This document shows, one piece after another, positions 1 to 64,000 of a stretch of 64,000 nt of DNA; within the stretch, counting starts at the first letter, position 1, and each line of letters starts with the position of its first letter. Under the pieces are notes generated by a model. It made no database searches. It was not told the DNA's origin and saw only the letters and a list, made by a program, of their open reading frames with translations. Source of the DNA: Acidobacteriota bacterium (GTDB taxonomy: Bacteria > Acidobacteriota > Holophagae > Holophagales > Holophagaceae); assembly GCA_016213735.1 (NCBI GenBank), contig JACQZU010000014.1, forward strand, positions 62,001-126,000, in the 5' to 3' direction. Made by a program: the position numbers and the translations under genes.

Positions 1-550
1 CGGTGACGATGGCGACGATGATGATGGCCGGCAGGTTGATCATGGAGCCCGTGCTCACGAAATGCCCCGCGGCTCCGTCCCACCGCCAGGGCGATTCGGA
101 CAGGAGCTTGGGAATGTGGATTCCCAGTTTTGCCAGGACGTTCTGGAAGTAGCCGGACCACCCCGTGGCCACGGTGGCGCTGCCCACCGCGTATTCCAGG
201 ACCAGGTCCCAGCCGATGATCCAGGCGAAGAGCTCGCCCAGGGTGGCGTAGGCATAGGTGAAGGCGGAGCCCGCCACCGGCACCATGGCGGCGAACTCGG
301 CGTAGCACAGGGCGGCGAAAATGCAGGTGATGCCCGCCACCACGTAGCTGAGCATGAGGGAGGGCCCCGCCACATTGTGGGCCGCGGCCCCCGTGGCCAC
401 GAAGATCCCCGCGCCGATCACCGCCCCCACCCCCCGGGCCGTGAGCTGCACGGGCCCCAGGATCCGGCGGAGCCGGTTGTCGTCCTTCATCTCCTGGTAC
501 AGCATCGCCAGGGGTTTGCGGGCGAAGAGCTGGTTCGGCTTCTTGGCCAT
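1..550 (-). CDS. Amino acid permease, APC family (N-terminal part, truncated by window edge)
   Basis: About 183 residues of the N-terminus are present; the rest lies beyond base 1. The product is an inner-membrane amino acid transporter of the APC superfamily, most like the cationic amino acid transporter/YfnA group. After a basic cytoplasmic lead (MAKKPNQLFARKPL) it shows the first-helix signature GVGAVIGAGIFVATG typical of APC helix 1, then further hydrophobic segments around CIFAALCYAEFAAMVP and FAWIIGWDLVLEYAVG, all expected positions for helices 2 and 3. The ATG at 550 follows an AGGAG ribosome site seven bases upstream. The gene stands alone in this window, reading away from its neighbour. 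The substrate cannot be told from this fragment. Confidence 0.9.
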   Translation of the reverse strand, partial: MAKKPNQLFARKPLAMLYQEMKDDNRLRRILGPVQLTARGVGAVIGAGIFVATGAAAHNVAGPSLMLSYVVAGITCIFAALCYAEFAAMVPVAGSAFTYAYATLGELFAWIIGWDLVLEYAVGSATVATGWSGYFQNVLAKLGIHIPKLLSESPWRWDGAAGHFVSTGSMINLPAIIIVAIVT

Positions 551-703
551 TCGGGGCTCCTGGGGGAGGGAATCGTCGGAATTCTGGGGACCAGCGACCA
601 TAGTGCCAGGAATCTACGGGGGCATTCCACGATCTCCGGGGGGCGGGATGCCCTCCGGTCCACAGGCCCCTCGAACCCGATTCCGCAGGAGGGAGAGGGT
701 GTT

Positions 704-2026
704 TCAGCCCCCCAGGGCCTTTCTCACGGCGGCTTCGAGCGGGCCCGGCTTTACCTCGGCCAGCTCGTAGGTGGCCCGCACCATGGGCTTGTTCACCTTC
801 AGGACCCTCGTGATGTCGATGGGAGTTGCGCTCAGCACCACGTCGCAGGGGGTCGCCTCGATGGTCGCTTCCAGGTCCTTGATCTGGGCCTCGCCGTAGC
901 CCATGGCCGGCAGGATGCCCCGGGCGTTGGGGTACTTGAGGTAGGTGGCGGCGATGGAAGCCACGGCGTAGGGGCTGGGGTCCACGATGAGCTGGGCGCC
1001 GGCGTTCCGGGCGGCCACCACGCCCGCCCCGTAGGTCATGGAGCCGTGGGTGAGGGTGGGGCCGTCCTCGATCACCAGCACCTTCTGGTCCCTCACCCAC
1101 TCAGGGCGCTGGCAGGTGACGGGGCTGTTGGCGCGGATCACCAGGGCGCCAGGATTCAGCTTCCGGGCCGCGTCCTCGATGGCGCCGATGTCCTTCTCGT
1201 CAGCGGTGTCGCACTTGTTGATCAGGATGACGTCCGCCCGCCGGAAGTTGGCCTCTCCGGGGTGGTAGCGCTGCTCGTGGCCCGCCCTGTGGGGATCCGC
1301 GATGCAGATGTGGAGAGCGCTCTGGTAGAAGGGCAGATCGTTGTTGCCGCCGTCCCAGAGAATGACGTCCGCCTCCTGCTCGGCCTGGCGGATGATCCGT
1401 TCGTAGTCCACGCCGGCGTAGACCACGAAACCGTTGTCGATGTGGGGTTCGTACTCCTCCCGCTCCTCGATGGTGCACTGGTGGCGGTCAAGGTCCCCGT
1501 AGTCGGCGAAGCGCTGGCAGGCCTGGCGGGCCAGGTCCCCGTAGGGCATGGGGTGGCGGATGGCGACCACCTTCTTCCCAAGTTTTTTGAGGATGTTGCT
1601 CAGGTAGCGGGTGGTCTGGCTCTTCCCGGCCCCGGTGCGCACCGCGGTCACCGCTAGGACCGGCCGGCTCGAGCGGATCATGGTCTTGTCGGCCCCCAGC
1701 AGCTCGAAGTCCACGCCCTTGGCGATGCAGAGGCTGGCCAGGTGGCCGACGTGCTCGTGGGTCACGTCGGAATAGGAGAAGACCGCCACGTCCGGCCGCT
1801 CCCGCTCGATCAGGGCGGTGAGCTCGGCCTCGTCGAAGATCGGCACGCCGTCGGGGTACAGCTTCCCGGCCAGGACCGCGGGATACTTGCGGCCCGCGAT
1901 GTCCGGGATCTGGGTGGCCGTGAAGGCCACGACCTTGAAGGCCGGATTGTCCCGGAAGACGGTGTTGAAATTGTGGAAGTCTCGGCCTGCGGCTCCCAGG
2001 ATCACGACCCGTCGCGCCTCGCCCAT
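704..2026 (-). CDS. Cyclic 2,3-diphosphoglycerate synthetase-like GTPase
   Basis: This 440-residue protein matches, by recall, the cyclic 2,3-diphosphoglycerate synthetase family (CpgS), which in methanogens closes 2,3-diphosphoglycerate into its cyclic form. It opens with a Rossmann-like strand (RVVILGAAGRDFHNFN), a hallmark of the family, has a P-loop RTGAGKSQ near residue 140, and a later NKCD guanine-specificity-like motif (ILINKCDTAD), which fits a P-loop NTPase acting with GTP. Bacterial members are common but their substrate is largely untested, so the reaction is inferred. It is divergent from comF across 157 bases. Full-length, no frameshift. The start at 2026 is the first in-frame ATG and has only a weak ribosome site. 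Confidence 0.8.
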   Translation of the reverse strand: MGEARRVVILGAAGRDFHNFNTVFRDNPAFKVVAFTATQIPDIAGRKYPAVLAGKLYPDGVPIFDEAELTALIERERPDVAVFSYSDVTHEHVGHLASLCIAKGVDFELLGADKTMIRSSRPVLAVTAVRTGAGKSQTTRYLSNILKKLGKKVVAIRHPMPYGDLARQACQRFADYGDLDRHQCTIEEREEYEPHIDNGFVVYAGVDYERIIRQAEQEADVILWDGGNNDLPFYQSALHICIADPHRAGHEQRYHPGEANFRRADVILINKCDTADEKDIGAIEDAARKLNPGALVIRANSPVTCQRPEWVRDQKVLVIEDGPTLTHGSMTYGAGVVAARNAGAQLIVDPSPYAVASIAATYLKYPNARGILPAMGYGEAQIKDLEATIEATPCDVVLSATPIDITRVLKVNKPMVRATYELAEVKPGPLEAAVRKALGG

Positions 2027-2183
2027 GGAACACCCGTCTGGTCAACGGGGCGCCGACACGCACACATGATTGGCAGTCCTGGCAGGCCCCCGGACAGGGG
2101 CAGAATATCGGAATGATAGGACCGGATCCGGGGGTTGTGGACAGGGTCACAAGGGGGGCCATCCCCCTCGTGGAGGCCCGCGG

Positions 2184-2891
2184 ATGTTGAACTTCCGCGG
2201 CCTGCGGGCCCCCCTCCTCGGGGGACTGGGGGTGCCCTGCCGCTGCTGCCTCGGGCCCCTGGACGGGGACGCCAACTGGGGGATCTGCAGTCCATGCTGG
2301 GGTGGCCTGGTCCGGCCGGCGGAGGACCGCTGTCCGCAGTGTGTCCTGGTGCATCCTGAAGAGGAGGCCTGCCCTGGAGGAGGGGCCTGGGTGGCGGGGG
2401 ATGCCTTCTGGGACTACCGGGGGGGCCGCCCGGCCCTGGGGGCCCTCCTGGTGCCGGGAATCAAGGCGGGGGAGAACGGGTGGCGGCGGGCCCTGCTCGC
2501 GAAGGCCGCCCGGGTGGACCTGCCCCCTTGGGTGGAAGGAACGGATTTCATCGTCCCGGCCCCTACGGCGCCTTGGAAACAATGGACCCGGGGGCGCGAT
2601 CTGGCGATGGACTGGGCCCTCCACTTGGGGGAACGCACCGGCATTCCGGTCCGGGCCGTGCTGAGGAAGGCCTGGTTCCACCCGCCCCAGGCCGGCCGGC
2701 CCGAGTCCGCGCGGCGGCGCATGCCCCGGAAGGCGATCCGGCTGGCGGACCCCCGCCCGGTGGCCGAAGCACGCATCCTGCTGGTGGACGACGTCTGGAC
2801 CACGGGCACGACCCTTCTCCGGTGCGCCCAGGCCCTGCAGGCGGGGGGCGCGTCGGAACTGCGGGTCCTCACGCTCTTCCGGGCGGTCTGA
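2184..2891 (+). CDS. ComF family phosphoribosyltransferase-like protein
   Basis: The 235-residue protein has the ComF plan: an N-terminal cysteine region (CRCC, CSPC, CPQC) that probably binds zinc, and a C-terminal type I phosphoribosyltransferase fold with the PRPP loop ILLVDDVWTTGTT. ComF proteins are tied to DNA uptake in Bacillus and Haemophilus, but most homologues occur outside competence operons and their reaction is unknown. The ATG at 2184 is preferred over an upstream in-frame ATG at 2070 because it has GGAGG just upstream and because the extra 38 residues look non-coding. It is monocistronic, and the tandem repeat at 2892-3011 begins eight bases after its stop. Confidence 0.85.
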   Translation: MLNFRGLRAPLLGGLGVPCRCCLGPLDGDANWGICSPCWGGLVRPAEDRCPQCVLVHPEEEACPGGGAWVAGDAFWDYRGGRPALGALLVPGIKAGENGWRRALLAKAARVDLPPWVEGTDFIVPAPTAPWKQWTRGRDLAMDWALHLGERTGIPVRAVLRKAWFHPPQAGRPESARRRMPRKAIRLADPRPVAEARILLVDDVWTTGTTLLRCAQALQAGGASELRVLTLFRAV

Positions 2892-3011
2892 TGCTCCCTG
2901 GGGGCAAACGGCCTGCGGCCTGGGCCCCCAGACCCCGCGCACGGCCGCGGCAGGGCCGCGTCCGGGCTTGATGCTCCCTGGGGGCAAACGGCCGGCGGCC
3001 TGGGGCCGCGC
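2892..3011 (+). repeat. Modular palindromic repeat, two tandem modules, at the comF 3' end
   Basis: Two modules begin with the same CTGGGGGCAAACGGC word at 2899 and 2979, a spacing of 80 bases. Between them lie GGCCTGGGCCCCCAGACC and a GC hairpin with stem CGCGGC/GCCGCG and a three-base loop. The same words occur at 23074-23193 and 27590-28017. Relative to the gene before it, the element reads in the same direction in all three places and starts eight bases or less after the stop codon. The facing patatin gene also ends here, in the opposite direction. Confidence 0.9.
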
Positions 3012-5741
3012 CTACCTTCGTTTCCAGATGTCCCAGGGGCGGGTGCCCAGGAGGAGGTTGATGGTGGCGCGGTGGGCCTGGAAGGCCGTGCCCGCCGGAG
3101 CGAGCCAGGTGCGGCCCACCGCCAGTTCCACGTAGATCCGTCCCACCTCGGTCCGGAGGACGGCCCCGAGGGCCCGCACCCGGGTGCCCTCCCGGAGGTC
3201 CCTGGCCTGGGGACCCCCGAGGTAGCCGAGATCCCCCCGGGGTTCGACCCACACGTTCAGGCCGAGCATGTCGGCCAGGCGAATGGGAGCCCCCACCCGC
3301 ACCAGGGCGAAGTTGGGGGACAGGAAGCCTGCGCTGCGGGTCCCCAGGAGGAAGCCGGGACCCCCGGCGCTGTACCAGCGGTCCAGGGGAGTCCGCCACC
3401 CCAGCCCCGCCTCGCCGTCCAGGTGGAGCAGCAGCGGTCCCAGGGGGAGGTAGCGCCGGGCCCGCAGGTAGCCCCAGCGGAAAGTGCCCTGGGGGCCCTC
3501 CGTCCGGCTCCGACCCTGGCCCGCCACCACCCTGAGCAGGCCGCCCCGGGTCGGAAAGGTGTAGCGGTCGAAGTCGTCCCATTCCGAGGACGCCTGCACT
3601 TGGTCCGTGATCTGGGTCCTGCCTTCCGGAAAGGCGGGGAGGAGGGCCGTCCACCGTCGGGAGAGGTCGAGCCGCCAGCGGCCACGGTCCCCTTCTCCAA
3701 AGCGCTGCTGCAGACCCAGGCCCGCGTCCCTGGAGCGAAGGTCCCGGTCGGCCAGGACGGCGGAAAAGGGCGCCAGGAGCGCAGGCTCACGAAGGCCCTC
3801 GGGAAGGAATCGCTGCTCGAAGTGGCTGGCGAAGACCCGGAGGCCCAGCCGGGGCATGGGGCGGAAGGAGCGGTTGAAGGAAAGGGCCAGGGAATCCTGG
3901 AGGCGGTTGGTGCTGGCGCCGAGGCCCAGGCTGCTGCCGGTGCCCAGGAAATTCTGGAAGACCGTGTCCAATCCCACATGGAAGCCCCAGGTGCTCTCGA
4001 AGGCCAGGGAGACGTCCGCGGCGATCCGCTGCCGGGGGACCGGCGTGAAGACCAGGGTGGGGCCCTCGCCCCCCAGCTCGCCCCCGAGCAGCAACTCCTC
4101 GAGGTTCAGCCTCGATTCGGCCATGCCCATGCGGTCGAAGATGCGCTGGGCGTCCAGGGGGCCCCCCACCAGGTCCCCCAGGAGCCAGGCCAGGTAGCCC
4201 TGGTCCCGGGGCGGGATGATGCCGTCGGGGATCCGTACAGCGGCCACCCGGGGTTCCCGGACTCGGACGACCAAGCGGCCCCCGGCCGGATCCCAGGCGG
4301 TGCCCTCCAGGTCCAGGGTGGGCCGGTAGGCCAGGGCCCCCTCCAGGAGCAGGCGGTCCAGGGCCCGCGCCAGACGGGCTGGATTGAAGTGGGTCCCCGT
4401 GGCCACCCCTTCCATGCGGAGGATTTCCCTCAGGGCCAGGTCCCATCCCTGGGGCGCCTCGCAATGCAGCTCGGCGATGAGGGGATGGGCCTCCACCCGG
4501 AGCAAGGGGACCTCCCCCGGCTCGAAGCGCAGTTCGGCCCCCTGGGCCAGGCCGGCGGCGTGGACGCGCCGCAGGAGGCGCAGGTGGTCGCGCCGGAGGA
4601 GGGGTCCGGAAGGGGGCAGGCTGCCCTCGATCAGGGCCTCCAGGGCCGGCCGCAGGTCTCCGGGTGCTTCGACCCTGGGCCTTCCACCGGGCAGCTCACT
4701 GGCCCCCTCGGGGCCGTAGAGCCTGGCTTCCAGTTCAGGCAGGCCTTCCGCAAGGCTCTTGCGGCCCGAGGCCACCCCCTCGGGACCTTGCCGGTTGAAC
4801 TCGAGGTACTCCAGCTTCCGGGTGTCGGGCCGGAGGAGGAGGTCGGCCGCCTGGCGGCTCAGGCGGGTTCGCTCCTCGATGGCCACGTCGAGGGTTCGCA
4901 ATAGGACCGAGAACACCGTGGAGGACTTCACCGCGTCCACCTGGCTGCCCACCTCCACCGCCAGGATCGTCCCGGAGGGATCCAGGGCCCGGGCTTGGAA
5001 GACCGGGAGGTTCTCCACCAGCATGCCGTCCAGGTGCTGGCGACCTTCGAACACCACGGGCCGGAACATCCCCGGGATGCTCATGGAGGCCCGGACCGCA
5101 TCCACCAGGCTCCCTCGGCGGTGCGCCTCCGCCACCCCCTGCTGGAGATCGGTGGAGACCGCCCGGAAGGGGACCCGCAGTGCGTCCAGGTCCGTTCCGC
5201 CGTAGTAGATGCCCCGGGCCAGCAGCCACTGGAGGCTTCGCTTCAACTCCAGGCCTGAGGAGGAGCCGGGCTCGAAGGAGAAGCCGTCCCGTCCGGTGTA
5301 CTCCATGCTGAAGATGGTCGCGGTGCGGCTTTCCTGTTCCCACAGCGTCTCCCCCCGGCTCCGGCGCTGGCGGTCCAGCAGCACGGCCCCCATGTCCACC
5401 CGCTGGAGCAGTTCCTGGATGGAGGCCCCGGAGTAGCCCACCGCGTGCATGGCGCCCATGAAGGCCCCGATGCTCGTGCCGCAGACGGCGTCCGGGAGCA
5501 GGCCCTCCGCCTCGAGACCCTGCAGCACCCCCACGTGGGCGATGCCCTTGGCCGCGCCGCCGCCCTGGGCCAGCACCAGGGAGCGCTGGCCTGGGGCCCG
5601 GAACCGGGGGCCGAAACTGAAGCGGAAATCCGGCGGGGTGGTCTCCAGGCGGAGGACGACGGGCTCCCGGACTCTCGGGCCCTGGCCCAGGCAGGCCCAG
5701 GCGGCCCCGGCCGCGAGGAGGAGGCGCAGGCGTGGAAGCAT
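3012..5741 (-). CDS. Patatin-like phospholipase with POTRA-like region and C-terminal outer-membrane barrel (type Vd autotransporter-like)
   Basis: This 909-residue exported protein starts with a signal peptide (MLPRLRLLLAAGAAWACLGQG). A patatin lipase domain follows at about residues 53-255: oxyanion loop GGGAAKG at 60-66, nucleophile Ser90 in GTSIG, and Asp238 in DGM, the full Ser-Asp dyad. Residues of about 400-560 look like a POTRA-like linker, and about 560-909 alternate polar and aromatic residues like a BamA/TamA-type 16-strand barrel. This is the order of PlpD-type (type Vd) autotransporters, which place a phospholipase A at the cell surface. It is longer than PlpD (about 730 residues), mostly in the linker. 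The start lacks a clear ribosome site. Lipase activity and secretion are inferred from architecture. Confidence 0.88.
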   Translation of the reverse strand: MLPRLRLLLAAGAAWACLGQGPRVREPVVLRLETTPPDFRFSFGPRFRAPGQRSLVLAQGGGAAKGIAHVGVLQGLEAEGLLPDAVCGTSIGAFMGAMHAVGYSGASIQELLQRVDMGAVLLDRQRRSRGETLWEQESRTATIFSMEYTGRDGFSFEPGSSSGLELKRSLQWLLARGIYYGGTDLDALRVPFRAVSTDLQQGVAEAHRRGSLVDAVRASMSIPGMFRPVVFEGRQHLDGMLVENLPVFQARALDPSGTILAVEVGSQVDAVKSSTVFSVLLRTLDVAIEERTRLSRQAADLLLRPDTRKLEYLEFNRQGPEGVASGRKSLAEGLPELEARLYGPEGASELPGGRPRVEAPGDLRPALEALIEGSLPPSGPLLRRDHLRLLRRVHAAGLAQGAELRFEPGEVPLLRVEAHPLIAELHCEAPQGWDLALREILRMEGVATGTHFNPARLARALDRLLLEGALAYRPTLDLEGTAWDPAGGRLVVRVREPRVAAVRIPDGIIPPRDQGYLAWLLGDLVGGPLDAQRIFDRMGMAESRLNLEELLLGGELGGEGPTLVFTPVPRQRIAADVSLAFESTWGFHVGLDTVFQNFLGTGSSLGLGASTNRLQDSLALSFNRSFRPMPRLGLRVFASHFEQRFLPEGLREPALLAPFSAVLADRDLRSRDAGLGLQQRFGEGDRGRWRLDLSRRWTALLPAFPEGRTQITDQVQASSEWDDFDRYTFPTRGGLLRVVAGQGRSRTEGPQGTFRWGYLRARRYLPLGPLLLHLDGEAGLGWRTPLDRWYSAGGPGFLLGTRSAGFLSPNFALVRVGAPIRLADMLGLNVWVEPRGDLGYLGGPQARDLREGTRVRALGAVLRTEVGRIYVELAVGRTWLAPAGTAFQAHRATINLLLGTRPWDIWKRR

Positions 5742-5819
5742 GCAGCCATTGTGGGACCGCGGGCCGAATTGAAAAGCGGGCGCCGGAGGGGCGCCCGCCG
5801 TGCTTGTTCCGGAAAGAGA

Positions 5820-6407
5820 TCAGTGCTTGCTGAAGGCCTTGAGGCCGTCGAAGGTCGGCTTGAAGGCCTTGTCGCCCTTCTTCCAGTTGGCGGGGCACAC
5901 TTCGCCGTGCTCGTTGGTGAATTCGATGGCGTCGAGCACCCGCAGGGCCTCCTCGACGTTGCGGCCCAGGGGCAGGTCGTTGATGGTGATGTGGCGGACA
6001 GTCTGCTTCTCGTCGGAATCGATCAGGAAGAGGCCCCGCAGCGCGATGCCGGCGGGCAGCAGCACGCCGTACTCGCTGGAGATGGTCTTGTTCACGTCGG
6101 CCAGCAGGGGGATCTGGATGCCCTTGATGCCGCCCTCGTTGCGGTCCACCTGGGCCCAGCCCCAGTGGCTGAACTTGGAGTCGATGGAGCAGCCCAGCAC
6201 CACGGTGTTCCGGGCCTTGAATTCCTTCAGCGCGTCCGAGAAGGCCAGGATCTCGGTGGGGCAGACGAAAGTGAAATCGAGGGGGTAGAAGAAGAGGAGG
6301 ACCTTCTTGCCCTTGAAGTCGGCGAGGGAGACCTCCTTGAAGGAGCCGTCGGGCATGAGCGCGTCGGTCTTGAAGGCGGGGGCGGGCTGGGTGACGAAGG
6401 CGGCCAT
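5820..6407 (-). CDS. Typical 2-Cys peroxiredoxin (Prx1/AhpC group)
   Basis: The 195-residue cytoplasmic thiol peroxidase reduces hydrogen peroxide and organic peroxides. The peroxidatic Cys49 sits in DFTFVCPTE and the resolving Cys171 in GEVCPANW, so it is a two-cysteine enzyme that forms an intersubunit disulfide. The C-terminal tail after Cys171 is short (ending FSKH), without the YF extension of sensitive eukaryotic forms. The ATG at 6407 was chosen because AGGAG stands seven bases upstream; the open frame runs further but the extra residues are not peroxiredoxin. It is divergent from arginine deiminase. No dedicated reductase (AhpF or thioredoxin reductase) is adjacent. Confidence 0.95.
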   Translation of the reverse strand: MAAFVTQPAPAFKTDALMPDGSFKEVSLADFKGKKVLLFFYPLDFTFVCPTEILAFSDALKEFKARNTVVLGCSIDSKFSHWGWAQVDRNEGGIKGIQIPLLADVNKTISSEYGVLLPAGIALRGLFLIDSDEKQTVRHITINDLPLGRNVEEALRVLDAIEFTNEHGEVCPANWKKGDKAFKPTFDGLKAFSKH

Positions 6408-6576
6408 GGGGGCTCCTGTGGAATGAGGTCGCGGGCGGACCTGGAATGCCGGGAATCTCCAGGATAGACGAGCGGGAAAGGGCATCAAGGAAAATATCCG
6501 ACCAATTCGGTAAACATTCTCGACGCGCCGGGCTGATATGCTGGGCGGCCTCCGTTCCGCCAAGGAATTCCGCCCC

Positions 6577-7872
6577 ATGAAGCAGCTCCAGCTCTCGGTC
6601 TTCTCCGAAACCGGCCGCCTCCGCCAGGTGGTGGTCCACCGGCCCGGGCCCGAGGTGGACCTCATGGTGCCCGCCATGATGGAGAAGCTGCTCTTCGACG
6701 ACATCCTCTACGGCGAGGCCGCCCGGCGGGAGCACGACCAGTTCCGCGGGGTGCTGGCCAGGGTCGCGGAAGAGGTGCTGGACGTCCAGGATCTCTTCGC
6801 CGAAGCCCTGGCCCAGCCGGGCGTCCAGGCCGCCTTCATCCGGGACCTGCGGCGGCTCATCGCGCTGGATCCCGAGGTGTGCGGGCTCCTGGAGGGCATG
6901 GGCCCGGCCCAGGTGGCCGCGGCGGTGATCGGGGGCCTCCCCTGGGACGACATGCCCGCCCACACCCACTGGCAGCGGGATTTCGAATACCGTCTCCGGC
7001 CCATTCCCAACCTGCTCTTCATGCGGGATCCCGCCAGCGTCATCGGCGACGGCTACTCCGTGAATTCCATGGCCACCTGGGCCCGGGAGCGGGAGCCCCT
7101 GATCCTCAGCGTGGTGCTGGCCCACCACCCCCGCCTGGCCCACCACCAGGAGGACGACAAGTGGTTCGACCAGGTGGGCCCCCTCGTGCGGGGCGAGATC
7201 CGGGCCCCCGTGAGCCTGGAGGGAGGCGACATCCTGGTGCTGAGCCCCAAGGTGCTGGCGGTGGGCTGCTCGGAGCGCAGCTCCGCCGACGCCATCCACC
7301 TTCTGGCGGAGAGCCTCCGCGCGCACCGGGCGGCGGACGAAGGCAGCTTCGACTGGCTGGCCATGGTGCTCATGCCCAAGAAGCGCAGCGCCATGCACCT
7401 GGACACCATCTTCACCCGAACCTCGGAGGGCGAGTGCCTGGTGTACCCGCCCTACTTTCTGGAGGGCTCCCCGGAACTGCTCAACGTCACCCTCATCGAC
7501 CTGCGCCACGCCGAGCTGCGGATGGGCACCCGGCCGGGCCTGCTGAGGACCCTGGCGGGCCTGGGGATCGAGCTGGAGCCCATCTTCTGCGGGGGCCGGG
7601 ACCCCATCCTCCAGCAGCGGGAACAGTGGACGGACGGCGCCAACGCCTTCTGCCTCGCGCCGGGCGTCATCACCAGCTACGGCCGGAACATCGCCACCGC
7701 CGAGGCCCTGGACCGCGCGGGCTACCGCGTGCTGCCCGCGGCCAAGGTGCTGGGGGACCCGGAGCTGGACCTGCTGGACGGCGGGAAGTACCTCATCCAG
7801 CTGGAAGCCGGCGAGTTGAGCCGCGCCCGGGGCGGACCCAGGTGCATGACCATGCCCCTGGCGAGGGCATGA
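6577..7872 (+). CDS. arcA: Arginine deiminase
   Basis: The 431-residue enzyme hydrolyses L-arginine to citrulline and ammonia. Family landmarks are in order: the FMRDP substrate loop, EGGD, MHLDT with the catalytic His and Asp, and the C-terminal RGGPRCMTMP with nucleophile Cys423. Length is normal for ArcA (about 410). The ATG at 6577 is preferred over one at 6538, because an AAGGAA site precedes it and the MKQLQLSVFSETGRL start matches the family. No ornithine carbamoyltransferase, carbamate kinase or arginine/ornithine antiporter lies nearby, so a full arginine deiminase pathway is not encoded here. It shares its 169-base upstream region with the divergent peroxiredoxin. Confidence 0.95.
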   Translation: MKQLQLSVFSETGRLRQVVVHRPGPEVDLMVPAMMEKLLFDDILYGEAARREHDQFRGVLARVAEEVLDVQDLFAEALAQPGVQAAFIRDLRRLIALDPEVCGLLEGMGPAQVAAAVIGGLPWDDMPAHTHWQRDFEYRLRPIPNLLFMRDPASVIGDGYSVNSMATWAREREPLILSVVLAHHPRLAHHQEDDKWFDQVGPLVRGEIRAPVSLEGGDILVLSPKVLAVGCSERSSADAIHLLAESLRAHRAADEGSFDWLAMVLMPKKRSAMHLDTIFTRTSEGECLVYPPYFLEGSPELLNVTLIDLRHAELRMGTRPGLLRTLAGLGIELEPIFCGGRDPILQQREQWTDGANAFCLAPGVITSYGRNIATAEALDRAGYRVLPAAKVLGDPELDLLDGGKYLIQLEAGELSRARGGPRCMTMPLARA

Positions 7873-7952
7873 AAAAGTTGTTAAAAAATTGTCATTTGAC
7901 TTATTGAAGGGGGGGGTAATTTATTCAAGGCAATTTTTGCCATGGAGGAAAA

Positions 7953-8288
7953 ATGAGGATCGTTGGGCTGTTTCTCACGTTGTCCCTGGTTCCCGTCCTG
8001 GGTGCCCAATCCCCGGTGCATCCGAAACCGCCGATCATTGTTCAGCCCGGCCCCGGAGACCCCCTTTGGGATGAGTTGAACTCAGGCTCAGGTCCCAGCA
8101 CCAATTGCCAATCGATCTGCTCACTTCCATGCACCTACTGGTTTGACACTTTGCTTTACAAAGGCTATTGCAACGCCCGCATCGAGCTCTGCAACCAGGG
8201 ATCGGGTGGACTTCCCATCTGCCAATGTGATGGAAAGGGTGCAGCCCCGGCGTACCTATATGGTCAAAAACATTTGATGTATCAGTAA
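7953..8288 (+). CDS. Small secreted cysteine-rich protein, unknown function
   Basis: I do not recognise this 111-residue protein. A clear signal peptide (MRIVGLFLTLSLVPVLGA, likely cleaved after LGA) is followed by a proline-rich stretch and then seven cysteines at about residues 52, 56, 60, 73, 80, 90 and 92, spaced like a small disulfide-bonded or metal-binding fold. A good GGAGG site lies before the ATG. Base composition is visibly richer in A and T than the flanking genes, as are the 80 bases before it, which may indicate acquired DNA. It is followed after 19 bases by another exported protein of unknown function on the same strand, so the two probably form one transcript. Confidence 0.75.
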   Translation: MRIVGLFLTLSLVPVLGAQSPVHPKPPIIVQPGPGDPLWDELNSGSGPSTNCQSICSLPCTYWFDTLLYKGYCNARIELCNQGSGGLPICQCDGKGAAPAYLYGQKHLMYQ

Positions 8289-8307
8289 TTAAATAGGGGT
8301 CCGGTCC

Positions 8308-9555
8308 ATGTTGTGGCGGATATTTTGTTCGGTCTTCTGGTTCACCCATCTCACCGCCCAGACAAGGCCATGCTGGTTTCAAGGCAAAGATGCTTTTGTC
8401 CGCCAAGGGAGCATTTTCCAGAGGGTGCCAACCACGGGCAACTTCGAACGAGTTTCTGGGTTGGCCACCGCGCGGCCCCCTCTGGAAAGCCTCGGCCAAA
8501 GCTGGATGTCTTGGGACGGGGAGTTCCTCTATCACTGGGAGATCCTCAGGGACTGGGGGGTCAAGGTCCGAACGGCCTTCTCACAGCAGACGGCCCAAGG
8601 GCCCCAGTGGTTCTGGAGCGCCCCGGTCCAGTTCTCCACCGCCTTCAGGGTCCTGGCCGCTGCCTCGCGGGTGGCCCTGGTCGAGGAACGGGGGGGCAAG
8701 GACGAACGTGGTGTGCCCCAGTACGGCCTGAAGGCGGTGAACCTGATCGACGGGGAGTCCCGGCCTCTGCTGGCGAAGCCGGATCCCCTGCGGACACTCT
8801 CCGCCGAAGCGGTCGTGAAGGACCAGGAATTCATCCTGGTGATGAATTGCGGCGAGCTCTACCATCTGCCCCTCGGCACACATTCGCTGCGGACGGTCCG
8901 GGAGCATTTCTGGGGAGACCTTTCGGACAAGTACATCCAGGAGGAAAAGGGCGGACCAGGGATGAGTCCCATCCCGCTTCCCCCGCGCTTCATTGGCTCC
9001 GGGTTCTTCGGGCCTGGCGGGGAGATCTACTTCCCGTTAACTGTTCGGGAAACCAACACCTGGACTCAGGAAGCGATGGAGCGGATGGTCAAAGGGGAAG
9101 AGAAGGCCTTCCAGTCTCTATCGAAGGAAGAACAGTCCCGACGGATCGCCTCCGGTGCTTGGCCTCCCAAGGTGGACCTTTCCAAGCCCTTCCACGGCTC
9201 GGAGGAGGTGTTCGTCCTGCTCCAGTACGATTCTGAGGCCCGCAAGATCAGCAAGGTGCCCGAAGAGCGCCTCGGCAAGCTCGTGAACGCGGACCCGGCC
9301 ACCGGACAGTGGAAGCTCAGCGGCCACGGCTCGCCCACTCCCACCCAGCGCCTAGGCTGGCCCGAGATCGCCCAGCGCCTGGACGGCCAGTTCGTGCCCG
9401 TGGAAGAACTGATCCAGTCCGACATGGTACCTGGGGGGAAAACCCTCGAGACGCCCGCCGCAGGCAAGGGCCCCTCCGCGGACAAGAAACCCGCCCCGGC
9501 CCAGGCACCTCGCCCACACGCGCCATCGGGGAAGGGCACCCTGGGGCCGAACTGA
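8308..9555 (+). CDS. Exported protein of unknown function
   Basis: The 415-residue product has an N-terminal hydrophobic segment (MLWRIFCSVFWFTHLTAQ) resembling a signal peptide. The body has repeated beta-strand-like segments containing WDGEFLYHW, AVNLIDGE and GPGGEIYFPL, which could suggest a propeller-like fold, but no motif is decisive. The C-terminal 45 residues are low complexity, rich in Ala, Pro and Lys. It follows the small Cys-rich gene by 19 bases and ends at a strong terminator hairpin at 9593-9624. The first third has lower GC than the rest of the window. No enzymatic residues can be pointed to, and a function is not assigned. Confidence 0.75.
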   Translation: MLWRIFCSVFWFTHLTAQTRPCWFQGKDAFVRQGSIFQRVPTTGNFERVSGLATARPPLESLGQSWMSWDGEFLYHWEILRDWGVKVRTAFSQQTAQGPQWFWSAPVQFSTAFRVLAAASRVALVEERGGKDERGVPQYGLKAVNLIDGESRPLLAKPDPLRTLSAEAVVKDQEFILVMNCGELYHLPLGTHSLRTVREHFWGDLSDKYIQEEKGGPGMSPIPLPPRFIGSGFFGPGGEIYFPLTVRETNTWTQEAMERMVKGEEKAFQSLSKEEQSRRIASGAWPPKVDLSKPFHGSEEVFVLLQYDSEARKISKVPEERLGKLVNADPATGQWKLSGHGSPTPTQRLGWPEIAQRLDGQFVPVEELIQSDMVPGGKTLETPAAGKGPSADKKPAPAQAPRPHAPSGKGTLGPN

Positions 9556-9592
9556 ACCCTTCCCCCCCGAACCTTGCTACACTGTCCCTCCT

Positions 9593-9624
9593 GCGCCTCG
9601 GCACCCCGAGGCGCCCCTTTTTTT
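9593..9624 (+). terminator. Intrinsic terminator for the 7953-9555 unit, abutting the next start codon
   Basis: A perfect 9-bp stem (GCGCCTCGG, loop CACC, CCGAGGCGC) is followed by CCC and seven T residues ending at 9624. The ATG chosen for the acyltransferase begins at 9625, the very next base. Confidence 0.85.
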
Positions 9625-10584
9625 ATGTCCAGCGACGCCCGGTTCAGCCACCGCCTCCAGTTCGCCCTGTACCGGGGCGTGGAGGGAATCCTCTCGGTGC
9701 TTCCCTGGTCCACCCTGGTGGAGGCCGGCCGCATCCTGGGGACCCTGTTCTGGCTGGTGGACCGCCGGCACCGCCGGGTGGTCCGAGACAGCCTCCGGGG
9801 GACGGACCTGGGGCTGGACGAGGCGGAGATCCGGCGCCTCTCCCGGCAGTGCTTCGCCCACTTCGGTGCGGTCTTCCTCACCAGCATCCGGCTCTACCGG
9901 GCGGACCCGGAGGAAGTGGCGCGCCGCGTCAAGGTGGAGGGACAGGAACACTACGACGCGGCCCGGGCCATGGGCCCCGGGATCATCCAGGTCTCCGGCC
10001 ACCACGGCAACTGGGAGGCCCTGGGCCTGGGCCAGAGCCTGGCGGGACGCCCCACCGCGGGCATCGCAAGGCCCATCCGGAATCCCCTGATGGATCAGCT
10101 CCTGAACAGCTACCGCTGCCGCTTCGGGAACTCTGTCATCTCGAAGGGGGGCGCCGTCCAGAAGGCCCTCCGGATGCTCCGGGAAGGGGGATGCGTGGGT
10201 TTCATCGTGGACCAGGACGCCCTGACCTCCGGGATCTGGGTCAAGTTCCTGGGCAAGTGGGCCTCCACCTACCCCACCGCCGGCAATCTGGCGGTGCGCC
10301 TCGACCTTCCCATCCTCCCGAGCTTCAGCTGGCCCGAGGAGGACGGCAGTTACCGCGTCCGCTTCGACCCGCCCTTCAAGGTGCCCGCCAGCGGGGACCT
10401 GGAGCGGGACACCTGGGTGGCCACCCAGCTCATCACCGACTGCCTCTCCCGGGAGGTCCACCGCGACCCCCGCTGGTACTTCTGGATGCACAACCGCTTC
10501 AAGACCCGGCCCGGCGAGGGGAACCCCCTCCCGGCGCCCCTTCCCGACCCGGCCTGGGCCCTGTCCCTGCCGGCCCCGCCCTGA
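9625..10584 (+). CDS. Lysophospholipid/lipid A acyltransferase (LpxL/HtrB-like)
   Basis: The 319-residue protein belongs to the LpxL/LpxM (HtrB) acyltransferase family, inner-membrane enzymes that add a secondary acyl chain to Kdo2-lipid A. The catalytic motif H-x4-D/E is HHGNWE at residues 126-131, inside the usual GIIQVSGHHGNWEALG context. Later family blocks include GCVGFIVDQDA and the WYFWMHNRFKTRP C-terminal signature. The ATG at 9625 has no ribosome site: the terminator T-tract sits directly before it. An upstream in-frame ATG at 9574 would read through the hairpin and is less likely. It is followed by greA after 22 bases. Confidence 0.85.
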   Translation: MSSDARFSHRLQFALYRGVEGILSVLPWSTLVEAGRILGTLFWLVDRRHRRVVRDSLRGTDLGLDEAEIRRLSRQCFAHFGAVFLTSIRLYRADPEEVARRVKVEGQEHYDAARAMGPGIIQVSGHHGNWEALGLGQSLAGRPTAGIARPIRNPLMDQLLNSYRCRFGNSVISKGGAVQKALRMLREGGCVGFIVDQDALTSGIWVKFLGKWASTYPTAGNLAVRLDLPILPSFSWPEEDGSYRVRFDPPFKVPASGDLERDTWVATQLITDCLSREVHRDPRWYFWMHNRFKTRPGEGNPLPAPLPDPAWALSLPAPP

Positions 10585-10606
10585 TCACCGGACCCCAGGA
10601 GCCTCC

Positions 10607-11080
10607 ATGCACAAGCAGGTCCTCCAGAAGCTCGAAGCCGAGCTCCGCGCCCTCAAGAACACCCTCCTGAACGAGATCCCCAAGGAGATCGCCCACGCCG
10701 CGGCCCAGGGGGACCTCTCCGAGAACGCGGAGTACGAGCAGGCCCTCTCCAAGCGGGACATGTTCCAGAACAAAGTCGTGTCCCTGGAACGGCGCATCGC
10801 CGAGGTGGCGGCCATGGACATGGACCGCCTGCCCAGGGACCGGGCGGCCTACGGCAGCACGGTGAAGGTGCTGGATCTGGATTCGGAAAAGGAACTGACC
10901 TACCACCTGGTGCTGCCCGAGGAGTTGGACAGCCGGCCCGGAAACCTCAGCATCAGTTCCCCCATCGGCAAGGCCCTGGTGGGAATGGAGCAGGGTTCCG
11001 AAGTGAAAATTACCATTCCGGCGGGAATGAAGCGTTTCGAGGTGCTGGAAGTGGTTACCATTCATGACCAGAAGAAATGA
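10607..11080 (+). CDS. greA: Transcription elongation factor GreA
   Basis: The 157-residue GreA protein enters the RNA polymerase secondary channel and stimulates cleavage of backtracked RNA. The N-terminal coiled-coil carries the conserved acidic tip [10 protein letters not shown] at about residues 35-44, the residues that coordinate the cleavage magnesium. The C-terminal FKBP-like domain has the [16 protein letters not shown] block. Length is typical (about 158). It starts 22 bases after the acyltransferase and 13 bases before clpX, so it is likely cotranscribed with both. AGGAGCC precedes the ATG. Confidence 0.95.
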
Positions 11081-11093
11081 ACCCCGAGGGCCC

Positions 11094-12344
11094 ATGAGCT
11101 CCAAGAACAAACGGGACCAGCGCTGCTCCTTCTGCGGGAAGCTTCCCCACGAAGTGGAACAGCTGCTGGCGGGCCCGGACGCCATGATCTGCAGCGAGTG
11201 CGTGGAGGCCGGCCAGCTCCAGCTGCGCATGAGCCGCCAGGGCAAGGCCGTGGGGCCCCACCAGGCGAAGCTGGCCCGCCCCAAGGAGATCAAGGCCTAC
11301 CTGGACGAGTACGTGATCGGCCAGGAGGCCGCCAAGAAGCGCCTCTCGGTGGCGGTGTACAACCACTACAAGCGCATCCTGGTCCCCAAGAAGGGCCTGG
11401 GGGCCGGCGCCGAGGTGGAACTGGCCAAGAGCAACATCCTGCTCATCGGCCCCACGGGAACGGGGAAGACGCTGCTCGCCCAGACCCTGGCCAAGGTCCT
11501 GGACGTCCCCATCGCCATGGCCGACGCCACCACCCTCACCGAGGCGGGCTACGTGGGCGAGGACGTGGAGAACATCCTCACCAAGCTGCTCCAGGTGGCC
11601 AACTACGAGGTGGAGCGGGCCCAGCGGGGCATCGTCTTCATCGACGAGATCGACAAGATCGGCCGCAAGAGCGAGAACCCCTCCATCACCCGGGACGTGA
11701 GCGGTGAGGGGGTCCAGCAGGCCCTGCTCAAGCTCATCGAGGGGACGGTGGCCAACGTTCCGCCCCAGGGGGGCCGCAAGCACCCCCACCAGGAATTCAT
11801 CCAGGTGGACACCAGCAACATCCTCTTCATCTGCGGGGGGGCCTTCGTCGGCATCGAGGACATCATCAAGCAGCGGGTGCGGGCCAAGGCGGTGGGCTTC
11901 GGCGCCACCCCCACCGCCAAGGACACCGGCAACGAGTTCCTCAAGCACGTGGAGCCCGAGGACATCATCAAGTACGGCCTCATCCCGGAACTGGTGGGCC
12001 GCATGCCCGTGCTGGCCAGCCTGGAGCCCCTGGACCGGGAGGCCCTGGTCCGCATCCTCACCGAGCCCAAGAACTCCCTCACCAAGCAGTACGCCCGCCT
12101 TTTCGAGATGGACGACGTGGAGCTGAGCTTCGTGGAGGGCGCCCTGGAGGCCATCGCCGACCAGGCCCAGTCCCGGAAGCTCGGAGCCCGTGGCCTTCGC
12201 AGCATGATGGAGCAGATCCTCCTGGAGCCCATGTTCGAGATGCCCAGCGAGGAGCGCCACGAGAAGCGCGTCCTCCGCGTCACCCGCCAGAAGGTGGAGC
12301 AGGTGCTGGGAATCCCGGCGCTTCCGATCAGCGCGGCGGGGTAG
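11094..12344 (+). CDS. clpX: ATP-dependent Clp protease unfoldase subunit ClpX
   Basis: The 416-residue AAA+ unfoldase delivers tagged proteins to the ClpP peptidase. It begins with the ClpX zinc-binding domain (CSFCGK and ICSEC pairs in residues 10-40), then the AAA+ module with Walker A GPTGTGKT at residues 119-126, Walker B VFIDEIDK, and the pore and sensor segments, including the GRMPV region. The ClpP-docking loop appears intact, as IGFG-like VGFGA. The ATG at 11094 has GAGGG before it; ten extra upstream residues are not used. It directly follows greA rather than the usual clpP, so ClpP must be encoded elsewhere. Confidence 0.97.
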
Positions 12345-12525
12345 GCGGCGCGGGGTCCTGGCTGCGGAGGGCGAGGACGAACACGACGACGAAGTCCGTC
12401 TGGATGGCTGAGTTTGGGCGAGCCCTCCCTCCGCGCCGGAAAGGGGGGGGTCCCATCCGAATCTTCCCACCGAGCCCAGGAAGGGTCTCCGTGCTCCCAA
12501 CCCCCGGCACCCATTCGAACCTTCA

Positions 12526-12540
12526 GGTGCCTTAGGCACC
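12526..12540. promoter_or_regulatory. Short perfect palindrome in the clpX-lon intergenic region
   Basis: GGTGCC-TTA-GGCACC is a 6-bp perfect inverted repeat 66 bases before the lon start, within a 261-base gap. It could be an operator or a small RNA hairpin. No CIRCE element (TTAGCACTC) and no convincing heat-shock promoter were seen in the gap. Confidence 0.3.
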
Positions 12541-12605
12541 CCGCGGGGGTCTTGCGGGGAGGGCTTAGACTTTTCCTGCAGGCTCTCCTGCACCCCGGAG
12601 CCCCC

Positions 12606-15080
12606 TTGACCGCCAAGACCATCACCCTTCCGGCCCTGCCCATCCGCGACATGGTGCTCTTCCCGGGTTCCAGGGTGCCCTTCGTGGTGGGCCGCCCGGC
12701 CTCCGTGAAGACCCTGGAACTGGCCATCAAGGCCGGGGACCACCTCCTCCTGGTGACCCAGAAGGATCCCAAGGTGGAGGACCCCCGCCAGGAGCACCTC
12801 TACGCCATCGGCACCCTGGCCCTGGTGGAGTCCCTCATCGCCCTGCCCAAGAACTACTACAAGGTGGGCGTGAAGGGCGTCTCCAGGGTGCGCCTGGAGC
12901 GCTTCAATCCCGACGGGGAGGTGATCCAGGCCGAGGTCCTGCTCCTGGCGGAGCCGGGCCCCCACCCGGGCGAATCGGCCCTTCTCAAGCCCTTCCACCG
13001 GGCGGTGGAAGGCTTCCTGGCAAGGAATCCCGACGCGGGACGCATGCTCTCCATGGACCAGGTCCGGGAGATGCCCCTGGGGCGGGCCCTCGACACCGTG
13101 GCGGGCCTGCTCCAGTCCGAGGTGCGAGAGAAGCAGGCGGTGCTGGAGCAATTGGAGGTCGAGCCCCGCCTCCACACCGTCCTCAAACTCATCGAGATGG
13201 ACACCGCCCGGACGGAGGTGGACCGGGACCTGGACGAGAAGACCCGGCAGCGGCTCGACGAGGACCACAAGCAGTACGTCCTCAGCGAGAAGATGCGGGT
13301 CATCCAGCAGGAGCTCGGGAAGAAGGACAAGGACGAATTCGCCCGCCTCAAGGACCGCATCCTCCAGGCCCGCATGTCCGAGGAGGCGGAGAAGAAGGCG
13401 CTGGAGGAACTGGAGCGCCTGGAGGCCATGCCCCCCCAGAGTGCGGAGGCCACGGTCTCCCGCACCTACATCGACTGGCTGCTGGCCCTGCCTTGGCAGG
13501 CCCGGGCCGACGAGCACCTGGACCTGGACGAGGCCCAGCGCATCCTGGACGAGGACCACAGCGGCCTCGAGAAGGTGAAGGAGCGCATCCTGGAGCACCT
13601 GGCGGTGATGCGGCGACTGCGGGACCAGGCCGAACCCTCCGTGACACAGGAAATCGAGGCAAAGGACGGCAAACCCGTTGGCGGAGGGCTCTCGAAGGAG
13701 CCGTCCGGCGCGCCCCCCTCCCGGACCGCCCTGCGGGGCCCCATCCTCTGCCTCGTGGGGCCGCCGGGTGTCGGGAAGACCAGCCTGGCCCGAAGCGTGG
13801 CCCGGGCCCTGAACCGGCCCTTCGTGCGAATGTCCCTGGGGGGCGTGCGGGATGAGGCGGAGATCCGGGGGCACCGCCGCACCTACATCGGCTCCATGCC
13901 CGGCCGCATCATCTCGTTGATGAAGAAGGCCGGGGTGCGGAACCCCCTTCTGCTTCTCGACGAGCTGGACAAGATGGGCTCCGACTGGCGCGGCGATCCC
14001 AGCTCGGCCCTCCTGGAGGTGCTGGACCCCGAGCAGAACTTCGCCTTCCAGGACCACTACCTGGACCTGGGCTTCGACCTCAGCCAGGTGATGTTCGTAG
14101 CCACCGCCAACGTGCGCCACAACATCCCCGAACCCCTGGAGGACCGCCTGGAGATCATCGAGCTCTCGGGCTACACCCTCCGGGAGAAGCTGGCCATCGC
14201 CGAGAACCACCTGATCCCCAAGTCGGTGGAGCGGAACGGGGTGGCGGGCCTGGACATCCGCATCGAGCGCCAGGCCCTGGAGAAGATCGTGCAGGCCTAC
14301 ACCAAGGAGGCCGGGGTGAGGCAGCTGGAGCGGGAGATCGCGGGCGTGCTGCGAAAGCAGGCCCGGTCCAGCCTCCAGCCTGGCCAGGAGGAGTCCTTCG
14401 ACCCGGTGGTCACCGTGGAGCGCATTCCCAGGCTCCTGGGTCCCGAGAAGTTCCTGGAGACTCCGCCGGACGAGCAGGCCCTGCCTGGAGTCGTGAATGG
14501 CCTGGCCTGGACTTCCACCGGCGGAGACCTGCTCACCATTGAGGCCGCCACCCTCCCGGGCAAGGGCAACCTGAAGCTCACCGGCAAGCTGGGAGAGGTC
14601 ATGCAAGAGAGCGCCCAGATCGCCCTTTCCTACGTGAGGGCCCGGGCCGAGCGCCTGGGCCTGGCCCCGGACTTCCTGGACAAGATGGACCTGCACCTCC
14701 ACGTGCCCGAGGGGGCCATCCCCAAGGACGGGCCCAGCGCGGGCATCACCATGGCCACGGCCCTCATCTCCGTCCTCACGGGGATCCCCGCCCGGAGCGA
14801 CCTGGCCATGACCGGGGAGCTCACCCTCCGGGGCATGGTGCTGCCCATCGGCGGCCTCAAGGAGAAGCTCCTCGCCGCCCACCGCCTGGGCCGCAAGGCC
14901 GTGCTCATCCCCGCGGAGAACGCCCGGCATCTGGAGGAGGTGCCCGCCGAGGTCCGGGAGCAGCTGGGCATCCACCTGGTGGGCCACATGGACGAAGTGA
15001 TCCCCCTGGCCCTCACGCGCAGGCCTGAACCCCGGCCGCCGGCGACCGCGTCGCCCGCAGAGGCCTCCCCCGGGAGGTGA
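12606..15080 (+). CDS. lon: ATP-dependent Lon protease (S16)
   Basis: Lon degrades misfolded and regulatory proteins in the cytoplasm. With a TTG start at 12606 the protein is 824 residues. The LON substrate domain begins [14 protein letters not shown]. The AAA+ part has Walker A GPPGVGKT at 385-392 and Walker B LLLDELDK, and the protease domain has the catalytic Ser711 in KDGPSAG with the Lys further on. TTG is chosen because GGAG lies six bases upstream and alignment with Lon starts there; the 64 residues upstream in frame look non-coding. About 32 residues (343-374, Gly/Pro/Ser rich) are inserted just before Walker A compared with usual Lon. It is 261 bases after clpX. Confidence 0.95.
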
Positions 15081-15131
15081 TCCCCGTCGGGCCTCCCCTG
15101 GGCCAGAATGGGTGCCTTCCGGGGTCCCCCC

Positions 15132-16307
15132 ATGCCGCTTCCGTCCCTCCTCCCCGCCCTGTTCATCCTCCAGGCGCCCCTCCAGCCCCCAGCTCCCTTC
15201 CTGCGGGCCTGGCCCGAACTTCAGGGGTGGGCCGGGGGGAAGGAGGCCCCGGCCGTCTTCGAGGCCGTCCAGCTCCACGCCTTTCTGGAGGCCCGGCGCC
15301 GGGACCTGGGGGCAGGATCCCGGGATCCCTGGAAGGGCTGGCTGGAATCCCTGGTGAAGGCCGGAAGCCCCGAGCTGCGGGCCTGGGCCCGCACCCGTCT
15401 CGTGGAAGCCGGGTCCTACGGGCCCTACGAAGAGCTGTTGCGCAGCGCCGTGGCGCACCTGCAGGACCTCAGCCAGCCCTCCTCGGGCAAGGCCCGACTG
15501 CGCCAGCCGCCGCCCTCCGGCGGGTGGATGCCCGGGCTCTTCCGGATCCAGGCGGACAGTCCCTTCTGGGTGGAAGTGGAGCGGCAGACCCGGGCCAAGC
15601 CGGATTTCGCGGTGAGCTCCAACCTCTATGCTCTCTGGTGTCACGGGCACCATTCGGGGCAGCGGAGCCTCATGTACGACATCGCCGCCCGGGTGGCTCC
15701 CACCGTGGGCTTCGGACAACCCCGCGCCGAGGTCTGGAACGACCCACGCTTCTGGATCGTTGCCGACTGGGCCCTGGCCTGGGGGAGTCGCCAGGACTTC
15801 GAGACCTTGGAACACCAGCTCCCCGATGGCCCGGCCCGGGGGGCCTGGCGGCTCCTGCGGGCCCGCCTGGCGGAACAGGAACTGTTCTGGGCGGGGCCCC
15901 TGGCGCCGGCGGAGCTTCGCCAGCGCAATGCGACCCTAGCTGCGGAGGCGGCCGGGGTGGAAGAAGGTGAACGGCCCTTGAAGGTGCTGGAGGAGGGCCA
16001 GAGTTCCCCGCCCCTGCAGCCGGCCCGGGACCGCCAGCTCCGCACGACGATCCACTTGCGGGTCACCGTGGATCCTTCGGGGAAGGTGGCGGGTTGGCGG
16101 CCCTACCCGGGGCCCTGGATCGGGTTTTTCGCTGCCACCTCGGGAGAGGGCCTGGCCGGCTGGCGCTTCGAGCCCGCCCGGGTCCAGGGCACGGCCCGTT
16201 GGGCCCAGACCACCCTGGTGCTGCACCCCCAGGCCCGGGGCACGCTTCCGGGGCTCCCGGAGCCCCAGACCCGGGGCCGTCGGGGGGGCAATTCCTCGGG
16301 CTGGTGA
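15132..16307 (+). CDS. Exported protein with TonB-like C-terminal domain, unknown function
   Basis: The product of about 391 residues starts with a likely signal peptide (MPLPSLLPALFILQAP). Its middle is helical, with no family I recognise. The last 100 residues resemble the TonB C-terminal/energy-transducer fold: HLRVTVDPSGKVAGW, then a GLAGWRFEPARVQG block, the usual GxVxxxxVxxS...WRFxPA pattern. It lacks the N-terminal TonB transmembrane helix followed by a Pro-rich spacer, so it is not a classical TonB. An in-frame ATG at 15108 would add eight residues; the later ATG gives the better signal peptide. It follows lon by about 50 bases. Confidence 0.7.
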   Translation: MPLPSLLPALFILQAPLQPPAPFLRAWPELQGWAGGKEAPAVFEAVQLHAFLEARRRDLGAGSRDPWKGWLESLVKAGSPELRAWARTRLVEAGSYGPYEELLRSAVAHLQDLSQPSSGKARLRQPPPSGGWMPGLFRIQADSPFWVEVERQTRAKPDFAVSSNLYALWCHGHHSGQRSLMYDIAARVAPTVGFGQPRAEVWNDPRFWIVADWALAWGSRQDFETLEHQLPDGPARGAWRLLRARLAEQELFWAGPLAPAELRQRNATLAAEAAGVEEGERPLKVLEEGQSSPPLQPARDRQLRTTIHLRVTVDPSGKVAGWRPYPGPWIGFFAATSGEGLAGWRFEPARVQGTARWAQTTLVLHPQARGTLPGLPEPQTRGRRGGNSSGW

Positions 16308-16425
16308 AGAGACCTTCGCGGGGCCGGGCCCGGCTCCGGGGACCTGCGCTCTTCGCGGGGCAACCTCCGTCGGGATCCCGGCGCCCCGGGCGCGGCCTCG
16401 AGAACCCCGCGCCGGCTTGGAAAGG

Positions 16426-16443
16426 TGGGCCCGGCCGGGCCCA
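16426..16443. repeat. 18-bp perfect GC palindrome before the small membrane protein gene
   Basis: TGGGCCCGGCCGGGCCCA reads identically on both strands and lies 18 bases before the start at 16462. It may be a hairpin or a protein-binding site. Confidence 0.35.
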
Positions 16444-16461
16444 GTGAGCTAGGCTTGAGGG

Positions 16462-16662
16462 ATGCGCTTTCTGTCGAGCCACGCCATCCACTTCCTGGTC
16501 ATGGGCACGGGCATCGCCCTGGTGCTCGGCCTCCTCACTCCGACCACCCGGCCCGAGCGGACGCGCATGAGCATCCTCAAGCATCTGGGGGGGCTGGTGG
16601 GCATCGGCCTGGTGCTGGCGTGGATCATGTACCTCCTGCCCAGGAATCCGGTCAGATTCTGA
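16462..16662 (+). CDS. Small two-helix membrane protein, unknown function
   Basis: The 66-residue protein has two hydrophobic helices (FLVMGTGIALVLGLL and GGLVGIGLVLAWIMYLLP) separated by a short basic loop containing RPERTRM, giving an N-in/C-in hairpin. A GAGGG-like ribosome site is just before the ATG. It ends seven bases before the GTG of the YihY gene, so the two are probably translated from one message. No family is recognised. Confidence 0.6.
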   Translation: MRFLSSHAIHFLVMGTGIALVLGLLTPTTRPERTRMSILKHLGGLVGIGLVLAWIMYLLPRNPVRF

Positions 16663-16669
16663 GCCCCGC

Positions 16670-17656
16670 GTGAACGAGGAGATCGCGAAGACCCCGAGGG
16701 AGGCCCAGGCGGGGACGGCGGCTCCCGCCACCCTGGTGCAGGAGGTCTTGCATTACGGCCGGTCGGCGCTCCGCAACTTCAGCGCCCTGGTGCTGCTGGC
16801 CTGGCGCCTGGCCGTGCGCGCCTTCCCCCCCCTCGGGCGCTTCGCCGAGTTCGCCTGGGAGGTCGGGCGGAAGTACTACAAGGACGACTGCTTCACCCAC
16901 GCCGCCGGGCTCAGCTTCTGGCTCATCATCAGCCTGGTCCCCATGACCGCGCTGCTCTTCAAGATGCTGGGCCTGGTCCTGGGCGGCCGGGCCTACGCCG
17001 ACGGCACCCAGCGGACCCTGGAGGCCATGGTGCCCTTCCTCCCCAAGTCCTTCGTGAAGGACAGCATCATGCACAGCCAGGCCATCGGGGGGATGGGGCT
17101 CTCCTGGGCCGTGCTGCTCTTCGGGTCCTACTGGGGGGTGTCTCAGCTGGACACCAGCCTGGCCCACGTCTTCGGCCTTCGCGTGAAGAAGCACCGCCAG
17201 ACCCGCAAGAACCCGCTGCTTCGCCAACTGGCCATCCTGGTGGGCGGCCTCCTGGCGCTGGTCCTCTTCCTGGCCCTCCTGGTGGGCGGGGCCCTGCGCC
17301 GGCACCTGCCCTTCCGCCAGGCGGAACTGCTGCCCTACCTTCCGGTGCTCATGGGCCTCGTGCTGGTCACCCTGGTCCTCCAGCACCTTCCGCGCCTTCA
17401 CGTCCGCTTCCGCCACGCCCTTCTGGGCGCCGCCATCTCCACCGCCCTCTGGTGGACCGCCAAGGGCATCTTCACCGTGTACCTGAACCACACCTTCACC
17501 TGGGGGATCATGTACGGCTCCCTGGTGACCATCGTCGCGGGGCTGACCTTCCTCTACTACTCCTGCGCGATCTTCCTGCTGGGCGCGGAGATCACGGCGG
17601 CCTTCTACCGGCACGAGGTGCACCAGACCGGGGCCTTCCCGGTAATGAGGGACTGA
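16670..17656 (+). CDS. YihY/BrkB-family inner membrane protein
   Basis: The 328-residue protein has the YihY (formerly mis-named RNase BN) signature: an amphipathic lead (FAWEVGRKYYKDDCFTHAAGLSFW), then about six transmembrane segments, including LIISLVPMTALLFKMLGLVLG, and the conserved late block FTWGIMYGSLVTIVAGLTFLYYSCAIFLLGAEITAAFYRH. The biochemical role of this family is not established; some members affect envelope stress and resistance. The GTG at 16670 is the only start in the correct frame before the family region; its ribosome site is weak, consistent with coupling to the small protein that ends just before it. Confidence 0.88.
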   Translation: MNEEIAKTPREAQAGTAAPATLVQEVLHYGRSALRNFSALVLLAWRLAVRAFPPLGRFAEFAWEVGRKYYKDDCFTHAAGLSFWLIISLVPMTALLFKMLGLVLGGRAYADGTQRTLEAMVPFLPKSFVKDSIMHSQAIGGMGLSWAVLLFGSYWGVSQLDTSLAHVFGLRVKKHRQTRKNPLLRQLAILVGGLLALVLFLALLVGGALRRHLPFRQAELLPYLPVLMGLVLVTLVLQHLPRLHVRFRHALLGAAISTALWWTAKGIFTVYLNHTFTWGIMYGSLVTIVAGLTFLYYSCAIFLLGAEITAAFYRHEVHQTGAFPVMRD

Positions 17657-17739
17657 GGGGGGCTCCAGGACGAGGACGGCAACACCCTGGAGCGCCGGCG
17701 CTGGGCAACACGACGCCCGGATCCCGCTCCGCCACTGGT

Positions 17740-17766
17740 CGGATTCCGGGGCCGGCCGGGAATCCG
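17740..17766. terminator. Hairpin between convergent genes
   Basis: CGGATTCC and GGAATCCG pair as a perfect 8-bp stem around a GC loop, in the 188-base gap where the YihY gene and the 17845-19206 gene converge. There is no T-tract, so it may be only a stability hairpin or a Rho-linked end. Confidence 0.4.
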
Positions 17767-17844
17767 CATCCGGGAGGCGGCCACGATCTCGGGGGCCGGG
17801 CCCGCCCCGGGAGGGGAACCCCGGCTTCCAGGATCCTTCCGTCC

Positions 17845-19206
17845 TCAGAATCGGACATTCTTCATCAGCATTTCGGACACCACGTAGCCGGCTCCGCCGC
17901 GGTCGTCGGAGATCACCATCTTGTTGTCCTTCTGGTGCTGTTTATTGGCGAAGATCGGGTAGAGGGTGGCGATCTCGGCGCTGCTCTGAACCACCACCTT
18001 GGCCGGCAGCCAGGAGTAGTCCGACTTGTAGATCGAGGTGGCGTTGGCTTTCCAGTTGGTCTCCCGGGTCCAGTTCGATTCGAAGAAGCGGATCCCCAGC
18101 ACCTTGTCCTGGGGGTACTTCTGCTTCCAGTGGGCGAGCATCTGGGCCTTGATGGCCGCCTTGTCGGCGCCCGAGTACACATCCACGGGCATTTTCCTGG
18201 AGGCGAGCTGCTCCGCCTTCAACGCACTTCCCTTTTGTTCGAGGTGGGCCGCGGCGGCGTCGATCGCCTTGCGAAGCCGGGGCACCTCCGGGTCCCCCTC
18301 GCCCTTGAGCTTGATGTAGGCCTCCAGTTCGCGGCGGGCATTGCCGATCCGTTGGGCGGGCCCCGCGTTGGCGCCGAAGAAGTTGATGTTCTTCTCGGCG
18401 GCCCCCTTGTCAGTCATCGCCGCCCCGGCACCCACCTCGGCCTCGATGGCCGCGACCATGAGCTTCGCGGCCATCCCGTTCTGCCGGGCAAGGGCGGCCT
18501 CGTACTCGGAATGCTTGACCAGCCAGGAATTCCATCCCTTCTGGTGCTCCTGGGCGGCGCGCAACAGGCCCTGGGCCTTTCCCAGGTCCTTGGCTGCGAT
18601 CGCTTTCTCCGTCGCGTCGAGTTTGTCCCACCACTGCTGGTAATAGGTCAGCGTCCCCTTGTCCACCGGGGTCTTCGATCGAGGCGTGACCGCAACTCCG
18701 GCGGCGCCCAGTTGGGAGGCCACGCTGTCCACCTGCCTCCGGAGCTCGGCCACGTACTGGTCCATTTGTTGGTAGCCCGGGTCGGCCTCGCCCTTGGCCT
18801 CTTTGTAGGTGCCCAGGATGACGGCCGCCTGTTCCATGCAGGCGAAGGCGCCCCCCTTCTGGTTCAGGAGGCTGGGGTCCCGCTTCTCCGCGGCGCTCTT
18901 GGCGTAGAGGAATCCCATGTTGGCGAACAGCTTGACCCGCTTCAGGCGCAACCCGAGCTGGCGCTCCAGGCCTTCGGCATACTGGGGATGGCGTTTGAGC
19001 ACCTGGATGCGCTCGGCATGGAAGGTATCCGGAGCCTCCAGGGCCGGACGCAGCACATCCACCGGGGCCTTCCGGGCCAGGGCATCATCCGCGGCCTGCA
19101 TCTTGGCCTGCCACTCGCTCCAGTTCTGCGCGGTGTAGGGGTGGATGGCGCCTTGCGCCAGGACGGCCGCGGACAGTGTCAGCACACAAAAGGTCTGGCG
19201 AAACAT
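17845..19206 (-). CDS. Exported helical protein, unknown function
   Basis: The 453-residue protein has a signal peptide (MFRQTFCVLTLSAAVLAQG). The mature part is mainly helical, rich in Ala, Lys and Gln, with coiled-coil-like stretches (LDATEKAIAAKDLGKAQGLLRAAQEHQ), and a C-terminal globular region with RFFESNWTRETNWKAN and YPIFANKQHQKDNKM. I do not recognise the family. The in-frame start at 19257 would place 17 extra non-hydrophobic residues before the signal peptide, so the ATG at 19206 with a GGAGAAG site is used. It is divergent from the SRPBCC gene. Confidence 0.75.
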   Translation of the reverse strand: MFRQTFCVLTLSAAVLAQGAIHPYTAQNWSEWQAKMQAADDALARKAPVDVLRPALEAPDTFHAERIQVLKRHPQYAEGLERQLGLRLKRVKLFANMGFLYAKSAAEKRDPSLLNQKGGAFACMEQAAVILGTYKEAKGEADPGYQQMDQYVAELRRQVDSVASQLGAAGVAVTPRSKTPVDKGTLTYYQQWWDKLDATEKAIAAKDLGKAQGLLRAAQEHQKGWNSWLVKHSEYEAALARQNGMAAKLMVAAIEAEVGAGAAMTDKGAAEKNINFFGANAGPAQRIGNARRELEAYIKLKGEGDPEVPRLRKAIDAAAAHLEQKGSALKAEQLASRKMPVDVYSGADKAAIKAQMLAHWKQKYPQDKVLGIRFFESNWTRETNWKANATSIYKSDYSWLPAKVVVQSSAEIATLYPIFANKQHQKDNKMVISDDRGGAGYVVSEMLMKNVRF

Positions 19207-19420
19207 GGGCTTCTCCGGGGAATCGGGTTCCCCATCGGCAGTCGGGCGGGCGGACATGAGACCGAGAACGGGCTTGCTGGATCTGGATCTGGGTTCCCCG
19301 GGGGCTGCGAAGGAGGCGCACCCCGCCCCTGGAGGTCCCTCCGGGGGATTAACGAGCCCTGGGGTGTTTGCTGCCGACGCCCCCGGGACCTAACATGCTC
19401 CATTCCAAGGAGGGGCCCTC

Positions 19421-19867
19421 ATGTCCCACACCATCCGCCTCCACCGCGTCCTCCGCGCGCCCTCGGAGCGGGTGTACCGGGCCTTCCTGGACCCTGAGGC
19501 CCTCGCGAAGTGGCTCCCTCCCCACGGATTTACCGGGAAGGTGCACCACCTGGATGCCCGGGTGGGCGGGAGCTACAGGATGTCCTTCACCCACCTGGGT
19601 TCGGGCCAGGGCCACACCTTCGGGGGGAGTTACCTTGAGCTGGTCCCCAACGCCCGGATCGTGCACACGGACGCCTTCGATGACCCAGGCCTGCCCGGAT
19701 CCATGACGGTGACCATCTCCCTGGCTTCCGTATCCTGCGGGACGGAACTGGACATCGTCCAGGAGGGGGTTCCCGAGGTGATTCCCCGGGAGGCCTGCCA
19801 CCTGGGGTGGCAGGAGAGCCTCACCCTGCTGGCGCTCCTGGTGGAGGCGGAGGTTCCGGGGGCCTGA
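19421..19867 (+). CDS. SRPBCC/AHSA1-domain protein
   Basis: The 148-residue protein belongs to the START-like SRPBCC fold, in the AHSA1 (Aha1 C-terminal-like) group. The opening HRVLRAPSERVYRAFLDPEALAKWLPP is the family's first strand-helix pair, GGSYRMSF is the following hairpin, and CHLGWQESLTLLALL is the terminal helix that closes the ligand cavity. Such proteins bind hydrophobic ligands; the ligand is unknown here. A strong AAGGAGG site precedes the ATG. It is monocistronic, ending about 95 bases before the convergent sigma54 regulator. Confidence 0.85.
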   Translation: MSHTIRLHRVLRAPSERVYRAFLDPEALAKWLPPHGFTGKVHHLDARVGGSYRMSFTHLGSGQGHTFGGSYLELVPNARIVHTDAFDDPGLPGSMTVTISLASVSCGTELDIVQEGVPEVIPREACHLGWQESLTLLALLVEAEVPGA

Positions 19868-19962
19868 ACCGAAGAGGTCCGCCGGGTCGGGCTCCGGGGC
19901 CGCGCCTCCGGGTCCCTTGGCGGTGAGGGATCCTTGTCCGCAGGATCGGCCGCCCCTTGGGA

Positions 19963-21471
19963 TCAGTCCCCGTCCCGCCCGTGGCTGCTGGGGGGAATGT
20001 CGAAACCGTCCGCGCGGTACTCGTTGATCTTGTTCCGGACCGTGCGCAGGGCGATGTCGAGCTGCTGGGCGCAGTGGGTCCGGTTGCCGTTGAGGGCTGA
20101 GAGCGTGCTGAGCAGCCAGAAGCGCTCGAGCTGGGGGAGGGAGAGGCCCAGGGGCAGGGCCACCATGGTGCCGATGGGGACCCCCACCAGGGGCTTGAGC
20201 GGGTCCGCAAGCCTGACACCGGTGGCGGAAACCGGGGCGCTGTCCTGGAAGGCGGGGCTTTCGACCGCTCCGGTGGCCAAGGCTTCAGCCGGATCGTCGG
20301 GGATTCCTTCCAGGGCCTCGGGGGGCAGCAGCCAGTTCAGGTGCCGGGCCCGCAGGGGGCCCACGCCGTTGAGGACCACGCAGCGCTGGACCGCATTCTC
20401 CAGTTCCCGGATGTTGCCGGGCCAGGAGTGGCGTTCAAGGGCGGCAAAGAAGCTGGCGGCAATCCGGGGCGTGCTGCGGTCGTTCTCCCGGGCGAATCGT
20501 TCGGCGAAGTGGGCCGCCAGGAGGGGCAGGTCCGCCAGGCGTTCCCGGAGGGGCGGAAGGCGCAGGGGGATCACGTTCAGGCGGTAGAAGAGGTCCTCCC
20601 GGAAACGGCCTTCCTTGACTTCCGTGGCCAGGTCCCGGTTCGTGAGGGCGATGAGGCGGACGTCAACCTCCACCGGGCGGGTGCCTCCCAGGCGGTCCAG
20701 GGTGCGTTCCTGGATGACCCGCAGCAACTTGCCCTGGAGGGCCAGGGGCAGTTCCCCGATCTCGTCCAGCACCAGGGTTCCCCCGTCGGCCAGTTCGAAG
20801 CGGCCCTGCTTGGCCCCCACGGCACCGGTGAAGGCGCCCTTCTCGTAGCCGAAGAGTTCGCTCTCCAGAAGCGTCTCCGGGATGGCCGCGCAGTTGATGG
20901 CCACGAAGGGCCCCTTGCGGCGGGGGCTGGCGGCGTGGATCAACTTTCCGATGAGTTCCTTGCCGGTGCCGCTCTCGGCCTGGATGAGGATGGTGGCCCG
21001 GGAGTCCGCGGCACGCCGCGCGATGGCCAGGGTCTCCGCCAGGACCGGATCCTGGGTGAGGATCACCGGGGCGTCCCCGGGCTCCTCGGCCCGGAGGCGG
21101 TCCTCGGCGTGGACGGCCTTGCGCACCGCCCCGACCAGTTCGTCGGGGCTGAAGGGCTTCGTGAGGTAGTCGAAGGCCCCCAGGCGCATGGCCTCCCGGG
21201 CGGTCTCCAGGCTGCCGAAGGCCGTGATGAGGAGCACCGGAAGCCCAGGGTCCAGGGCCTTGAGGCGGGCGGTGAGCTGGAGCCCGTCCATGCCGGTCAT
21301 GCGGAGGTCGGTCACCACCGCGTCGAAGGCCCCGGGCCGGGTCACCCTGAGGGCGTCCTCGCCGCTCCGGGCCTGTTCGCAGACGAATCCGCTGCGCTTC
21401 AGCGACAGGGCCATGCCCTCGCGCATGCCAGGGTCATCGTCCACGATGAGCACTCTCAGGGGTTGTGACAT
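19963..21471 (-). CDS. Sigma54-dependent response regulator (NtrC family)
   Basis: The 502-residue activator has a receiver domain with acidic pocket DDDP (11-14), phospho-acceptor Asp55 and Lys105. An AAA+ domain follows with Walker A ESGTGKE at about 166-172, the sigma54-contacting GAFTGA loop at 212-217, and Walker B LVLDEIGE. A Fis-type helix-turn-helix ends the protein (NRTHCAQQLDIALRTVRNKI). It therefore activates sigma54 promoters after phosphorylation. No histidine kinase gene is adjacent. The ATG at 21471 with AGG upstream is preferred to one at 21501. It lies downstream of a truncated activator-like gene on the same strand. Confidence 0.93.
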   Translation of the reverse strand: MSQPLRVLIVDDDPGMREGMALSLKRSGFVCEQARSGEDALRVTRPGAFDAVVTDLRMTGMDGLQLTARLKALDPGLPVLLITAFGSLETAREAMRLGAFDYLTKPFSPDELVGAVRKAVHAEDRLRAEEPGDAPVILTQDPVLAETLAIARRAADSRATILIQAESGTGKELIGKLIHAASPRRKGPFVAINCAAIPETLLESELFGYEKGAFTGAVGAKQGRFELADGGTLVLDEIGELPLALQGKLLRVIQERTLDRLGGTRPVEVDVRLIALTNRDLATEVKEGRFREDLFYRLNVIPLRLPPLRERLADLPLLAAHFAERFARENDRSTPRIAASFFAALERHSWPGNIRELENAVQRCVVLNGVGPLRARHLNWLLPPEALEGIPDDPAEALATGAVESPAFQDSAPVSATGVRLADPLKPLVGVPIGTMVALPLGLSLPQLERFWLLSTLSALNGNRTHCAQQLDIALRTVRNKINEYRADGFDIPPSSHGRDGD

Positions 21472-21573
21472 GGTTGACCTGCCGAAATCGTTATCGGTCA
21501 TGCCCCCGAAGTCTGGAATTTGGGCAACTTTTGGGGTCCCCGGAGATCCCGAAACAGGAAAAGGCCTTAGGGA

Positions 21574-22323
21574 TCAGCCCTGGGACGAAGTCTCAAGGTT
21601 TCCGGCCGGGGGGGCATCCTCGGGCCGTCCGCCCCTCCGCTTCAAGCGAAGGGGCGGGGGGGCAGAGGGCAGGTCCCCCCGGACAGGATCCCCGTGCCGT
21701 GCCACGAGAAGGTAGAGCTGGGGGCGGCTGACGCCCAGGCGCCGGGCCGCCTCCACACGGTTCCCGTAGCTGCGCCGGAGGGCCCGGTAGAGAAGGGCCC
21801 TCTCGAGGACATGGAGGTTGGTGGCGAGGTCCTCAGCCTCGAGGGGGAGGGCAGCCTCCTCGGGGGGGGCCGGGAGCTGGCCCAGAACTTTCCAGCGTTG
21901 GATCCGGTTCGCGAGGCCGCGGAGGTTGCCGGGACAGGGCAGCCGGCCCAGGGCGCCGGGGAGTCCTCCTTCCAGGCCTTCCTCCCGGGCCAGGCCGGCC
22001 AAAAGGCCGGGAATGCACTGGGGATCCTCCTCCAGGGAGGGCAGGCGGAAGGCCAGGGCCTGGAGGCCCGCGGCCTCCGGATCCCGATGGCCGCCGAGGA
22101 TTCCCCTGGGGTGGGCCTGGAGGAAAGAGGTGCGCTCCGAAGGGGTCCGCCCGTCGGCGTCGTCCAGGATGGCGGCACCCCGTTCCGCCCCGAGCCAGGC
22201 CAGGAACCCGCTGACGCCGCAGCCGGCCTCGCCCCAGATCCAGAGGGGCCCAGGGTGGGCCCGGAGGGCTTCCAGGCGGCCGCCCCAGGCGCGGAATCCG
22301 GGGCGGAGCTCCAGGGGGATCAC
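21574..22323 (-). CDS. Degenerate sigma54-activator-like protein with Fis-type helix-turn-helix
   Basis: The 249-residue protein is laid out like a shrunken bacterial enhancer-binding protein. Residues 31-38 (GEAGCGVS) align with Walker A but have Val where the ATP-binding Lys belongs. ILDDADG stands at Walker B, CPGNLRGLANRI at the PGNVREL block, and RRSYGNRVEAARRLGVSRPQLY is a Fis-type DNA-binding helix-turn-helix. There is no receiver domain and no GAFTGA loop. It should bind DNA but not hydrolyse ATP or contact sigma54, so a repressor or partner role is possible. It starts four bases after the hemolysin III gene stop and ends about 100 bases before the full-length activator. Confidence 0.7.
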   Translation of the reverse strand: MIPLELRPGFRAWGGRLEALRAHPGPLWIWGEAGCGVSGFLAWLGAERGAAILDDADGRTPSERTSFLQAHPRGILGGHRDPEAAGLQALAFRLPSLEEDPQCIPGLLAGLAREEGLEGGLPGALGRLPCPGNLRGLANRIQRWKVLGQLPAPPEEAALPLEAEDLATNLHVLERALLYRALRRSYGNRVEAARRLGVSRPQLYLLVARHGDPVRGDLPSAPPPLRLKRRGGRPEDAPPAGNLETSSQG

Positions 22324-22327
22324 TGGC

Positions 22328-23005
22328 TCAGGCCCGTCCGGGAATGACCCAGCCCAGCACGCAGGCGAAGTGGCAGGCCGTGCCCCCGATCACGCAGAGG
22401 TGCCAGAGGGCGTGGTGGTAGGGGAGCCGTCGCCACGCATAAAATACCGCCCCGCCGGTGTAGAAGAGGCCCCCGCCGAAGAGCCAGGCCAGGCCGGGGG
22501 CCGGCATGGCCCGCCAGAGGGGGAGGATGGCGATGACCACCAGCCAGCCCATGAGAAGGTACACGGCCAGGGAGAGCCACTCCCAGCGGTGGATGAAGAT
22601 GGCCTTGAAGGTGATGCCCAGGACCGCCAGGCCCCAGATGACCCCGAAGAGGGACCAGCCCCAGGCTCCCCGGATGGTGGCCAGGCAGAGGGGCGTGTAG
22701 GTCCCGGCGATGAGCACGTAGATGGAACTGTGGTCCAGGATCCGGAAGACCTTCTTCACCCGGGGGCCCCGGAACGAGTGGTAGAGGGTGCTCATGACGT
22801 AGAGCAGCACCATGCTGGATCCGAAGAGGGCCGCACCCACGATGTGCCGGGCGGTGCCCCGCAGGGAGGCGAAGACCACCAGCAGCACCAGGCCCGCCAC
22901 CGCCAGGGCCGCCCCGAGGCCGTGGGTGATGGCGTTGGCCAACTCCTCCCGCCTGGCGAGGGGCCAGGGCGCCCGGGGGGCCGACTCGACCGTGGCAGCG
23001 TCCAT
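22328..23005 (-). CDS. Hemolysin III (PAQR/TrhA) family membrane protein
   Basis: The 225-residue protein has seven predicted transmembrane helices and the PAQR/hemolysin III residues. The first helix carries NAITHGLGAALAVAG with an early conserved His, STLYHSF follows the second or third helix, and HHALWHLCVIGG near the C-terminus carries the paired His that bind a metal in this family. Members include E. coli TrhA, linked to membrane energetics, and Bacillus homologues; hemolysis is not a general property. It is the first gene of a transcript with the small activator-like gene, and a repeat module cluster lies upstream of it at the end of the S9 peptidase gene. Confidence 0.9.
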   Translation of the reverse strand: MDAATVESAPRAPWPLARREELANAITHGLGAALAVAGLVLLVVFASLRGTARHIVGAALFGSSMVLLYVMSTLYHSFRGPRVKKVFRILDHSSIYVLIAGTYTPLCLATIRGAWGWSLFGVIWGLAVLGITFKAIFIHRWEWLSLAVYLLMGWLVVIAILPLWRAMPAPGLAWLFGGGLFYTGGAVFYAWRRLPYHHALWHLCVIGGTACHFACVLGWVIPGRA

Positions 23006-23073
23006 GCCCTCCAGTGTAGCCCGCCGGGAATACGGGAATCAGGGCCCGGACGGACCCCCGGTGAAGGGAAGGC

Positions 23074-23193
23074 GGCGGGCGGAGCCCGCCGTTCTGCCCT
23101 CGAGAGGAGGGAGGAAGCTCGAGGGCGGCTTTGCCGCGTGAGAGCGCGGGGTCTGGGGGCCCAGGCGGGCGGAGCCCGCCGTTTGCCCCCAGT
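23074..23193 (-). repeat. Modular palindromic repeat, two modules, at the S9 peptidase 3' end
   Basis: Two copies of GGCGGGC-GGA-GCCCGCC occur at 23074-23090 and 23164-23180, 90 bases apart. The second is preceded by GCGCGGGGTCTGGGGGCCC and followed by GTTTGCCCCCAG, which ends two bases from the peptidase stop codon. Between them are two variable hairpins: CCTCGAG paired with CTCGAGG, and GCGGC-TTT-GCCGC. It reads in the same direction relative to its gene as the copies at 2892 and 27590. Confidence 0.9.
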
Positions 23194-23194
23194 C

Positions 23195-25588
23195 TCACTT
23201 CAGATGCCGGTCCAGCCAGGCGCCCATCTCCCACAGGGTGTGCTCCACCGACTCGCGGCCCACGTAGCCGTGGGACTCGTGGGGGAGGGTGACGTAGCGG
23301 ACGGCCTTGTTGTTTCCTTTGAGACCCTGGAAGAGGCGCTCGCTCTGGATGGGGAAGGTGCCGGAATTGTTGTCCGCCTCCCCGTGGATGAGCAGCACGG
23401 GGGCGCTGAAGGCGTTGGCCTTCATGAAGGGCGAGACCTTCACGTACATGTCCGGGGCCTCCCAGAGGGTGCGGCGCTCGCTCTGGAAGCCGAAGGGGGT
23501 GAGGGTGCGGTTGTAGGCGCCGCTGCGGGCGATGCCGCACTTGAACAGGTTTGCGTTGGCCAGGAGGTTGGCGGTCATGAAGGCGCCGTAGCTGTGCCCC
23601 CCCACGGCGACCCGCTTGGGATCGATCACCCCCAGCTCGTCCGCCTTGGCGATGGCGGCGCTGGCGCTGGCGACGATCTGCTCGATGAAGGTGTCGTTCA
23701 CCTTTTCCGGGGTTCCCACCACGGGCATGGTGGCGTCGTCCAGGACCACGTAGCCCTTCAGCAGCATGAAGAGGTGCGAAATCCCCGAGGGAGTGCTGAA
23801 ACTGTTCGGAGATCCGCTCACCTGGCCGGCGGTGCCCGGGTCGGTGAATTCCATGGGGTAGGCCCACACCAGGGCTGGGCGGCGTTCCCCCTCCTTGTAG
23901 TCCGGAGGGAGGTAGAGGGTGAAACTCAGATCCACGCCGTCCGGCCGCTTGTAGCGGACGAGGCGCTTCTGGACCTTCCGCAGTTCGGGCGTGGGGTCCT
24001 TGAAGTGCGTCAATTGGACCGTCTCGCCCCGGCCGGTCGGATGGAGGAAATGGTTGGGAGGCGCCACGGGGCTCTCCCGTCGGGTGACGAAGCTGCCGTC
24101 GGGCCGCACCCCGGCGACCTGCTCCAGGACATCCTCGCCGCACTGGAAGATCCGACGGGCCTGGAAGGTGGCCAGGTCCAGGCGGTCCAGGAAGGGCCGG
24201 TTCCCCTTGGGGGTGGCTCCCTGGCCCGAGAGCCAGAGGGCGCCTCCGTCACAGCGGAGGGCGGCATGGCCGCTCGGAAGGAGGCGCATCATCGGAGTGC
24301 CGGGATTCTTGTAGCGGTCCAGGGCGCTCATGTCCCAGAGTTTCCGGGGTTCCGAGCCCGGGTTCGTGGCCACCACCCAGGTGCGGGTCCAGCGCCGTTC
24401 CCGTTCATTCTCGGCGTAGAGGAGGTGCTTCCCGTCCTCGGTCCAGGCCGCGCCGCCCAGGCGCCCGCCGCCGCCCATGCGGTGCTCGGTCCGGGCCAGT
24501 TCCCGGGCTTCCCTGAAGGGCGCGGGCAGCGCCATGAGGCGGTCCCGGTGGGGCACCTTCACCTTGGGGTCCCCGCCGTCCAGGGCTTCCGTCCAATGGA
24601 GGGTGGCGGGTTCGGTGGGGATCCATCCGATTCCACGGGGCCCCTTGCGGACGCCCTCCAGGGGGATGTCCTCGGCCAGGGGCAGGTCGGCCACGGTGTG
24701 CACCGTCCTGCCCGCCAGGTCCCACACCTCCTGGCGGTGCGGGAAGCGGTCCGCGGTCACCAGGTAGGAGAAGGGGGGGTGGACGAAACCGGCCAGGATG
24801 TGTTTGCCGTCCGGGGAGGGGGCGACGGAAGAGAGGAGGGCCGGCCGGCCCAGGGGACGCGCCTGGTTGGACTTGAGGTCCACGAGAACCAGCTGGGCCT
24901 TGGCGAAGTATTCGAACAGGACCTCGTCATGCCGGTTCTGAAGGAGATCCTGGAAGGTGGCCATGCCCACGGCCTTCCCCTTGGCAGGGTCGTGCTCCTG
25001 GATCCGGGGACCCTCGGGGGCCTCCGGCGCGAGGGGCATGGGACCGAGCCCGGCGGGCACAGCCTTCACCAGCAGAGAGGTGCTGCCCGGCATCCAATCC
25101 AGCGGGTCGCCGAAGGCCGCATTGATCCTCAGATCCGGAACCTTGCGGAGGGCGCCTCCCTTCGCCTCCCCGATCCAGAGCTGCACGCGGTCGTCCGTGG
25201 TGCCCAGCAAGGCGAATCGCCCCCCGTCGGGCGACCACCGGGGGGTCCCGAAGGCCACGCCCTGGGGCAGGGCGATGGGAAGGGACTGGCGGGTCTGGAG
25301 GTCCAGGATGGCCAGGCTTCGAAGGCGGGGCGGATTGTGGGGCCCGTGGGTGCGGGGATCCACCCGGGTACCCGCCAGGCGGAGCATGGTGCGGGCGAGG
25401 TCGCGAACGCTGGGATAGCGCCGATTCTCGATGAGCAGGGCACGGGCCCCGTCCGGGCTGAGGCTGAAGGCGGGCGGCAGGGGCGCGTCCAGCACCCGCT
25501 GGATCTCAGGCGCGGAATTGCGGTAGCCGTCGGCGGCCGAAAGGAGGGCCGGCAAAAGTAACAGGGCGGGGCGCAGGCGCGTGACCAT
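23195..25588 (-). CDS. Prolyl oligopeptidase-type serine peptidase (S9), exported
   Basis: The 797-residue protein has a signal peptide (MVTRLRPALLLLPALLSAADG), an N-terminal region of beta-propeller-like repeats and a C-terminal alpha/beta-hydrolase. The catalytic Ser666 is in GGHSYGAF, the acid in HGEADNNSG, and the His in LPHESHGY, the order of the S9 family. The substrate is likely short peptides in the periplasm; whether it is a dipeptidyl or acylaminoacyl peptidase is not decided by the sequence. The ATG at 25588 with GGAG upstream replaces a longer frame from 25621 because it yields the signal peptide. The stop is directly followed by a repeat cluster. Confidence 0.9.
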   Translation of the reverse strand: MVTRLRPALLLLPALLSAADGYRNSAPEIQRVLDAPLPPAFSLSPDGARALLIENRRYPSVRDLARTMLRLAGTRVDPRTHGPHNPPRLRSLAILDLQTRQSLPIALPQGVAFGTPRWSPDGGRFALLGTTDDRVQLWIGEAKGGALRKVPDLRINAAFGDPLDWMPGSTSLLVKAVPAGLGPMPLAPEAPEGPRIQEHDPAKGKAVGMATFQDLLQNRHDEVLFEYFAKAQLVLVDLKSNQARPLGRPALLSSVAPSPDGKHILAGFVHPPFSYLVTADRFPHRQEVWDLAGRTVHTVADLPLAEDIPLEGVRKGPRGIGWIPTEPATLHWTEALDGGDPKVKVPHRDRLMALPAPFREARELARTEHRMGGGGRLGGAAWTEDGKHLLYAENERERRWTRTWVVATNPGSEPRKLWDMSALDRYKNPGTPMMRLLPSGHAALRCDGGALWLSGQGATPKGNRPFLDRLDLATFQARRIFQCGEDVLEQVAGVRPDGSFVTRRESPVAPPNHFLHPTGRGETVQLTHFKDPTPELRKVQKRLVRYKRPDGVDLSFTLYLPPDYKEGERRPALVWAYPMEFTDPGTAGQVSGSPNSFSTPSGISHLFMLLKGYVVLDDATMPVVGTPEKVNDTFIEQIVASASAAIAKADELGVIDPKRVAVGGHSYGAFMTANLLANANLFKCGIARSGAYNRTLTPFGFQSERRTLWEAPDMYVKVSPFMKANAFSAPVLLIHGEADNNSGTFPIQSERLFQGLKGNNKAVRYVTLPHESHGYVGRESVEHTLWEMGAWLDRHLK

Positions 25589-25643
25589 GGGAGGCTCCGA
25601 AGGGTGATCCGAGTCTGCCACTGATTACGAGGTATATCTGCCG

Positions 25644-25673
25644 AAAAAAGCCCCTGCCGGGGGCAGGGGCTTT
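25644..25673 (-). terminator. Intrinsic terminator of rpsA
   Basis: Read on the minus strand, AAAGCCCCTGCC pairs with GGCAGGGGCTTT over a three-base loop and is followed by a run of six T residues. It stands 21 bases after the rpsA stop. Confidence 0.9.
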
Positions 25674-25693
25674 GCGGGTCCCGTCCTGGGCGC

Positions 25694-27454
25694 CTAGGGC
25701 TCTCGTTCGGCCCTCGCGAAGGCGTCCGCCAGGGTGGCTTTCTTGAAAGGCTCGGCCTTGGCCTTGGCCTCGTCGAGCTCGCCCTTCTCCAGGTCCACCT
25801 CGTACTGCTTCACGGACAGGCCGATGCGGTGCTCGGTGGGGTCCAGCTTCACGATCTTCATGGTGAGCTCCTGGCCCACGGAGAACTCCTTCTGGATGTC
25901 CTCCACGCGCTTCCGGCTGAGCTCGGAGACGTGCACCAGGCCCTCGATGCCCTCCCCCAGGTCCACGAAGGCGCCGAAGTCGGTGATCCGGGCGATGCGG
26001 CCGGTCTTGGCGTCGCCGACCTTGTGGCTGTTGAAGAAGATCTCCCAGACATTGGGTTCCATCTGCTTCACGCCCAGGCTCATCCGCTGGGCCAGGGGAT
26101 CCACGTTCAGGACCTTGGCGGTGACGGAGTCGCCCTTCTTGAGGATTTCACCGGGGTGCTTGATCTTCTTGGTCCAGCTGAAGTCCGAGATGTGGATGAG
26201 GCCGTCGATGCCCTCCTCCAGCTCCACGAAGGCCCCGAACTCGGTGAGGTTGCGCACGGTGCCGGTGACGATCTCGCCGATCTGGTACTTCTCCGCCACG
26301 GCCATCCAGGGGTTGGGGGTGATCTGCTTCATGCCGAGGGAGATGCGGCGGTTCTCCGGGTCCACGGCGAGGATGATGGCCTCCACCTGGTCCCCCAGGT
26401 TGACCATGCCCTTGGCGGACTTGACCTTCTTGGTCCAGCTCATCTCGGACACGTGCACCAGGCCTTCGACGCCGGGCTCCAGCTCGACAAACGCGCCGTA
26501 GTCCGTGATGGAGACGACCTTGCCCTTGACCGTGTGCTGGACCGGGTAGCGCTCCTCCACGGTGAGCCAGGGATCGGGGAACTTCTGTTTGTAGCCCAGG
26601 CTGACGCGCTCGGTGTCCTTGTCGTACTTGAGGATGGCCACCTCGACCTTGTCGCCCACCTGGAACATCTCGCCGGGGTGGTTCAGGCGGCCCCAGCTCA
26701 TGTCCGTGATGTGCAGCAGGCCGTCCACGCCGCCCAGGTCGATGAAGGCCCCGTACTCGGTGATGTTCTTGACCTGGCCCTCGACCAGCTTGCCTTCCTC
26801 GAGGCCCGCCAGGGTCTCTTCCTTCATGCTGGCGTTGATGGTCTCAAGGTAGAGCTTGCGGCTCAGCACGATGTTCCCGCGCCGCCGGTTCACCTTGATC
26901 ACCTTCATGTCGAAGGACTTGCCCAGGTAGGGATCCAGGTTCCGGACGGGCTTGATGTCCACCTGGCTGCCGGGCAGGAAGGCGCGGATGCCGATGTCCA
27001 CCGCCAGGCCTCCCTTGACCTTCTCCAGCACCACGCCGTGCACGGTCATGTTGGAGCGGAAGGCCTTCTCGACCTCGTCCCAGATCTTCATCTTCTCGGC
27101 GCGCTCGCGGGAGAGGCGCACGTTCCCGTGGGCGTCCTCCATCATCTCCACGAGCACTTCCACGACGTCCCCCACGGCCACGCCCAGGGTCCCGTCGGGG
27201 TTGGTGAACTCGTCGGCGTTGATGGTGCCCGAGCCCTTGTAGCCGATGTCCACGATGATGTCCTTCCCGCGGATCTCGACCACCGCCCCGCGGACGACCT
27301 CGTCCTCGCGAAGCCCCCGGGTCTCCTCCTGGAGGGCGGACATGAATTCCTGGCTCTCCGTGGATTCGTCCCCCAACAGGGAAGCGTCGAGGACCTTGAT
27401 GCGGCCCATCTGTTTAGACCCGGCTCCGGCCAGGATTGAAGCAAGCTTGGACAT
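25694..27454 (-). CDS. rpsA: 30S ribosomal protein S1
   Basis: The 586-residue protein binds mRNA on the small subunit and helps initiation on structured messages. It carries six S1 RNA-binding domains, each with the pattern VxGxVxxIxxxGAFVxLxxGxxGLxHxSx; the third to sixth repeat near-identically with FGAFVDLGEGIEGLVHVSEL-like segments. The C-terminus is a short acidic/basic tail (KATLADAFARAEREP). Length and domain count match E. coli S1 (557). AGAGGTGG lies before the ATG. A leader hairpin (27476-27492) and a 428-base repeat region separate it from glnA, so it is probably transcribed on its own. Confidence 0.96.
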   Translation of the reverse strand: MSKLASILAGAGSKQMGRIKVLDASLLGDESTESQEFMSALQEETRGLREDEVVRGAVVEIRGKDIIVDIGYKGSGTINADEFTNPDGTLGVAVGDVVEVLVEMMEDAHGNVRLSRERAEKMKIWDEVEKAFRSNMTVHGVVLEKVKGGLAVDIGIRAFLPGSQVDIKPVRNLDPYLGKSFDMKVIKVNRRRGNIVLSRKLYLETINASMKEETLAGLEEGKLVEGQVKNITEYGAFIDLGGVDGLLHITDMSWGRLNHPGEMFQVGDKVEVAILKYDKDTERVSLGYKQKFPDPWLTVEERYPVQHTVKGKVVSITDYGAFVELEPGVEGLVHVSEMSWTKKVKSAKGMVNLGDQVEAIILAVDPENRRISLGMKQITPNPWMAVAEKYQIGEIVTGTVRNLTEFGAFVELEEGIDGLIHISDFSWTKKIKHPGEILKKGDSVTAKVLNVDPLAQRMSLGVKQMEPNVWEIFFNSHKVGDAKTGRIARITDFGAFVDLGEGIEGLVHVSELSRKRVEDIQKEFSVGQELTMKIVKLDPTEHRIGLSVKQYEVDLEKGELDEAKAKAEPFKKATLADAFARAEREP

Positions 27455-27475
27455 TCGTCCACCTCTGGATTAGTT

Positions 27476-27492
27476 GCCCGCCTCGAGCGGGC
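27476..27492 (-). promoter_or_regulatory. rpsA leader hairpin
   Basis: GCCCGC-CTCGA-GCGGGC forms a 6-bp hairpin about 22 bases upstream of the rpsA start. S1 represses its own translation in other bacteria through leader hairpins, so this could be such a site, but there is no direct sequence evidence of binding. Confidence 0.35.
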
Positions 27493-27589
27493 TGGAATCC
27501 CGGCACATGCGTCCGGCAGAACGGGCAGGATACCCCGGAATCACCGAAATCCCCAGGATTTCCTTTCCTTCAGCCCCGGCCGCCCCCGA

Positions 27590-28017
27590 TTGCCCCCAGT
27601 CAGGAGACAAGCTCAGGGCCGGCTGGGCCGGCCCTGAGCGCGGGGTCTGGGGGCCCAGGCGGGGACAGCCCGCCGTTTGCCCCCAGTCAGGAGACAAGCA
27701 CAGGGCCGGCTGGGCCGGCCCTGTGCGCGGGGTGTGGGGGCCCAGGCGGGCACAGCCCGCCGATTGCCCCCAGTCAGAAGACAAGCACAGGGCCGGCTGG
27801 GCCGGCCCTGAGCGCGGGGTCTGGGGGCCCAGGCGGGGGCAGCCCGCCGATTGCCCCCAGTCAGGAGACAAGCACAGGGCCGGCTGGGCCGGCCCTGTGC
27901 GTGCTGGCGTCAACTCGGTCCGGATACCCCCCCCTTGACGCTGCCCCGCAGCGCCCAGGGGGACCCGGATCCGAGTTGAGGGGGCCCAGGCGGGCAAGGC
28001 CCGCCGTTTGCCCCCAC
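27590..28017 (-). repeat. Tandem array of 87-bp palindromic units at the glnA 3' end, with an inserted hairpin
   Basis: Units begin at 27590, 27677, 27764 and 27851 with TTGCCCCCAG, exactly 87 bases apart, and a last half-unit ends at 28017, one base before the glnA stop. Each unit holds a 13-bp arm hairpin (such as GCACAGGGCCGGC, loop TGG, then its complement), the block GCGGGGTCTGGGGGCCC and a GCGGGCxxAGCCCGC hairpin. The fourth unit is split by the 68-base element at 27911-27978. This fills most of the 563-base space between glnA and rpsA; nothing else is seen there. Confidence 0.95.
27911..27978. repeat. Inserted 68-bp nested hairpin inside the fourth repeat unit
   Basis: CAACTCGG at 27911-27918 pairs with CCGAGTTG at 27971-27978. 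The arms continue, imperfectly, with CCGGAT/ATCCGG. A second perfect hairpin, CGCTGC-CCC-GCAGCG, lies at 27939-27953 in the loop. It interrupts the 87-bp unit: distance to the next TTG word is 157, so about 70 bases were added. Confidence 0.8.
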
Positions 28018-29454
28018 CTAGAACTGATTCCAGAGGTACTGGTTGGTCACCTCGTGGTGGAACTGGATCTCCGAGGGCTTGACGATGGACCCCAGGGCCT
28101 TGGGGCACCGCTCCGCCTGGGCCATCTTGACCTCCGCGAATTTCTCGTGGAAATCCGCTCCCAGGGTGTCCGCCATGAACTTGCTGGACTTGAAGAGGCG
28201 GATGGCGTCGAAGATGTTGTCGGGCAGGAAGCGGGTGCGGGGCCGCTTGGAGTCGTCGTTCTCCGCGATCGGTCCCTCCAGGCCCGTGCGGAGCAGGGCG
28301 TAGTAGATCAGGTAGGGGTTGGCGTCCGGGCCGATGGAGCGGACCTCGATTCGGGCGGATTTCTCGTTTCCGATGGGGATCCGGATCATGGATCCGCGGT
28401 CGGTGGGGGAGACCTTGATCTGGTTCGGGGCCTCGAAGTGGGGATCCAGGCGCCGGTAGGCGTTGACACTGGGGTTCAGCATCAGGCAAAGGTCCGTGGC
28501 GTTGGCCAGGAGGCGGTTCGTGAAGTCCCAGGCGGCGTCCGACAACCCTTCCTTGCCGCCCTTCTTGTAGAAGAGGTTCTTGCCCCCCTTGGAGAGGGAG
28601 ATGTTGGTGTGCATGCCGTTGCCGTTGACCCCGGCCACCGGCTTGGGCAGGAAGGAGGCCGTCATGCCCATGCGTGCGGCCACCTGTCGCGCCAGGAGCT
28701 TGTAGATCTGGACCTGGTCCGAGGCGATGTTCACCTCGGCGTAGCTGTAGTTCATCTCGAACTGGGAGGGCGCCACCTCGGGGTGGTCCTTTTCGTTGGC
28801 GAAGCCCATGGCCCGCTGGGCTTCGGCGGCGGTGTCGATGAACTGGCGGAGGGGGTCCCCGGGCAGGCTGTGGTAGTACCCCCCGGTGGAGACGTACTCG
28901 AAGGCGCCGGTCTCGTGGTAGTGCCGCTCCGCGTCCAGCCCCTTGAAGATGAACCCCTCGATTTCGTTGGCGGCGTTCAGGATGGTGCCATTCCTGGCGA
29001 ACAATTGGCCGGTGTAGGCGCTCAGGCGCGCCCGCATGTCCGCAGAGTAGGGAGTGCCGTCCTGCTCCTGAACCATGCCGAAGACCAGGACCTTGCCCGG
29101 CCCGAAAATGTCGCTCGGCAGCCAGTAGAAGGCGGGCCAGTCCACCGCAAGGCGCAGGTCGGATTCAGCCTGGCGCGAGAATCCACGGATGGAGGAGCCG
29201 TCGAAGGTCAGGTTGTCCGAAGACTTCAGCAAGAATTTCTTGTCGTAGTCCAGCATGTGGAGGCGGCCCTCCACGTCGGTGAAGCAGACCGTGACCGCCT
29301 TGATCCGCTTCTCGGAGGCCAGGTACTTCATGCGCTCCTCGCGGATCTTGTCGGGAGAAACCCGGTCCAGGCGCTGCTGCTTGGCCTGGAGGTTCAGGAC
29401 CTCCAATTCGTCGTAAGGAATTTCGAGGAAGTCCCGAAGGGGGGTGGTGGGCAT
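28018..29454 (-). CDS. glnA: Glutamine synthetase, type I
   Basis: The 478-residue enzyme makes glutamine from glutamate, ammonia and ATP in the cytoplasm. Type I blocks are present: the loop NLTFDGSSIRGFS, PSQFEMNYSYAEV with metal-binding Glu residues, the NGNGMHTNISLS segment, RRLDPHFEAPNQIKVSPTDRGSMIRIP, and RIEVRSIGPDANPYL. The adenylylation loop with NLYDLPPEE-like Tyr seen in type I-beta enzymes is not found, so it is probably type I-alpha-like and regulated by other means. A strong AAGGAGG site precedes the ATG. Upstream is an extremely AT-rich promoter region. Its stop runs straight into the repeat array. Confidence 0.95.
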   Translation of the reverse strand: MPTTPLRDFLEIPYDELEVLNLQAKQQRLDRVSPDKIREERMKYLASEKRIKAVTVCFTDVEGRLHMLDYDKKFLLKSSDNLTFDGSSIRGFSRQAESDLRLAVDWPAFYWLPSDIFGPGKVLVFGMVQEQDGTPYSADMRARLSAYTGQLFARNGTILNAANEIEGFIFKGLDAERHYHETGAFEYVSTGGYYHSLPGDPLRQFIDTAAEAQRAMGFANEKDHPEVAPSQFEMNYSYAEVNIASDQVQIYKLLARQVAARMGMTASFLPKPVAGVNGNGMHTNISLSKGGKNLFYKKGGKEGLSDAAWDFTNRLLANATDLCLMLNPSVNAYRRLDPHFEAPNQIKVSPTDRGSMIRIPIGNEKSARIEVRSIGPDANPYLIYYALLRTGLEGPIAENDDSKRPRTRFLPDNIFDAIRLFKSSKFMADTLGADFHEKFAEVKMAQAERCPKALGSIVKPSEIQFHHEVTNQYLWNQF

Positions 29455-29526
29455 GGCGGCCTCCTTGCTTACAAGAATAGGTCCGTTAGAATAAATTTCA
29501 ACAAAATTATATTAAAATCTGATAAA

Positions 29527-29556
29527 ATTATATTAAATTTAAAAAAATGAAATCAA
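29527..29556 (-). promoter_or_regulatory. glnA: glnA promoter within an 11% GC region
   Basis: On the minus strand, TTGATT (29551-29556) and a perfect TATAAT (29527-29532) are separated by 18 bases. A second perfect TATAAT lies 21 bases further downstream at 29506-29511, within a 14-base direct repeat (29503-29516 and 29524-29537). The 80 bases 29491-29570 contain only nine G or C. Confidence 0.6.
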
Positions 29557-29668
29557 CTTTAAAACAAATCCCGAACGCCCCTCGGAACGGGCCCGGGGGT
29601 GGGAAGATACGGGTAGTATTCATTCAGCATGATCGGCTTCCTTGATCTTCCTGAGCAGGAGGGATCCC

Positions 29669-32422
29669 ATGGCCGAACTGGATTCACACCCCAAGACCGA
29701 TCCCATGGGCGGCTGCCTCGGCCTGAGGGAGAGCCTGGAGGCCGAGTTCCTCCTCCTCCTGCCCGAGGAACAACTCCGGGCCCGCTGGGAGAAACAACTT
29801 GCGGACTGCCCGGACGAGCGGACCCGGATGCAGACCCTCATCCGGGCCTTCCACGACCAGAAGCGGAGCGCTCTGTGCCTTTCAGGAGGGGGGATCCGGA
29901 GCGCCACCTTCGCCCTGGGGGTGGTTCAGGGCCTGGCCAAGGCCGGGGCGCTGGGGCGCTTCGATTTCCTGAGCACCGTCTCCGGTGGAGGCTTCCTCGG
30001 CGGGTGGCTGCAGGCCTGGATGCGCCGGGAGGGCCAGGCCCGGGTGCTCCAGGCCCTGGCCCGCCATGAACCCGTCTGGGGCGATGTCCGGGAGGAATCC
30101 TCGGGCCCCGTCAGGGCGATGGGTCCCGAGCCCACCCCGGAACCGCGGCCGGTGTGGTGGCTGCGCTGCTACAGCAACTACCTGAGCCCCAGGCTGGGCT
30201 TCCTGAGCTCCGACACCTGGACCCTGGTGGCCTCCGTGGCGCGGAACCTGGTGCTTTCGTGGATGGTCCTCGTGCCCCTGCTCCTTGCGGCCCTGGCCCT
30301 GCCCCATCTCTTCCGGGCCTCGATCCTGAGCGCGACCTATTCCTGGAATGAGGTTCGCACCTGGCTTGGCGTGGGCATGGCCTTCAACGCGGTCGCCCTC
30401 GCGGCCACCCTGGGCTTCCGCCCCAGCGCGGACCCCGCCTACGACCCCGGGAAACCCGGCGCCACCGGCCGTGGGCCGGCGGTGCTCCTCATGGCCTGCC
30501 TCGTGCCGCTCCTGGTGGGGGTGGCCTGCCTCACGGTGGCCTGGGCGGGCGCCTCGAGGTCCTTCGCGAGTGGGGGCCGCCAGCCGGTGTATTGGCACTT
30601 CGTCGCGGGGCCGGCCCTCTCCGTTTTCCTGGGGTGGATGGGCTATGCCCTGCTCTGGAGGCGCTGGCGCTGGGTGGAGGGAGTGGCCGGCGTGCTGGCG
30701 GGGGCCCTGGGCGGAGGTGTTCTGCTCGGGTTATCGCGGCTGAAGGTGCTCGATCCGGCCTGGTGCCAGGGGGTGCCCTCCATCGCCCTGGCCATTCCCA
30801 TGGTGCTCCTCACCGCCAACCTCATCGGCACCTGCATCATCGCCCTCGGGAGCCGCCTGGGCTGGCAGGACGAACAGGACCGCGAATGGTACGCCCGCCT
30901 GGGGGGATGGATCCTCCTCTCGGCGGTCCTGTGGGCGACCGTGACCGGCCTGGCCCTGGCCGGTCCCTACCTGGTCGCCTCCTCGATGCTCGGGGCGGCG
31001 GCCTTCCTGGCCACCAGCGGGGGGGCGGCCGCCCTGAGCCTCTGGGGGGCCCTCAGCGGGCGGGGACGCGGGCGGGAGGGCGAGGCTGGCGCCGCGATTC
31101 GGCTTGCGAGCCCCGCCGCCGGAGTCGTTGCGTTGCTGGGGGTGATGACCGCCCTGGCGGTGCTCGTGGACTGGATCCTGGTCCGGATCCAGGTCCCGGT
31201 TCCCCCTGCCCCGAAATTCCTGGAATGGGTCATCAATCTCCAGAGCATGGCCCTGGTCCAGCAGGGTCCCCTCCTCCCGGCCGCGGTGGCCGCGGGGGGA
31301 CTGTGTCTCGGCTACCTCCTGAGCTGGGTCATCCCCCTCAACCTGTTCTCCCTCCACAGCCTTTACCGGAACCGCCTCATCCGGGCCTACCTGGGCGCCT
31401 CCCATTCACGGCGGCACCCCCACCGTTTCACCGGATTCGATCCCGAGGACGATTTCCCCCTGTCCCGGCTGATCCGGGAAGCCCCCCGGGGGGAGTCCGA
31501 TGGACCCCTCTCGGAGGAGTTCTTGAAGCGTCCCCACAAGCTTTTCCCCGTGGTGAACATGGCCCTGAACCTGTCGCGGAGCGACAACCTGGCCTGGCAG
31601 GAGCGGAAGGCGGAATCCTTCGCGGCCACCCCCCTCCACTGCGGAGCCCTCTTCACAGGATTCCGCCCCAGTTGGGGCTACGGCGGGAAACACGGGATGA
31701 CCCTGGGCACGGCGACGACCCTTTCCGGGGCCGCGGCCAACCCCAACATGGGCTACCACGATTCGGCCACCCTCGCCTTTCTCATGACCTTCTTCAACGT
31801 CCGCCTGGGCGCATGGAAGGGCAATCCGGGGCCGGCCGGGGCCTCCACCTGGACCCTGGAAGAACCGGGCTTTTTCCTGCCCCTGTTGATCTCCGAGGCC
31901 CTGAGGCTCACCGGAAGGGACCACCCCTTCGTCAACCTCTCGGACGGCGGCCACTTCGAGAACCTGGGCCTGTACCAGATGGCCCTCCGGCGCTGCCACC
32001 TCATCCTGGTGAGCGATGCCAGCGCCGACCCTCGCGGGACCCTCGAGGACCTGGGAATCGCCTTGCGGAAGATCCAGACCGACCTGGGAATCCCCGTCAC
32101 CTTCGCCGACGGACCCCGCACCTGGTCCCGGGACCAGGAGGAGGACCGCGGGGCCGGGCAGCGCTTCGCCGTGGGAACCCTTCACTACGAGGAGGTGGAT
32201 GGCGAGGGGTCTCCCCCTGGCACCCTGATCTACCTCAAACCGGTCCTGCGGGGGGACGAGCCCGCCGACGTGGCCGCCTACGCCCGAGCCCACCCGGCCT
32301 TCCCCCACGAGGGAACCCAGGACCAGTTCTTCAGCGAATCCCAGTTCGAGTCCTACCGCCGCCTCGGCGCCTGGACCTGCGAAGCCGCGGCGGGAGCCCT
32401 GGTCAGGGCGTTGCCCTCCTAG
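29669..32422 (+). CDS. Membrane-embedded patatin-like phospholipase
   Basis: The 917-residue protein has a patatin active site split in two. GGGIRSATFALG (73 onward) forms the oxyanion loop and Ser105 in TVSGG is the nucleophile; Asp759 in LSDGGHFENLG completes the dyad. Between them lie about nine or ten hydrophobic helices (about residues 190-550), for example LVLSWMVLVPLLLAALALP and PMVLLTANLIGTCIIAL, so the catalytic halves flank a membrane domain. It would be an inner-membrane lipase with its active site in the cytoplasm. The ATG at 29669 has AGGAGGG upstream and is preferred over one at 29642. It is divergent from glnA and probably monocistronic. Confidence 0.85.
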   Translation: MAELDSHPKTDPMGGCLGLRESLEAEFLLLLPEEQLRARWEKQLADCPDERTRMQTLIRAFHDQKRSALCLSGGGIRSATFALGVVQGLAKAGALGRFDFLSTVSGGGFLGGWLQAWMRREGQARVLQALARHEPVWGDVREESSGPVRAMGPEPTPEPRPVWWLRCYSNYLSPRLGFLSSDTWTLVASVARNLVLSWMVLVPLLLAALALPHLFRASILSATYSWNEVRTWLGVGMAFNAVALAATLGFRPSADPAYDPGKPGATGRGPAVLLMACLVPLLVGVACLTVAWAGASRSFASGGRQPVYWHFVAGPALSVFLGWMGYALLWRRWRWVEGVAGVLAGALGGGVLLGLSRLKVLDPAWCQGVPSIALAIPMVLLTANLIGTCIIALGSRLGWQDEQDREWYARLGGWILLSAVLWATVTGLALAGPYLVASSMLGAAAFLATSGGAAALSLWGALSGRGRGREGEAGAAIRLASPAAGVVALLGVMTALAVLVDWILVRIQVPVPPAPKFLEWVINLQSMALVQQGPLLPAAVAAGGLCLGYLLSWVIPLNLFSLHSLYRNRLIRAYLGASHSRRHPHRFTGFDPEDDFPLSRLIREAPRGESDGPLSEEFLKRPHKLFPVVNMALNLSRSDNLAWQERKAESFAATPLHCGALFTGFRPSWGYGGKHGMTLGTATTLSGAAANPNMGYHDSATLAFLMTFFNVRLGAWKGNPGPAGASTWTLEEPGFFLPLLISEALRLTGRDHPFVNLSDGGHFENLGLYQMALRRCHLILVSDASADPRGTLEDLGIALRKIQTDLGIPVTFADGPRTWSRDQEEDRGAGQRFAVGTLHYEEVDGEGSPPGTLIYLKPVLRGDEPADVAAYARAHPAFPHEGTQDQFFSESQFESYRRLGAWTCEAAAGALVRALPS

Positions 32423-32483
32423 GGGAGGGCGATTCTCATTCCTGCCCGGCCCAGGCAACACCCCGGAAGGCGGTCCCTGCCTC

Positions 32484-33038
32484 CTACACCGAGATCACGA
32501 CCAGTTCCGGATCGATCTCCTTCTGGAGCAGGCCTTCGATGGCCATCAGGGTACCCGTGAGGCTGGCCGGGCAGCTTCCGCAGGCGCCCATGTACCGGAT
32601 CATCACCTGCTTCTCGTGACGCCCCACGATCTCGAGGCCGCCGCCGTCCGCCGCCAGGGCGGGCAGGATGTTCTCCTCGAGCACCTTCTTGGCACGGACG
32701 AGGATCTCGTCGTCAGGGTCCACCGCGTTGAATTCCCTCGCAGGGGACCCCACCGGGGCCTGGCCGGCCACGGAAGGGGCCTGGCGGATGGGCGGGGCCA
32801 GGCGGGGCAGGAGCTCCGACCAGGGGGAATCGGGGGTCTTGGTGACGGTCAGGAACTTGTCCTGCATGTAGACCGAACTCACCTCCCCCGTGTCGAAGAG
32901 GGCCTTGGCCAGGGGGTCGCTCTGAGCGATTTCCGCGCTGGGGAAGCTCCGGGGGAAGCCCACGGCGATGGCCTCCTTCAGGACGAACTTCACGGCGTTC
33001 GGGTTGGGCGTGTATTCGATCTCGGCGATTTTCGGCAT
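32484..33038 (-). CDS. Nfu-type iron-sulfur carrier
   Basis: The 184-residue protein has an Nfu N-terminal domain (EIEYTPNPNAVKFVL), a linker rich in Pro and Ala, and a C-terminal NifU-like domain with the cluster-binding pair in GACGSCPAS. Such proteins carry 4Fe-4S clusters from the SUF scaffold to apo-enzymes. It is the last gene of the suf operon, 19 bases after sufU, and shares its reading direction. Length and domain order match bacterial Nfu proteins with an Nfu_N domain rather than the A-type-fused E. coli NfuA. Confidence 0.9.
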   Translation of the reverse strand: MPKIAEIEYTPNPNAVKFVLKEAIAVGFPRSFPSAEIAQSDPLAKALFDTGEVSSVYMQDKFLTVTKTPDSPWSELLPRLAPPIRQAPSVAGQAPVGSPAREFNAVDPDDEILVRAKKVLEENILPALAADGGGLEIVGRHEKQVMIRYMGACGSCPASLTGTLMAIEGLLQKEIDPELVVISV

Positions 33039-33057
33039 GCGGCGGGCGACCGTCCCT

Positions 33058-33507
33058 TCACTCGGTGCTGGCGATGGCTTCGCCCTGGAGGGCGCTGTGG
33101 AGGGTGGCCCAGGGGAGCACGGCGCACTTCACCCGGACGGGGAGGTCCTTCACGCCCTGGAACATGGAGAGCTTTCCAAGGTCGTGGGGCTGCCTGCCCG
33201 GGTCCAGCTCGCCCCGGACCATGGCCCGGAACTGCTCCCCCAGGCGCTCGACTTCCGCCAGGGGTTTGCCCTTGATGGCGGTGGTCATGAGGGAGGCGGA
33301 GGCCACGTCGATGGCGCAGCCCTGGCCCTGGAACTTCACGTCCTCCACCACGCCGTCCTTGACCCAGAGGGTCAGCTCCAGGCGGTCGCCACAGAGGGGG
33401 TTGTGGCCATCGGCGCGGTGGGTGCAGGGTTCCAGGCGCCCGAAGTTCCGGGGCTTCTTGTTGTGCTCCAGGATCACCTGCTGGTAGAGCTCCCGGGGGT
33501 CGGTCAT
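33058..33507 (-). CDS. sufU: SUF system sulfur carrier/scaffold SufU
   Basis: The 149-residue IscU-fold protein has the three conserved cysteines in NPLCGD, GQGCAI and RVKCAVLPW, and the insert between the second and third Cys typical of SufU. In Bacillus it accepts sulfur from SufS with bound zinc and passes it to SufBCD. Its ATG overlaps the sufS stop (ATGA), showing translational coupling. Its presence with SufS instead of SufE marks the Gram-positive/acidobacterial style of SUF operon. Confidence 0.95.
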   Translation of the reverse strand: MTDPRELYQQVILEHNKKPRNFGRLEPCTHRADGHNPLCGDRLELTLWVKDGVVEDVKFQGQGCAIDVASASLMTTAIKGKPLAEVERLGEQFRAMVRGELDPGRQPHDLGKLSMFQGVKDLPVRVKCAVLPWATLHSALQGEAIASTE

Positions 33508-34730
33508 CCGAAGATCTCCTTCACCTTCAGGACGGCGGCCACCAGGGCGTCCACGTCCTCCTCGGTGTTGAAGTAGGCCAGGCTCGCCCGGGTGGTGGCG
33601 GGGACCCCGAAGCGCTCCATCACCGGCTGGGCGCAGTGGTGCCCGGCGCGAACCACGATGCCTTCGTGGTCCAGGATGCTGCCGATGTCGTGGGGGTGAA
33701 TGCCTTCCATCACGAAGGAGATCACGGCGGCCTTTTCCCGGGCCTTCCCCAGGATCCGGAGCCCGGGGATCGCCTCCAGCGCCTCCGTGGCGTAGACGAG
33801 CAGGCCATGCTCGTGGGCGGCGATCCGGTCGAAGCCGATGCCCTCCAGGTAGTCCACCGAGGCCCCGAGTCCGATGGTGGCGGCAATGGCCGGGGTTCCG
33901 GCCTCGAACTTTCCCGGGAAGGGCATGTAGGTGGTCTTCTCCCAGGTGACCGAGAGGATCATGTTCCCGCCGCCCTGCCAGGGGGGCATGGCCTCCAGGT
34001 GCTCGGCCTTCCCGAAGAGGGCGCCGATGCCCGTGGGGCCGCTCATCTTGTGGCCGCTGAAGGCGTAGAAGTCGCAGTCCAGGTCTTGCAGGTCCACTTT
34101 CAGGTGGGGTACCGCCTGGGCGCCGTCCACCACCACGGGCACTCCCCGGGCATGGGCCAGGGCCGTGATCTCCTTCACCGGGTTGACCGTCCCGAGGGCA
34201 TTGGAGACGTGCGTGAGTCCGAGGATCCGGGTGCGGTCCGTGATCAGGCCCGGAATGGCGTCCAGGATCAGTTCGCCGTCATCGTCCATGGGGATGACGC
34301 GGATCCGGGCCCCCCGCTCCTGGGCCAGGAGCTGCCACGGGACGATGTTGGCGTGGTGTTCCATGGCGCTGAGAAGGATTTCGTCGCCCGCATGGACCCG
34401 CGGCCGACCGAAGCTCTGGGCCACCAGGTTCAGGGCCTCCGTGGTGCCCCGGGTCCAGACGATCTGCCGGGCAGAGGGGGCATTGACGAGGCGGCGCACC
34501 TTCTCCCGGGCCTCCTCGAATCGGTCGGTGGCCTCCTGGCTCAGGGTGCTCACGCCCCGGTGGACGTTGGTGTGCTCCAGCTGGGCGTAGCGGCCCATGC
34601 GCTCCACCACGGGCCTGGGCATCTGGCCGCTCACGGCGCTGTCGAGGTAGACCAGGCGCTTCCCCTTGAAGGGGGTGGTGAGGATGGGGAAGTCCTCCCG
34701 GATCCGGGCGACGTCGAGGGGCCCGGTCAT
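33504..34730 (-). CDS. sufS: Cysteine desulfurase SufS
   Basis: The 408-residue PLP enzyme takes sulfur from cysteine for cluster assembly. The PLP lysine is in FSGHKMSGPTG, His for cofactor stacking in MEHHANIVPW, and the catalytic Cys in RAGHHCAQPVM, which is the group II (SufS) loop. The ATG at 34730 shares one base with the sufD stop (TGATG). A longer open frame upstream is the shadow of sufD. It is followed by sufU with a four-base overlap. Confidence 0.96.
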   Translation of the reverse strand: MTGPLDVARIREDFPILTTPFKGKRLVYLDSAVSGQMPRPVVERMGRYAQLEHTNVHRGVSTLSQEATDRFEEAREKVRRLVNAPSARQIVWTRGTTEALNLVAQSFGRPRVHAGDEILLSAMEHHANIVPWQLLAQERGARIRVIPMDDDGELILDAIPGLITDRTRILGLTHVSNALGTVNPVKEITALAHARGVPVVVDGAQAVPHLKVDLQDLDCDFYAFSGHKMSGPTGIGALFGKAEHLEAMPPWQGGGNMILSVTWEKTTYMPFPGKFEAGTPAIAATIGLGASVDYLEGIGFDRIAAHEHGLLVYATEALEAIPGLRILGKAREKAAVISFVMEGIHPHDIGSILDHEGIVVRAGHHCAQPVMERFGVPATTRASLAYFNTEEDVDALVAAVLKVKEIFG

Positions 34731-36004
34731 CAGAGGCCCTCCAGCTGCGCACCGCCCTCGGTGCGATCGAGCACCGCGTGCCGGAGCCGCCTTCGGAGGC
34801 TGGGCACCGCGATCCTTCCCAGGAGGTCCGAGGCGAAGCCGTAGGTCAGGACGTTCCGGGCCAGCTCGGGGCTGAATCCGCGGCTCTGGAGGTAGAAGAG
34901 CTCCTCGGGGTCCAGCTGGCCGATGGCGGCGCCATGGGCGCACTTGACGTCGTCGGCGAAGATCTCCAGTTGGGGCTTGGTGTCCACCCGGGCCTCCTCG
35001 CTGAGGAGGAGGTTGCGGCTCTGCTGGCGGGCATCGGTCTGCTGGGCCCCGGGGTGGACCAGGATCCTCCCGTTGAAGACCGCCCGGCTGCGGTCCCCCG
35101 CGACGCACTTGTGGAGCTGGCCGCTGACACAGCGGGGATGGGCGTGGTCGATGCGGCTGTGGGTGTCGGCCACCTGTCGGCCCCCCAACAGGGCCAGGCC
35201 GTCCAATGTAAGTTCCGCCTCCTCCCCGGTGAAGCGGATCCGGGGCTCCTGGCGGGAGATCCAGGCCCCGAAGCTCACGGTCCGGGAGCGGTAGGCGGCC
35301 CTCCCCGCGACCTGCGCGCCCAGGGTGGCGAAATGGAAGGCCTCCGGGCCTTCCCGCTGGATCCGCTCGTGGTCGAGGACGGCCCCCTCCTCCAGAAGCA
35401 CTTCCACCACGGGCGCGCTGAGGTAGGCGCCCTCCCCGGCATGCTCCTCCACCAGGGTGGCTTCGGCGCCGGCCCCCAGGTGGACGAACAGGCGCGGGAG
35501 GACCACGGGACAGCCCTCGCCCCCCTGATTCCAGAACAGCAGGTGCAGGGGTGTCACCACCCGGCAACCGGCCGGAACCCGGAGGATGGCCCCTTCCATG
35601 AAGCGGGCTGCATTCAGGTCCGGGAAGAAGGCGGGCTCCTCCCCGAGCACCGTGCCGAGCGCAGCCTCACCGGGGACGAGGGTCCGGAAGGCCACCCCGT
35701 CCGGCAGGCCCGCCACGGAACAGTGGTGGGGGTCGCAGCGGCCGTTGAGGAAGACCAGGCGCGAGGCCTTGGCTTCCGGGAGGATGGTCGGGCAGGCCTC
35801 CACCCGGGAAGGAGGTGCGGGGCGGAAGGGGAGTTCCCAGAGCGGACGGAGGTCCAGGTATTTCCAGGCCTCCTCCCCCTGGCCGGGCAGCTCCACTCCT
35901 TCCAGGCGCTGTTCCGCGGAAGAACGGAAGAGGTCCCAGCCCCCGGGCCGGGGACTCCCCAGCATCGCGGGCTTGAGGCCTCCTTCAGCGGTGGCCTGGG
36001 CCAT
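34730..36004 (-). CDS. sufD: SUF scaffold subunit SufD
   Basis: The 424-residue protein is a beta-helix subunit of the SufBC2D scaffold. Family blocks include EEAWKYLDLRPL near the start, and the conserved THSRIDHAHPRCVSGQLHKCV with RAVFNGRILVHPGAQQTDARQQSRNLLLS, and then KPQLEIFADDVKCAHGAAIGQLD, the dimer-forming C-terminal region. Its ATG shares one base with the sufC stop (TGATG). Typical length (about 420). Confidence 0.95.
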   Translation of the reverse strand: MAQATAEGGLKPAMLGSPRPGGWDLFRSSAEQRLEGVELPGQGEEAWKYLDLRPLWELPFRPAPPSRVEACPTILPEAKASRLVFLNGRCDPHHCSVAGLPDGVAFRTLVPGEAALGTVLGEEPAFFPDLNAARFMEGAILRVPAGCRVVTPLHLLFWNQGGEGCPVVLPRLFVHLGAGAEATLVEEHAGEGAYLSAPVVEVLLEEGAVLDHERIQREGPEAFHFATLGAQVAGRAAYRSRTVSFGAWISRQEPRIRFTGEEAELTLDGLALLGGRQVADTHSRIDHAHPRCVSGQLHKCVAGDRSRAVFNGRILVHPGAQQTDARQQSRNLLLSEEARVDTKPQLEIFADDVKCAHGAAIGQLDPEELFYLQSRGFSPELARNVLTYGFASDLLGRIAVPSLRRRLRHAVLDRTEGGAQLEGL

Positions 36005-36765
36005 CAGGCCCTCCCCGCCAGGCTTTCGTCCTTCACCCAGTCGTAGCCCCGGGCCTCCAGCTCGTGGGCCAGTTCCTTCCCCCCCTGCTTGATGATGCGG
36101 CCCCCGTTGAGCACATGGACGAAGTCGGGCTGGATCATCTCGAGGATCCGGGGGAAATGGGTGATCAGGATCAGGGCACGGTCTGGATTCATGAGACGGT
36201 TCACGGCCTCCCCCAGGATCCGAAGGGCGTCGATGTCCAGGCCCGAGTCCAGCTCGTCGAGAATGGCCAGGCGAGGCTCCAGCACCGCCATCTGGAGAAT
36301 CTCATTGCGTTTTTTCTCGCCCCCGGAAAACCCTTCGTTGAGGCTGCGGTCCAGGAAGGCGGCGTCCATCTCCACCAGCCGGATTTTCTCCCGGATGAAG
36401 TCCTCCCACTCCAGGGGGTCCAGTTCGTCCCGGCCCTCGGCTTCGGCCTTCTTGTTGTAGGCCAGGCGGAGGAAGGCGGTGTTGGAGACCCCGGGCACCT
36501 CGATGGGGTGCTGGAAGCCCATGAAAAGACCCGCCCGGGCCCGGGCGTCCGGTTCCAGCTCGAAGAGGTTGGCGCCCTGGAACAGGACCTCCCCCCCGGT
36601 CACCTCGTAGGCGGGATGGCCCACCAGGACCTTTCCCAGGGTGGACTTGCCGGAGCCGTTGGGCCCCATGATGGCGTGGACCTCGCCCGCCCTGATCTCG
36701 AGGTCGATGCCCCTGAGAACCTCGGTCTCGCCGATGCGCGCGGTCAGATGACGGATGGACAGCAT
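36004..36765 (-). CDS. sufC: SUF ATPase SufC
   Basis: The 253-residue ABC-type ATPase drives opening of the SufB-SufD scaffold. Walker A GPNGSGKST, ABC signature FSGGEKKRNE and Walker B LAILDELDSGLD are intact; the last carries the family's Asp-Glu-Leu-Asp version. It starts nine bases after the sufB stop with a GGGAG site and overlaps sufD by one base. Length is normal (about 250). Confidence 0.97.
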   Translation of the reverse strand: MLSIRHLTARIGETEVLRGIDLEIRAGEVHAIMGPNGSGKSTLGKVLVGHPAYEVTGGEVLFQGANLFELEPDARARAGLFMGFQHPIEVPGVSNTAFLRLAYNKKAEAEGRDELDPLEWEDFIREKIRLVEMDAAFLDRSLNEGFSGGEKKRNEILQMAVLEPRLAILDELDSGLDIDALRILGEAVNRLMNPDRALILITHFPRILEMIQPDFVHVLNGGRIIKQGGKELAHELEARGYDWVKDESLAGRA

Positions 36766-36774
36766 ACGACTCCC

Positions 36775-38211
36775 TTACCCCACGCTGCCTTCGAGCTTGA
36801 GGGACAGCAGCTTGGTGGCCTCCACCGCGAACTCCATGGGCAGCTCGCGGAAGACCTCCTTGCAGAACCCGTTGATGATCATCGAGATGGCGTCCTCGGC
36901 GGGGATGCCCCGCTGCTGAAAATAGAGCAGCTGTTCCTCGCCGATCTTGCTGGTGGTGGCCTCGTGCTCCACCCGGGCGCTGCGATTCTGAACTTCGATG
37001 TAGGGGAAGGTGTGGGCGCTGCAGGCCTGCCCGATGAGCATGGAGTCGCACTGGCTGAAATTCCGGGCCCCGGCGGCCTTGGGGTGCACCTTCACCAGGC
37101 CGCGGTAGCTGTTGGAGCTGCGCCCCGCGCTGATGCCCTTGCTGATGATGGTGCTCCGGGTGTTCCGGCCCAGGTGGACCATCTTGGTGCCGGTGTCGGC
37201 CTGCTGCCGGTGGTTGGTGAGGGCCACGGAATAGAACTCCCCGACGCTCTCCTCGCCCGCAAGAACGCAGCTGGGGTACTTCCAGGTGATGGCGCTCCCC
37301 GTCTCCACCTGGGTCCAGCTGATCTTGCTGCGGCGCCCCCGGCAGAGCCCGCGCTTGGTCACGAAATTGAAGATGCCGCCCTTGCCGTCCTTGTCGCCGG
37401 CGTACCAGTTCTGGACGGTGCTGTACTTGATGCTGGCGTCGTCCAAGGCCACCAGTTCCACCACCGCCGCGTGCAGCTGGTTGGTGTCGAACTGGGGCGC
37501 CGTGCAGCCCTCCAGGTAGGAGACCGAGGCCCCCTCCTCCGCCACGATGAGGGTGCGCTCGAACTGGCCGGACTCCTTGTTGTTGATGCGGAAGTAGGTG
37601 CTCAGGTCCATGGGGCACTGGACCCCTTTGGGGATGAACACGAAGGAGCCGTCGGTGAAGACCGCGGAATTGAGGGCGGCGTAGAAGTTGTCGGAAAAGG
37701 GGACCACGGTTCCCAGGTACTTCTTCACCAGGTCGGGGTGCTCCCGGACGGCCTCGGAAAAGGAGCAGAACACGATCCCCACCGCCCCCAGCTTTTCCTT
37801 GTAAGTGGTGGTGACGCTCACGGAATCGAAGACCACGTCCACCGCGACGCCCGCCAGGGCCTCCCGCTCGTGGAGGGGGACCCCGAGCTTCTCGAAGGTG
37901 CGCACCAGTTCGGGATCCACCTCGTCCATGGAGCCGTACTGGGGCTTCCGGGGCTTGGGAGCTGAGTAGTAGACGATCTTCTGGAAGTCGGGACGCTCGT
38001 AGTGGACGTTGGCCCAGGCCGGTTCGGACAGGGTGAGCCAGTGCCGGTAGGCCTTGAGGCGGAACTCCAGGAGCCACTCCGGTTCGCCCTTCTTCGCGCT
38101 GATGAGGCGGATCACTCCCTCATCCAGGCCGGGGGCCACGGACTCGGCGTCGATCTCCGTGACAAAGCCGTACTTGTATTCCTGGCTGGTGATCCCTTCA
38201 AGGCCGCTCAT
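36775..38211 (-). CDS. sufB: SUF scaffold subunit SufB
   Basis: The 478-residue protein is the cluster-building subunit of SufBC2D. It begins [18 protein letters not shown] and includes the conserved FVPKGV-like [19 protein letters not shown] block, YLEGCTAP, AVTQRGxC-like [10 protein letters not shown], and the C-terminal RAVSFxxRG-type catalytic region with REDAxxxINGFC ([12 protein letters not shown]). The ATG at 38211 is used rather than one ten codons upstream, because GGGAG lies before it. It is the first gene of the six-gene operon, and a good promoter stands just upstream. Confidence 0.96.
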
Positions 38212-38232
38212 GCACCGCTCCCGGGCCCTACC

Positions 38233-38260
38233 ATTGTCCAATCCCGACCAAAATTGTCAA
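38233..38260 (-). promoter_or_regulatory. sufB: Promoter of the suf operon
   Basis: On the minus strand, a perfect -35 TTGACA (38255-38260) and a -10-like GACAAT (38233-38238, four of six matches) are 16 bases apart; transcription would begin about 15 bases before sufB. GACAAT recurs in both elements as a direct repeat, so a repressor could cover the promoter, but no known SufR or IscR box is recognised. Confidence 0.65.
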
Positions 38261-38286
38261 CTTAATTCCCCGGAACCTGCCTCCCC

Positions 38287-40149
38287 TCAGGAAGCAGGGA
38301 CCCCGGCCTTTTCGAGATCGGCGATGAGGGCCTGCATCTGGGACTTCACGCCCTCCACCTGTTCGGGCTGGAGGTCTCCTGCCTCGGCCTCCAGGCCCAG
38401 GCGGAGGATTTCCAGGGCCTCCTCGCGCTCCCCATCCCCCGCGAGGGCCGCCCCCAGCTGGAAGTGGGTGATCACGGTGGGCTCCTTCTCCAGCACCGGG
38501 CCCAGGAGTTCGATCACTTCACCGGGCCGTCCGAGGGCCAGGAGGTATTGGCAGAGCAAGGTCCGGGCGCGCCCCTCCTGCCCGGGGAGGGGGTGGGCCT
38601 GGAGGCGGCGGACTTCCAGGAGGTCCTCTTCCGACAGGGTCCCGCCCAGCAGGCGCCAGGCCTGCCGCATGAGCGCCGCTTCCCAGGCGCCGCTGCTTTT
38701 GGGATGGGCGGCCAGGAAGGCATCCAGGGCTTTGTGCACCATCGCCTCCTCGGGACCCTGCATGTCGTGGTCCATCAGGAGGCGAAGGGCCTGGAAGCAG
38801 AGCCGGGGATGCCGGTCCGAGGCGGCAAAGGCTGCAAGCCGGGAACGCCCTCCGGCCGGACTCTTCAGGTAGGCGTGCTGGGTTTCGAGGAAGTCCAGGC
38901 GGTCGCTCTTGCCCCTCCTGCGGGCCCGTCGCAGGCAGGCCTCCGCCTCCCCGGCGTTGCCTTCCTCCATCCAGGATTCGGCTTCATCCAGAAGGCGCTG
39001 GGCCGAGAGCTTTCCGCCCCGGGCGGAGCGGAGCTGGGCGGGATCCCGGGCGTCCATGAGCAGGAGGAGCTCGGGGTCCCCTGGGTGTTGGGCCAGGAGT
39101 TCTTCCAGGATCCGGAAGGCCTTCTGGCGCTCCCCGGCGTGGAGGTATCCCTCGGCCAGGAGTTCGCGAACGCGAAGGTCCCCCGGAAGGTGCCCCGAGG
39201 CTTCCTTGAGCACCGAGATGGCGGCCTGGGCTTCTCCCCTGGCCACGAGCACCTCGCCGAGAAGGGCGAGCGTCTCGCCGTTCCGGGCCAGCCCCACCGC
39301 GGCCTCCGCGGCCTCCAGGGCGGCCTGGAGATCCTCCTCCTCCAGGTGCTGCTCGGCCAGACGGACCCTGGGCTCGAGTTCTTCGGGCCGCAGTTCGGCC
39401 GCCCGGCCCAGGGCCTCCAGGGCCTGGTCCGCGCGGTCGGGCTGCTGCCCCAGGAGGCGTGCCAGGAGCATCCAGGCCTCGTAGTGGCGGGGACTGATCT
39501 GCACGGCCCGCCGGGCCAGCTGTTCAGCCTCCTCGGTGGCCTTGGCGACCTCCTTCAGGGCGGCGACGGTGTAGACCAGTTCGTAGTTCCGGGGATCGAG
39601 GTTCAGGGCTTCGGCCAGCCGGTCCGCCGCCTCGCCCAGCTGGGAATTCTCCAGGAAGGCGGAGGTCTCGAGGAGCGCCCTGCGCAGCTGGGACATGGAG
39701 CGGGGGCGGGCGATGGGAAGGATGCGGGCCCGGTACCGCGTGAAGGTCTCCCGGGCCCCGATCAGCTGAAGGTTCTCCTCCACCATCTGTTCCCAGCGTC
39801 CTGTGAAGGCGTGGGCGTCGAGGCGTCCCTTCTGCTCCATCTCGGCCACCAGGGCCATGAGGCCATTCCGGAGCATCACCTCGGATCGTTCCAGCTTCCC
39901 GAGCTGTTCGGAGACCGTCTCAAGGTAGGTCTCCACCCGCCGGAGGCCTTCCTCCAGTCCGGTGATGCGTTCCAGGAGGTGTTCGTCCAGGTCCTCCTCC
40001 TCCGCCTCCACCACCGCTTCGGGTTCCTCCCAGGTCTGGTCCCCCGTGACGATGAGGAGACGGGTGCCGCACTTCCTGCAGCTTTCCCTTCCCCCTGGGT
40101 TCCAGGTGAGGCAGTTCTGGCAATAGGTGCCGGGACGCTCCGCTTCCAT
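38287..40149 (-). CDS. Zinc-ribbon TPR protein, unknown function
   Basis: The 620-residue cytoplasmic protein starts with a zinc ribbon (Cys10, Cys13, Cys24, Cys27), then an acidic coiled-coil region (LDEHLLERITGLEEGLRRVETYLETVSEQLGKLE-type heptads), and from about residue 170 a long run of TPR-like helix pairs (for example LARRAVQISPRHYEAWMLLARLLG, ALEAAEAAVGLARNGETLALLGEVL). It is a scaffold-type protein. I do not recognise a specific family. The ATG at 40149 was chosen over the longer frame to 40872, whose first 241 residues look non-coding. It is divergent from a second, small TPR protein and shares its control region. Confidence 0.8.
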   Translation of the reverse strand: MEAERPGTYCQNCLTWNPGGRESCRKCGTRLLIVTGDQTWEEPEAVVEAEEEDLDEHLLERITGLEEGLRRVETYLETVSEQLGKLERSEVMLRNGLMALVAEMEQKGRLDAHAFTGRWEQMVEENLQLIGARETFTRYRARILPIARPRSMSQLRRALLETSAFLENSQLGEAADRLAEALNLDPRNYELVYTVAALKEVAKATEEAEQLARRAVQISPRHYEAWMLLARLLGQQPDRADQALEALGRAAELRPEELEPRVRLAEQHLEEEDLQAALEAAEAAVGLARNGETLALLGEVLVARGEAQAAISVLKEASGHLPGDLRVRELLAEGYLHAGERQKAFRILEELLAQHPGDPELLLLMDARDPAQLRSARGGKLSAQRLLDEAESWMEEGNAGEAEACLRRARRRGKSDRLDFLETQHAYLKSPAGGRSRLAAFAASDRHPRLCFQALRLLMDHDMQGPEEAMVHKALDAFLAAHPKSSGAWEAALMRQAWRLLGGTLSEEDLLEVRRLQAHPLPGQEGRARTLLCQYLLALGRPGEVIELLGPVLEKEPTVITHFQLGAALAGDGEREEALEILRLGLEAEAGDLQPEQVEGVKSQMQALIADLEKAGVPAS

Positions 40150-40329
40150 GGACCCAGGATAGATTGGATGCCGGCGGATCCGGGGCCGGAACCCCGGTCT
40201 GCCCAGGGCGGCAGGACGGTTTCCGGGATTCCGGGACCCCTCTCCTGCCGAGGCGCGGATCATTTCGGGTCGCCGGGAGGGAGGCTCTGGTGGGATGATC
40301 CGGGGGTCGGCACGGGGAGGATTCCGCCG

Positions 40330-40839
40330 GTGAGCAGCCAGGAACATCGCCAGGAGGCCATGGAGTGGGTCGGCAAGGCCTACCAGCTGCACATGAAGGG
40401 AGACGTGGAGAAGGCCATCGCCCTCTACGACAAGTCCATCGCCCTCTGCCCGACGCCCGAGGCCTACACCTTCCGGGGCTGGGCCAAGAGCTTCCACCAC
40501 GACTTCGAGGCGGCCATCCAGGACTGCCACCAGGCCATCGACCTGGATCCGGAATACGGCAACCCCTACAACGACATCGGAGCCTACTTCCTGGAAATGG
40601 GGCAGCCGGAGGACGCCATCCCATGGCTCCGGATGGCCCTGAAGGCCAAGCGATACGAAAGTTACTGCTTCCCCCACTTCAACCTCGGGAGGATCTTCGA
40701 GGCCGAGGATCGTTTCGAGGAGGCGCTCCGGCACTACGGAGCCGCCCTGGCGGAGAGCCCCGGTTACGCCCTGGCCGCCAAGGCCCTCGAAAGGGTGAAG
40801 GCGCGGCTCGAGGCCCCCAGGGTGGCGCCGGCCGGGTAA
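40330..40839 (+). CDS. Small TPR protein
   Basis: The 169-residue protein is almost wholly made of TPR repeats: AYQLHMKGDVEKAIALYDKSIAL, EAYTFRGWAKSFHHDFEAAIQDC, NPYNDIGAYFLEMGQPEDAIPW, FNLGRIFEAEDRFEEALRHYGAAL, each with the W/L/G/Y-A-F-A-P pattern. It should bind other proteins. The GTG at 40330 with GGGAGG upstream is preferred; an ATG at 40360 with a closer ribosome site is the alternative. It ends 19 bases before the MqnD-like gene, so they are probably cotranscribed. Confidence 0.8.
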   Translation: MSSQEHRQEAMEWVGKAYQLHMKGDVEKAIALYDKSIALCPTPEAYTFRGWAKSFHHDFEAAIQDCHQAIDLDPEYGNPYNDIGAYFLEMGQPEDAIPWLRMALKAKRYESYCFPHFNLGRIFEAEDRFEEALRHYGAALAESPGYALAAKALERVKARLEAPRVAPAG

Positions 40840-40858
40840 GCCCAGGGGCCCGACTCCC

Positions 40859-41668
40859 ATGCACCTGACCATCGCCCACAGCCCGGACTCGGACGACGCC
40901 TACATGATGGCCCCCCTGGCCCTGGGCTGGCTGGACCCCGAAGGGTTTCAATTCTCCTTCGTGCGCAAGGACATCGAAACCCTCAACGGGGAGGCCCTGG
41001 AAGGGCGCTACGAAGTCACGGCCATCAGCTTCGGGGTCTATCCTGAGATCGCGAACCGCTACCAGTTGCTGAGCGCCGGCTCGAGCATCCAGGAGGGGAC
41101 GGGCCCCCTGGTGGTGGCCCGGGAACCCATGGGGCCGGTGGATCTTTCGGGGGTCGAGGTGGCTGTTCCGGGGTTGCGGACCAGCGCCCTCCTGGCTTTC
41201 CGAAGGTACGCGGAAGCCCACGGGTTCACTCCCCGGGTGACGTGCGTCCCCTTCGACCAGATCCTCCCGGCGCTGGTGGAGGGCCGATTCCAGGCTGGAC
41301 TCCTGATCAACGAGAGCCAATTGCAATACCACCTGCACGGCCTCGACCTGGTGGCCGACCTCGGGGCCTGGTGGAAGGACACGCAGGACCTTCCCCTGCC
41401 CATGGGGGGGAATGCCATCCGGAAGGACCTCCCATGGGACCTCAGGGTCCGTTTCGCCACCTTGATGAGGAAGAGCGTGGCGCTCGCGAGGGTGCGGCAC
41501 GAGGAGAGCGTGGATTACGCCCAGGGATTCGGACGGGGGATGGACCGGAGGATGGTTTCCCGGTACGTCCAGGCCTGGGTGAACGATTTCACGGAAGACC
41601 CAGGGCCCAGGGGGCGGCTCGGCGTCAGCCGCCTGCTCGGGAGGGAGGCCGAATGGGTGCAGGGTTGA
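40859..41668 (+). CDS. MqnA/MqnD-family protein, probable menaquinone (futalosine pathway) enzyme
   Basis: The 269-residue protein begins HSPDSDDAYMMAPLALGWLD, the start seen in the MqnA/MqnD/substrate-binding group often annotated 1,4-dihydroxy-6-naphthoate synthase. Also shown are IETLNGEALEGRYEVTAISFGVYPEIA, GPLVVA and a late FDQILPALVEGRFQAGLLINESQLQY block. MqnD converts cyclic dehypoxanthine futalosine to 1,4-dihydroxy-6-naphthoate in the futalosine route to menaquinone. No other mqn gene is in the window, and the fold is shared with periplasmic binding proteins, but no signal peptide is present, which favours a cytoplasmic enzyme. Ends with a 267-base gap before the next gene. Confidence 0.7.
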   Translation: MHLTIAHSPDSDDAYMMAPLALGWLDPEGFQFSFVRKDIETLNGEALEGRYEVTAISFGVYPEIANRYQLLSAGSSIQEGTGPLVVAREPMGPVDLSGVEVAVPGLRTSALLAFRRYAEAHGFTPRVTCVPFDQILPALVEGRFQAGLLINESQLQYHLHGLDLVADLGAWWKDTQDLPLPMGGNAIRKDLPWDLRVRFATLMRKSVALARVRHEESVDYAQGFGRGMDRRMVSRYVQAWVNDFTEDPGPRGRLGVSRLLGREAEWVQG

Positions 41669-41935
41669 AGACCCTTCTTCGCCTCCCTGGTCCGATGTTT
41701 GCAATATCTCCGGGATTTATGGAGGTTCTGTCAAAGCTCCGACCCTTAACGCCTTCCCGGCCTGCCCCTGGCGGGCCGGAAGCCACTCCGGGGGGTGGCC
41801 ATCCCCCCCTCCTAAATGCCCCCCATCATCTTTTCCAAGTCTTTGTTGTGCTAGGATTGAAAACAGTCCTTCCATTCTTGTCATGAGCCGGACCTTGGGT
41901 TCCAGATTTTAAAAAACAGTCGTACCGAGGCGCCT

Positions 41936-44900
41936 ATGCGGCATTGGGACCGATTCCTCCAGACCACCCTCTCGGCTGCCCTCCTGGGCCTGCTGGCTGC
42001 CTGCGGCGGGGGAGGCTCAACCATCGGCGGAGGAACCGGCTCCCCGGGGGGCAACAATCCCCCGACCGTGACCGAAGTGTCCTATGCCCCCGCGGACAAT
42101 CCCCTGGTCCGTTTCAAGTCCTATTCCTTCGCGGCGAAGGCCTCGGATCCCGACATCGGAGACACCATCTCCAAGTTCGAGTGGGATTTCGGCGATGGGA
42201 CCCCCACCGTCCAGACCACCACGGGCGCGGTCCAGCACACGTTCATCCAGAGTTCCAGCGAAGGCCTTCCCGTCCAGATCCGGGCCTATGACAACAAAGG
42301 CCTGGCTGGTTCCTGGGCCCTCGCCAGGATTGCCGTCGACAACAGCCCCTCCCCGATTACCGTCGCCTTCCTGAATCCGCCCGGACCCACCACCCTCCAG
42401 GCCGATCCAGGCGGGGGCGTGCAGATCACGGTCCTGCTGCAGGTCAGCACCACCTCCGCTGGCACCATCGGACTCGCCGGGATCGCCTTCAATCCAGGGG
42501 AGGCTTCCGCCCAGGTGGTCAATTCCTCGGATCAGGGAGGCGGGGTCTTTGCCTACACCGTCCGCTACACCGGGGCCGGGACCCAGGGCACCCGGGTCGT
42601 CACGCCCACGGCACGGGCCACGGACTCCCAGGGGATCAGCAGCGACCTCACCACCGGGCCGACCATCACCATCACGACCCTGTCCATCTCCAACCGCGCT
42701 CCCGTGGTGGTCGTGACGAACCCGGCCACCCCCACCTCCTCCGGCTACACCTCCAAGCCCGTGACGCTGGCCTTCACCGTCACCGATCCCGACAACGACG
42801 TGGTCAACGTCACCGTGAACTGGGGGGACGGCACGGCCCCGACGGTCAGCACGGTCTCGGGGAACACGGCCCAGGGGGTGAGCCTCTCCATCACCCACAA
42901 CTTCCCTGACAGCTTCACGTCCACCACCCGGGACGCCACCGTCACGATCAACGCCTCCGACGGACGCTCCAACAACGGGGCGGCCCAGACCCAGACCCGG
43001 ACCTTCACGATCTCCTTCAACGCCTACCCGACGGCCACCATCAACAGCCCCCAGGCCAGCGGAACCCTCCCCACCACCACGGACCTGCCTTCCAATCCGG
43101 GGCTGGGACTCTTGAACCCTCCGGGACCGAATGATCCCGACATCGTGGTCATCCCCAGCGGCGGGAAAGTCCTCTTCGCGGGGGCCAACACCCCCGCCGG
43201 TAGTCAGGACGCCAACCAGGGGGTGTCCTGGACCTTCCAGGGGGGCATTCCCAACGCCTCTGCCCTGGGGAACCCTGGGGAGGTTCTGTTCCCTGGAACC
43301 CCCGGCGCCATCGTGGCCTACCTGGTCGAATTGAAGGCCACCGACGCCTTCGGTCGCACCTCCGACAAGGCCCCCGGCGTGAATCCCAAGACCTTCCGGA
43401 AGTGGATCGTCGTGGATGGGCGGAACACCCAGCAATTCAAGCTGACCTTCATGTACCGGCAGAAGAGTGACAACAACGGGACCAGCAGCCTCAGCCCCGC
43501 CCGGACGGCGGACAATGGTCTGGGCGCCACCATCCAGCTCTTCCAGGACGGCCTCACCAACTCCTACAAGGTCGAGGACGGATCGAGAACCAAGGCGCAG
43601 GTCGGAATCCCCGTCCGTGCCAACCTTCCCTTCTACATCCGGATCCCCGCCTTCGCCTCCACCGACACCCGGAACTACCTGATGAGGATCCCCAATTCCC
43701 CCACCGGGAATTTTGCGGATCCCCTCCTGGGGAGCACGGTGATCCCCAACGCCTCCAGCTTCGGCTTCGAGAACAGTTCCGCTCCGTTCAATCCGGTCCT
43801 CCAGATTGTCACGGGCCAGGGATTCGCGGCCGAAACGGCCCCTTCGCCGGAACGGCGGCTGCAAGGTGCGGTGGACATCACCTGGGGGAATGTCCCTCCC
43901 AACTACCGCTTCCTCGATCGGCTCTCGGTTCCTCTCAATTCCACGGATTCCTTCGGTGCCCTCAACCAGTGGGTCCAATCCAGCACCTGGGTCGGGGGAT
44001 TCTCGGGTGTCCGGGCCCAGCAGCAGATCGCAGAATGGGCCGTGGTCGTGGGAAACCGCATCACGGACGACACCAAGAACGCCGCTGGAGGCCCCCTCCA
44101 GATGCGCTTCACCCTGGACTACCCCAAGTACGCCGGGGACTCCCAGGTTTCCGAGACCTTCGCCCACGAATTCCTCCAAGCCTTCCGCGTCCCTCCTGGT
44201 GTGACGGATCCCTTCGACCTGAACGTCGCGGGCTGGACCGGCCTCAACTGCTATGCGGCGCTGAACCCGACCCTTCTTCCCCCGACCTTCAACGCCTTCG
44301 TCATGAACTCGATCTACGGGGAACAGGGGGGCACGGCCTTCAGCGGGGGCCTGACGGGGATTCCCATTCCCTACGACGCCAACGACCCCGACCGGAAACC
44401 CTACGTCACCGGGCGCTCCTACGGGTTCGACGGATTGCGGAAGGTGTTCGGCTTCGCGGAGTACTTGTGGTCCAGCGTCTGGGCCCGGCCCTTGATCCTC
44501 AACGTCTCCAACCCCAACTACAAGGACTCGGGTTTCGGCCTGGCTTCCTTCCCTTATTTCAGGTCCAGCCGCCCTTCGGCCTGGCCCGCAGCCTCCGGCA
44601 TCGTGCCTGACAACAGCGCCTTTGACCTGACCGTCTCGGGGGGCGGCACTTTCGATGCGTCCTCTCCGGTCGCCGTGGGCGGGGCCACTCCCAGTTCCAA
44701 GGGGGTGGGCCGCTTCTATTGGACCGCCTTCACTCCTTCCTACACCTCGGGCACCGGGGCGGCCATTTCCCGTACCTGGCTTTCAGATCCCGACGGACTC
44801 CCCCCCATGGCCATTACGGGAGGGCCTGGGGACGCCACCGCGGCCTTCGGATTCCTCCCCCCGCAGGACACCATGGTGGACAAGCGGGGCCGGAAGGCGG

Positions 44901-45463
44901 ACGGGTCCCTGGACGGGAATTCCCTGGGCGGGTACCGCGTGACCTGGTTCAACCCCACCCTGGACAGTTCCGGGGAGCCTGTGCCGCCGGACTTCTGGGT
45001 GGTCGAATTCGGGGTGGTGGACGCGGGCGTGTTCCACTTCCTGCTGCCCCCCTCCTTCCCGGCGGGTTCCCAGAAGGTGAGCGACCTCATCCTGACGGAC
45101 GCCCGGACCTTCCTTCCTTCCGGGCGGGCCCCTTCCCAGGGCCCAGCGCCGGATCTATCCGACAAGGTGGCCCCGGGGTATTGCTGGTTCGACGTTCCGC
45201 CCGAACTCCGGCCCAGCACCATGTTCCCGGACAAGAGTTCCTACCTTCGGGTATTCGCGGTGAAATCCATCCTCAAGAACAACGCGCCCGCCGGCGCCAG
45301 GGCGCTGAACCGCCCCGACTGGATGGACGCCATCAAGACCGCCCTTCCCGAGATCAATTTCAATTCGACATCGGGTGAAACCTCCTATGCCCACAAAATT
45401 CCCTTCAACTTTTTCTGGGATATCGTGGTGGTCAACGGTGGGTTGACCCCCGTGGCACCCTGA
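41936..45463 (+). CDS. Large PKD/Ig-like lipoprotein, unknown function
   Basis: The 1175-residue protein has a lipoprotein signal peptide with lipobox LAAC (Cys23), followed by a Gly/Ser-rich tether. PKD-type beta-sandwich domains follow, with WDFGDGTP near residue 84 and VNWGDGTAP near 299, each set off by PxVxxxxP-like linkers. Residues after about 480 form a larger region with NADPF-like turns and a low charge density that I do not recognise, including SPTGNFADPLLGS and FNFFWDIVVVNGG at the end. It is anchored in the outer membrane or periplasmic leaflet. It is followed after 87 bases by a barrel gene, so the two may act together at the cell surface. Confidence 0.8.
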   Translation: MRHWDRFLQTTLSAALLGLLAACGGGGSTIGGGTGSPGGNNPPTVTEVSYAPADNPLVRFKSYSFAAKASDPDIGDTISKFEWDFGDGTPTVQTTTGAVQHTFIQSSSEGLPVQIRAYDNKGLAGSWALARIAVDNSPSPITVAFLNPPGPTTLQADPGGGVQITVLLQVSTTSAGTIGLAGIAFNPGEASAQVVNSSDQGGGVFAYTVRYTGAGTQGTRVVTPTARATDSQGISSDLTTGPTITITTLSISNRAPVVVVTNPATPTSSGYTSKPVTLAFTVTDPDNDVVNVTVNWGDGTAPTVSTVSGNTAQGVSLSITHNFPDSFTSTTRDATVTINASDGRSNNGAAQTQTRTFTISFNAYPTATINSPQASGTLPTTTDLPSNPGLGLLNPPGPNDPDIVVIPSGGKVLFAGANTPAGSQDANQGVSWTFQGGIPNASALGNPGEVLFPGTPGAIVAYLVELKATDAFGRTSDKAPGVNPKTFRKWIVVDGRNTQQFKLTFMYRQKSDNNGTSSLSPARTADNGLGATIQLFQDGLTNSYKVEDGSRTKAQVGIPVRANLPFYIRIPAFASTDTRNYLMRIPNSPTGNFADPLLGSTVIPNASSFGFENSSAPFNPVLQIVTGQGFAAETAPSPERRLQGAVDITWGNVPPNYRFLDRLSVPLNSTDSFGALNQWVQSSTWVGGFSGVRAQQQIAEWAVVVGNRITDDTKNAAGGPLQMRFTLDYPKYAGDSQVSETFAHEFLQAFRVPPGVTDPFDLNVAGWTGLNCYAALNPTLLPPTFNAFVMNSIYGEQGGTAFSGGLTGIPIPYDANDPDRKPYVTGRSYGFDGLRKVFGFAEYLWSSVWARPLILNVSNPNYKDSGFGLASFPYFRSSRPSAWPAASGIVPDNSAFDLTVSGGGTFDASSPVAVGGATPSSKGVGRFYWTAFTPSYTSGTGAAISRTWLSDPDGLPPMAITGGPGDATAAFGFLPPQDTMVDKRGRKADGSLDGNSLGGYRVTWFNPTLDSSGEPVPPDFWVVEFGVVDAGVFHFLLPPSFPAGSQKVSDLILTDARTFLPSGRAPSQGPAPDLSDKVAPGYCWFDVPPELRPSTMFPDKSSYLRVFAVKSILKNNAPAGARALNRPDWMDAIKTALPEINFNSTSGETSYAHKIPFNFFWDIVVVNGGLTPVAP

Positions 45464-45550
45464 TTGCTCCTGACCTGAATCCGCCAAATCCTTGGCCCGC
45501 TTCGAATCCGACCGACCCTTTCATCCGCACCTGATCAACGAGGAGGCCCC

Positions 45551-46255
45551 GTGAAGACCCTCAAACTTTCCGCCGCGGCGCTGGCCGCCGCGACCCTGGG
45601 CGCCCAGTCCGCCAGCACGGACACGGAGCGCCGCGTCCAGATCTTCGGGGAATTCTCCAGGCCCAAGCAGGTCACCATCGCGCAGATTCCCGTTGGGAGC
45701 GGGTCCGCCGAGGTCAAGGACCAGGCCGCCGCCCAGACCGGCATCGGCATTCGCTTCATGGGGGAGATCCCCGGCACCAGCGGATGGTTCTACGGGTTCG
45801 GTGGCAAGTTCCCCACCTCCTCCCGACTCGGACTCAACCAGACCGTTCCGGGGACCTCCACCACCATCAACGCCACCCAGGTCACCGTCCAGTACAGCTT
45901 CTGGGAAATCGGCGGCGCGTACCTGTGGGAGCTGGGCGGCGGCTTCTCCCTGGGGGCCCACCTGGACGCCCGCAGCGAGACCGTGGACGCCAGCGGCAGC
46001 CTCACGGTCTCCTCCGGCGGCGGCAGCGGCACGGTGAGCCAGCGCACCAGCTTTCTCCGTCCATGGATCCGTCTCTCGGCCGACGTGGCCTTCGGAGGGT
46101 CCGGCTTCGCGCCCTTCCTTGGCGCGGACGTGGCCTACGCCCCGATCAAGGCCTCCCAGACCAATGTGGTCTCCCCGGTGATGTGGGACGACCGGACCCT
46201 GAAATTCATGGCCCCCCAATTCACGGCCTCTTTCTACCTCGGGCTTCGTTTCTAG
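45551..46255 (+). CDS. Outer-membrane beta-barrel protein, unknown function
   Basis: The 234-residue product starts from GTG with a GAGGAGG site upstream and has a signal peptide (MKTLKLSAAALAAATLGAQS). The mature part alternates polar and hydrophobic residues through about eight strands (for example GWFYGFGGKFP, VTVQYSFWEIGGAYLWELG, APQFTASFYLGLRF) and ends in a phenylalanine, the beta-barrel assembly signal. It resembles small eight-stranded OmpA-like or OmpW-like barrels in size only. It is downstream of the large PKD lipoprotein, likely in one transcript. Confidence 0.8.
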   Translation: MKTLKLSAAALAAATLGAQSASTDTERRVQIFGEFSRPKQVTIAQIPVGSGSAEVKDQAAAQTGIGIRFMGEIPGTSGWFYGFGGKFPTSSRLGLNQTVPGTSTTINATQVTVQYSFWEIGGAYLWELGGGFSLGAHLDARSETVDASGSLTVSSGGGSGTVSQRTSFLRPWIRLSADVAFGGSGFAPFLGADVAYAPIKASQTNVVSPVMWDDRTLKFMAPQFTASFYLGLRF

Positions 46256-46526
46256 GAACCGCTGTCTCAGGGAGGCACGGCCGCGCCGCGCGCATCGGGC
46301 TGGCAAGGCGAAGGTGCGGACCAACGTCTAGGGAAGGCGTAGGACAAGGCGCGGCTTCACCATTTCCCGGTCTTGGGAGGCAGGGCCGCAGCCGCTCAGC
46401 GGGAGAGGGGCGGAGACCCGGCACCCTCACGGGAGCAGGCATGGCCCGCCCGGGGAAAGGCCACCCTCAACCAGCACTTGCAGAACCCATGGGCTCCGCT
46501 CCGGGAACCCTTCCCTGGAATGGAAC

Positions 46527-46988
46527 CTAGGTCCGCCACTCCCAGAGCACATTGGCGATCGCCCAGCCGCTGCGATGCGTCGCGAGGTGAAGAAAGGCGG
46601 TCCAGGGCCCCAGGTCCGCGCGGACGCTGGCACCCCGGCCCTGGACATCCAGGACGCGGATGTCCGTGGCCCTCCGCTCCCGGACCGATTTCCCGAAGGC
46701 GGCCTGGACGCCGAAGGTGCGGATCACGCGACGGGCTGCCTCCTCAGGGCCGGCCCCCACTTCCAGAATGCGTTTCTCCAGGTCCGGATGGAGGCAGGCC
46801 GCCATGGCCTCGCAGTCGCCCCGGTGCCACGCATCGGCCCACCGCTGCACCACCCCGACGATGCCCTCCAGGTCTTGTGGGCCCCGCAGGGCCAGGGAGG
46901 CCGGACGGGGCAGCTCGCCAGCGCTTCCCTCGGCCATGCCGAGGGTTCCGACCAGCAACAGTGAAGACTTCAAGGCGCCGCGGGGCAT
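46527..46988 (-). CDS. Exported NTF2-like (lumazine-binding-like) protein
   Basis: The 153-residue protein has a probable signal peptide (MPRGALKSSLLLVGTLGMAEGSAG). Residues 40-150 show an NTF2-like cone fold: an amphipathic helix GVVQRWADAWHRGDCEAMAACLHPDL, a pair of beta strands (RVLDVQGRGASVRADL), and a final FLHLATHRSGWAIANVLWEW strand pair. Such domains bind small molecules or form enzyme folds; the role is unknown here. It stands in the same direction as the HtrA-like protease, 71 bases further along, with only a small gap. Confidence 0.6.
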   Translation of the reverse strand: MPRGALKSSLLLVGTLGMAEGSAGELPRPASLALRGPQDLEGIVGVVQRWADAWHRGDCEAMAACLHPDLEKRILEVGAGPEEAARRVIRTFGVQAAFGKSVRERRATDIRVLDVQGRGASVRADLGPWTAFLHLATHRSGWAIANVLWEWRT

Positions 46989-47059
46989 TCCGGACTCCGG
47001 TTCAAAGGTCTGGGTGTCGGAGATACGGATGCGGGAAATGGGGGCTTAGTTCCTGGCCC

Positions 47060-48154
47060 TCAGGCCTCGGCCTGGAGGCGCATGGAAAGGCTGATTTTTC
47101 TTCCATTTCGGATCACCTGGAGCTGGATGGTGGACCCGATGCTTTCCCCCTCCAGGAGGTCCATGAGGCGGTCGAAGCTGTTGACCGCGGTGCCGTTCAC
47201 GGCGCTGATGACGTCCCCCAGCACGTAGCGCCGGCCGTTCCGGGAGATCCCCTCCAGGCCGGCCCGTTCCGCCGGTCCCCCCCTGTGGACGCGCATGACC
47301 ACCACTCCCTTCGGAGCCTCGAAATAGGCCGACCAGGCTTCGGGGAGGGGGTCGAAGCCGGGGTCCGGGCGAAGGGCCTGACCCCTGGAAATGAGCTGGG
47401 GCACGACCCGGTTCACCGTGTCCACGGGAACCGCGAAGCCGATGCCCGCGCTGCTGCCGCTGGTGCTCTGGATGGCGGTGTTGATGCCGATGAGGCGGCC
47501 GGAACTGTCCAGGAGCGGCCCTCCGGAATTTCCGGGGTTGATGGCGGCATCCGTCTGGATCACGCCGCTGATCCGCCGGCGGGTGGCGCTCTGGATCTCC
47601 CGCCCGAGGGCGCTGACGACCCCGGTGGTGAGGGTGTGGTCGAGACCGAAGGGGTTGCCGATGGCCAGCACCGCCTGACCCACCTGGAGTTCGGAGGAAC
47701 GCCCCACGGGGATCGGGCGAAGCTTGGCGGGAGGCGCATCCAGGCGGAGCACGGCCAGGTCCTTGTCCGGGGCTGCCCCGATCACCCTGGCCTTGAAGGG
47801 GGTGCGGCCCTGGAAGGAGACTTCCAGCTCCTGAGCATTTTCAACCACGTGGAAGTTCGTGACGATATGCCCCCGCTCGTCCCAGACGAAACCCGAACCC
47901 GTGCCCGTGGGGACCGCCTGGACATCAAGGCTGAACCAATCCCGCTGGTAGGCGATGGAGGTGATGTAGACCACCGAGGAGGCCGCCTCCTTGAACCGAT
48001 CCATCACGGCCTGCTCCCCGGGAATCCAAGGGCCTTTGGGGGCGATGGGACGGGGTTCCGCCGCCCCCCGGGCCTGCTGCAGCATGGCGTTTCCGCACCA
48101 GCCCACCAGGACCCCCCCGAGGAGGATGATTCCGATGAAAGTCGCCCTTCGCAT
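47060..48154 (-). CDS. HtrA/Deg-like serine protease with one PDZ domain
   Basis: The 364-residue protein has an N-terminal membrane anchor (FIGIILLGGVLVGWCG), a trypsin-like domain and one C-terminal PDZ domain. The triad is His in TNFHVVENA, Asp in DKDLAVLR and Ser in NPGNSGGPL. The PDZ region includes GVVVMRVHRGGPAERAGLEG and VLGDVISAVNGTAVNSF. It belongs to the DegS/Deg quality-control proteases of the periplasm. The ATG at 48154 is preferred over an in-frame GTG at 48172 because it carries a GAGAGG site. It lies downstream of the FG-GAP lipoprotein gene and likely acts on envelope proteins. Confidence 0.92.
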   Translation of the reverse strand: MRRATFIGIILLGGVLVGWCGNAMLQQARGAAEPRPIAPKGPWIPGEQAVMDRFKEAASSVVYITSIAYQRDWFSLDVQAVPTGTGSGFVWDERGHIVTNFHVVENAQELEVSFQGRTPFKARVIGAAPDKDLAVLRLDAPPAKLRPIPVGRSSELQVGQAVLAIGNPFGLDHTLTTGVVSALGREIQSATRRRISGVIQTDAAINPGNSGGPLLDSSGRLIGINTAIQSTSGSSAGIGFAVPVDTVNRVVPQLISRGQALRPDPGFDPLPEAWSAYFEAPKGVVVMRVHRGGPAERAGLEGISRNGRRYVLGDVISAVNGTAVNSFDRLMDLLEGESIGSTIQLQVIRNGRKISLSMRLQAEA

Positions 48155-48211
48155 GATCCCTGCCCTCTCCACGAGCCCGGACCATTCTAGCCAGCGGTGC
48201 GCCGCAACCCC

Positions 48212-49435
48212 TCAGTGGCGGAGCCAGGTGGGGGGAAGGAAGGTGCCTCGCCGGTTCCGGTCCTGGTAGCGCACCGCCGGTTCGCCGTCCGCGATGAGCA
48301 GGTCGGGTCTGCCATCGCCGTCGAGGTCCCCAATGGCCACGGAGCAAGGCCCGTAGGCGCCCCCGTAGAGGGCCTGGACCCCGAACAGTGGACCTGAGGG
48401 CTGCCCTCGGGCGAGGACCGCGATGCTGCCGGACCAGCCAGGGAGGCCCTGGTTGGCCACGACGATCTCCGGCCTGCCGTCCCCGTCCAGGTCCGCGATG
48501 GCCAGGGCGGCCGGGTAGGCGTCCCCAGTGTCCATGGATTGGGGTGGAAGGAACCCTCCTGGGTGGGCCTGGTCCTGAAGGAGGATGGTCACGCCCCCAT
48601 CGCGCCCGCCCACCAGGGCGAGGTCGGGCAGCCCATCTCCGTTCAGGTCCGCGGCCCGGAGTTGCCGGACCGGAACCCCCACGGGGACCCCCAGGGGGGG
48701 GCGGAAACGTCCCGGACCGGCCCCTTTGGGATCCGAGAGGAGGAGCACCACGCTGCCCGACGGGGTGCCCACCGCAAGGTCGGGAACGCCGTCGCCGTTG
48801 AGGTCTGCCGCCAGGAGGGCGCTGGGCTCGTCCTGGATGGCAAAGGGCACAGGAACGCCGAAGTCTCCGCGGGAGCGCTGGAAATAGACCAGGACATCCT
48901 TCCCGCCGCGGGCCGCCACCGCGATATCCAGCCGACCGTCGCCGTCCAGGTCCGCCAGGCAGAGATCCACGGGGTCCCGCGGACCCAGGGGAAGGGTCCG
49001 TGGAGGCATCACGGTGAGGATCTGGGGACCGGAAAGCAGCAGGGCGATGCTGTTCTCCCGGATGGGCCCCGGCACGGTCTGGGTGTTGGCCACGACCAGA
49101 TCGGGGAGCCCGTCCCCGTCCACATCCCCGGCGGCCAGGGCGATGGGATCCGGGCCCGCATTCTGCCGGATGGGGTCCCGGAAGGCTCCGGGCCGGGCGG
49201 GGTCCTGGTAGCGCCGGCTCACGAAACCCGGATGGGGCGGGCCGCCCCCCCAGGTGGCCATGGCCGTGGCCGCGTCCTTGCGCCCGTCCATGTCCAGGTC
49301 CACGATCACCACGGCGCTGGCCTGGTCCCAGGGCCCGTCGTGGGACTCCCAGCGGTCGTGGCCGCCGCAGGCCAGGAGGGCCGCCATGGAAGTGGCCAAG
49401 ATCATCTTGGGGGTGATGCCCTGCGGGGATGCCAT
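48212..49435 (-). CDS. FG-GAP/VCBS seven-bladed propeller lipoprotein
   Basis: The 407-residue protein has a lipoprotein signal with the lipobox ALLAC (Cys23). Seven DxDxDG-type calcium loops are present, one per blade: DLDMDGRKD, DVDGDGLPD, DLDGDGRLD, DLNGDGVPD, DLNGDGLPD, DLDGDGRPE and DLDGDGRPD. Each is followed by a hydrophobic LxVA strand, so it is an integrin-like seven-bladed propeller on the cell surface or in the periplasm. The ATG at 49435 has AAGGAG seven bases upstream and is preferred to an earlier GTG at 49462. The ligand is unknown. Confidence 0.85.
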   Translation of the reverse strand: MASPQGITPKMILATSMAALLACGGHDRWESHDGPWDQASAVVIVDLDMDGRKDAATAMATWGGGPPHPGFVSRRYQDPARPGAFRDPIRQNAGPDPIALAAGDVDGDGLPDLVVANTQTVPGPIRENSIALLLSGPQILTVMPPRTLPLGPRDPVDLCLADLDGDGRLDIAVAARGGKDVLVYFQRSRGDFGVPVPFAIQDEPSALLAADLNGDGVPDLAVGTPSGSVVLLLSDPKGAGPGRFRPPLGVPVGVPVRQLRAADLNGDGLPDLALVGGRDGGVTILLQDQAHPGGFLPPQSMDTGDAYPAALAIADLDGDGRPEIVVANQGLPGWSGSIAVLARGQPSGPLFGVQALYGGAYGPCSVAIGDLDGDGRPDLLIADGEPAVRYQDRNRRGTFLPPTWLRH

Positions 49436-49522
49436 GCCCAGCTCCTTCGAAGGAACCCTCACGCCCTCCAGGATGGGGCGCCGGATCCGTCCCGCAAGGC
49501 CGGACCCACGCTCCCGGGCCGG

Positions 49523-50881
49523 TCAGACCTCTTCCACGCTCACCTGCCAGGTCACCTCCTCCCGGGGGAGGAGGGCCGGCCAGTAGGCGACGATTTCCTG
49601 GGCCTTGGGCCGGCCCCCCGCGAATCCTGTGACGCCCGCGGGGCCCGCCGTCACCAGGGGGGCGATTTCCCGGCCGAAGCGTTCAACCTTCTTCCGGTCG
49701 GGATCCTTCACGGAGAGGCGGAGCACGACCTCGGGGGCCTCCAGGGCCTCCGGGGCGATGCCGGCGTGGACCACCGAGGCCCCGAGGAACTCCGCGTCGG
49801 TGTGCTCGAAGGTGCATCCAGCCCGTTCCAGGCGTTTCCAGACGATGTCCGCGCAGAGTTGGGCCTTCTCCAGGGCCCGGGGCCCGCTCAAGGTGAGCTG
49901 GCCCGTGGATTTGTAGCCCTTCAGGTAGGCCCCGCTGACCTTCAGGAAGGGGGTCCGCGGCTTGCCCCGGACGCCCGTGACCCGCACCCGGTCGGGACCC
50001 TCCTGGGCCAGGCGGATGGTGGCGAAATCCGCCACGCAATCCGGGGTGATGTAGTGCTGGGGGTCCCCCATCTCGTAGACCAGCTGCTCGCTCACGGTGT
50101 CCACCGTCACCATGCCGCCGCTGCCCTCAGGTTTGGTGACCACGAAGCTCCCGTCCTCCGAGACTTCGGCGATGGGGTAGCCGACCTTCCACAACTCGGG
50201 CACCTCCCACCAGCGGGAGAAATTGCCCCCGGTGGCCTGGGCACCGCACTCCAGGATGTGTCCTGCGACGGTGCCTGCCGCAAGCCGGTCCCAGTCCTCC
50301 CAGGACCACCCGAATTCGTGCACCAGAGGCGCCAGGCTTAGACCGGGATCCGTGCAGCGGCCCGTGAGGACGATGTCCGCGCCCGTGGCCAGGGCCTCCG
50401 CCATGCACTGGGTGGGAAGGTACACGTTGGCGGCGATGAGGTTCCGCTCCCGCTCGAAGAGGCCCTCGCCGGTGTCCATGTTCGCCAAGGGGAGCCCCTT
50501 CTCCCGGAACTCGGGAAGCCTCGCAAGGACGTCGTCGCCGGTCACCGTGGCGATGCGCAGGCCTTTGACCCCCAGGCGTTTCGCCACCCCCAGCACGGCC
50601 GTCCGGCAGGCCTCGGGATTCACCCCGCCCGCGTTGGCGATGACCCTGATGCCCTTCTCCTTGAGCTGGGGGAGAACCCGGGCCATGAGGTCCACGAAGT
50701 CAGTGGCGTACCCCAGGGCGGGGTCCTTCCGCCGCTGCTTCTGCATGATGGAAAGGGTCACCTCCGCCAGGTAGTCCAGGGTCAGGTAGTGGATGCGGCC
50801 GTATTCCACAAGGTGCACCGGGGCGTCGATGCTGTCCCCCCAGAAACCCTGCCCGTTGGCGATGCGGATGGTTCGGCCCAT
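49523..50881 (-). CDS. AtuA/DUF1446-family protein
   Basis: The 452-residue protein matches the acyclic terpene utilization AtuA (DUF1446) family: IRIANGQGFWGDSIDAPVHL, HYLTLDYLAEVTLSIMQKQR, VIANAGGVNPEACRTAV, the GADIVLTGRCTDPGLSLAPL block, and EWDRLAAGTVAGHILECGAQATGGNF. Pseudomonas AtuA is needed for citronellol/geraniol degradation; in other bacteria members lie near propionyl/acetyl-CoA carboxylase genes. No carboxylase is next to it here. A good GAGGGAG site precedes the ATG. The biochemical role of the family is not settled. Confidence 0.88.
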   Translation of the reverse strand: MGRTIRIANGQGFWGDSIDAPVHLVEYGRIHYLTLDYLAEVTLSIMQKQRRKDPALGYATDFVDLMARVLPQLKEKGIRVIANAGGVNPEACRTAVLGVAKRLGVKGLRIATVTGDDVLARLPEFREKGLPLANMDTGEGLFERERNLIAANVYLPTQCMAEALATGADIVLTGRCTDPGLSLAPLVHEFGWSWEDWDRLAAGTVAGHILECGAQATGGNFSRWWEVPELWKVGYPIAEVSEDGSFVVTKPEGSGGMVTVDTVSEQLVYEMGDPQHYITPDCVADFATIRLAQEGPDRVRVTGVRGKPRTPFLKVSGAYLKGYKSTGQLTLSGPRALEKAQLCADIVWKRLERAGCTFEHTDAEFLGASVVHAGIAPEALEAPEVVLRLSVKDPDRKKVERFGREIAPLVTAGPAGVTGFAGGRPKAQEIVAYWPALLPREEVTWQVSVEEV

Positions 50882-50929
50882 GGCTCCCTCGCGAAGCCCC
50901 AGTGTAGCGTTCCGGGAGGCGGAGGCCGA

Positions 50930-52152
<1,223 letters not shown>

Positions 52153-52156
<4 letters not shown>

Positions 52157-53412
52157 GGCTTTTTCCCCTTGCGGTCCCGGGCCTCTTTCTCCAGTTCGGT
52201 GTCCGACTTCGCCTTGAGCTTGGCGGGGCCGCGATCCTTCATCTCCTTGAGCTTGCGGATGGGGCCCGTGAGCACGATCTCCCCTTCGGCCAGTCCTTCC
52301 TTCACCTCGAAGTACTGGGTGCTTGCGATGCCCACCTTCACCGTCCGCTCCGCGGCCCGGTCATTCTTCGCCACGAAAACCACGGACCGGTTCTCAGGCG
52401 CCAGGAGGCCCCGTTTCTGGGCGTCCTCGGGATTGCCTTCGCGCTCCAGCACGGCCTGGAGGGGAACCTTCAGGATTCCCTTGGCTTCCGCCGTGAGGAT
52501 CACCGCCCGGGCGTTCATGCCGGGGCGGAGCTGGCCCACGTCAGGATTCTTCATGTCCAGCGCCACCTTCACCTTGTAGGTGTTGGCATCCTGCCCCACC
52601 TTCTCGGCGGCGGAGGCCACCTCGAGCACCTTGGCCTGGAACACCCGTCCCGGAAGGCTCTCCACCGCCACCTGGGCGGGCTGTCCGGGGCGCGTCCGGA
52701 CCACTTCACTTTCGTTCACCTTGACCTCGGCCAGGACCTCACTCATGTCTGAAACCACCATGAGGGTGGCGCCGGGAAGGTTGGTCATGCCCGGGATGGC
52801 CATCTCGCCGCGCTCGGCCTTGAGGCTCGTCACCCGGCCCGAGATGGGGGCGCGCAGTTCGGTCTTCTGGAGGGTGTCCCTGGCGCTGGCGGCATTGGCC
52901 CGGGCCTGCTCCACGGTCGACTTCGAGGCCTGGGCCGTGAGCTCGGCGCTGTCCCGGTTCAGCTTGGACTGCCGATACTCCTCGTCGCTCACCAGACCCT
53001 GCTTGAAGAGGGATTCCGTCCGGGCGAAAGTCTGCCGCGCCTTGTCCCGGGCGGCCAGGAGGCGTTCCTCGTCCTTCCGGGCGGCCTGGAGGCCCGCCTC
53101 CGCCTGTTCCAGTCCCTGGCGGAGGCGGACGCTGTCCAGGGTCACCAGGAGCTGGCCGGCCTTGACGTCCTGGCCGTCCTCCACGTGGCGGCGCAGGATC
53201 TCCCCCGCCACCGTGGTCCCGATGTTGATCTGGGTCTTGGCCCGGATCTCGCCCGAGGCCGAAATGGTCTCCCGGATGTCCCCCCGGGTGACCTTGTCCC
53301 AGGCGAAGCGGTCGGATTCGTCCCTGGGCCCCCCGAAGGCGAGGCCCAACCCGAGCAGAAGGACCAGACCGCCCGAGAGGCCCCAAAGGATCTTGGTCTT
53401 CCTGGAGGCCAT
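52153..53412 (-). CDS. MacA-like membrane fusion protein (HlyD family)
   Basis: The 419-residue periplasmic adaptor has one N-terminal anchor helix (ILWGLSGGLVLLLGLGLAFG), a lipoyl domain split by a coiled-coil hairpin (GLEQAEAGLQAARKDEERLLAARDKARQTFARTESLFKQ to KSTVEQARANAASARDTLQ), a beta-barrel domain and a membrane-proximal domain. This is the MacA/RND-type adaptor that bridges an inner-membrane transporter to the outer-membrane channel. It begins one base from the stop of the upstream Yip1 gene and overlaps the permease gene by ATGA, so the three form one operon. Confidence 0.92.
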
Positions 53413-53413
53413 C

Positions 53414-54160
53414 TCAGCGTGCCCCCAGGAGGCGTCCCCCCACCCCGAAGAGGACCACCAGGGCCGTGCACAGGGTGGCTCCGGAGACCTTCATGCCCAT
53501 GAGATGGCGGGTGGCCAGCCAGGTCATGACCCAGGAGGCGATCACGAAGGGATCCATCAGATTGAATAGCGCCTGGACCTTGGGGGCCTCGGCGTGGAGA
53601 AAGAAGCCCAGGGCCGTGGGGGCCAGTTTGTCCGGGGTGGCGCCTCCCACCTCACGCACCATGCACATCACCAGCACCCCAAGGGAGTGGGGCACCATCA
53701 CGAGCCCGGGCACCGCCGCGGCGCTCATGGCGTGCTCGAAAGAGGCGGGCTCCCCCTCGCTGAGGCCCTTTCCCACCAGGAAGTAGACCAGGGCCACGAT
53801 GGCGGTGATGACGGGGATGCCGATGAGGCTTCCCAGGACACTGAAGGGAAGGATGAACTTCCGCTGGATCCCGATCGCCGCGTCGATCTGGTCCGCGCTG
53901 AGCTGGGGGTTTCGTTCCAAGATGGGCCGCAGCATGGCGTCCACGTCCACCCGAAGGCCCCAGATCACAGAGACGGTGAGGGCCAGGGCCACCCCGAGGC
54001 CGACCGCCCAGGCCCAGCTGGGTGCCGCGGCAAGCCTCTTGAAGAGGGTCACGGGCTCCGTGAACACCCCGATGAACTGGTCCATCAGTCCTGGAGCCAC
54101 GGGTTTGGTCGCGGGGGCGGGCTCATCGCCGTAGAGGGAAGGGTTGGGCTGTTCGCTCAT
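53414..54160 (-). CDS. Yip1-domain membrane protein
   Basis: The 248-residue protein has five predicted membrane helices (for example WAVGLGVALALTVSVIWGLR, FSVLGSLIGIPVITAIVALVYFLV, VMTWLATRHLMGMKVSGATLCTALVVLFGVGG) preceded by a polar, proline-rich N-terminus. The spacing and the FTEPVTLFKRLAAAPSW start resemble Yip1-family proteins in bacterial MacA/MacB operons. The role is not known. The ATG at 54160 has GAGG upstream; 23 extra residues upstream in frame are not used. It begins the operon with the MFP and permease genes. Confidence 0.75.
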   Translation of the reverse strand: MSEQPNPSLYGDEPAPATKPVAPGLMDQFIGVFTEPVTLFKRLAAAPSWAWAVGLGVALALTVSVIWGLRVDVDAMLRPILERNPQLSADQIDAAIGIQRKFILPFSVLGSLIGIPVITAIVALVYFLVGKGLSEGEPASFEHAMSAAAVPGLVMVPHSLGVLVMCMVREVGGATPDKLAPTALGFFLHAEAPKVQALFNLMDPFVIASWVMTWLATRHLMGMKVSGATLCTALVVLFGVGGRLLGAR

Positions 54161-54177
54161 GGAGAGACCTCGTCGGG

Positions 54178-54248
54178 GACCCCCAAACTTTACTCCTCCA
54201 TCCTGTCCCTGGCTCCCCAGGCCGGCCAACGGATGGATTTGGGGGGTC
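54178..54248. promoter_or_regulatory. Imperfect 70-base inverted repeat between proC and the Yip1 operon
   Basis: GACCCCCAAA (54178-54187) pairs with TTTGGGGGGTC (54238-54248) and the inner TCCATCC (54197-54203) with GGATGGA (54231-54237), with a nine-base bulge in one arm. It fills most of the 111-base gap before the Yip1 gene and could act as a proC terminator or an RNA leader for the operon. There is no T-tract. Confidence 0.5.
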
Positions 54249-54271
54249 GAACGGGGGGGCGTCCGCCAGGT

Positions 54272-55102
54272 TCAGTCCCCGCCCGCGGAGGGTGGAACCA
54301 GGCAGCGGGCCCGTTCCGCCGCCTTCACCACGGCCTTGATGAGGGTCACCCGGAGCTTGCCCTCCTCCAGCTCCATGAGGCCATCCACCGTGCAGCCGGC
54401 AGGAGTGGTGACCATGTCCTTCAACAGAGCCGGGTGGGCGCCCGTCTCCAAGGTCATGCGGGCGGCCCCCAGCATGGTCTGGGCGGCGAGGAGGGTGCTC
54501 ACGTGCCTCGGGATCCCCAGCTTGACCCCGGCTTCCGCGAGGGACTCGATGACCACGTACAGGAAGGCGGGACCGCTGGCGGAGAGGGCCGTCACGGCGT
54601 CCATGAGCCCTTCGTCCACCTGGACGGTCCGTCCCACGCAGGCGAAGACCGACTCCGCCATGGCGATGTGCTTGGGCTTGGCGTAGAGACCGGCGCAGAG
54701 CCCCGTCATGCCCTCGTTGATGAGCGCCGGGGTGTTGGGCATGGCCCGCACCACGGGCTGGGCCTCGCCGAGGCGCGCCTGGATGAACGAGGTGGTGGCC
54801 CCGGTGGCCACGGAGACCACCACCTGGTGGGGGTCGAGGGCAGGGGCGATCTCCCGCAGAACCTGGTCCATGTTCTGGGGCTTCACGGCGAGGATCACCA
54901 GGTCGGCGCCCTTGAGGGCCGAAGTGTTGCTGGCCAGCACCTCGATGCCCAGGGACTGCTTCACGCGGACGGACGTCTCGGGGTGGGGGTCCGCGCCGCG
55001 AATGTCCTTCGCGTGGAGTCGCCCCTGTTTGAGGAGCCCCGAAACCAGGGCCTCCCCCAGCTTCCCGACGCCGAGGACGGCGATGCTCTTGGGCTGGGCC
55101 AT
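54272..55102 (-). CDS. proC: Pyrroline-5-carboxylate reductase
   Basis: The 276-residue enzyme makes proline from pyrroline-5-carboxylate with NAD(P)H. The cofactor loop is VLGVGKLGEALVSGL near the start; the family signature MPNTPALINEGMTGL and the C-terminal dimer block GCTVDGLMELEEGKLRVTLIKAV follow. TTPAGCT is conserved. The GGAGG site precedes the ATG. It lies between the radical SAM-cupin gene and the Yip1 operon, all on the minus strand; it starts 27 bases after the radical SAM-cupin gene stop, so those two may be cotranscribed. Confidence 0.96.
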   Translation of the reverse strand: MAQPKSIAVLGVGKLGEALVSGLLKQGRLHAKDIRGADPHPETSVRVKQSLGIEVLASNTSALKGADLVILAVKPQNMDQVLREIAPALDPHQVVVSVATGATTSFIQARLGEAQPVVRAMPNTPALINEGMTGLCAGLYAKPKHIAMAESVFACVGRTVQVDEGLMDAVTALSASGPAFLYVVIESLAEAGVKLGIPRHVSTLLAAQTMLGAARMTLETGAHPALLKDMVTTPAGCTVDGLMELEEGKLRVTLIKAVVKAAERARCLVPPSAGGD

Positions 55103-55128
55103 GAAGCCTCCGATCCGGTGGGATCAGT

Positions 55129-56697
55129 TTAATGGGGTCTCCGGGCCTCGGGCCCCCCGGCGTGGGGGTGAAATTCCAACACCAGGTACATCGCGGCATC
55201 CGCGCCGGGGTTCCGCATTCCGTGGGGCAAGCCCGCGGGACAGAAGACCGCGGAATGGGCCGGCACCCGCCGGCCCAGGGTCTCGATCTCCCCCTTCAGG
55301 GTGAGGATGGCCACGTCGTAGGGGTCCTCGTGGGAGTCGTAGCCTCCGCCCGGAGGGAGAAAAGTGAGGTGGAGTCCCAGCCGGCCCAGGTGCCCCGTGC
55401 TCCCATCCAGCAGCGGGTGGAACAGCGGGGTGGCGCCGGACGGGAATGCAAGGGGAGGGCCCACAGGGTGGGGAACGATCGTGCATGGGAGTCCACCAGT
55501 AAGGGCAGGCGCTCCGTTCCGCCACCGGAACATCAAGTAGGCGGCCTCCCGGGGTCCGGGATTGCGGATGGTGTGGGCCTGGCCGGCTGGGTAATAGACA
55601 ACGCACCCGGGGGCGGCGAGACGCTCCACGGTGCGTCCTTCTTCTCCCACCGCGAGGACCAGGACCACCTCTCCCTGAAGGGGAATCAGGATTTCCTCAT
55701 CTTCATGGGCATGGGGCGGGTGAGGGCAGGCCCCGGGCGCCAGGGAGGAAACGTGGCAGCGCAGGTCTTCCAGATGGGCGGTGGGGCCACGGAAGAGGGG
55801 AAGAGGCTGCCAATCACGGCCGGGATCCCGGGGCGGTAGAAAGGGGAAGGGCTGGACGAGGGGAGGGAGGCTCCCCAGGGCCTGGAGGTCTCCGTCCCAC
55901 TCCTGCGTCGCGGAGGGGAGCGGGGAGGGGATCCGGAAACGCTGGGGCTCGGCTGGGCATTGCCCACAGCAGGGCTCGTCCTCCTGCGCGAAGAAGGCGG
56001 CCAGGTCCTCCTGGCTGCAGGACGGGGCAAGGGGCTGGTAGGTGAGGGAGGGCCCCCAGGAAGGCTCCAGCCCATGCCTGGCTTCCATCAGGCCCAGGTA
56101 GGCCACGGCGCCGCATTTCCAGATCCGACCGTCGTGCAATTGGGGGAACTCCTTCGCCGGGCAGGCCTCCCAGCTCGCGCGGGGAGCGCCATCCTGGAAA
56201 GGCCGCACCTTCCCCCCGTTCCCGTGGTACCGCCGGGTCCACACCTGGAAGGAGCGGTAGGCCTCCCAGGCCAGGCCGTGGGTGCTTTCCCATTCCTTGA
56301 GCAGCTCCCACACGGGGTGCAGGGCGGTCTGGTAGGCCTCCGAATCATCGTGGACGGAGAGGAAAAGGCTGGCCCGGCCGTCCTGCCCCAACCACCGGCC
56401 CAGCTCGGGGTGGCGGTGGAGGAACCACCCATTGGTCACCAGCCGCAGGTGGGACTCCGGCCAAAGGCGCCTCGCCCCCTCCAGGAAATCCGGCAGGCGG
56501 GGATGCAGGGTGGGTTCTCCCCCGAGCAGGCTGAAGACCCTGGGACGCAGGCGGGTCCGCCACGCCTCCATCCAGGCCAGGGCCTCGTCGAGGTCCACGA
56601 GGCCGCCCAGGCCCTGACTGGAATAGTGGGAACAGCCCTCGCAGCGCAGATTGCAGCCGTGAGCGACATGCATCTCCAGGTGGGGGATTTCCAGCAT
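55129..56697 (-). CDS. Radical SAM protein fused to two cupin domains
   Basis: The 522-residue protein has a radical SAM domain (about 1-210) with the cluster motif CNLRCEGC (Cys15, Cys19, Cys22) and the SAM-binding GGEP at 59-62. Further cysteines (179, 195, 243, 244, 247) could bind an auxiliary cluster. Residues 310-400 are a cupin with complete motifs: PPHAHEDEE with His329 and His331, and PAGQAH with His375. Residues 435-515 are a second cupin: SHEDPYD has Asp in place of one His, and PAGLPHGMRN is intact. The fusion suggests a radical chemistry enzyme acting on a metal-bound or small-acid substrate. It starts the proC-containing run and the ribosome site is weak. The pathway is unknown. 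Confidence 0.85.
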   Translation of the reverse strand: MLEIPHLEMHVAHGCNLRCEGCSHYSSQGLGGLVDLDEALAWMEAWRTRLRPRVFSLLGGEPTLHPRLPDFLEGARRLWPESHLRLVTNGWFLHRHPELGRWLGQDGRASLFLSVHDDSEAYQTALHPVWELLKEWESTHGLAWEAYRSFQVWTRRYHGNGGKVRPFQDGAPRASWEACPAKEFPQLHDGRIWKCGAVAYLGLMEARHGLEPSWGPSLTYQPLAPSCSQEDLAAFFAQEDEPCCGQCPAEPQRFRIPSPLPSATQEWDGDLQALGSLPPLVQPFPFLPPRDPGRDWQPLPLFRGPTAHLEDLRCHVSSLAPGACPHPPHAHEDEEILIPLQGEVVLVLAVGEEGRTVERLAAPGCVVYYPAGQAHTIRNPGPREAAYLMFRWRNGAPALTGGLPCTIVPHPVGPPLAFPSGATPLFHPLLDGSTGHLGRLGLHLTFLPPGGGYDSHEDPYDVAILTLKGEIETLGRRVPAHSAVFCPAGLPHGMRNPGADAAMYLVLEFHPHAGGPEARRPH

Positions 56698-56853
56698 GAT
56701 CCCAGGAGTCTAGCTGTTCCTCTCAGGCAGGGCGGCCCTCCAGGACGAGTTTCTCCGCTGGGATAGCTGACCTTCCGGCCCGTCATTCTTTGGCTGTGCG
56801 GGTTCCCGAAGGCTGGCATGGTGGGGCCACCCCACGGTTCGCAGGAGTGACCC

Positions 56854-57564
56854 ATGGTGACGACCCCCGGGATCCTGACTCTGCCCAAACGGAGCCTGTA
56901 CACACTCGGAGGATTGGCCGTGGCCTTGATCGCCGGGGTGGGATTCGCCAGGTCCTACTACCTCAAGAGCCTGTTCGGCGCCCCGGCCCTGTCTCCCCTG
57001 CTGCATGTCCACGGATTCGTGATGAGCGTCTGGGTGATGCTCTTCCTGGCCCAGACCTGGCTGGTGGCCGAAGGCCGGGTCTTGCTGCACCGAAGGCTGG
57101 GCCTCCTGGCGGCCTTTTGGGCCTGCCTGGTGCTGGTGGTTGGAACCGCCACCGGGATCACAGGCGCCAGGCTGGGGCACACCCCGGGCCCGCCCCCTTT
57201 GGCCTTCCTGGCCACCCCCATGGTGGACATGGCCGTGTTCGCCGGATTCATCCTTGGGGGCCTGGTCCTCCGGGAGCGAAGGGAAATCCACCGGCGGTTC
57301 ATGATGCTGGCCTCCATCAGTGTCCTCACCCCGGCCCTCGGCCGGATCCCCCTGGAGGTGATTCTCCAGAACCGGCCCTTTTCCGCTTGGATCCTGACGG
57401 ACCTGGTGCTGCTGCTGTTCATCGCCGTGGACACCGCCAGGAACCGCCGGCTGCACCCAGTATTCGCCTGGGGAGGCCTCGCCCTGGCCCTGTCCCATCC
57501 CTTTCGGGTGGCCCTGTCGCGGACCGACCTCTGGCTGCGTTTCGCGGCCTGGCTGACCCAGTAG
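56854..57564 (+). CDS. Seven-helix membrane protein, unknown function
   Basis: The 236-residue protein has about seven transmembrane helices (for example LGGLAVALIAGVGFA, VMSVWVMLFLAQTWLV, LGLLAAFWACLVLVVG, FLATPMVDMAVFAGFILGGLVL). Histidines sit at helix ends (LLHVHGFVMS, LLHRRLGLL, IHRRFMM), a pattern sometimes found in heme-binding membrane proteins, but no heme is proven. The AGGAG site seven bases upstream supports the start. It is on the plus strand, divergent from the radical SAM gene, and the next gene is 241 bases away. Confidence 0.75.
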   Translation: MVTTPGILTLPKRSLYTLGGLAVALIAGVGFARSYYLKSLFGAPALSPLLHVHGFVMSVWVMLFLAQTWLVAEGRVLLHRRLGLLAAFWACLVLVVGTATGITGARLGHTPGPPPLAFLATPMVDMAVFAGFILGGLVLRERREIHRRFMMLASISVLTPALGRIPLEVILQNRPFSAWILTDLVLLLFIAVDTARNRRLHPVFAWGGLALALSHPFRVALSRTDLWLRFAAWLTQ

Positions 57565-57805
57565 AGACATCCTCCTCGAAGGCCCTCTTCCGGCACACGC
57601 GGCCCGGGGCGTGGTCACCCACCGCGGGGGTCCGGGAGAGGGCCTTCACACCGGAGGTCGGCAGGGTGAAGCTGTTCAGGGCGAAGGGGCAGGGCAGGGC
57701 TTCAGCGCCGTCGAACCCATTCCACCCCGGCATCACGGGAGGCCCTGCCTGGGGCTCCCTGGATAAACTTCAATCTCCTCAGCCCCCGTCGAAAGGGAGT
57801 CCCCC

Positions 57806-59296
57806 ATGGCCCCAGCCCTGGTGATCGCGAAAGCCGGCGAATGCGAATTGGCCCTCCACCCCCGCATGGCCAACCGCCACGGACTCATCGCTGGCGCCAC
57901 AGGCACCGGCAAGACCGTGACCCTGCGCGTCATGGCAGAGAACTTCAGCCGGATCGGAGTCCCGGTGTTCCTCGCGGACATCAAGGGAGACCTGTCCGGC
58001 ATGGCCCAGGCCGGAGCGGAGAGCCCCAAGCTCCTGGAACGGCGGTCCGCCCTGGGCCTGGAGGCCCTGGAGTTCGAGGCCTTTCCGGTGGTCTTCTGGG
58101 ATGTTTTCGGCGAGCAGGGCCACCCCGTCCGGGCCACCATCAGCGAGATGGGCCCCCTGCTCCTGGCCCGGCTGCTGAACCTCAACGAGATCCAGGAAGG
58201 GGTTCTGTCCATCGCCTTCCGCGTGGCGGACGACCACGGGCTTCTGCTGCTGGACCTGAAGGATCTCCGGGCCATGATCCAGCACCTGGGGGAGCACGCG
58301 GCGGACTTCAAGACCCAGTACGGCAACATCTCTCCGGCCAGTGTGGGGGCCATCCAGCGCGGACTCCTGGCCCTGGAGGAGCAGGGAGGGGCCCGCTTCT
58401 TCGGAGAGCCGGCCCTGGATCTGGAGGACCTCCTCCAGACGGATTCGCGGGGCCGGGGCAGTGTGAACATCCTCGCGGCGGACCGGCTGGTGGCGGCCCC
58501 CAAACTTTACGCGACCTTCCTCCTGTGGCTCCTCAGTGAATTGTTCGAGCGGCTTCCCGAGGTGGGGGATCCCGAGAAGCCACGGCTCGCCTTCTTCTTC
58601 GACGAGGCCCATCTGCTTTTCGAGGATGCCCCGGAGGCCCTCCTGACCAAGATCGAGCAGGTGGTGCGCCTGGTGCGGTCCAAGGGGGTGGGCATCTACT
58701 TCTGCACTCAGAATCCCTTGGACATCCCCGACAAGGTGCTGGGGCAGCTGGGCAATCGGGTCCAGCACGCCCTTCGGGCCTTCACGCCCCGGGACCAGCG
58801 CTCCGTGCGGGCGGCTGCGGAGACTTTCCGGGCGAAGGAGGGGCTGAACGTGGAGGAGGCCATCACCCAGCTGGCCGTCGGAGAGGCCCTGGTGAGCTTC
58901 CTGGACGAGAAGGGCACCCCCGTTCCAGTGGAACGGGCCCTGGTCCTGCCTCCGCGGAGCCGCTTCGCCCCCCTGACCCCGGAGGAGCGGAAGGCCGTGG
59001 TGGCGGGCTCCATCGTGGCCGGAGTCTACGAGGCGGCGGTGGACCGGGAGAGCGCTTTCGAGAGGCTCAAGGCACGGGCGGAAACCGCCAGCCGGGAGGC
59101 GGAAGAAGCCCAGGCCCGGAAACAGCAGGCCCGCGACGAGCAAGCCGAGGCGCGGGGGAATGGGCGGCAGGGGTTCCTGGAGGCCTTCGGGAAGAGCGCG
59201 GCCCGGGCCGCCGGATCGGCCATCGGGCGCCAACTCATCCGCGGCGTCCTCGGCGGCCTTCTCGGCGGCAAGCGGGGCGGAGGCATCTTCGGTTGA
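57806..59296 (+). CDS. HerA-like ATPase, DUF853 family
   Basis: The 496-residue AAA/HerA-type ATPase has Walker A GATGTGKT at residues 30-37 and a Walker B-like [14 protein letters not shown]. The block [26 protein letters not shown] is typical of DUF853. The C-terminus has a charged coiled-coil ([22 protein letters not shown]) and a Gly-rich tail. HerA proteins pump DNA with NurA nuclease, but members of this bacterial group have no known partner or substrate. No nuclease gene is next to it. A strong AGGGAG site is present. Confidence 0.88.
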
Positions 59297-59324
59297 GGGG
59301 CCACCCCTTCGGGGCGCCAGGGAC

Positions 59325-60932
59325 CTAGGAGGCCTTCCGCGGCACGCGGCTCATGGCGTGCTCGGCCATGGCGGTGATGGTCAGGCTGGGATTCACGCCG
59401 GGGTTGGCCGGCATGGTGGAACCGTCCACCACGAAAAGCCCGGGATACCCGTGCACCTGGCCGTCGGCGGCAATGACTCCCTCCCCCGGGTCGGCGCCGA
59501 AGGGAACCCCGCCCAGGATGTGGGCCGTGAGGGGAATGTTGAACAGGCTCTCGTTGATGCTTCCCATGGGGATGCCGTTGGTCTCCCGCGCAAAGCTCCG
59601 GGCCACCTCGTGGCCCACCACGATACGGGGGGGCACGGTGGCCTCGGGGTCCGGCACCGAGACGAGGTCCTTCCGATACGCCGTGAACAGGCTCCGCCCC
59701 TGACGAAGGCGGATGCGGTTGTCCTCCCACTGCATCACCAGGAAGATCGTGGTGGCCTCGGCCCAGCCGGGCCTGAGGTGGGTGCGCAGGAAATCTCCGG
59801 GGCGCCGCAGGACCCCCATCACCGACTGGGTCAGCCTCGAGGGGAAGCCGCCGTGGTGGATCAGGGGCCCGCTCAGGAGGCGCATGGCGGAGGAGCCCGG
59901 CGGGTAGCGGACCGGCTCCACCGTGGTGGTGTCGTCGGCCTGGAAGATCGAGGTGATGGCCAGGCCTTTCGAGTAGTCCTCCCTGGCCTCCCGGGCCACG
60001 CTGCCCAGCAGGGCCTCGTTGTTGGTGCGGACCATGTCCCCCAGCCGCGGGCTCAGGTCGGGCAGGGACCCGGTGGTGTCCCGGCACCGGAAAAGGAGGC
60101 GCAGGGTGCCCAGGGCCCCCGCGGAGAGGATGACGTTCCGGGCACGGAGGGATTCCTGACGGGGATGAATCCACCCTCCGGAACCCCGGCGGAGAACCTC
60201 ATAGCGGGCTCCGTCGGCCTGGTGACCCCGAAGGGGCCGAAGGTCCCGCACCGTGGTGTCCGGGAAGACCTCCGCTCCCCACTTCTCCGCGAAATGGAGG
60301 TAGTTCTTCGGCAGGGTGTTCTTGGCGTTGTGCCGGCAACCCACCATGCATCCGCCGCAGAGCTTGCACCCGCGGCGGGCGGGGCCCTCGCCCTGGAAGT
60401 AGGGGTCGGGGACTTCCTGGCCTTCCTCCCCGGGCTTTCCGAAGAAGGCGCCCACGGTCACGGGCTGAAAGGTGTCTCCCCGGCCCATGCGGTCGGCGAT
60501 GCCCTTCAGCACGGCGTCCGCAGCCCCCAGCCTGGGGTTGGCGGTCACGCCGAGCATCCGGCGGGCCTCGTCGTAGAAGGGCCGGAGGGCCTCGCCCCAG
60601 GGCAGGGGGTGCTTCCAGGCCGGGGAGTCGAAGGCCTCTTCGCTGGGCTGGACAAGGACATTGGCGTAGCCCAGGCTTCCGCCGCCCACCCCAGCTCCAT
60701 GGAGCACGAAGACGTTCCGGAAGGGGCTGATCTCCAGGATCCCCCGGCACCCCAGCAGCGGCGCCCAGAGGTACCGGCGGAGGTTCCAGGTCGTCTGGGC
60801 GAAGTCCTCGTCACCGAAGCGCCGGCCCCGCTCCAGGACCGCGACGGAATAGCCCTTCTCCGCCAGGCGCATGGCGCTCACGCTCCCGCCGAAGCCGGAG
60901 CCGACGATGATGTAGTCGTAGCATTCCCTCAC
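59325..60932 (-). CDS. GMC-family FAD-dependent oxidoreductase (cholesterol oxidase-like)
   Basis: The 535-residue flavoprotein has the FAD loop VGSGFGGS at residues 10-17 and GAGVGGGSLGYANV (residues 79-92) for flavin contact. The terminal GMC_oxred_C block includes NPSLTITAMAEH. A Cys motif CKLCGGCMVGC near residue 190 resembles a ferredoxin-like or redox-active site often seen in this subgroup. It oxidises an alcohol; the substrate is not known. The start is GTG at 60932 without a clear ribosome site. It is divergent from the first ArsA-like gene, 110 bases away. Confidence 0.88.
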   Translation of the reverse strand: MRECYDYIIVGSGFGGSVSAMRLAEKGYSVAVLERGRRFGDEDFAQTTWNLRRYLWAPLLGCRGILEISPFRNVFVLHGAGVGGGSLGYANVLVQPSEEAFDSPAWKHPLPWGEALRPFYDEARRMLGVTANPRLGAADAVLKGIADRMGRGDTFQPVTVGAFFGKPGEEGQEVPDPYFQGEGPARRGCKLCGGCMVGCRHNAKNTLPKNYLHFAEKWGAEVFPDTTVRDLRPLRGHQADGARYEVLRRGSGGWIHPRQESLRARNVILSAGALGTLRLLFRCRDTTGSLPDLSPRLGDMVRTNNEALLGSVAREAREDYSKGLAITSIFQADDTTTVEPVRYPPGSSAMRLLSGPLIHHGGFPSRLTQSVMGVLRRPGDFLRTHLRPGWAEATTIFLVMQWEDNRIRLRQGRSLFTAYRKDLVSVPDPEATVPPRIVVGHEVARSFARETNGIPMGSINESLFNIPLTAHILGGVPFGADPGEGVIAADGQVHGYPGLFVVDGSTMPANPGVNPSLTITAMAEHAMSRVPRKAS

Positions 60933-61042
60933 GGAGGAATGCTAACCCGCCCCGCCGGGCAAGCCCGCCACTACCCCGGGTAGGCGGAGCACGGGGGCGC
61001 GATCTGGTACATTGGCCCCACCGCCCCGGAGCCCCTCCCACG

Positions 61043-61918
61043 ATGTCGGTCCTGGATCTCCTCGCCCGCCGGCGGCTCGTGGTGGTGACCGGAAAGGGTG
61101 GAACCGGAAAGTCCACCCTCGCCGCGGCCCTGGGCCGCCTGCTGGCCGGGGCCGGCCGGAAGACCCTCGTGGTGGAGGTGGATCCCCGCGAAAGCCTTCA
61201 CCAGGCCCTGGGCGTCGAGCCCTCCGGCGGCGAGGTTGTCCAAGCAGGGGAGGGTCTCTGGATCCAGAACGTCCAGGCCCAGGCCGTGATCGAGGGACTG
61301 GTCCGGGAAAAGGTGCCGGTGCCCTTCTTCGCGAGGAAGATCACGGAGAGCCCCGCCTTCCGGCATTTCGTGGCCGGAGCCCCCGGCTTCAAGGAGACCG
61401 CGGTGCTGGGTCACGCCTACCGGGCCACCCGGGGACACCGCACACCCCGGGTGGAGGTGGTGGTGCTGGACGCCCCGGCCTCCGGGCACGGCGCCAGCCT
61501 GCTGGCCGCACCCGCGCTCCTGGCCCTCGCCGCGGAGGGCGGGCAGCTGGGCGAGGTGGCCGCGGAGTTGGCGGCCTTCCTGGCGGATCCCGCGCAATGC
61601 GCGATCTTCCTGGGCACCCTGGCCGAGGAGATGCCCGTCCAGGAGACCCTGGAACTGCTGGAGACCCTGGACTCCGCCGGGGGCCCCCGGGTGGCCATGG
61701 TCTGCGTCAACGCCCTATTTCCCCCCCTTCCGGCGGACCTCCTGGAGGCAGTTCGGCAGGACCTCTGGGGGGAGCGGAGGCGGCTCCAGGAGCGGGAACG
61801 GGCTCGTCTCCGGGACCGCTGGGAAGGCCCCCTGGCGGAACTTCCCCTTCTGCCGCTGGACCGGGGCCCGGCCCTCACGCGGGACCTCGCGACGCGCCTC
61901 GGGGAGGCTCGGTGGTGA
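61043..61918 (+). CDS. ArsA-like ATPase, first of a tandem pair
   Basis: The 291-residue protein belongs to the ArsA/Get3 anion-transporting ATPase group. Its deviant Walker A is GKGGTGKST at residues 17-25, and the family VEVDPRESLHQALGV switch follows. VVLDAPASGHGASLLAAP matches the switch II region. It has one ATPase half only, whereas E. coli ArsA has two fused. It ends by overlapping the next gene's GTG (GTGA). No arsenical pump or arsR is nearby, so an arsenite role is not supported; a Get3-like chaperone or signalling role is possible. Confidence 0.88.
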   Translation: MSVLDLLARRRLVVVTGKGGTGKSTLAAALGRLLAGAGRKTLVVEVDPRESLHQALGVEPSGGEVVQAGEGLWIQNVQAQAVIEGLVREKVPVPFFARKITESPAFRHFVAGAPGFKETAVLGHAYRATRGHRTPRVEVVVLDAPASGHGASLLAAPALLALAAEGGQLGEVAAELAAFLADPAQCAIFLGTLAEEMPVQETLELLETLDSAGGPRVAMVCVNALFPPLPADLLEAVRQDLWGERRRLQERERARLRDRWEGPLAELPLLPLDRGPALTRDLATRLGEARW

Positions 61919-62988
61919 CCCCCGCCAGGGTCCCCGCCGCCCTGGACCGCCCCCTCCTCGTGGTGGTGGGCGGGGGGGGCGTCGGCAAGACCACCCTGGC
62001 CGCGGCGCTCGGGGTCCAGTCCGCCCTGGCCGGGAAACGGACTCTGGTGATGACCTTCGACCCTTCCCTTCGCCTCAAGGACGCCCTGGGCGTGGGCGAA
62101 GCAGCCCGGGACCGGGGGGTCCGGGTGCCCCTGGACGCGCCGGGAACCCTGGATGCCTCCCTCCTGGACGCCAAGGCCACCTTCGACCGCCTGGTGTCCA
62201 AATACGCCCCGGACCCCGCCGCGGCGGACCGTATCTTCCGGAACCGGTTCTACCGGGACCTGGCGGGCACCCTGGCCGGGATCCTGGAATACATGGCCAT
62301 GGAGCGCCTCTTTGAAGCCCGGGCGGAGGGAGCCCATGACCGGATCATCCTGGACACCCCCCCGACCCGACAGGCCCTGGACTTCCTCCAGGCGCCGGAT
62401 CGCATCGTGGACTTCCTGGACAGCCGCGCCGTGAAGATGGCCCTGGACCCGATCTGGGAGAGGGATCCGCGAAGCATGAGCCTGCCCGCCCGCCTGGCCG
62501 CCCGGGCCGGGATGGAAATGGCGGACCGCACCCTGGGCCGGCGTTTCCTGGAGGATCTGGTGGAATTCGTGCGCGCCTTCAACCCCCTTTTCGACGGATT
62601 CCGCGACCGGGCGGAAGAGGTCCGGCGCCTGCTGCGGGACGAAGGGACCCTGTTCCTCCTCGTGGCGGGACCGGGCCCGGATCGCATCCCGGACGCGATG
62701 TTCTTCCTCCGGAAGCTGAAGGAAGCCGGACACCGCCTGGGTCCCCTGGTGGTGAACCAGGTGCATCCCCCCGTCGAAAACCCCCGGGCCGGGAGCCCGG
62801 ACCTGCATCCCGGGCTCCGCCTCCTGGCCCATCTGGGCTCCAGGGACCAGGAAGGCCTGCGCCAGATTCGAGACCTGCTGCCCGGCCCGGGGTCCGTCCT
62901 CGAACTCCCGGCCCAACCACGCCCCCCCTCGGATCTGCCCTCCCTCGCGGCCCTGGCCCGGGCGATGCTGATCCAATTGGATAACTAA
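61915..62988 (+). CDS. ArsA-like ATPase, second of a tandem pair
   Basis: The 357-residue protein has GGGGVGKTTLAAAL as its Walker A, DPSLRLKDALG at switch I and ILDTPPTRQALDFLQAP at switch II, as in ArsA/Get3. A central helical region rich in Arg and Phe (FRDRAEEVRRLLRDE) and LVVNQVHPP follow. The GTG start at 61915 overlaps the first gene's TGA stop by four bases, so the pair is translationally coupled and likely forms a heterodimer. The pair is the split equivalent of a fused two-half ArsA. Partner or cargo is not identifiable here. Confidence 0.88.
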   Translation: MTPARVPAALDRPLLVVVGGGGVGKTTLAAALGVQSALAGKRTLVMTFDPSLRLKDALGVGEAARDRGVRVPLDAPGTLDASLLDAKATFDRLVSKYAPDPAAADRIFRNRFYRDLAGTLAGILEYMAMERLFEARAEGAHDRIILDTPPTRQALDFLQAPDRIVDFLDSRAVKMALDPIWERDPRSMSLPARLAARAGMEMADRTLGRRFLEDLVEFVRAFNPLFDGFRDRAEEVRRLLRDEGTLFLLVAGPGPDRIPDAMFFLRKLKEAGHRLGPLVVNQVHPPVENPRAGSPDLHPGLRLLAHLGSRDQEGLRQIRDLLPGPGSVLELPAQPRPPSDLPSLAALARAMLIQLDN

Positions 62989-63014
62989 TCGATGATATAT
63001 TGATTGTTAAAAAA

Positions 63015-63065
63015 TTTACCGCATTGCGGAAAAAAAGAGTTGCGCGATTGCCGCAATGCGGTAAA
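63015..63065 (+). promoter_or_regulatory. phaR: Perfect 15-bp inverted repeat upstream of phaR
   Basis: TTTACCGCATTGCGG (63015-63029) and CCGCAATGCGGTAAA (63051-63065) are exact reverse complements separated by 21 bases, in an AT-rich stretch ending 23 bases before phaR. PhaR family repressors bind inverted TGC/GCA-rich sites, and these arms contain such words, so this is a likely autoregulatory operator. Confidence 0.7.
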
Positions 63066-63088
63066 TTGGATTCCGGAGGGACACCCGG

Positions 63089-63571
63089 ATGATCCGGCTC
63101 ATCAAGCGCTACGGCGGGGGCAGCCGCAAGCTCTACGACACCGAGGAGAGCCGCTACGTCTCCCTCGAGGAGCTCTCGGCCTGGATCCGCGCCGGCCAGG
63201 AGCTCCGGGTGGTGGACAGCGCCAGCGGCGAGGACGTCACGGCCCAGACCCTCACTCAGAGCCTCTACGAGGAACAGAAGCGAGGCTTCTCCATGCTCTC
63301 GAGGGACTTCCTCCACCAGGTGATCCGCCGGGGGGGACAGGCCTTCAACGAGGGAGTGGAGCAGGTCCAGGCCAAGGTGGACAAGGTGGTCCGCGCCTCG
63401 GTGGATAGCCTCTCCCCCAACGGGGCGCTCCAGGAAGAGATGAGCCTCCTGCGCCAGCGGCTCGGCGAACTGGAATCGGCCCTGGCCCAACTCGAATCGC
63501 ATCCCGCTCCCGCCCCGAAGGGCCGGAGCTCCCGAGCCCCCAAGGGGCGGCGCCCCGGGCGCAAACCCTGA
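63089..63571 (+). CDS. phaR: PHA synthesis regulator PhaR
   Basis: The 160-residue protein is a PhaR-type repressor of polyhydroxyalkanoate genes. The N-terminal PHB_acc_N domain is plain: RLIKRYGGGSRKLYDTEESRYVSLEEL and the following AWIRAGQELRVVDS. The PHB_acc coiled-coil follows, with TLTQSLYEEQKRGFSMLSRDFL. The C-terminus is basic and Pro-rich. PhaR binds PHA granules and phasin promoters and releases DNA when polymer accumulates. It stands just before a phasin gene, fitting that role, and downstream of a likely operator. A GGAGGG site supports the ATG. Confidence 0.92.
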   Translation: MIRLIKRYGGGSRKLYDTEESRYVSLEELSAWIRAGQELRVVDSASGEDVTAQTLTQSLYEEQKRGFSMLSRDFLHQVIRRGGQAFNEGVEQVQAKVDKVVRASVDSLSPNGALQEEMSLLRQRLGELESALAQLESHPAPAPKGRSSRAPKGRRPGRKP

Positions 63572-63589
63572 CCCGGACCATCCATTTTC

Positions 63590-63604
63590 CCGGCCGACGG
63601 CCGG
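63590..63604. promoter_or_regulatory. Short GC hairpin between phaR and phasin
   Basis: CCGGCC-GAC-GGCCGG is a 6-bp perfect stem 14 bases before the phasin start. It has no T-tract, so it is more likely an RNA stability or attenuation hairpin than a terminator. Confidence 0.3.
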
Positions 63605-63617
63605 CACGGAGGACACC

Positions 63618-64000
63618 ATGAGCACGAAGAAGAAGAACGAAGCCATCCCCGCCCTGAAGGAATCCGCCTACGACATCTGGCTGGCGGGCCTGGGTGCCTT
63701 CTCCCTGGCCGGCGAAGAGGGCAGCAAGCTCTTCCGGCAGCTGGTCGAGAAGGGCAGCGAACTCGAGGAAGCCAACAAGGCCAAGCTCGCCAAGCTCGGC
63801 GAAAAGGCCGCCGACCTCAAGGTGGACGCCAAGGCGGCCATGAAGAAGGTTGCCTCCCCGGTGGAGGCCGGCCTGGCCACCGCCATGCACCGCCTGGGCG
63901 TGCCCACCCGCGAGGAGATCGTCACCCTCACCAAGCGGGTCGAGGACCTGACCAAGCTCGTGGCCCAGCGCGGCCAGGGCGAAACGGCCTCCAGGCCGAA
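63618..64000 (+). CDS. Phasin (PHA granule-associated protein), truncated by window edge
   Basis: About 127 residues of a phasin-family protein are present. It begins MSTKKKNEAIPALKESAYDI and continues IWLAGLGAFSLAGEEGSKLF, then a long amphipathic, Ala/Lys/Glu-rich helix (ELEEANKAKLAKLGEKAADLK) typical of phasins that coat polyhydroxyalkanoate granules. A later HRLGVPTREEIVTLTKRVEDLTKLV segment is the PhaF/PhaI-like poly-granule domain with a leucine-zipper-like end. The gene runs off the window. It follows phaR by 46 bases and is likely regulated by it. Confidence 0.9.
   Translation, partial: MSTKKKNEAIPALKESAYDIWLAGLGAFSLAGEEGSKLFRQLVEKGSELEEANKAKLAKLGEKAADLKVDAKAAMKKVASPVEAGLATAMHRLGVPTREEIVTLTKRVEDLTKLVAQRGQGETASRP

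Follow-up and report, generated by a model that had tools for sequence, protein, structure and literature searches.

A palindrome array at two-helical-turn spacing before a divergent glutamine synthetase gene: a candidate nitrogen operator in Acidobacteriota, Myxococcota and Planctomycetota

Why should a stretch of DNA with hardly any G or C lie just before a glutamine synthetase gene in an otherwise GC-rich region? The window, i.e. the whole 64-kb stretch of DNA that was analysed, has a GC content of 68.2%. A sequence-only reading had drawn attention to positions 29491–29570, said to hold nine G or C in 80 bases and two TATAAT boxes 21 bases apart within a 14-base direct repeat. A recount agrees with the nine, and the lowest 80-mer of the window starts one base earlier (29490–29569, 8 G/C); the next lowest separate 80-mer has 26. 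The boxes and the repeat are also as described: with both strands scanned, TATAAT occurs only twice in the 64 kb, both times on the minus (glnA) strand and inside exact 14-base copies 21 bp apart. The island is about 36 bases from the glnA start at 29454 (minus strand). The features concerned are as follows.

28018–29454, minus strand: divergent type I-like glutamine synthetase gene, 478 amino acids (Pfam PF00120, 235 bits; TIGR00653, 256 bits, cut-off 429)
29460–29466, minus strand: AAGGAGG, likely ribosome-binding site, from the sequence
29490–29569, no strand: AT-rich island, 8 G/C in 80
29503–29516, plus strand: 14-base direct repeat, copy 1, AAAATTATATTAAA, 14 bases matching at lag 21
29524–29537, plus strand: 14-base direct repeat, copy 2, at lag 21

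The gene had been called glnA. Its PF00120 match upholds a glutamine synthetase, but by its profile scores the protein is a divergent one which the GlnA model fits less well than the genome's one other glutamine synthetase; the latter scores 512 bits with TIGR00653, above the cut-off. No such island was found upstream of that other gene. A search of 60 relatives finds the synthetase at E<=1e-100 in 14 genomes including its own, and the non-self proteins are 58–86% identical. Titled contigs with relatives are labelled as Myxococcota, Planctomycetota, Acidobacteriota, Chloroflexota and others.

How unusual is the arrangement for DNA of this composition? When the 88-base island was shuffled 2000 times with its dinucleotides kept, 169 of the shuffled sequences had at least two TATAAT on either strand, whereas only 11 had a repeat of at least 14 bases and none had one with period 21. 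Thus it is the period, and not TATAAT, that is the unusual part. Self-similarity of the island is strongest at lag 21 (z=3.7), and lags 11 and 10 come next (z=3.2 and 2.8).

Promoter scanning of the glnA strand shows two sigma70-like −35/−10 pairs with spacers of 16–18 bp, against 0.2 expected.

29551–29556, minus strand: TTGATT, candidate −35 of putative promoter P1, spacer 18 (the pair has 10/12 consensus bases)
29527–29532, minus strand: TATAAT box 1, candidate −10 of P1
29506–29511, minus strand: TATAAT box 2, without a −35 partner in the scan
29496–29501, minus strand: TTGAAA, candidate −35 of putative promoter P2, spacer 16 (the pair has 9/12 consensus bases)
29474–29479, minus strand: TATTCT, candidate −10 of P2

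The absence of a sigma54 site, remarked on earlier, is borne out, as the glnA strand has no near match to TGGCAC-N5-TTGC, though rpoN is present in the genome. A structured RNA leader was considered and rejected, since no Rfam match was obtained up to E=5 and folding is ordinary (z=−0.51). Terminator-like sites number 2, with 1.9 expected.

Relatives of the gene provide the main evidence. The comparison took in 88 glutamine synthetase genes (the window, 11 relatives and 76 titled contigs), with as much as 220 bases of upstream sequence from each. Omitted before counting were L012 (46 upstream bases), L014 (masked upstream) and L089 (no upstream), as well as L016–L018, whose contigs are shared with L003, L006 and L007. 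Lag 21 gives self-similarity in 18 of the 88 upstream regions (2.07 in shuffles, sd 1.66), lag 42 in nine (1.62, sd 1.34), these two being the only ones of 33 shifts to exceed four standard deviations; it should be pointed out that such counts are not independent, since the loci share ancestry and many of them are MAGs, and that phylum labels taken from titles may err in places.

An unconstrained single-motif EM collapsed to bare A/T richness and was replaced by a dyad model with local background. In the resulting blind search, which tied two copies of a 13-base motif at a fixed step and covered 20 spacings, step 21 scores 352 and the runner-up 190. The motif reads aatTTAgnCTaa. Its unit matrix is self-complementary over nine columns, TWAGNCTWA (0.91, a value reached by six of 1000 column shuffles), and the antisense strand passes as often as the sense strand (43/68 and 44/68). 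The self-complementary matrix and the equal strand scores thus identify palindromes set in tandem at intervals of two helical turns, as opposed to a directional repeat.

The array is recovered when a group is left out, the motif retrained without it and then sought there (p<=0.05, each sequence being compared with its own shuffles). Recovery is 24/25 in Myxococcota, 13/14 in Planctomycetota, 8/13 in other Acidobacteriota, 7/11 in the Holophagaceae-type loci and 3/8 in mixed others; in Chloroflexota it is 0/17. Control regions were run for 68 of the 76 titled-contig regions. With the full-set matrix 44/68 upstream regions pass, compared with 1/67 windows located 700–920 bases farther upstream and 4/66 post-gene windows. 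The consensus pair with up to three mismatches is present in 45/88 regions, the window included, versus 0.1 in shuffles. Pairs of the strict core are 21 bp apart in seven regions, 42 bp in five and 22 bp in one; the remaining spacings among the eight commonest listed have none, and the median over spacings 12–45 is 0. By comparison, any TATAAT is found in only 16/88 upstream regions, many of these from Chloroflexota, which are without the dyad. Sequence comparison shows an operator-like array kept at a nitrogen-assimilation gene across at least three phyla. No description of this element was found in the literature searched, and among the matches listed for the motif strings there were only unrelated sequences.

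The window's own array extends over 29486–29536, with a TTA-N3-TAA palindrome every 21 bp.

29486–29494, no strand: palindromic unit nearest glnA, TTAGAATAA (plus) / TTATTCTAA (minus), the top-scoring unit of the window (9.1)
29507–29515, no strand: middle palindromic unit, TTATATTAA (plus) / TTAATATAA (minus), from the matrix score and the TTA-N3-TAA triple
29528–29536, no strand: distal palindromic unit, TTATATTAA (plus) / TTAATATAA (minus), from the matrix score and the TTA-N3-TAA triple

One TTA-N3-TAA triple at 21-bp steps exists in the window, and 0 are expected even with two mismatches. On the minus strand, the right part of each of the two AT-only units forms a TATAAT box together with the base that follows. 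On the operator reading the TATAAT pair is a side effect of units built from A and T alone, and the distal box may double as a real −10. Two helical turns, the spacing pointed out in the sequence-only reading, is the step that relatives conserve. That reading proposed that the second TATAAT may be an alternative start or a repressor-binding copy; the regulator-binding half of this fits the relatives, which keep the 21-bp spacing of the palindrome and not TATAAT. The third unit (29486–29494) and the conservation across relatives were not part of it. Taken by itself the window's array is degenerate: a matrix trained without its family gives it p=0.083, and spacing 21 ranks second of 20. The nearest ortholog (L003, 86% identical) gives p=0.003 and aligns with the window unit for unit by eye; another close ortholog, L004, is not significant in the array test (p=0.59).

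We think it rather probable that the island is the operator array of a putative nitrogen regulator, that it overlaps sigma70 promoters and that it probably represses them. Computation shows the array, its spacing, its palindromic form, its conservation at glnA and its occurrence at some amtB promoters; binding by a protein, a nitrogen signal and a repressive effect are what we infer for it. A putative dimeric DNA-binding protein would bind each 9-bp palindrome (TWAGNCTWA; TTA-N3-TAA in the window), and at least two dimers would share the same face of the helix, as the palindromes are 21 bp apart. Repression would be the most likely outcome in the window because the units overlap both candidate sigma70 promoters, P1 and P2. 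Nitrogen limitation would then release the protein and switch glnA on, and some of these genomes would use the same array to control ammonium-transporter genes.

The position of the units varies among relatives. In genus g5 only 30–42 bases separate the beginning of the last unit from the aligned gene start, too few for a promoter to fit in between, and repression is thus the likelier effect there and in the window. In Myxococcaceae the units either lie at a possible −35 or precede it. That position would also suit an activator; repression is read here from position. Several relatives have TTG directly 5′ of a unit, as does the window with its TTGAAA. Also seen in genus g5 is a longer inverted repeat that flanks the last unit, GAAGCC...GGCTTC in L008 and L010 and imperfect in L011; it may be a further arm of the operator, or else form a hairpin in the RNA.

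Is the array confined to glutamine synthetase? The genome has two P-II genes, each directly 3′ of an amtB-like frame. The first amtB promoter (amtB-glnK, L162) has an island of its own, with 8 G/C in 60 and four units at 21-bp steps, and gives p=0.03 with a matrix trained on glnA alone. With the same matrix, the amtB arrays of Myxococcaceae (L181, L183 and L184, from Myxococcus/Corallococcus) are matched by 0/200 shuffles, and a Kofleriaceae amtB (L182) has p=0.005. Overall only 5/24 tested amtB loci reach p<=0.05, L178 having been dropped from the set as a partial amtB match. An amtB in genome G022, 79% identical, fails the matrix (p=0.33), although its self-similarity peaks at lag 21 (z=3.0). 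The second amtB promoter of the window's genome has an island (5/60 G/C) but no lag-21 signal (z=1.0). Thus the array is not limited to one gene, but its amtB membership is patchy. By eye, the frame upstream of the second amtB-glnK (L160, G000:C10:84800-89500, minus strand) resembles a sigma54-dependent activator, and the gap between the two has 5 G/C in 60.

Searches for further targets used a strict-dyad pattern over 18 genomes and a profile model, R1, over the 60 relatives and 12 further genomes. R1 was built from 30 of the 38 dyads listed. At E<=5 it matches nothing in the genome of the window, and it misses the amtB sites of Myxococcaceae. A single match at E<=5 was obtained in 11 of the 12 further genomes, and those checked by coordinate are glnA sites, mostly in the training alignment. 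As the matches are mostly training sites and amtB sites are missed, a single-target regulon is not claimed. Seven non-glnA matches in relatives (L131, L139, L124, L125, L123, L128 and L130) reveal no recurring nitrogen gene. Glutamate synthase-like subunit genes are seen by eye just past amtB in Corallococcus (L187, G061:C133:20000-36000), and no array is visible by eye upstream of gltB in this one genome.

Could the island do without a dedicated regulator? An ordinary strong sigma70 promoter, with an AT-rich upstream element and tandem −10 boxes, would account for the AT richness and for the two pairs, TTGATT-18-TATAAT and TTGAAA-16-TATTCT, found where 0.2 are expected. It would leave the second TATAAT without a −35, and it does not foresee that relatives retain the palindrome and the 21-bp step instead of TATAAT, or that control regions taken from these loci nearly lack the signal; we consider it unlikely. 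It is very improbable that helically phased A/T tracts simply bend the DNA, with no sequence-specific protein. Lags 11 and 10 do come close behind 21 in the island, as such phasing would have it, but the motif found by the blind search is centred on a specific G-n-C and prefers one spacing only, and this also holds for GC-rich Myxococcota loci that have no long A/T tracts.

If the operator reading is followed, which protein might bind? No conserved neighbour suggests itself: open reading frame clusters of 79 glnA loci consist of the synthetase, its shadow frames and groups of at most five loci, and no shared regulator was seen by eye beside amtB in five regions. Two families were tested and are not supported. 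Lrp/AsnC-type proteins that sense glutamine and wrap DNA round several dimers would suit a multi-unit array of degenerate, regularly phased palindromes. In the part of PMC10201364 available, proteins of the BarR type, which belong to Lrp, bind several palindromes at regular spacing and a relative, Grp, binds glutamine. Each genome has few AsnC-family genes, and matches are found in 21/23 genomes; the two without a match, G074 and G076, which may be incomplete assemblies, are those of L022 and L044, both with the dyad. The AsnC-family genes of the genomes with the array do not form a clean ortholog set, and the BarR sites given in that part are longer (15 bp), with spacers of 15–17 or 27–29 bp. 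A regulator of this type is decidedly unlikely. LytTR-family operators have a geometry identical to that of the array, with 9-bp repeats, 12-bp spacers and a 21-bp step, but the repeats are asymmetric in the part of PMC6193735 available and the array unit is palindromic. LytTR genes have no match in 4/23 genomes (G073, G074, G076 and G077), though these assemblies may be incomplete; they are the genomes of L020, L022, L044 and L054, all with the dyad. A LytTR array is thus extremely improbable.

Nitrogen control is known from NtrC in Proteobacteria, GlnR/TnrA in Bacilli, GlnR in Actinobacteria, NtcA in cyanobacteria and NrpR in some archaea. Patterns for NtrC, NtcA, sigma54, AmtR and both types of GlnR are near background in the 88 regions and absent from the window; sigma54, for example, has 2/88 versus 1.0 shuffled, the window not included. 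In Bacilli the MerR-type GlnR/TnrA have a nitrogen-responsive operator over the glnA promoter, TGTNAN7TNACA. The array is likewise at a glnA promoter and would respond to nitrogen, but that sequence is near background here, with one mismatch allowed (6/88 regions; shuffles 3.8, max 5; none in the window). The OmpR-type GlnR of actinobacteria is similar in that its nitrogen operators, too, consist of several helically phased units and occur at both glnA and amtB; according to the part of PMC10704036 available its boxes are asymmetric, 22-nt and in tandem (gTnAc-n6-GaAAc), in contrast to a 9-bp palindrome every 21 bp. With one mismatch this box is found in 6/88 regions (shuffles 3.2, max 7) and none in the window. 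As to the two families weighed above, LytTR operators share the 9-bp units, the spacer and the step and differ in unit symmetry (PMC6193735, in part), and BarR/Grp share several regularly spaced palindromic dimer sites and, in a relative, glutamine sensing, with sites that are longer and spaced otherwise (PMC10201364, in part).

In the literature searched, no regulator of this glutamine synthetase was found for Acidobacteriota, Planctomycetota or Myxococcota, which are large groups of soil and water. We put at even chances the broader proposal of a new nitrogen-control system in these three phyla, in which a putative regulator on TWAGNCTWA palindromes two turns apart would govern glutamine synthetase and, in part, ammonium transport. 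The conserved operator could serve as bait to isolate the regulator from cultivable Myxococcus, a genus with some of the clearest arrays at glnA and amtB, which would make the gap in nitrogen control testable.

Two neighbours of the locus may be mentioned. A divergent gene at 29642–32422 (plus strand, about 920 residues) is weakly patatin-like at the N-terminus of its product (29.9 bits against a cut-off of 27.7) and matches nothing in NCBIfam. Between the glutamine synthetase and ribosomal protein S1 genes, at 27582–27901, there is an 87-bp tandem repeat of 3.7 copies with 94% matches.
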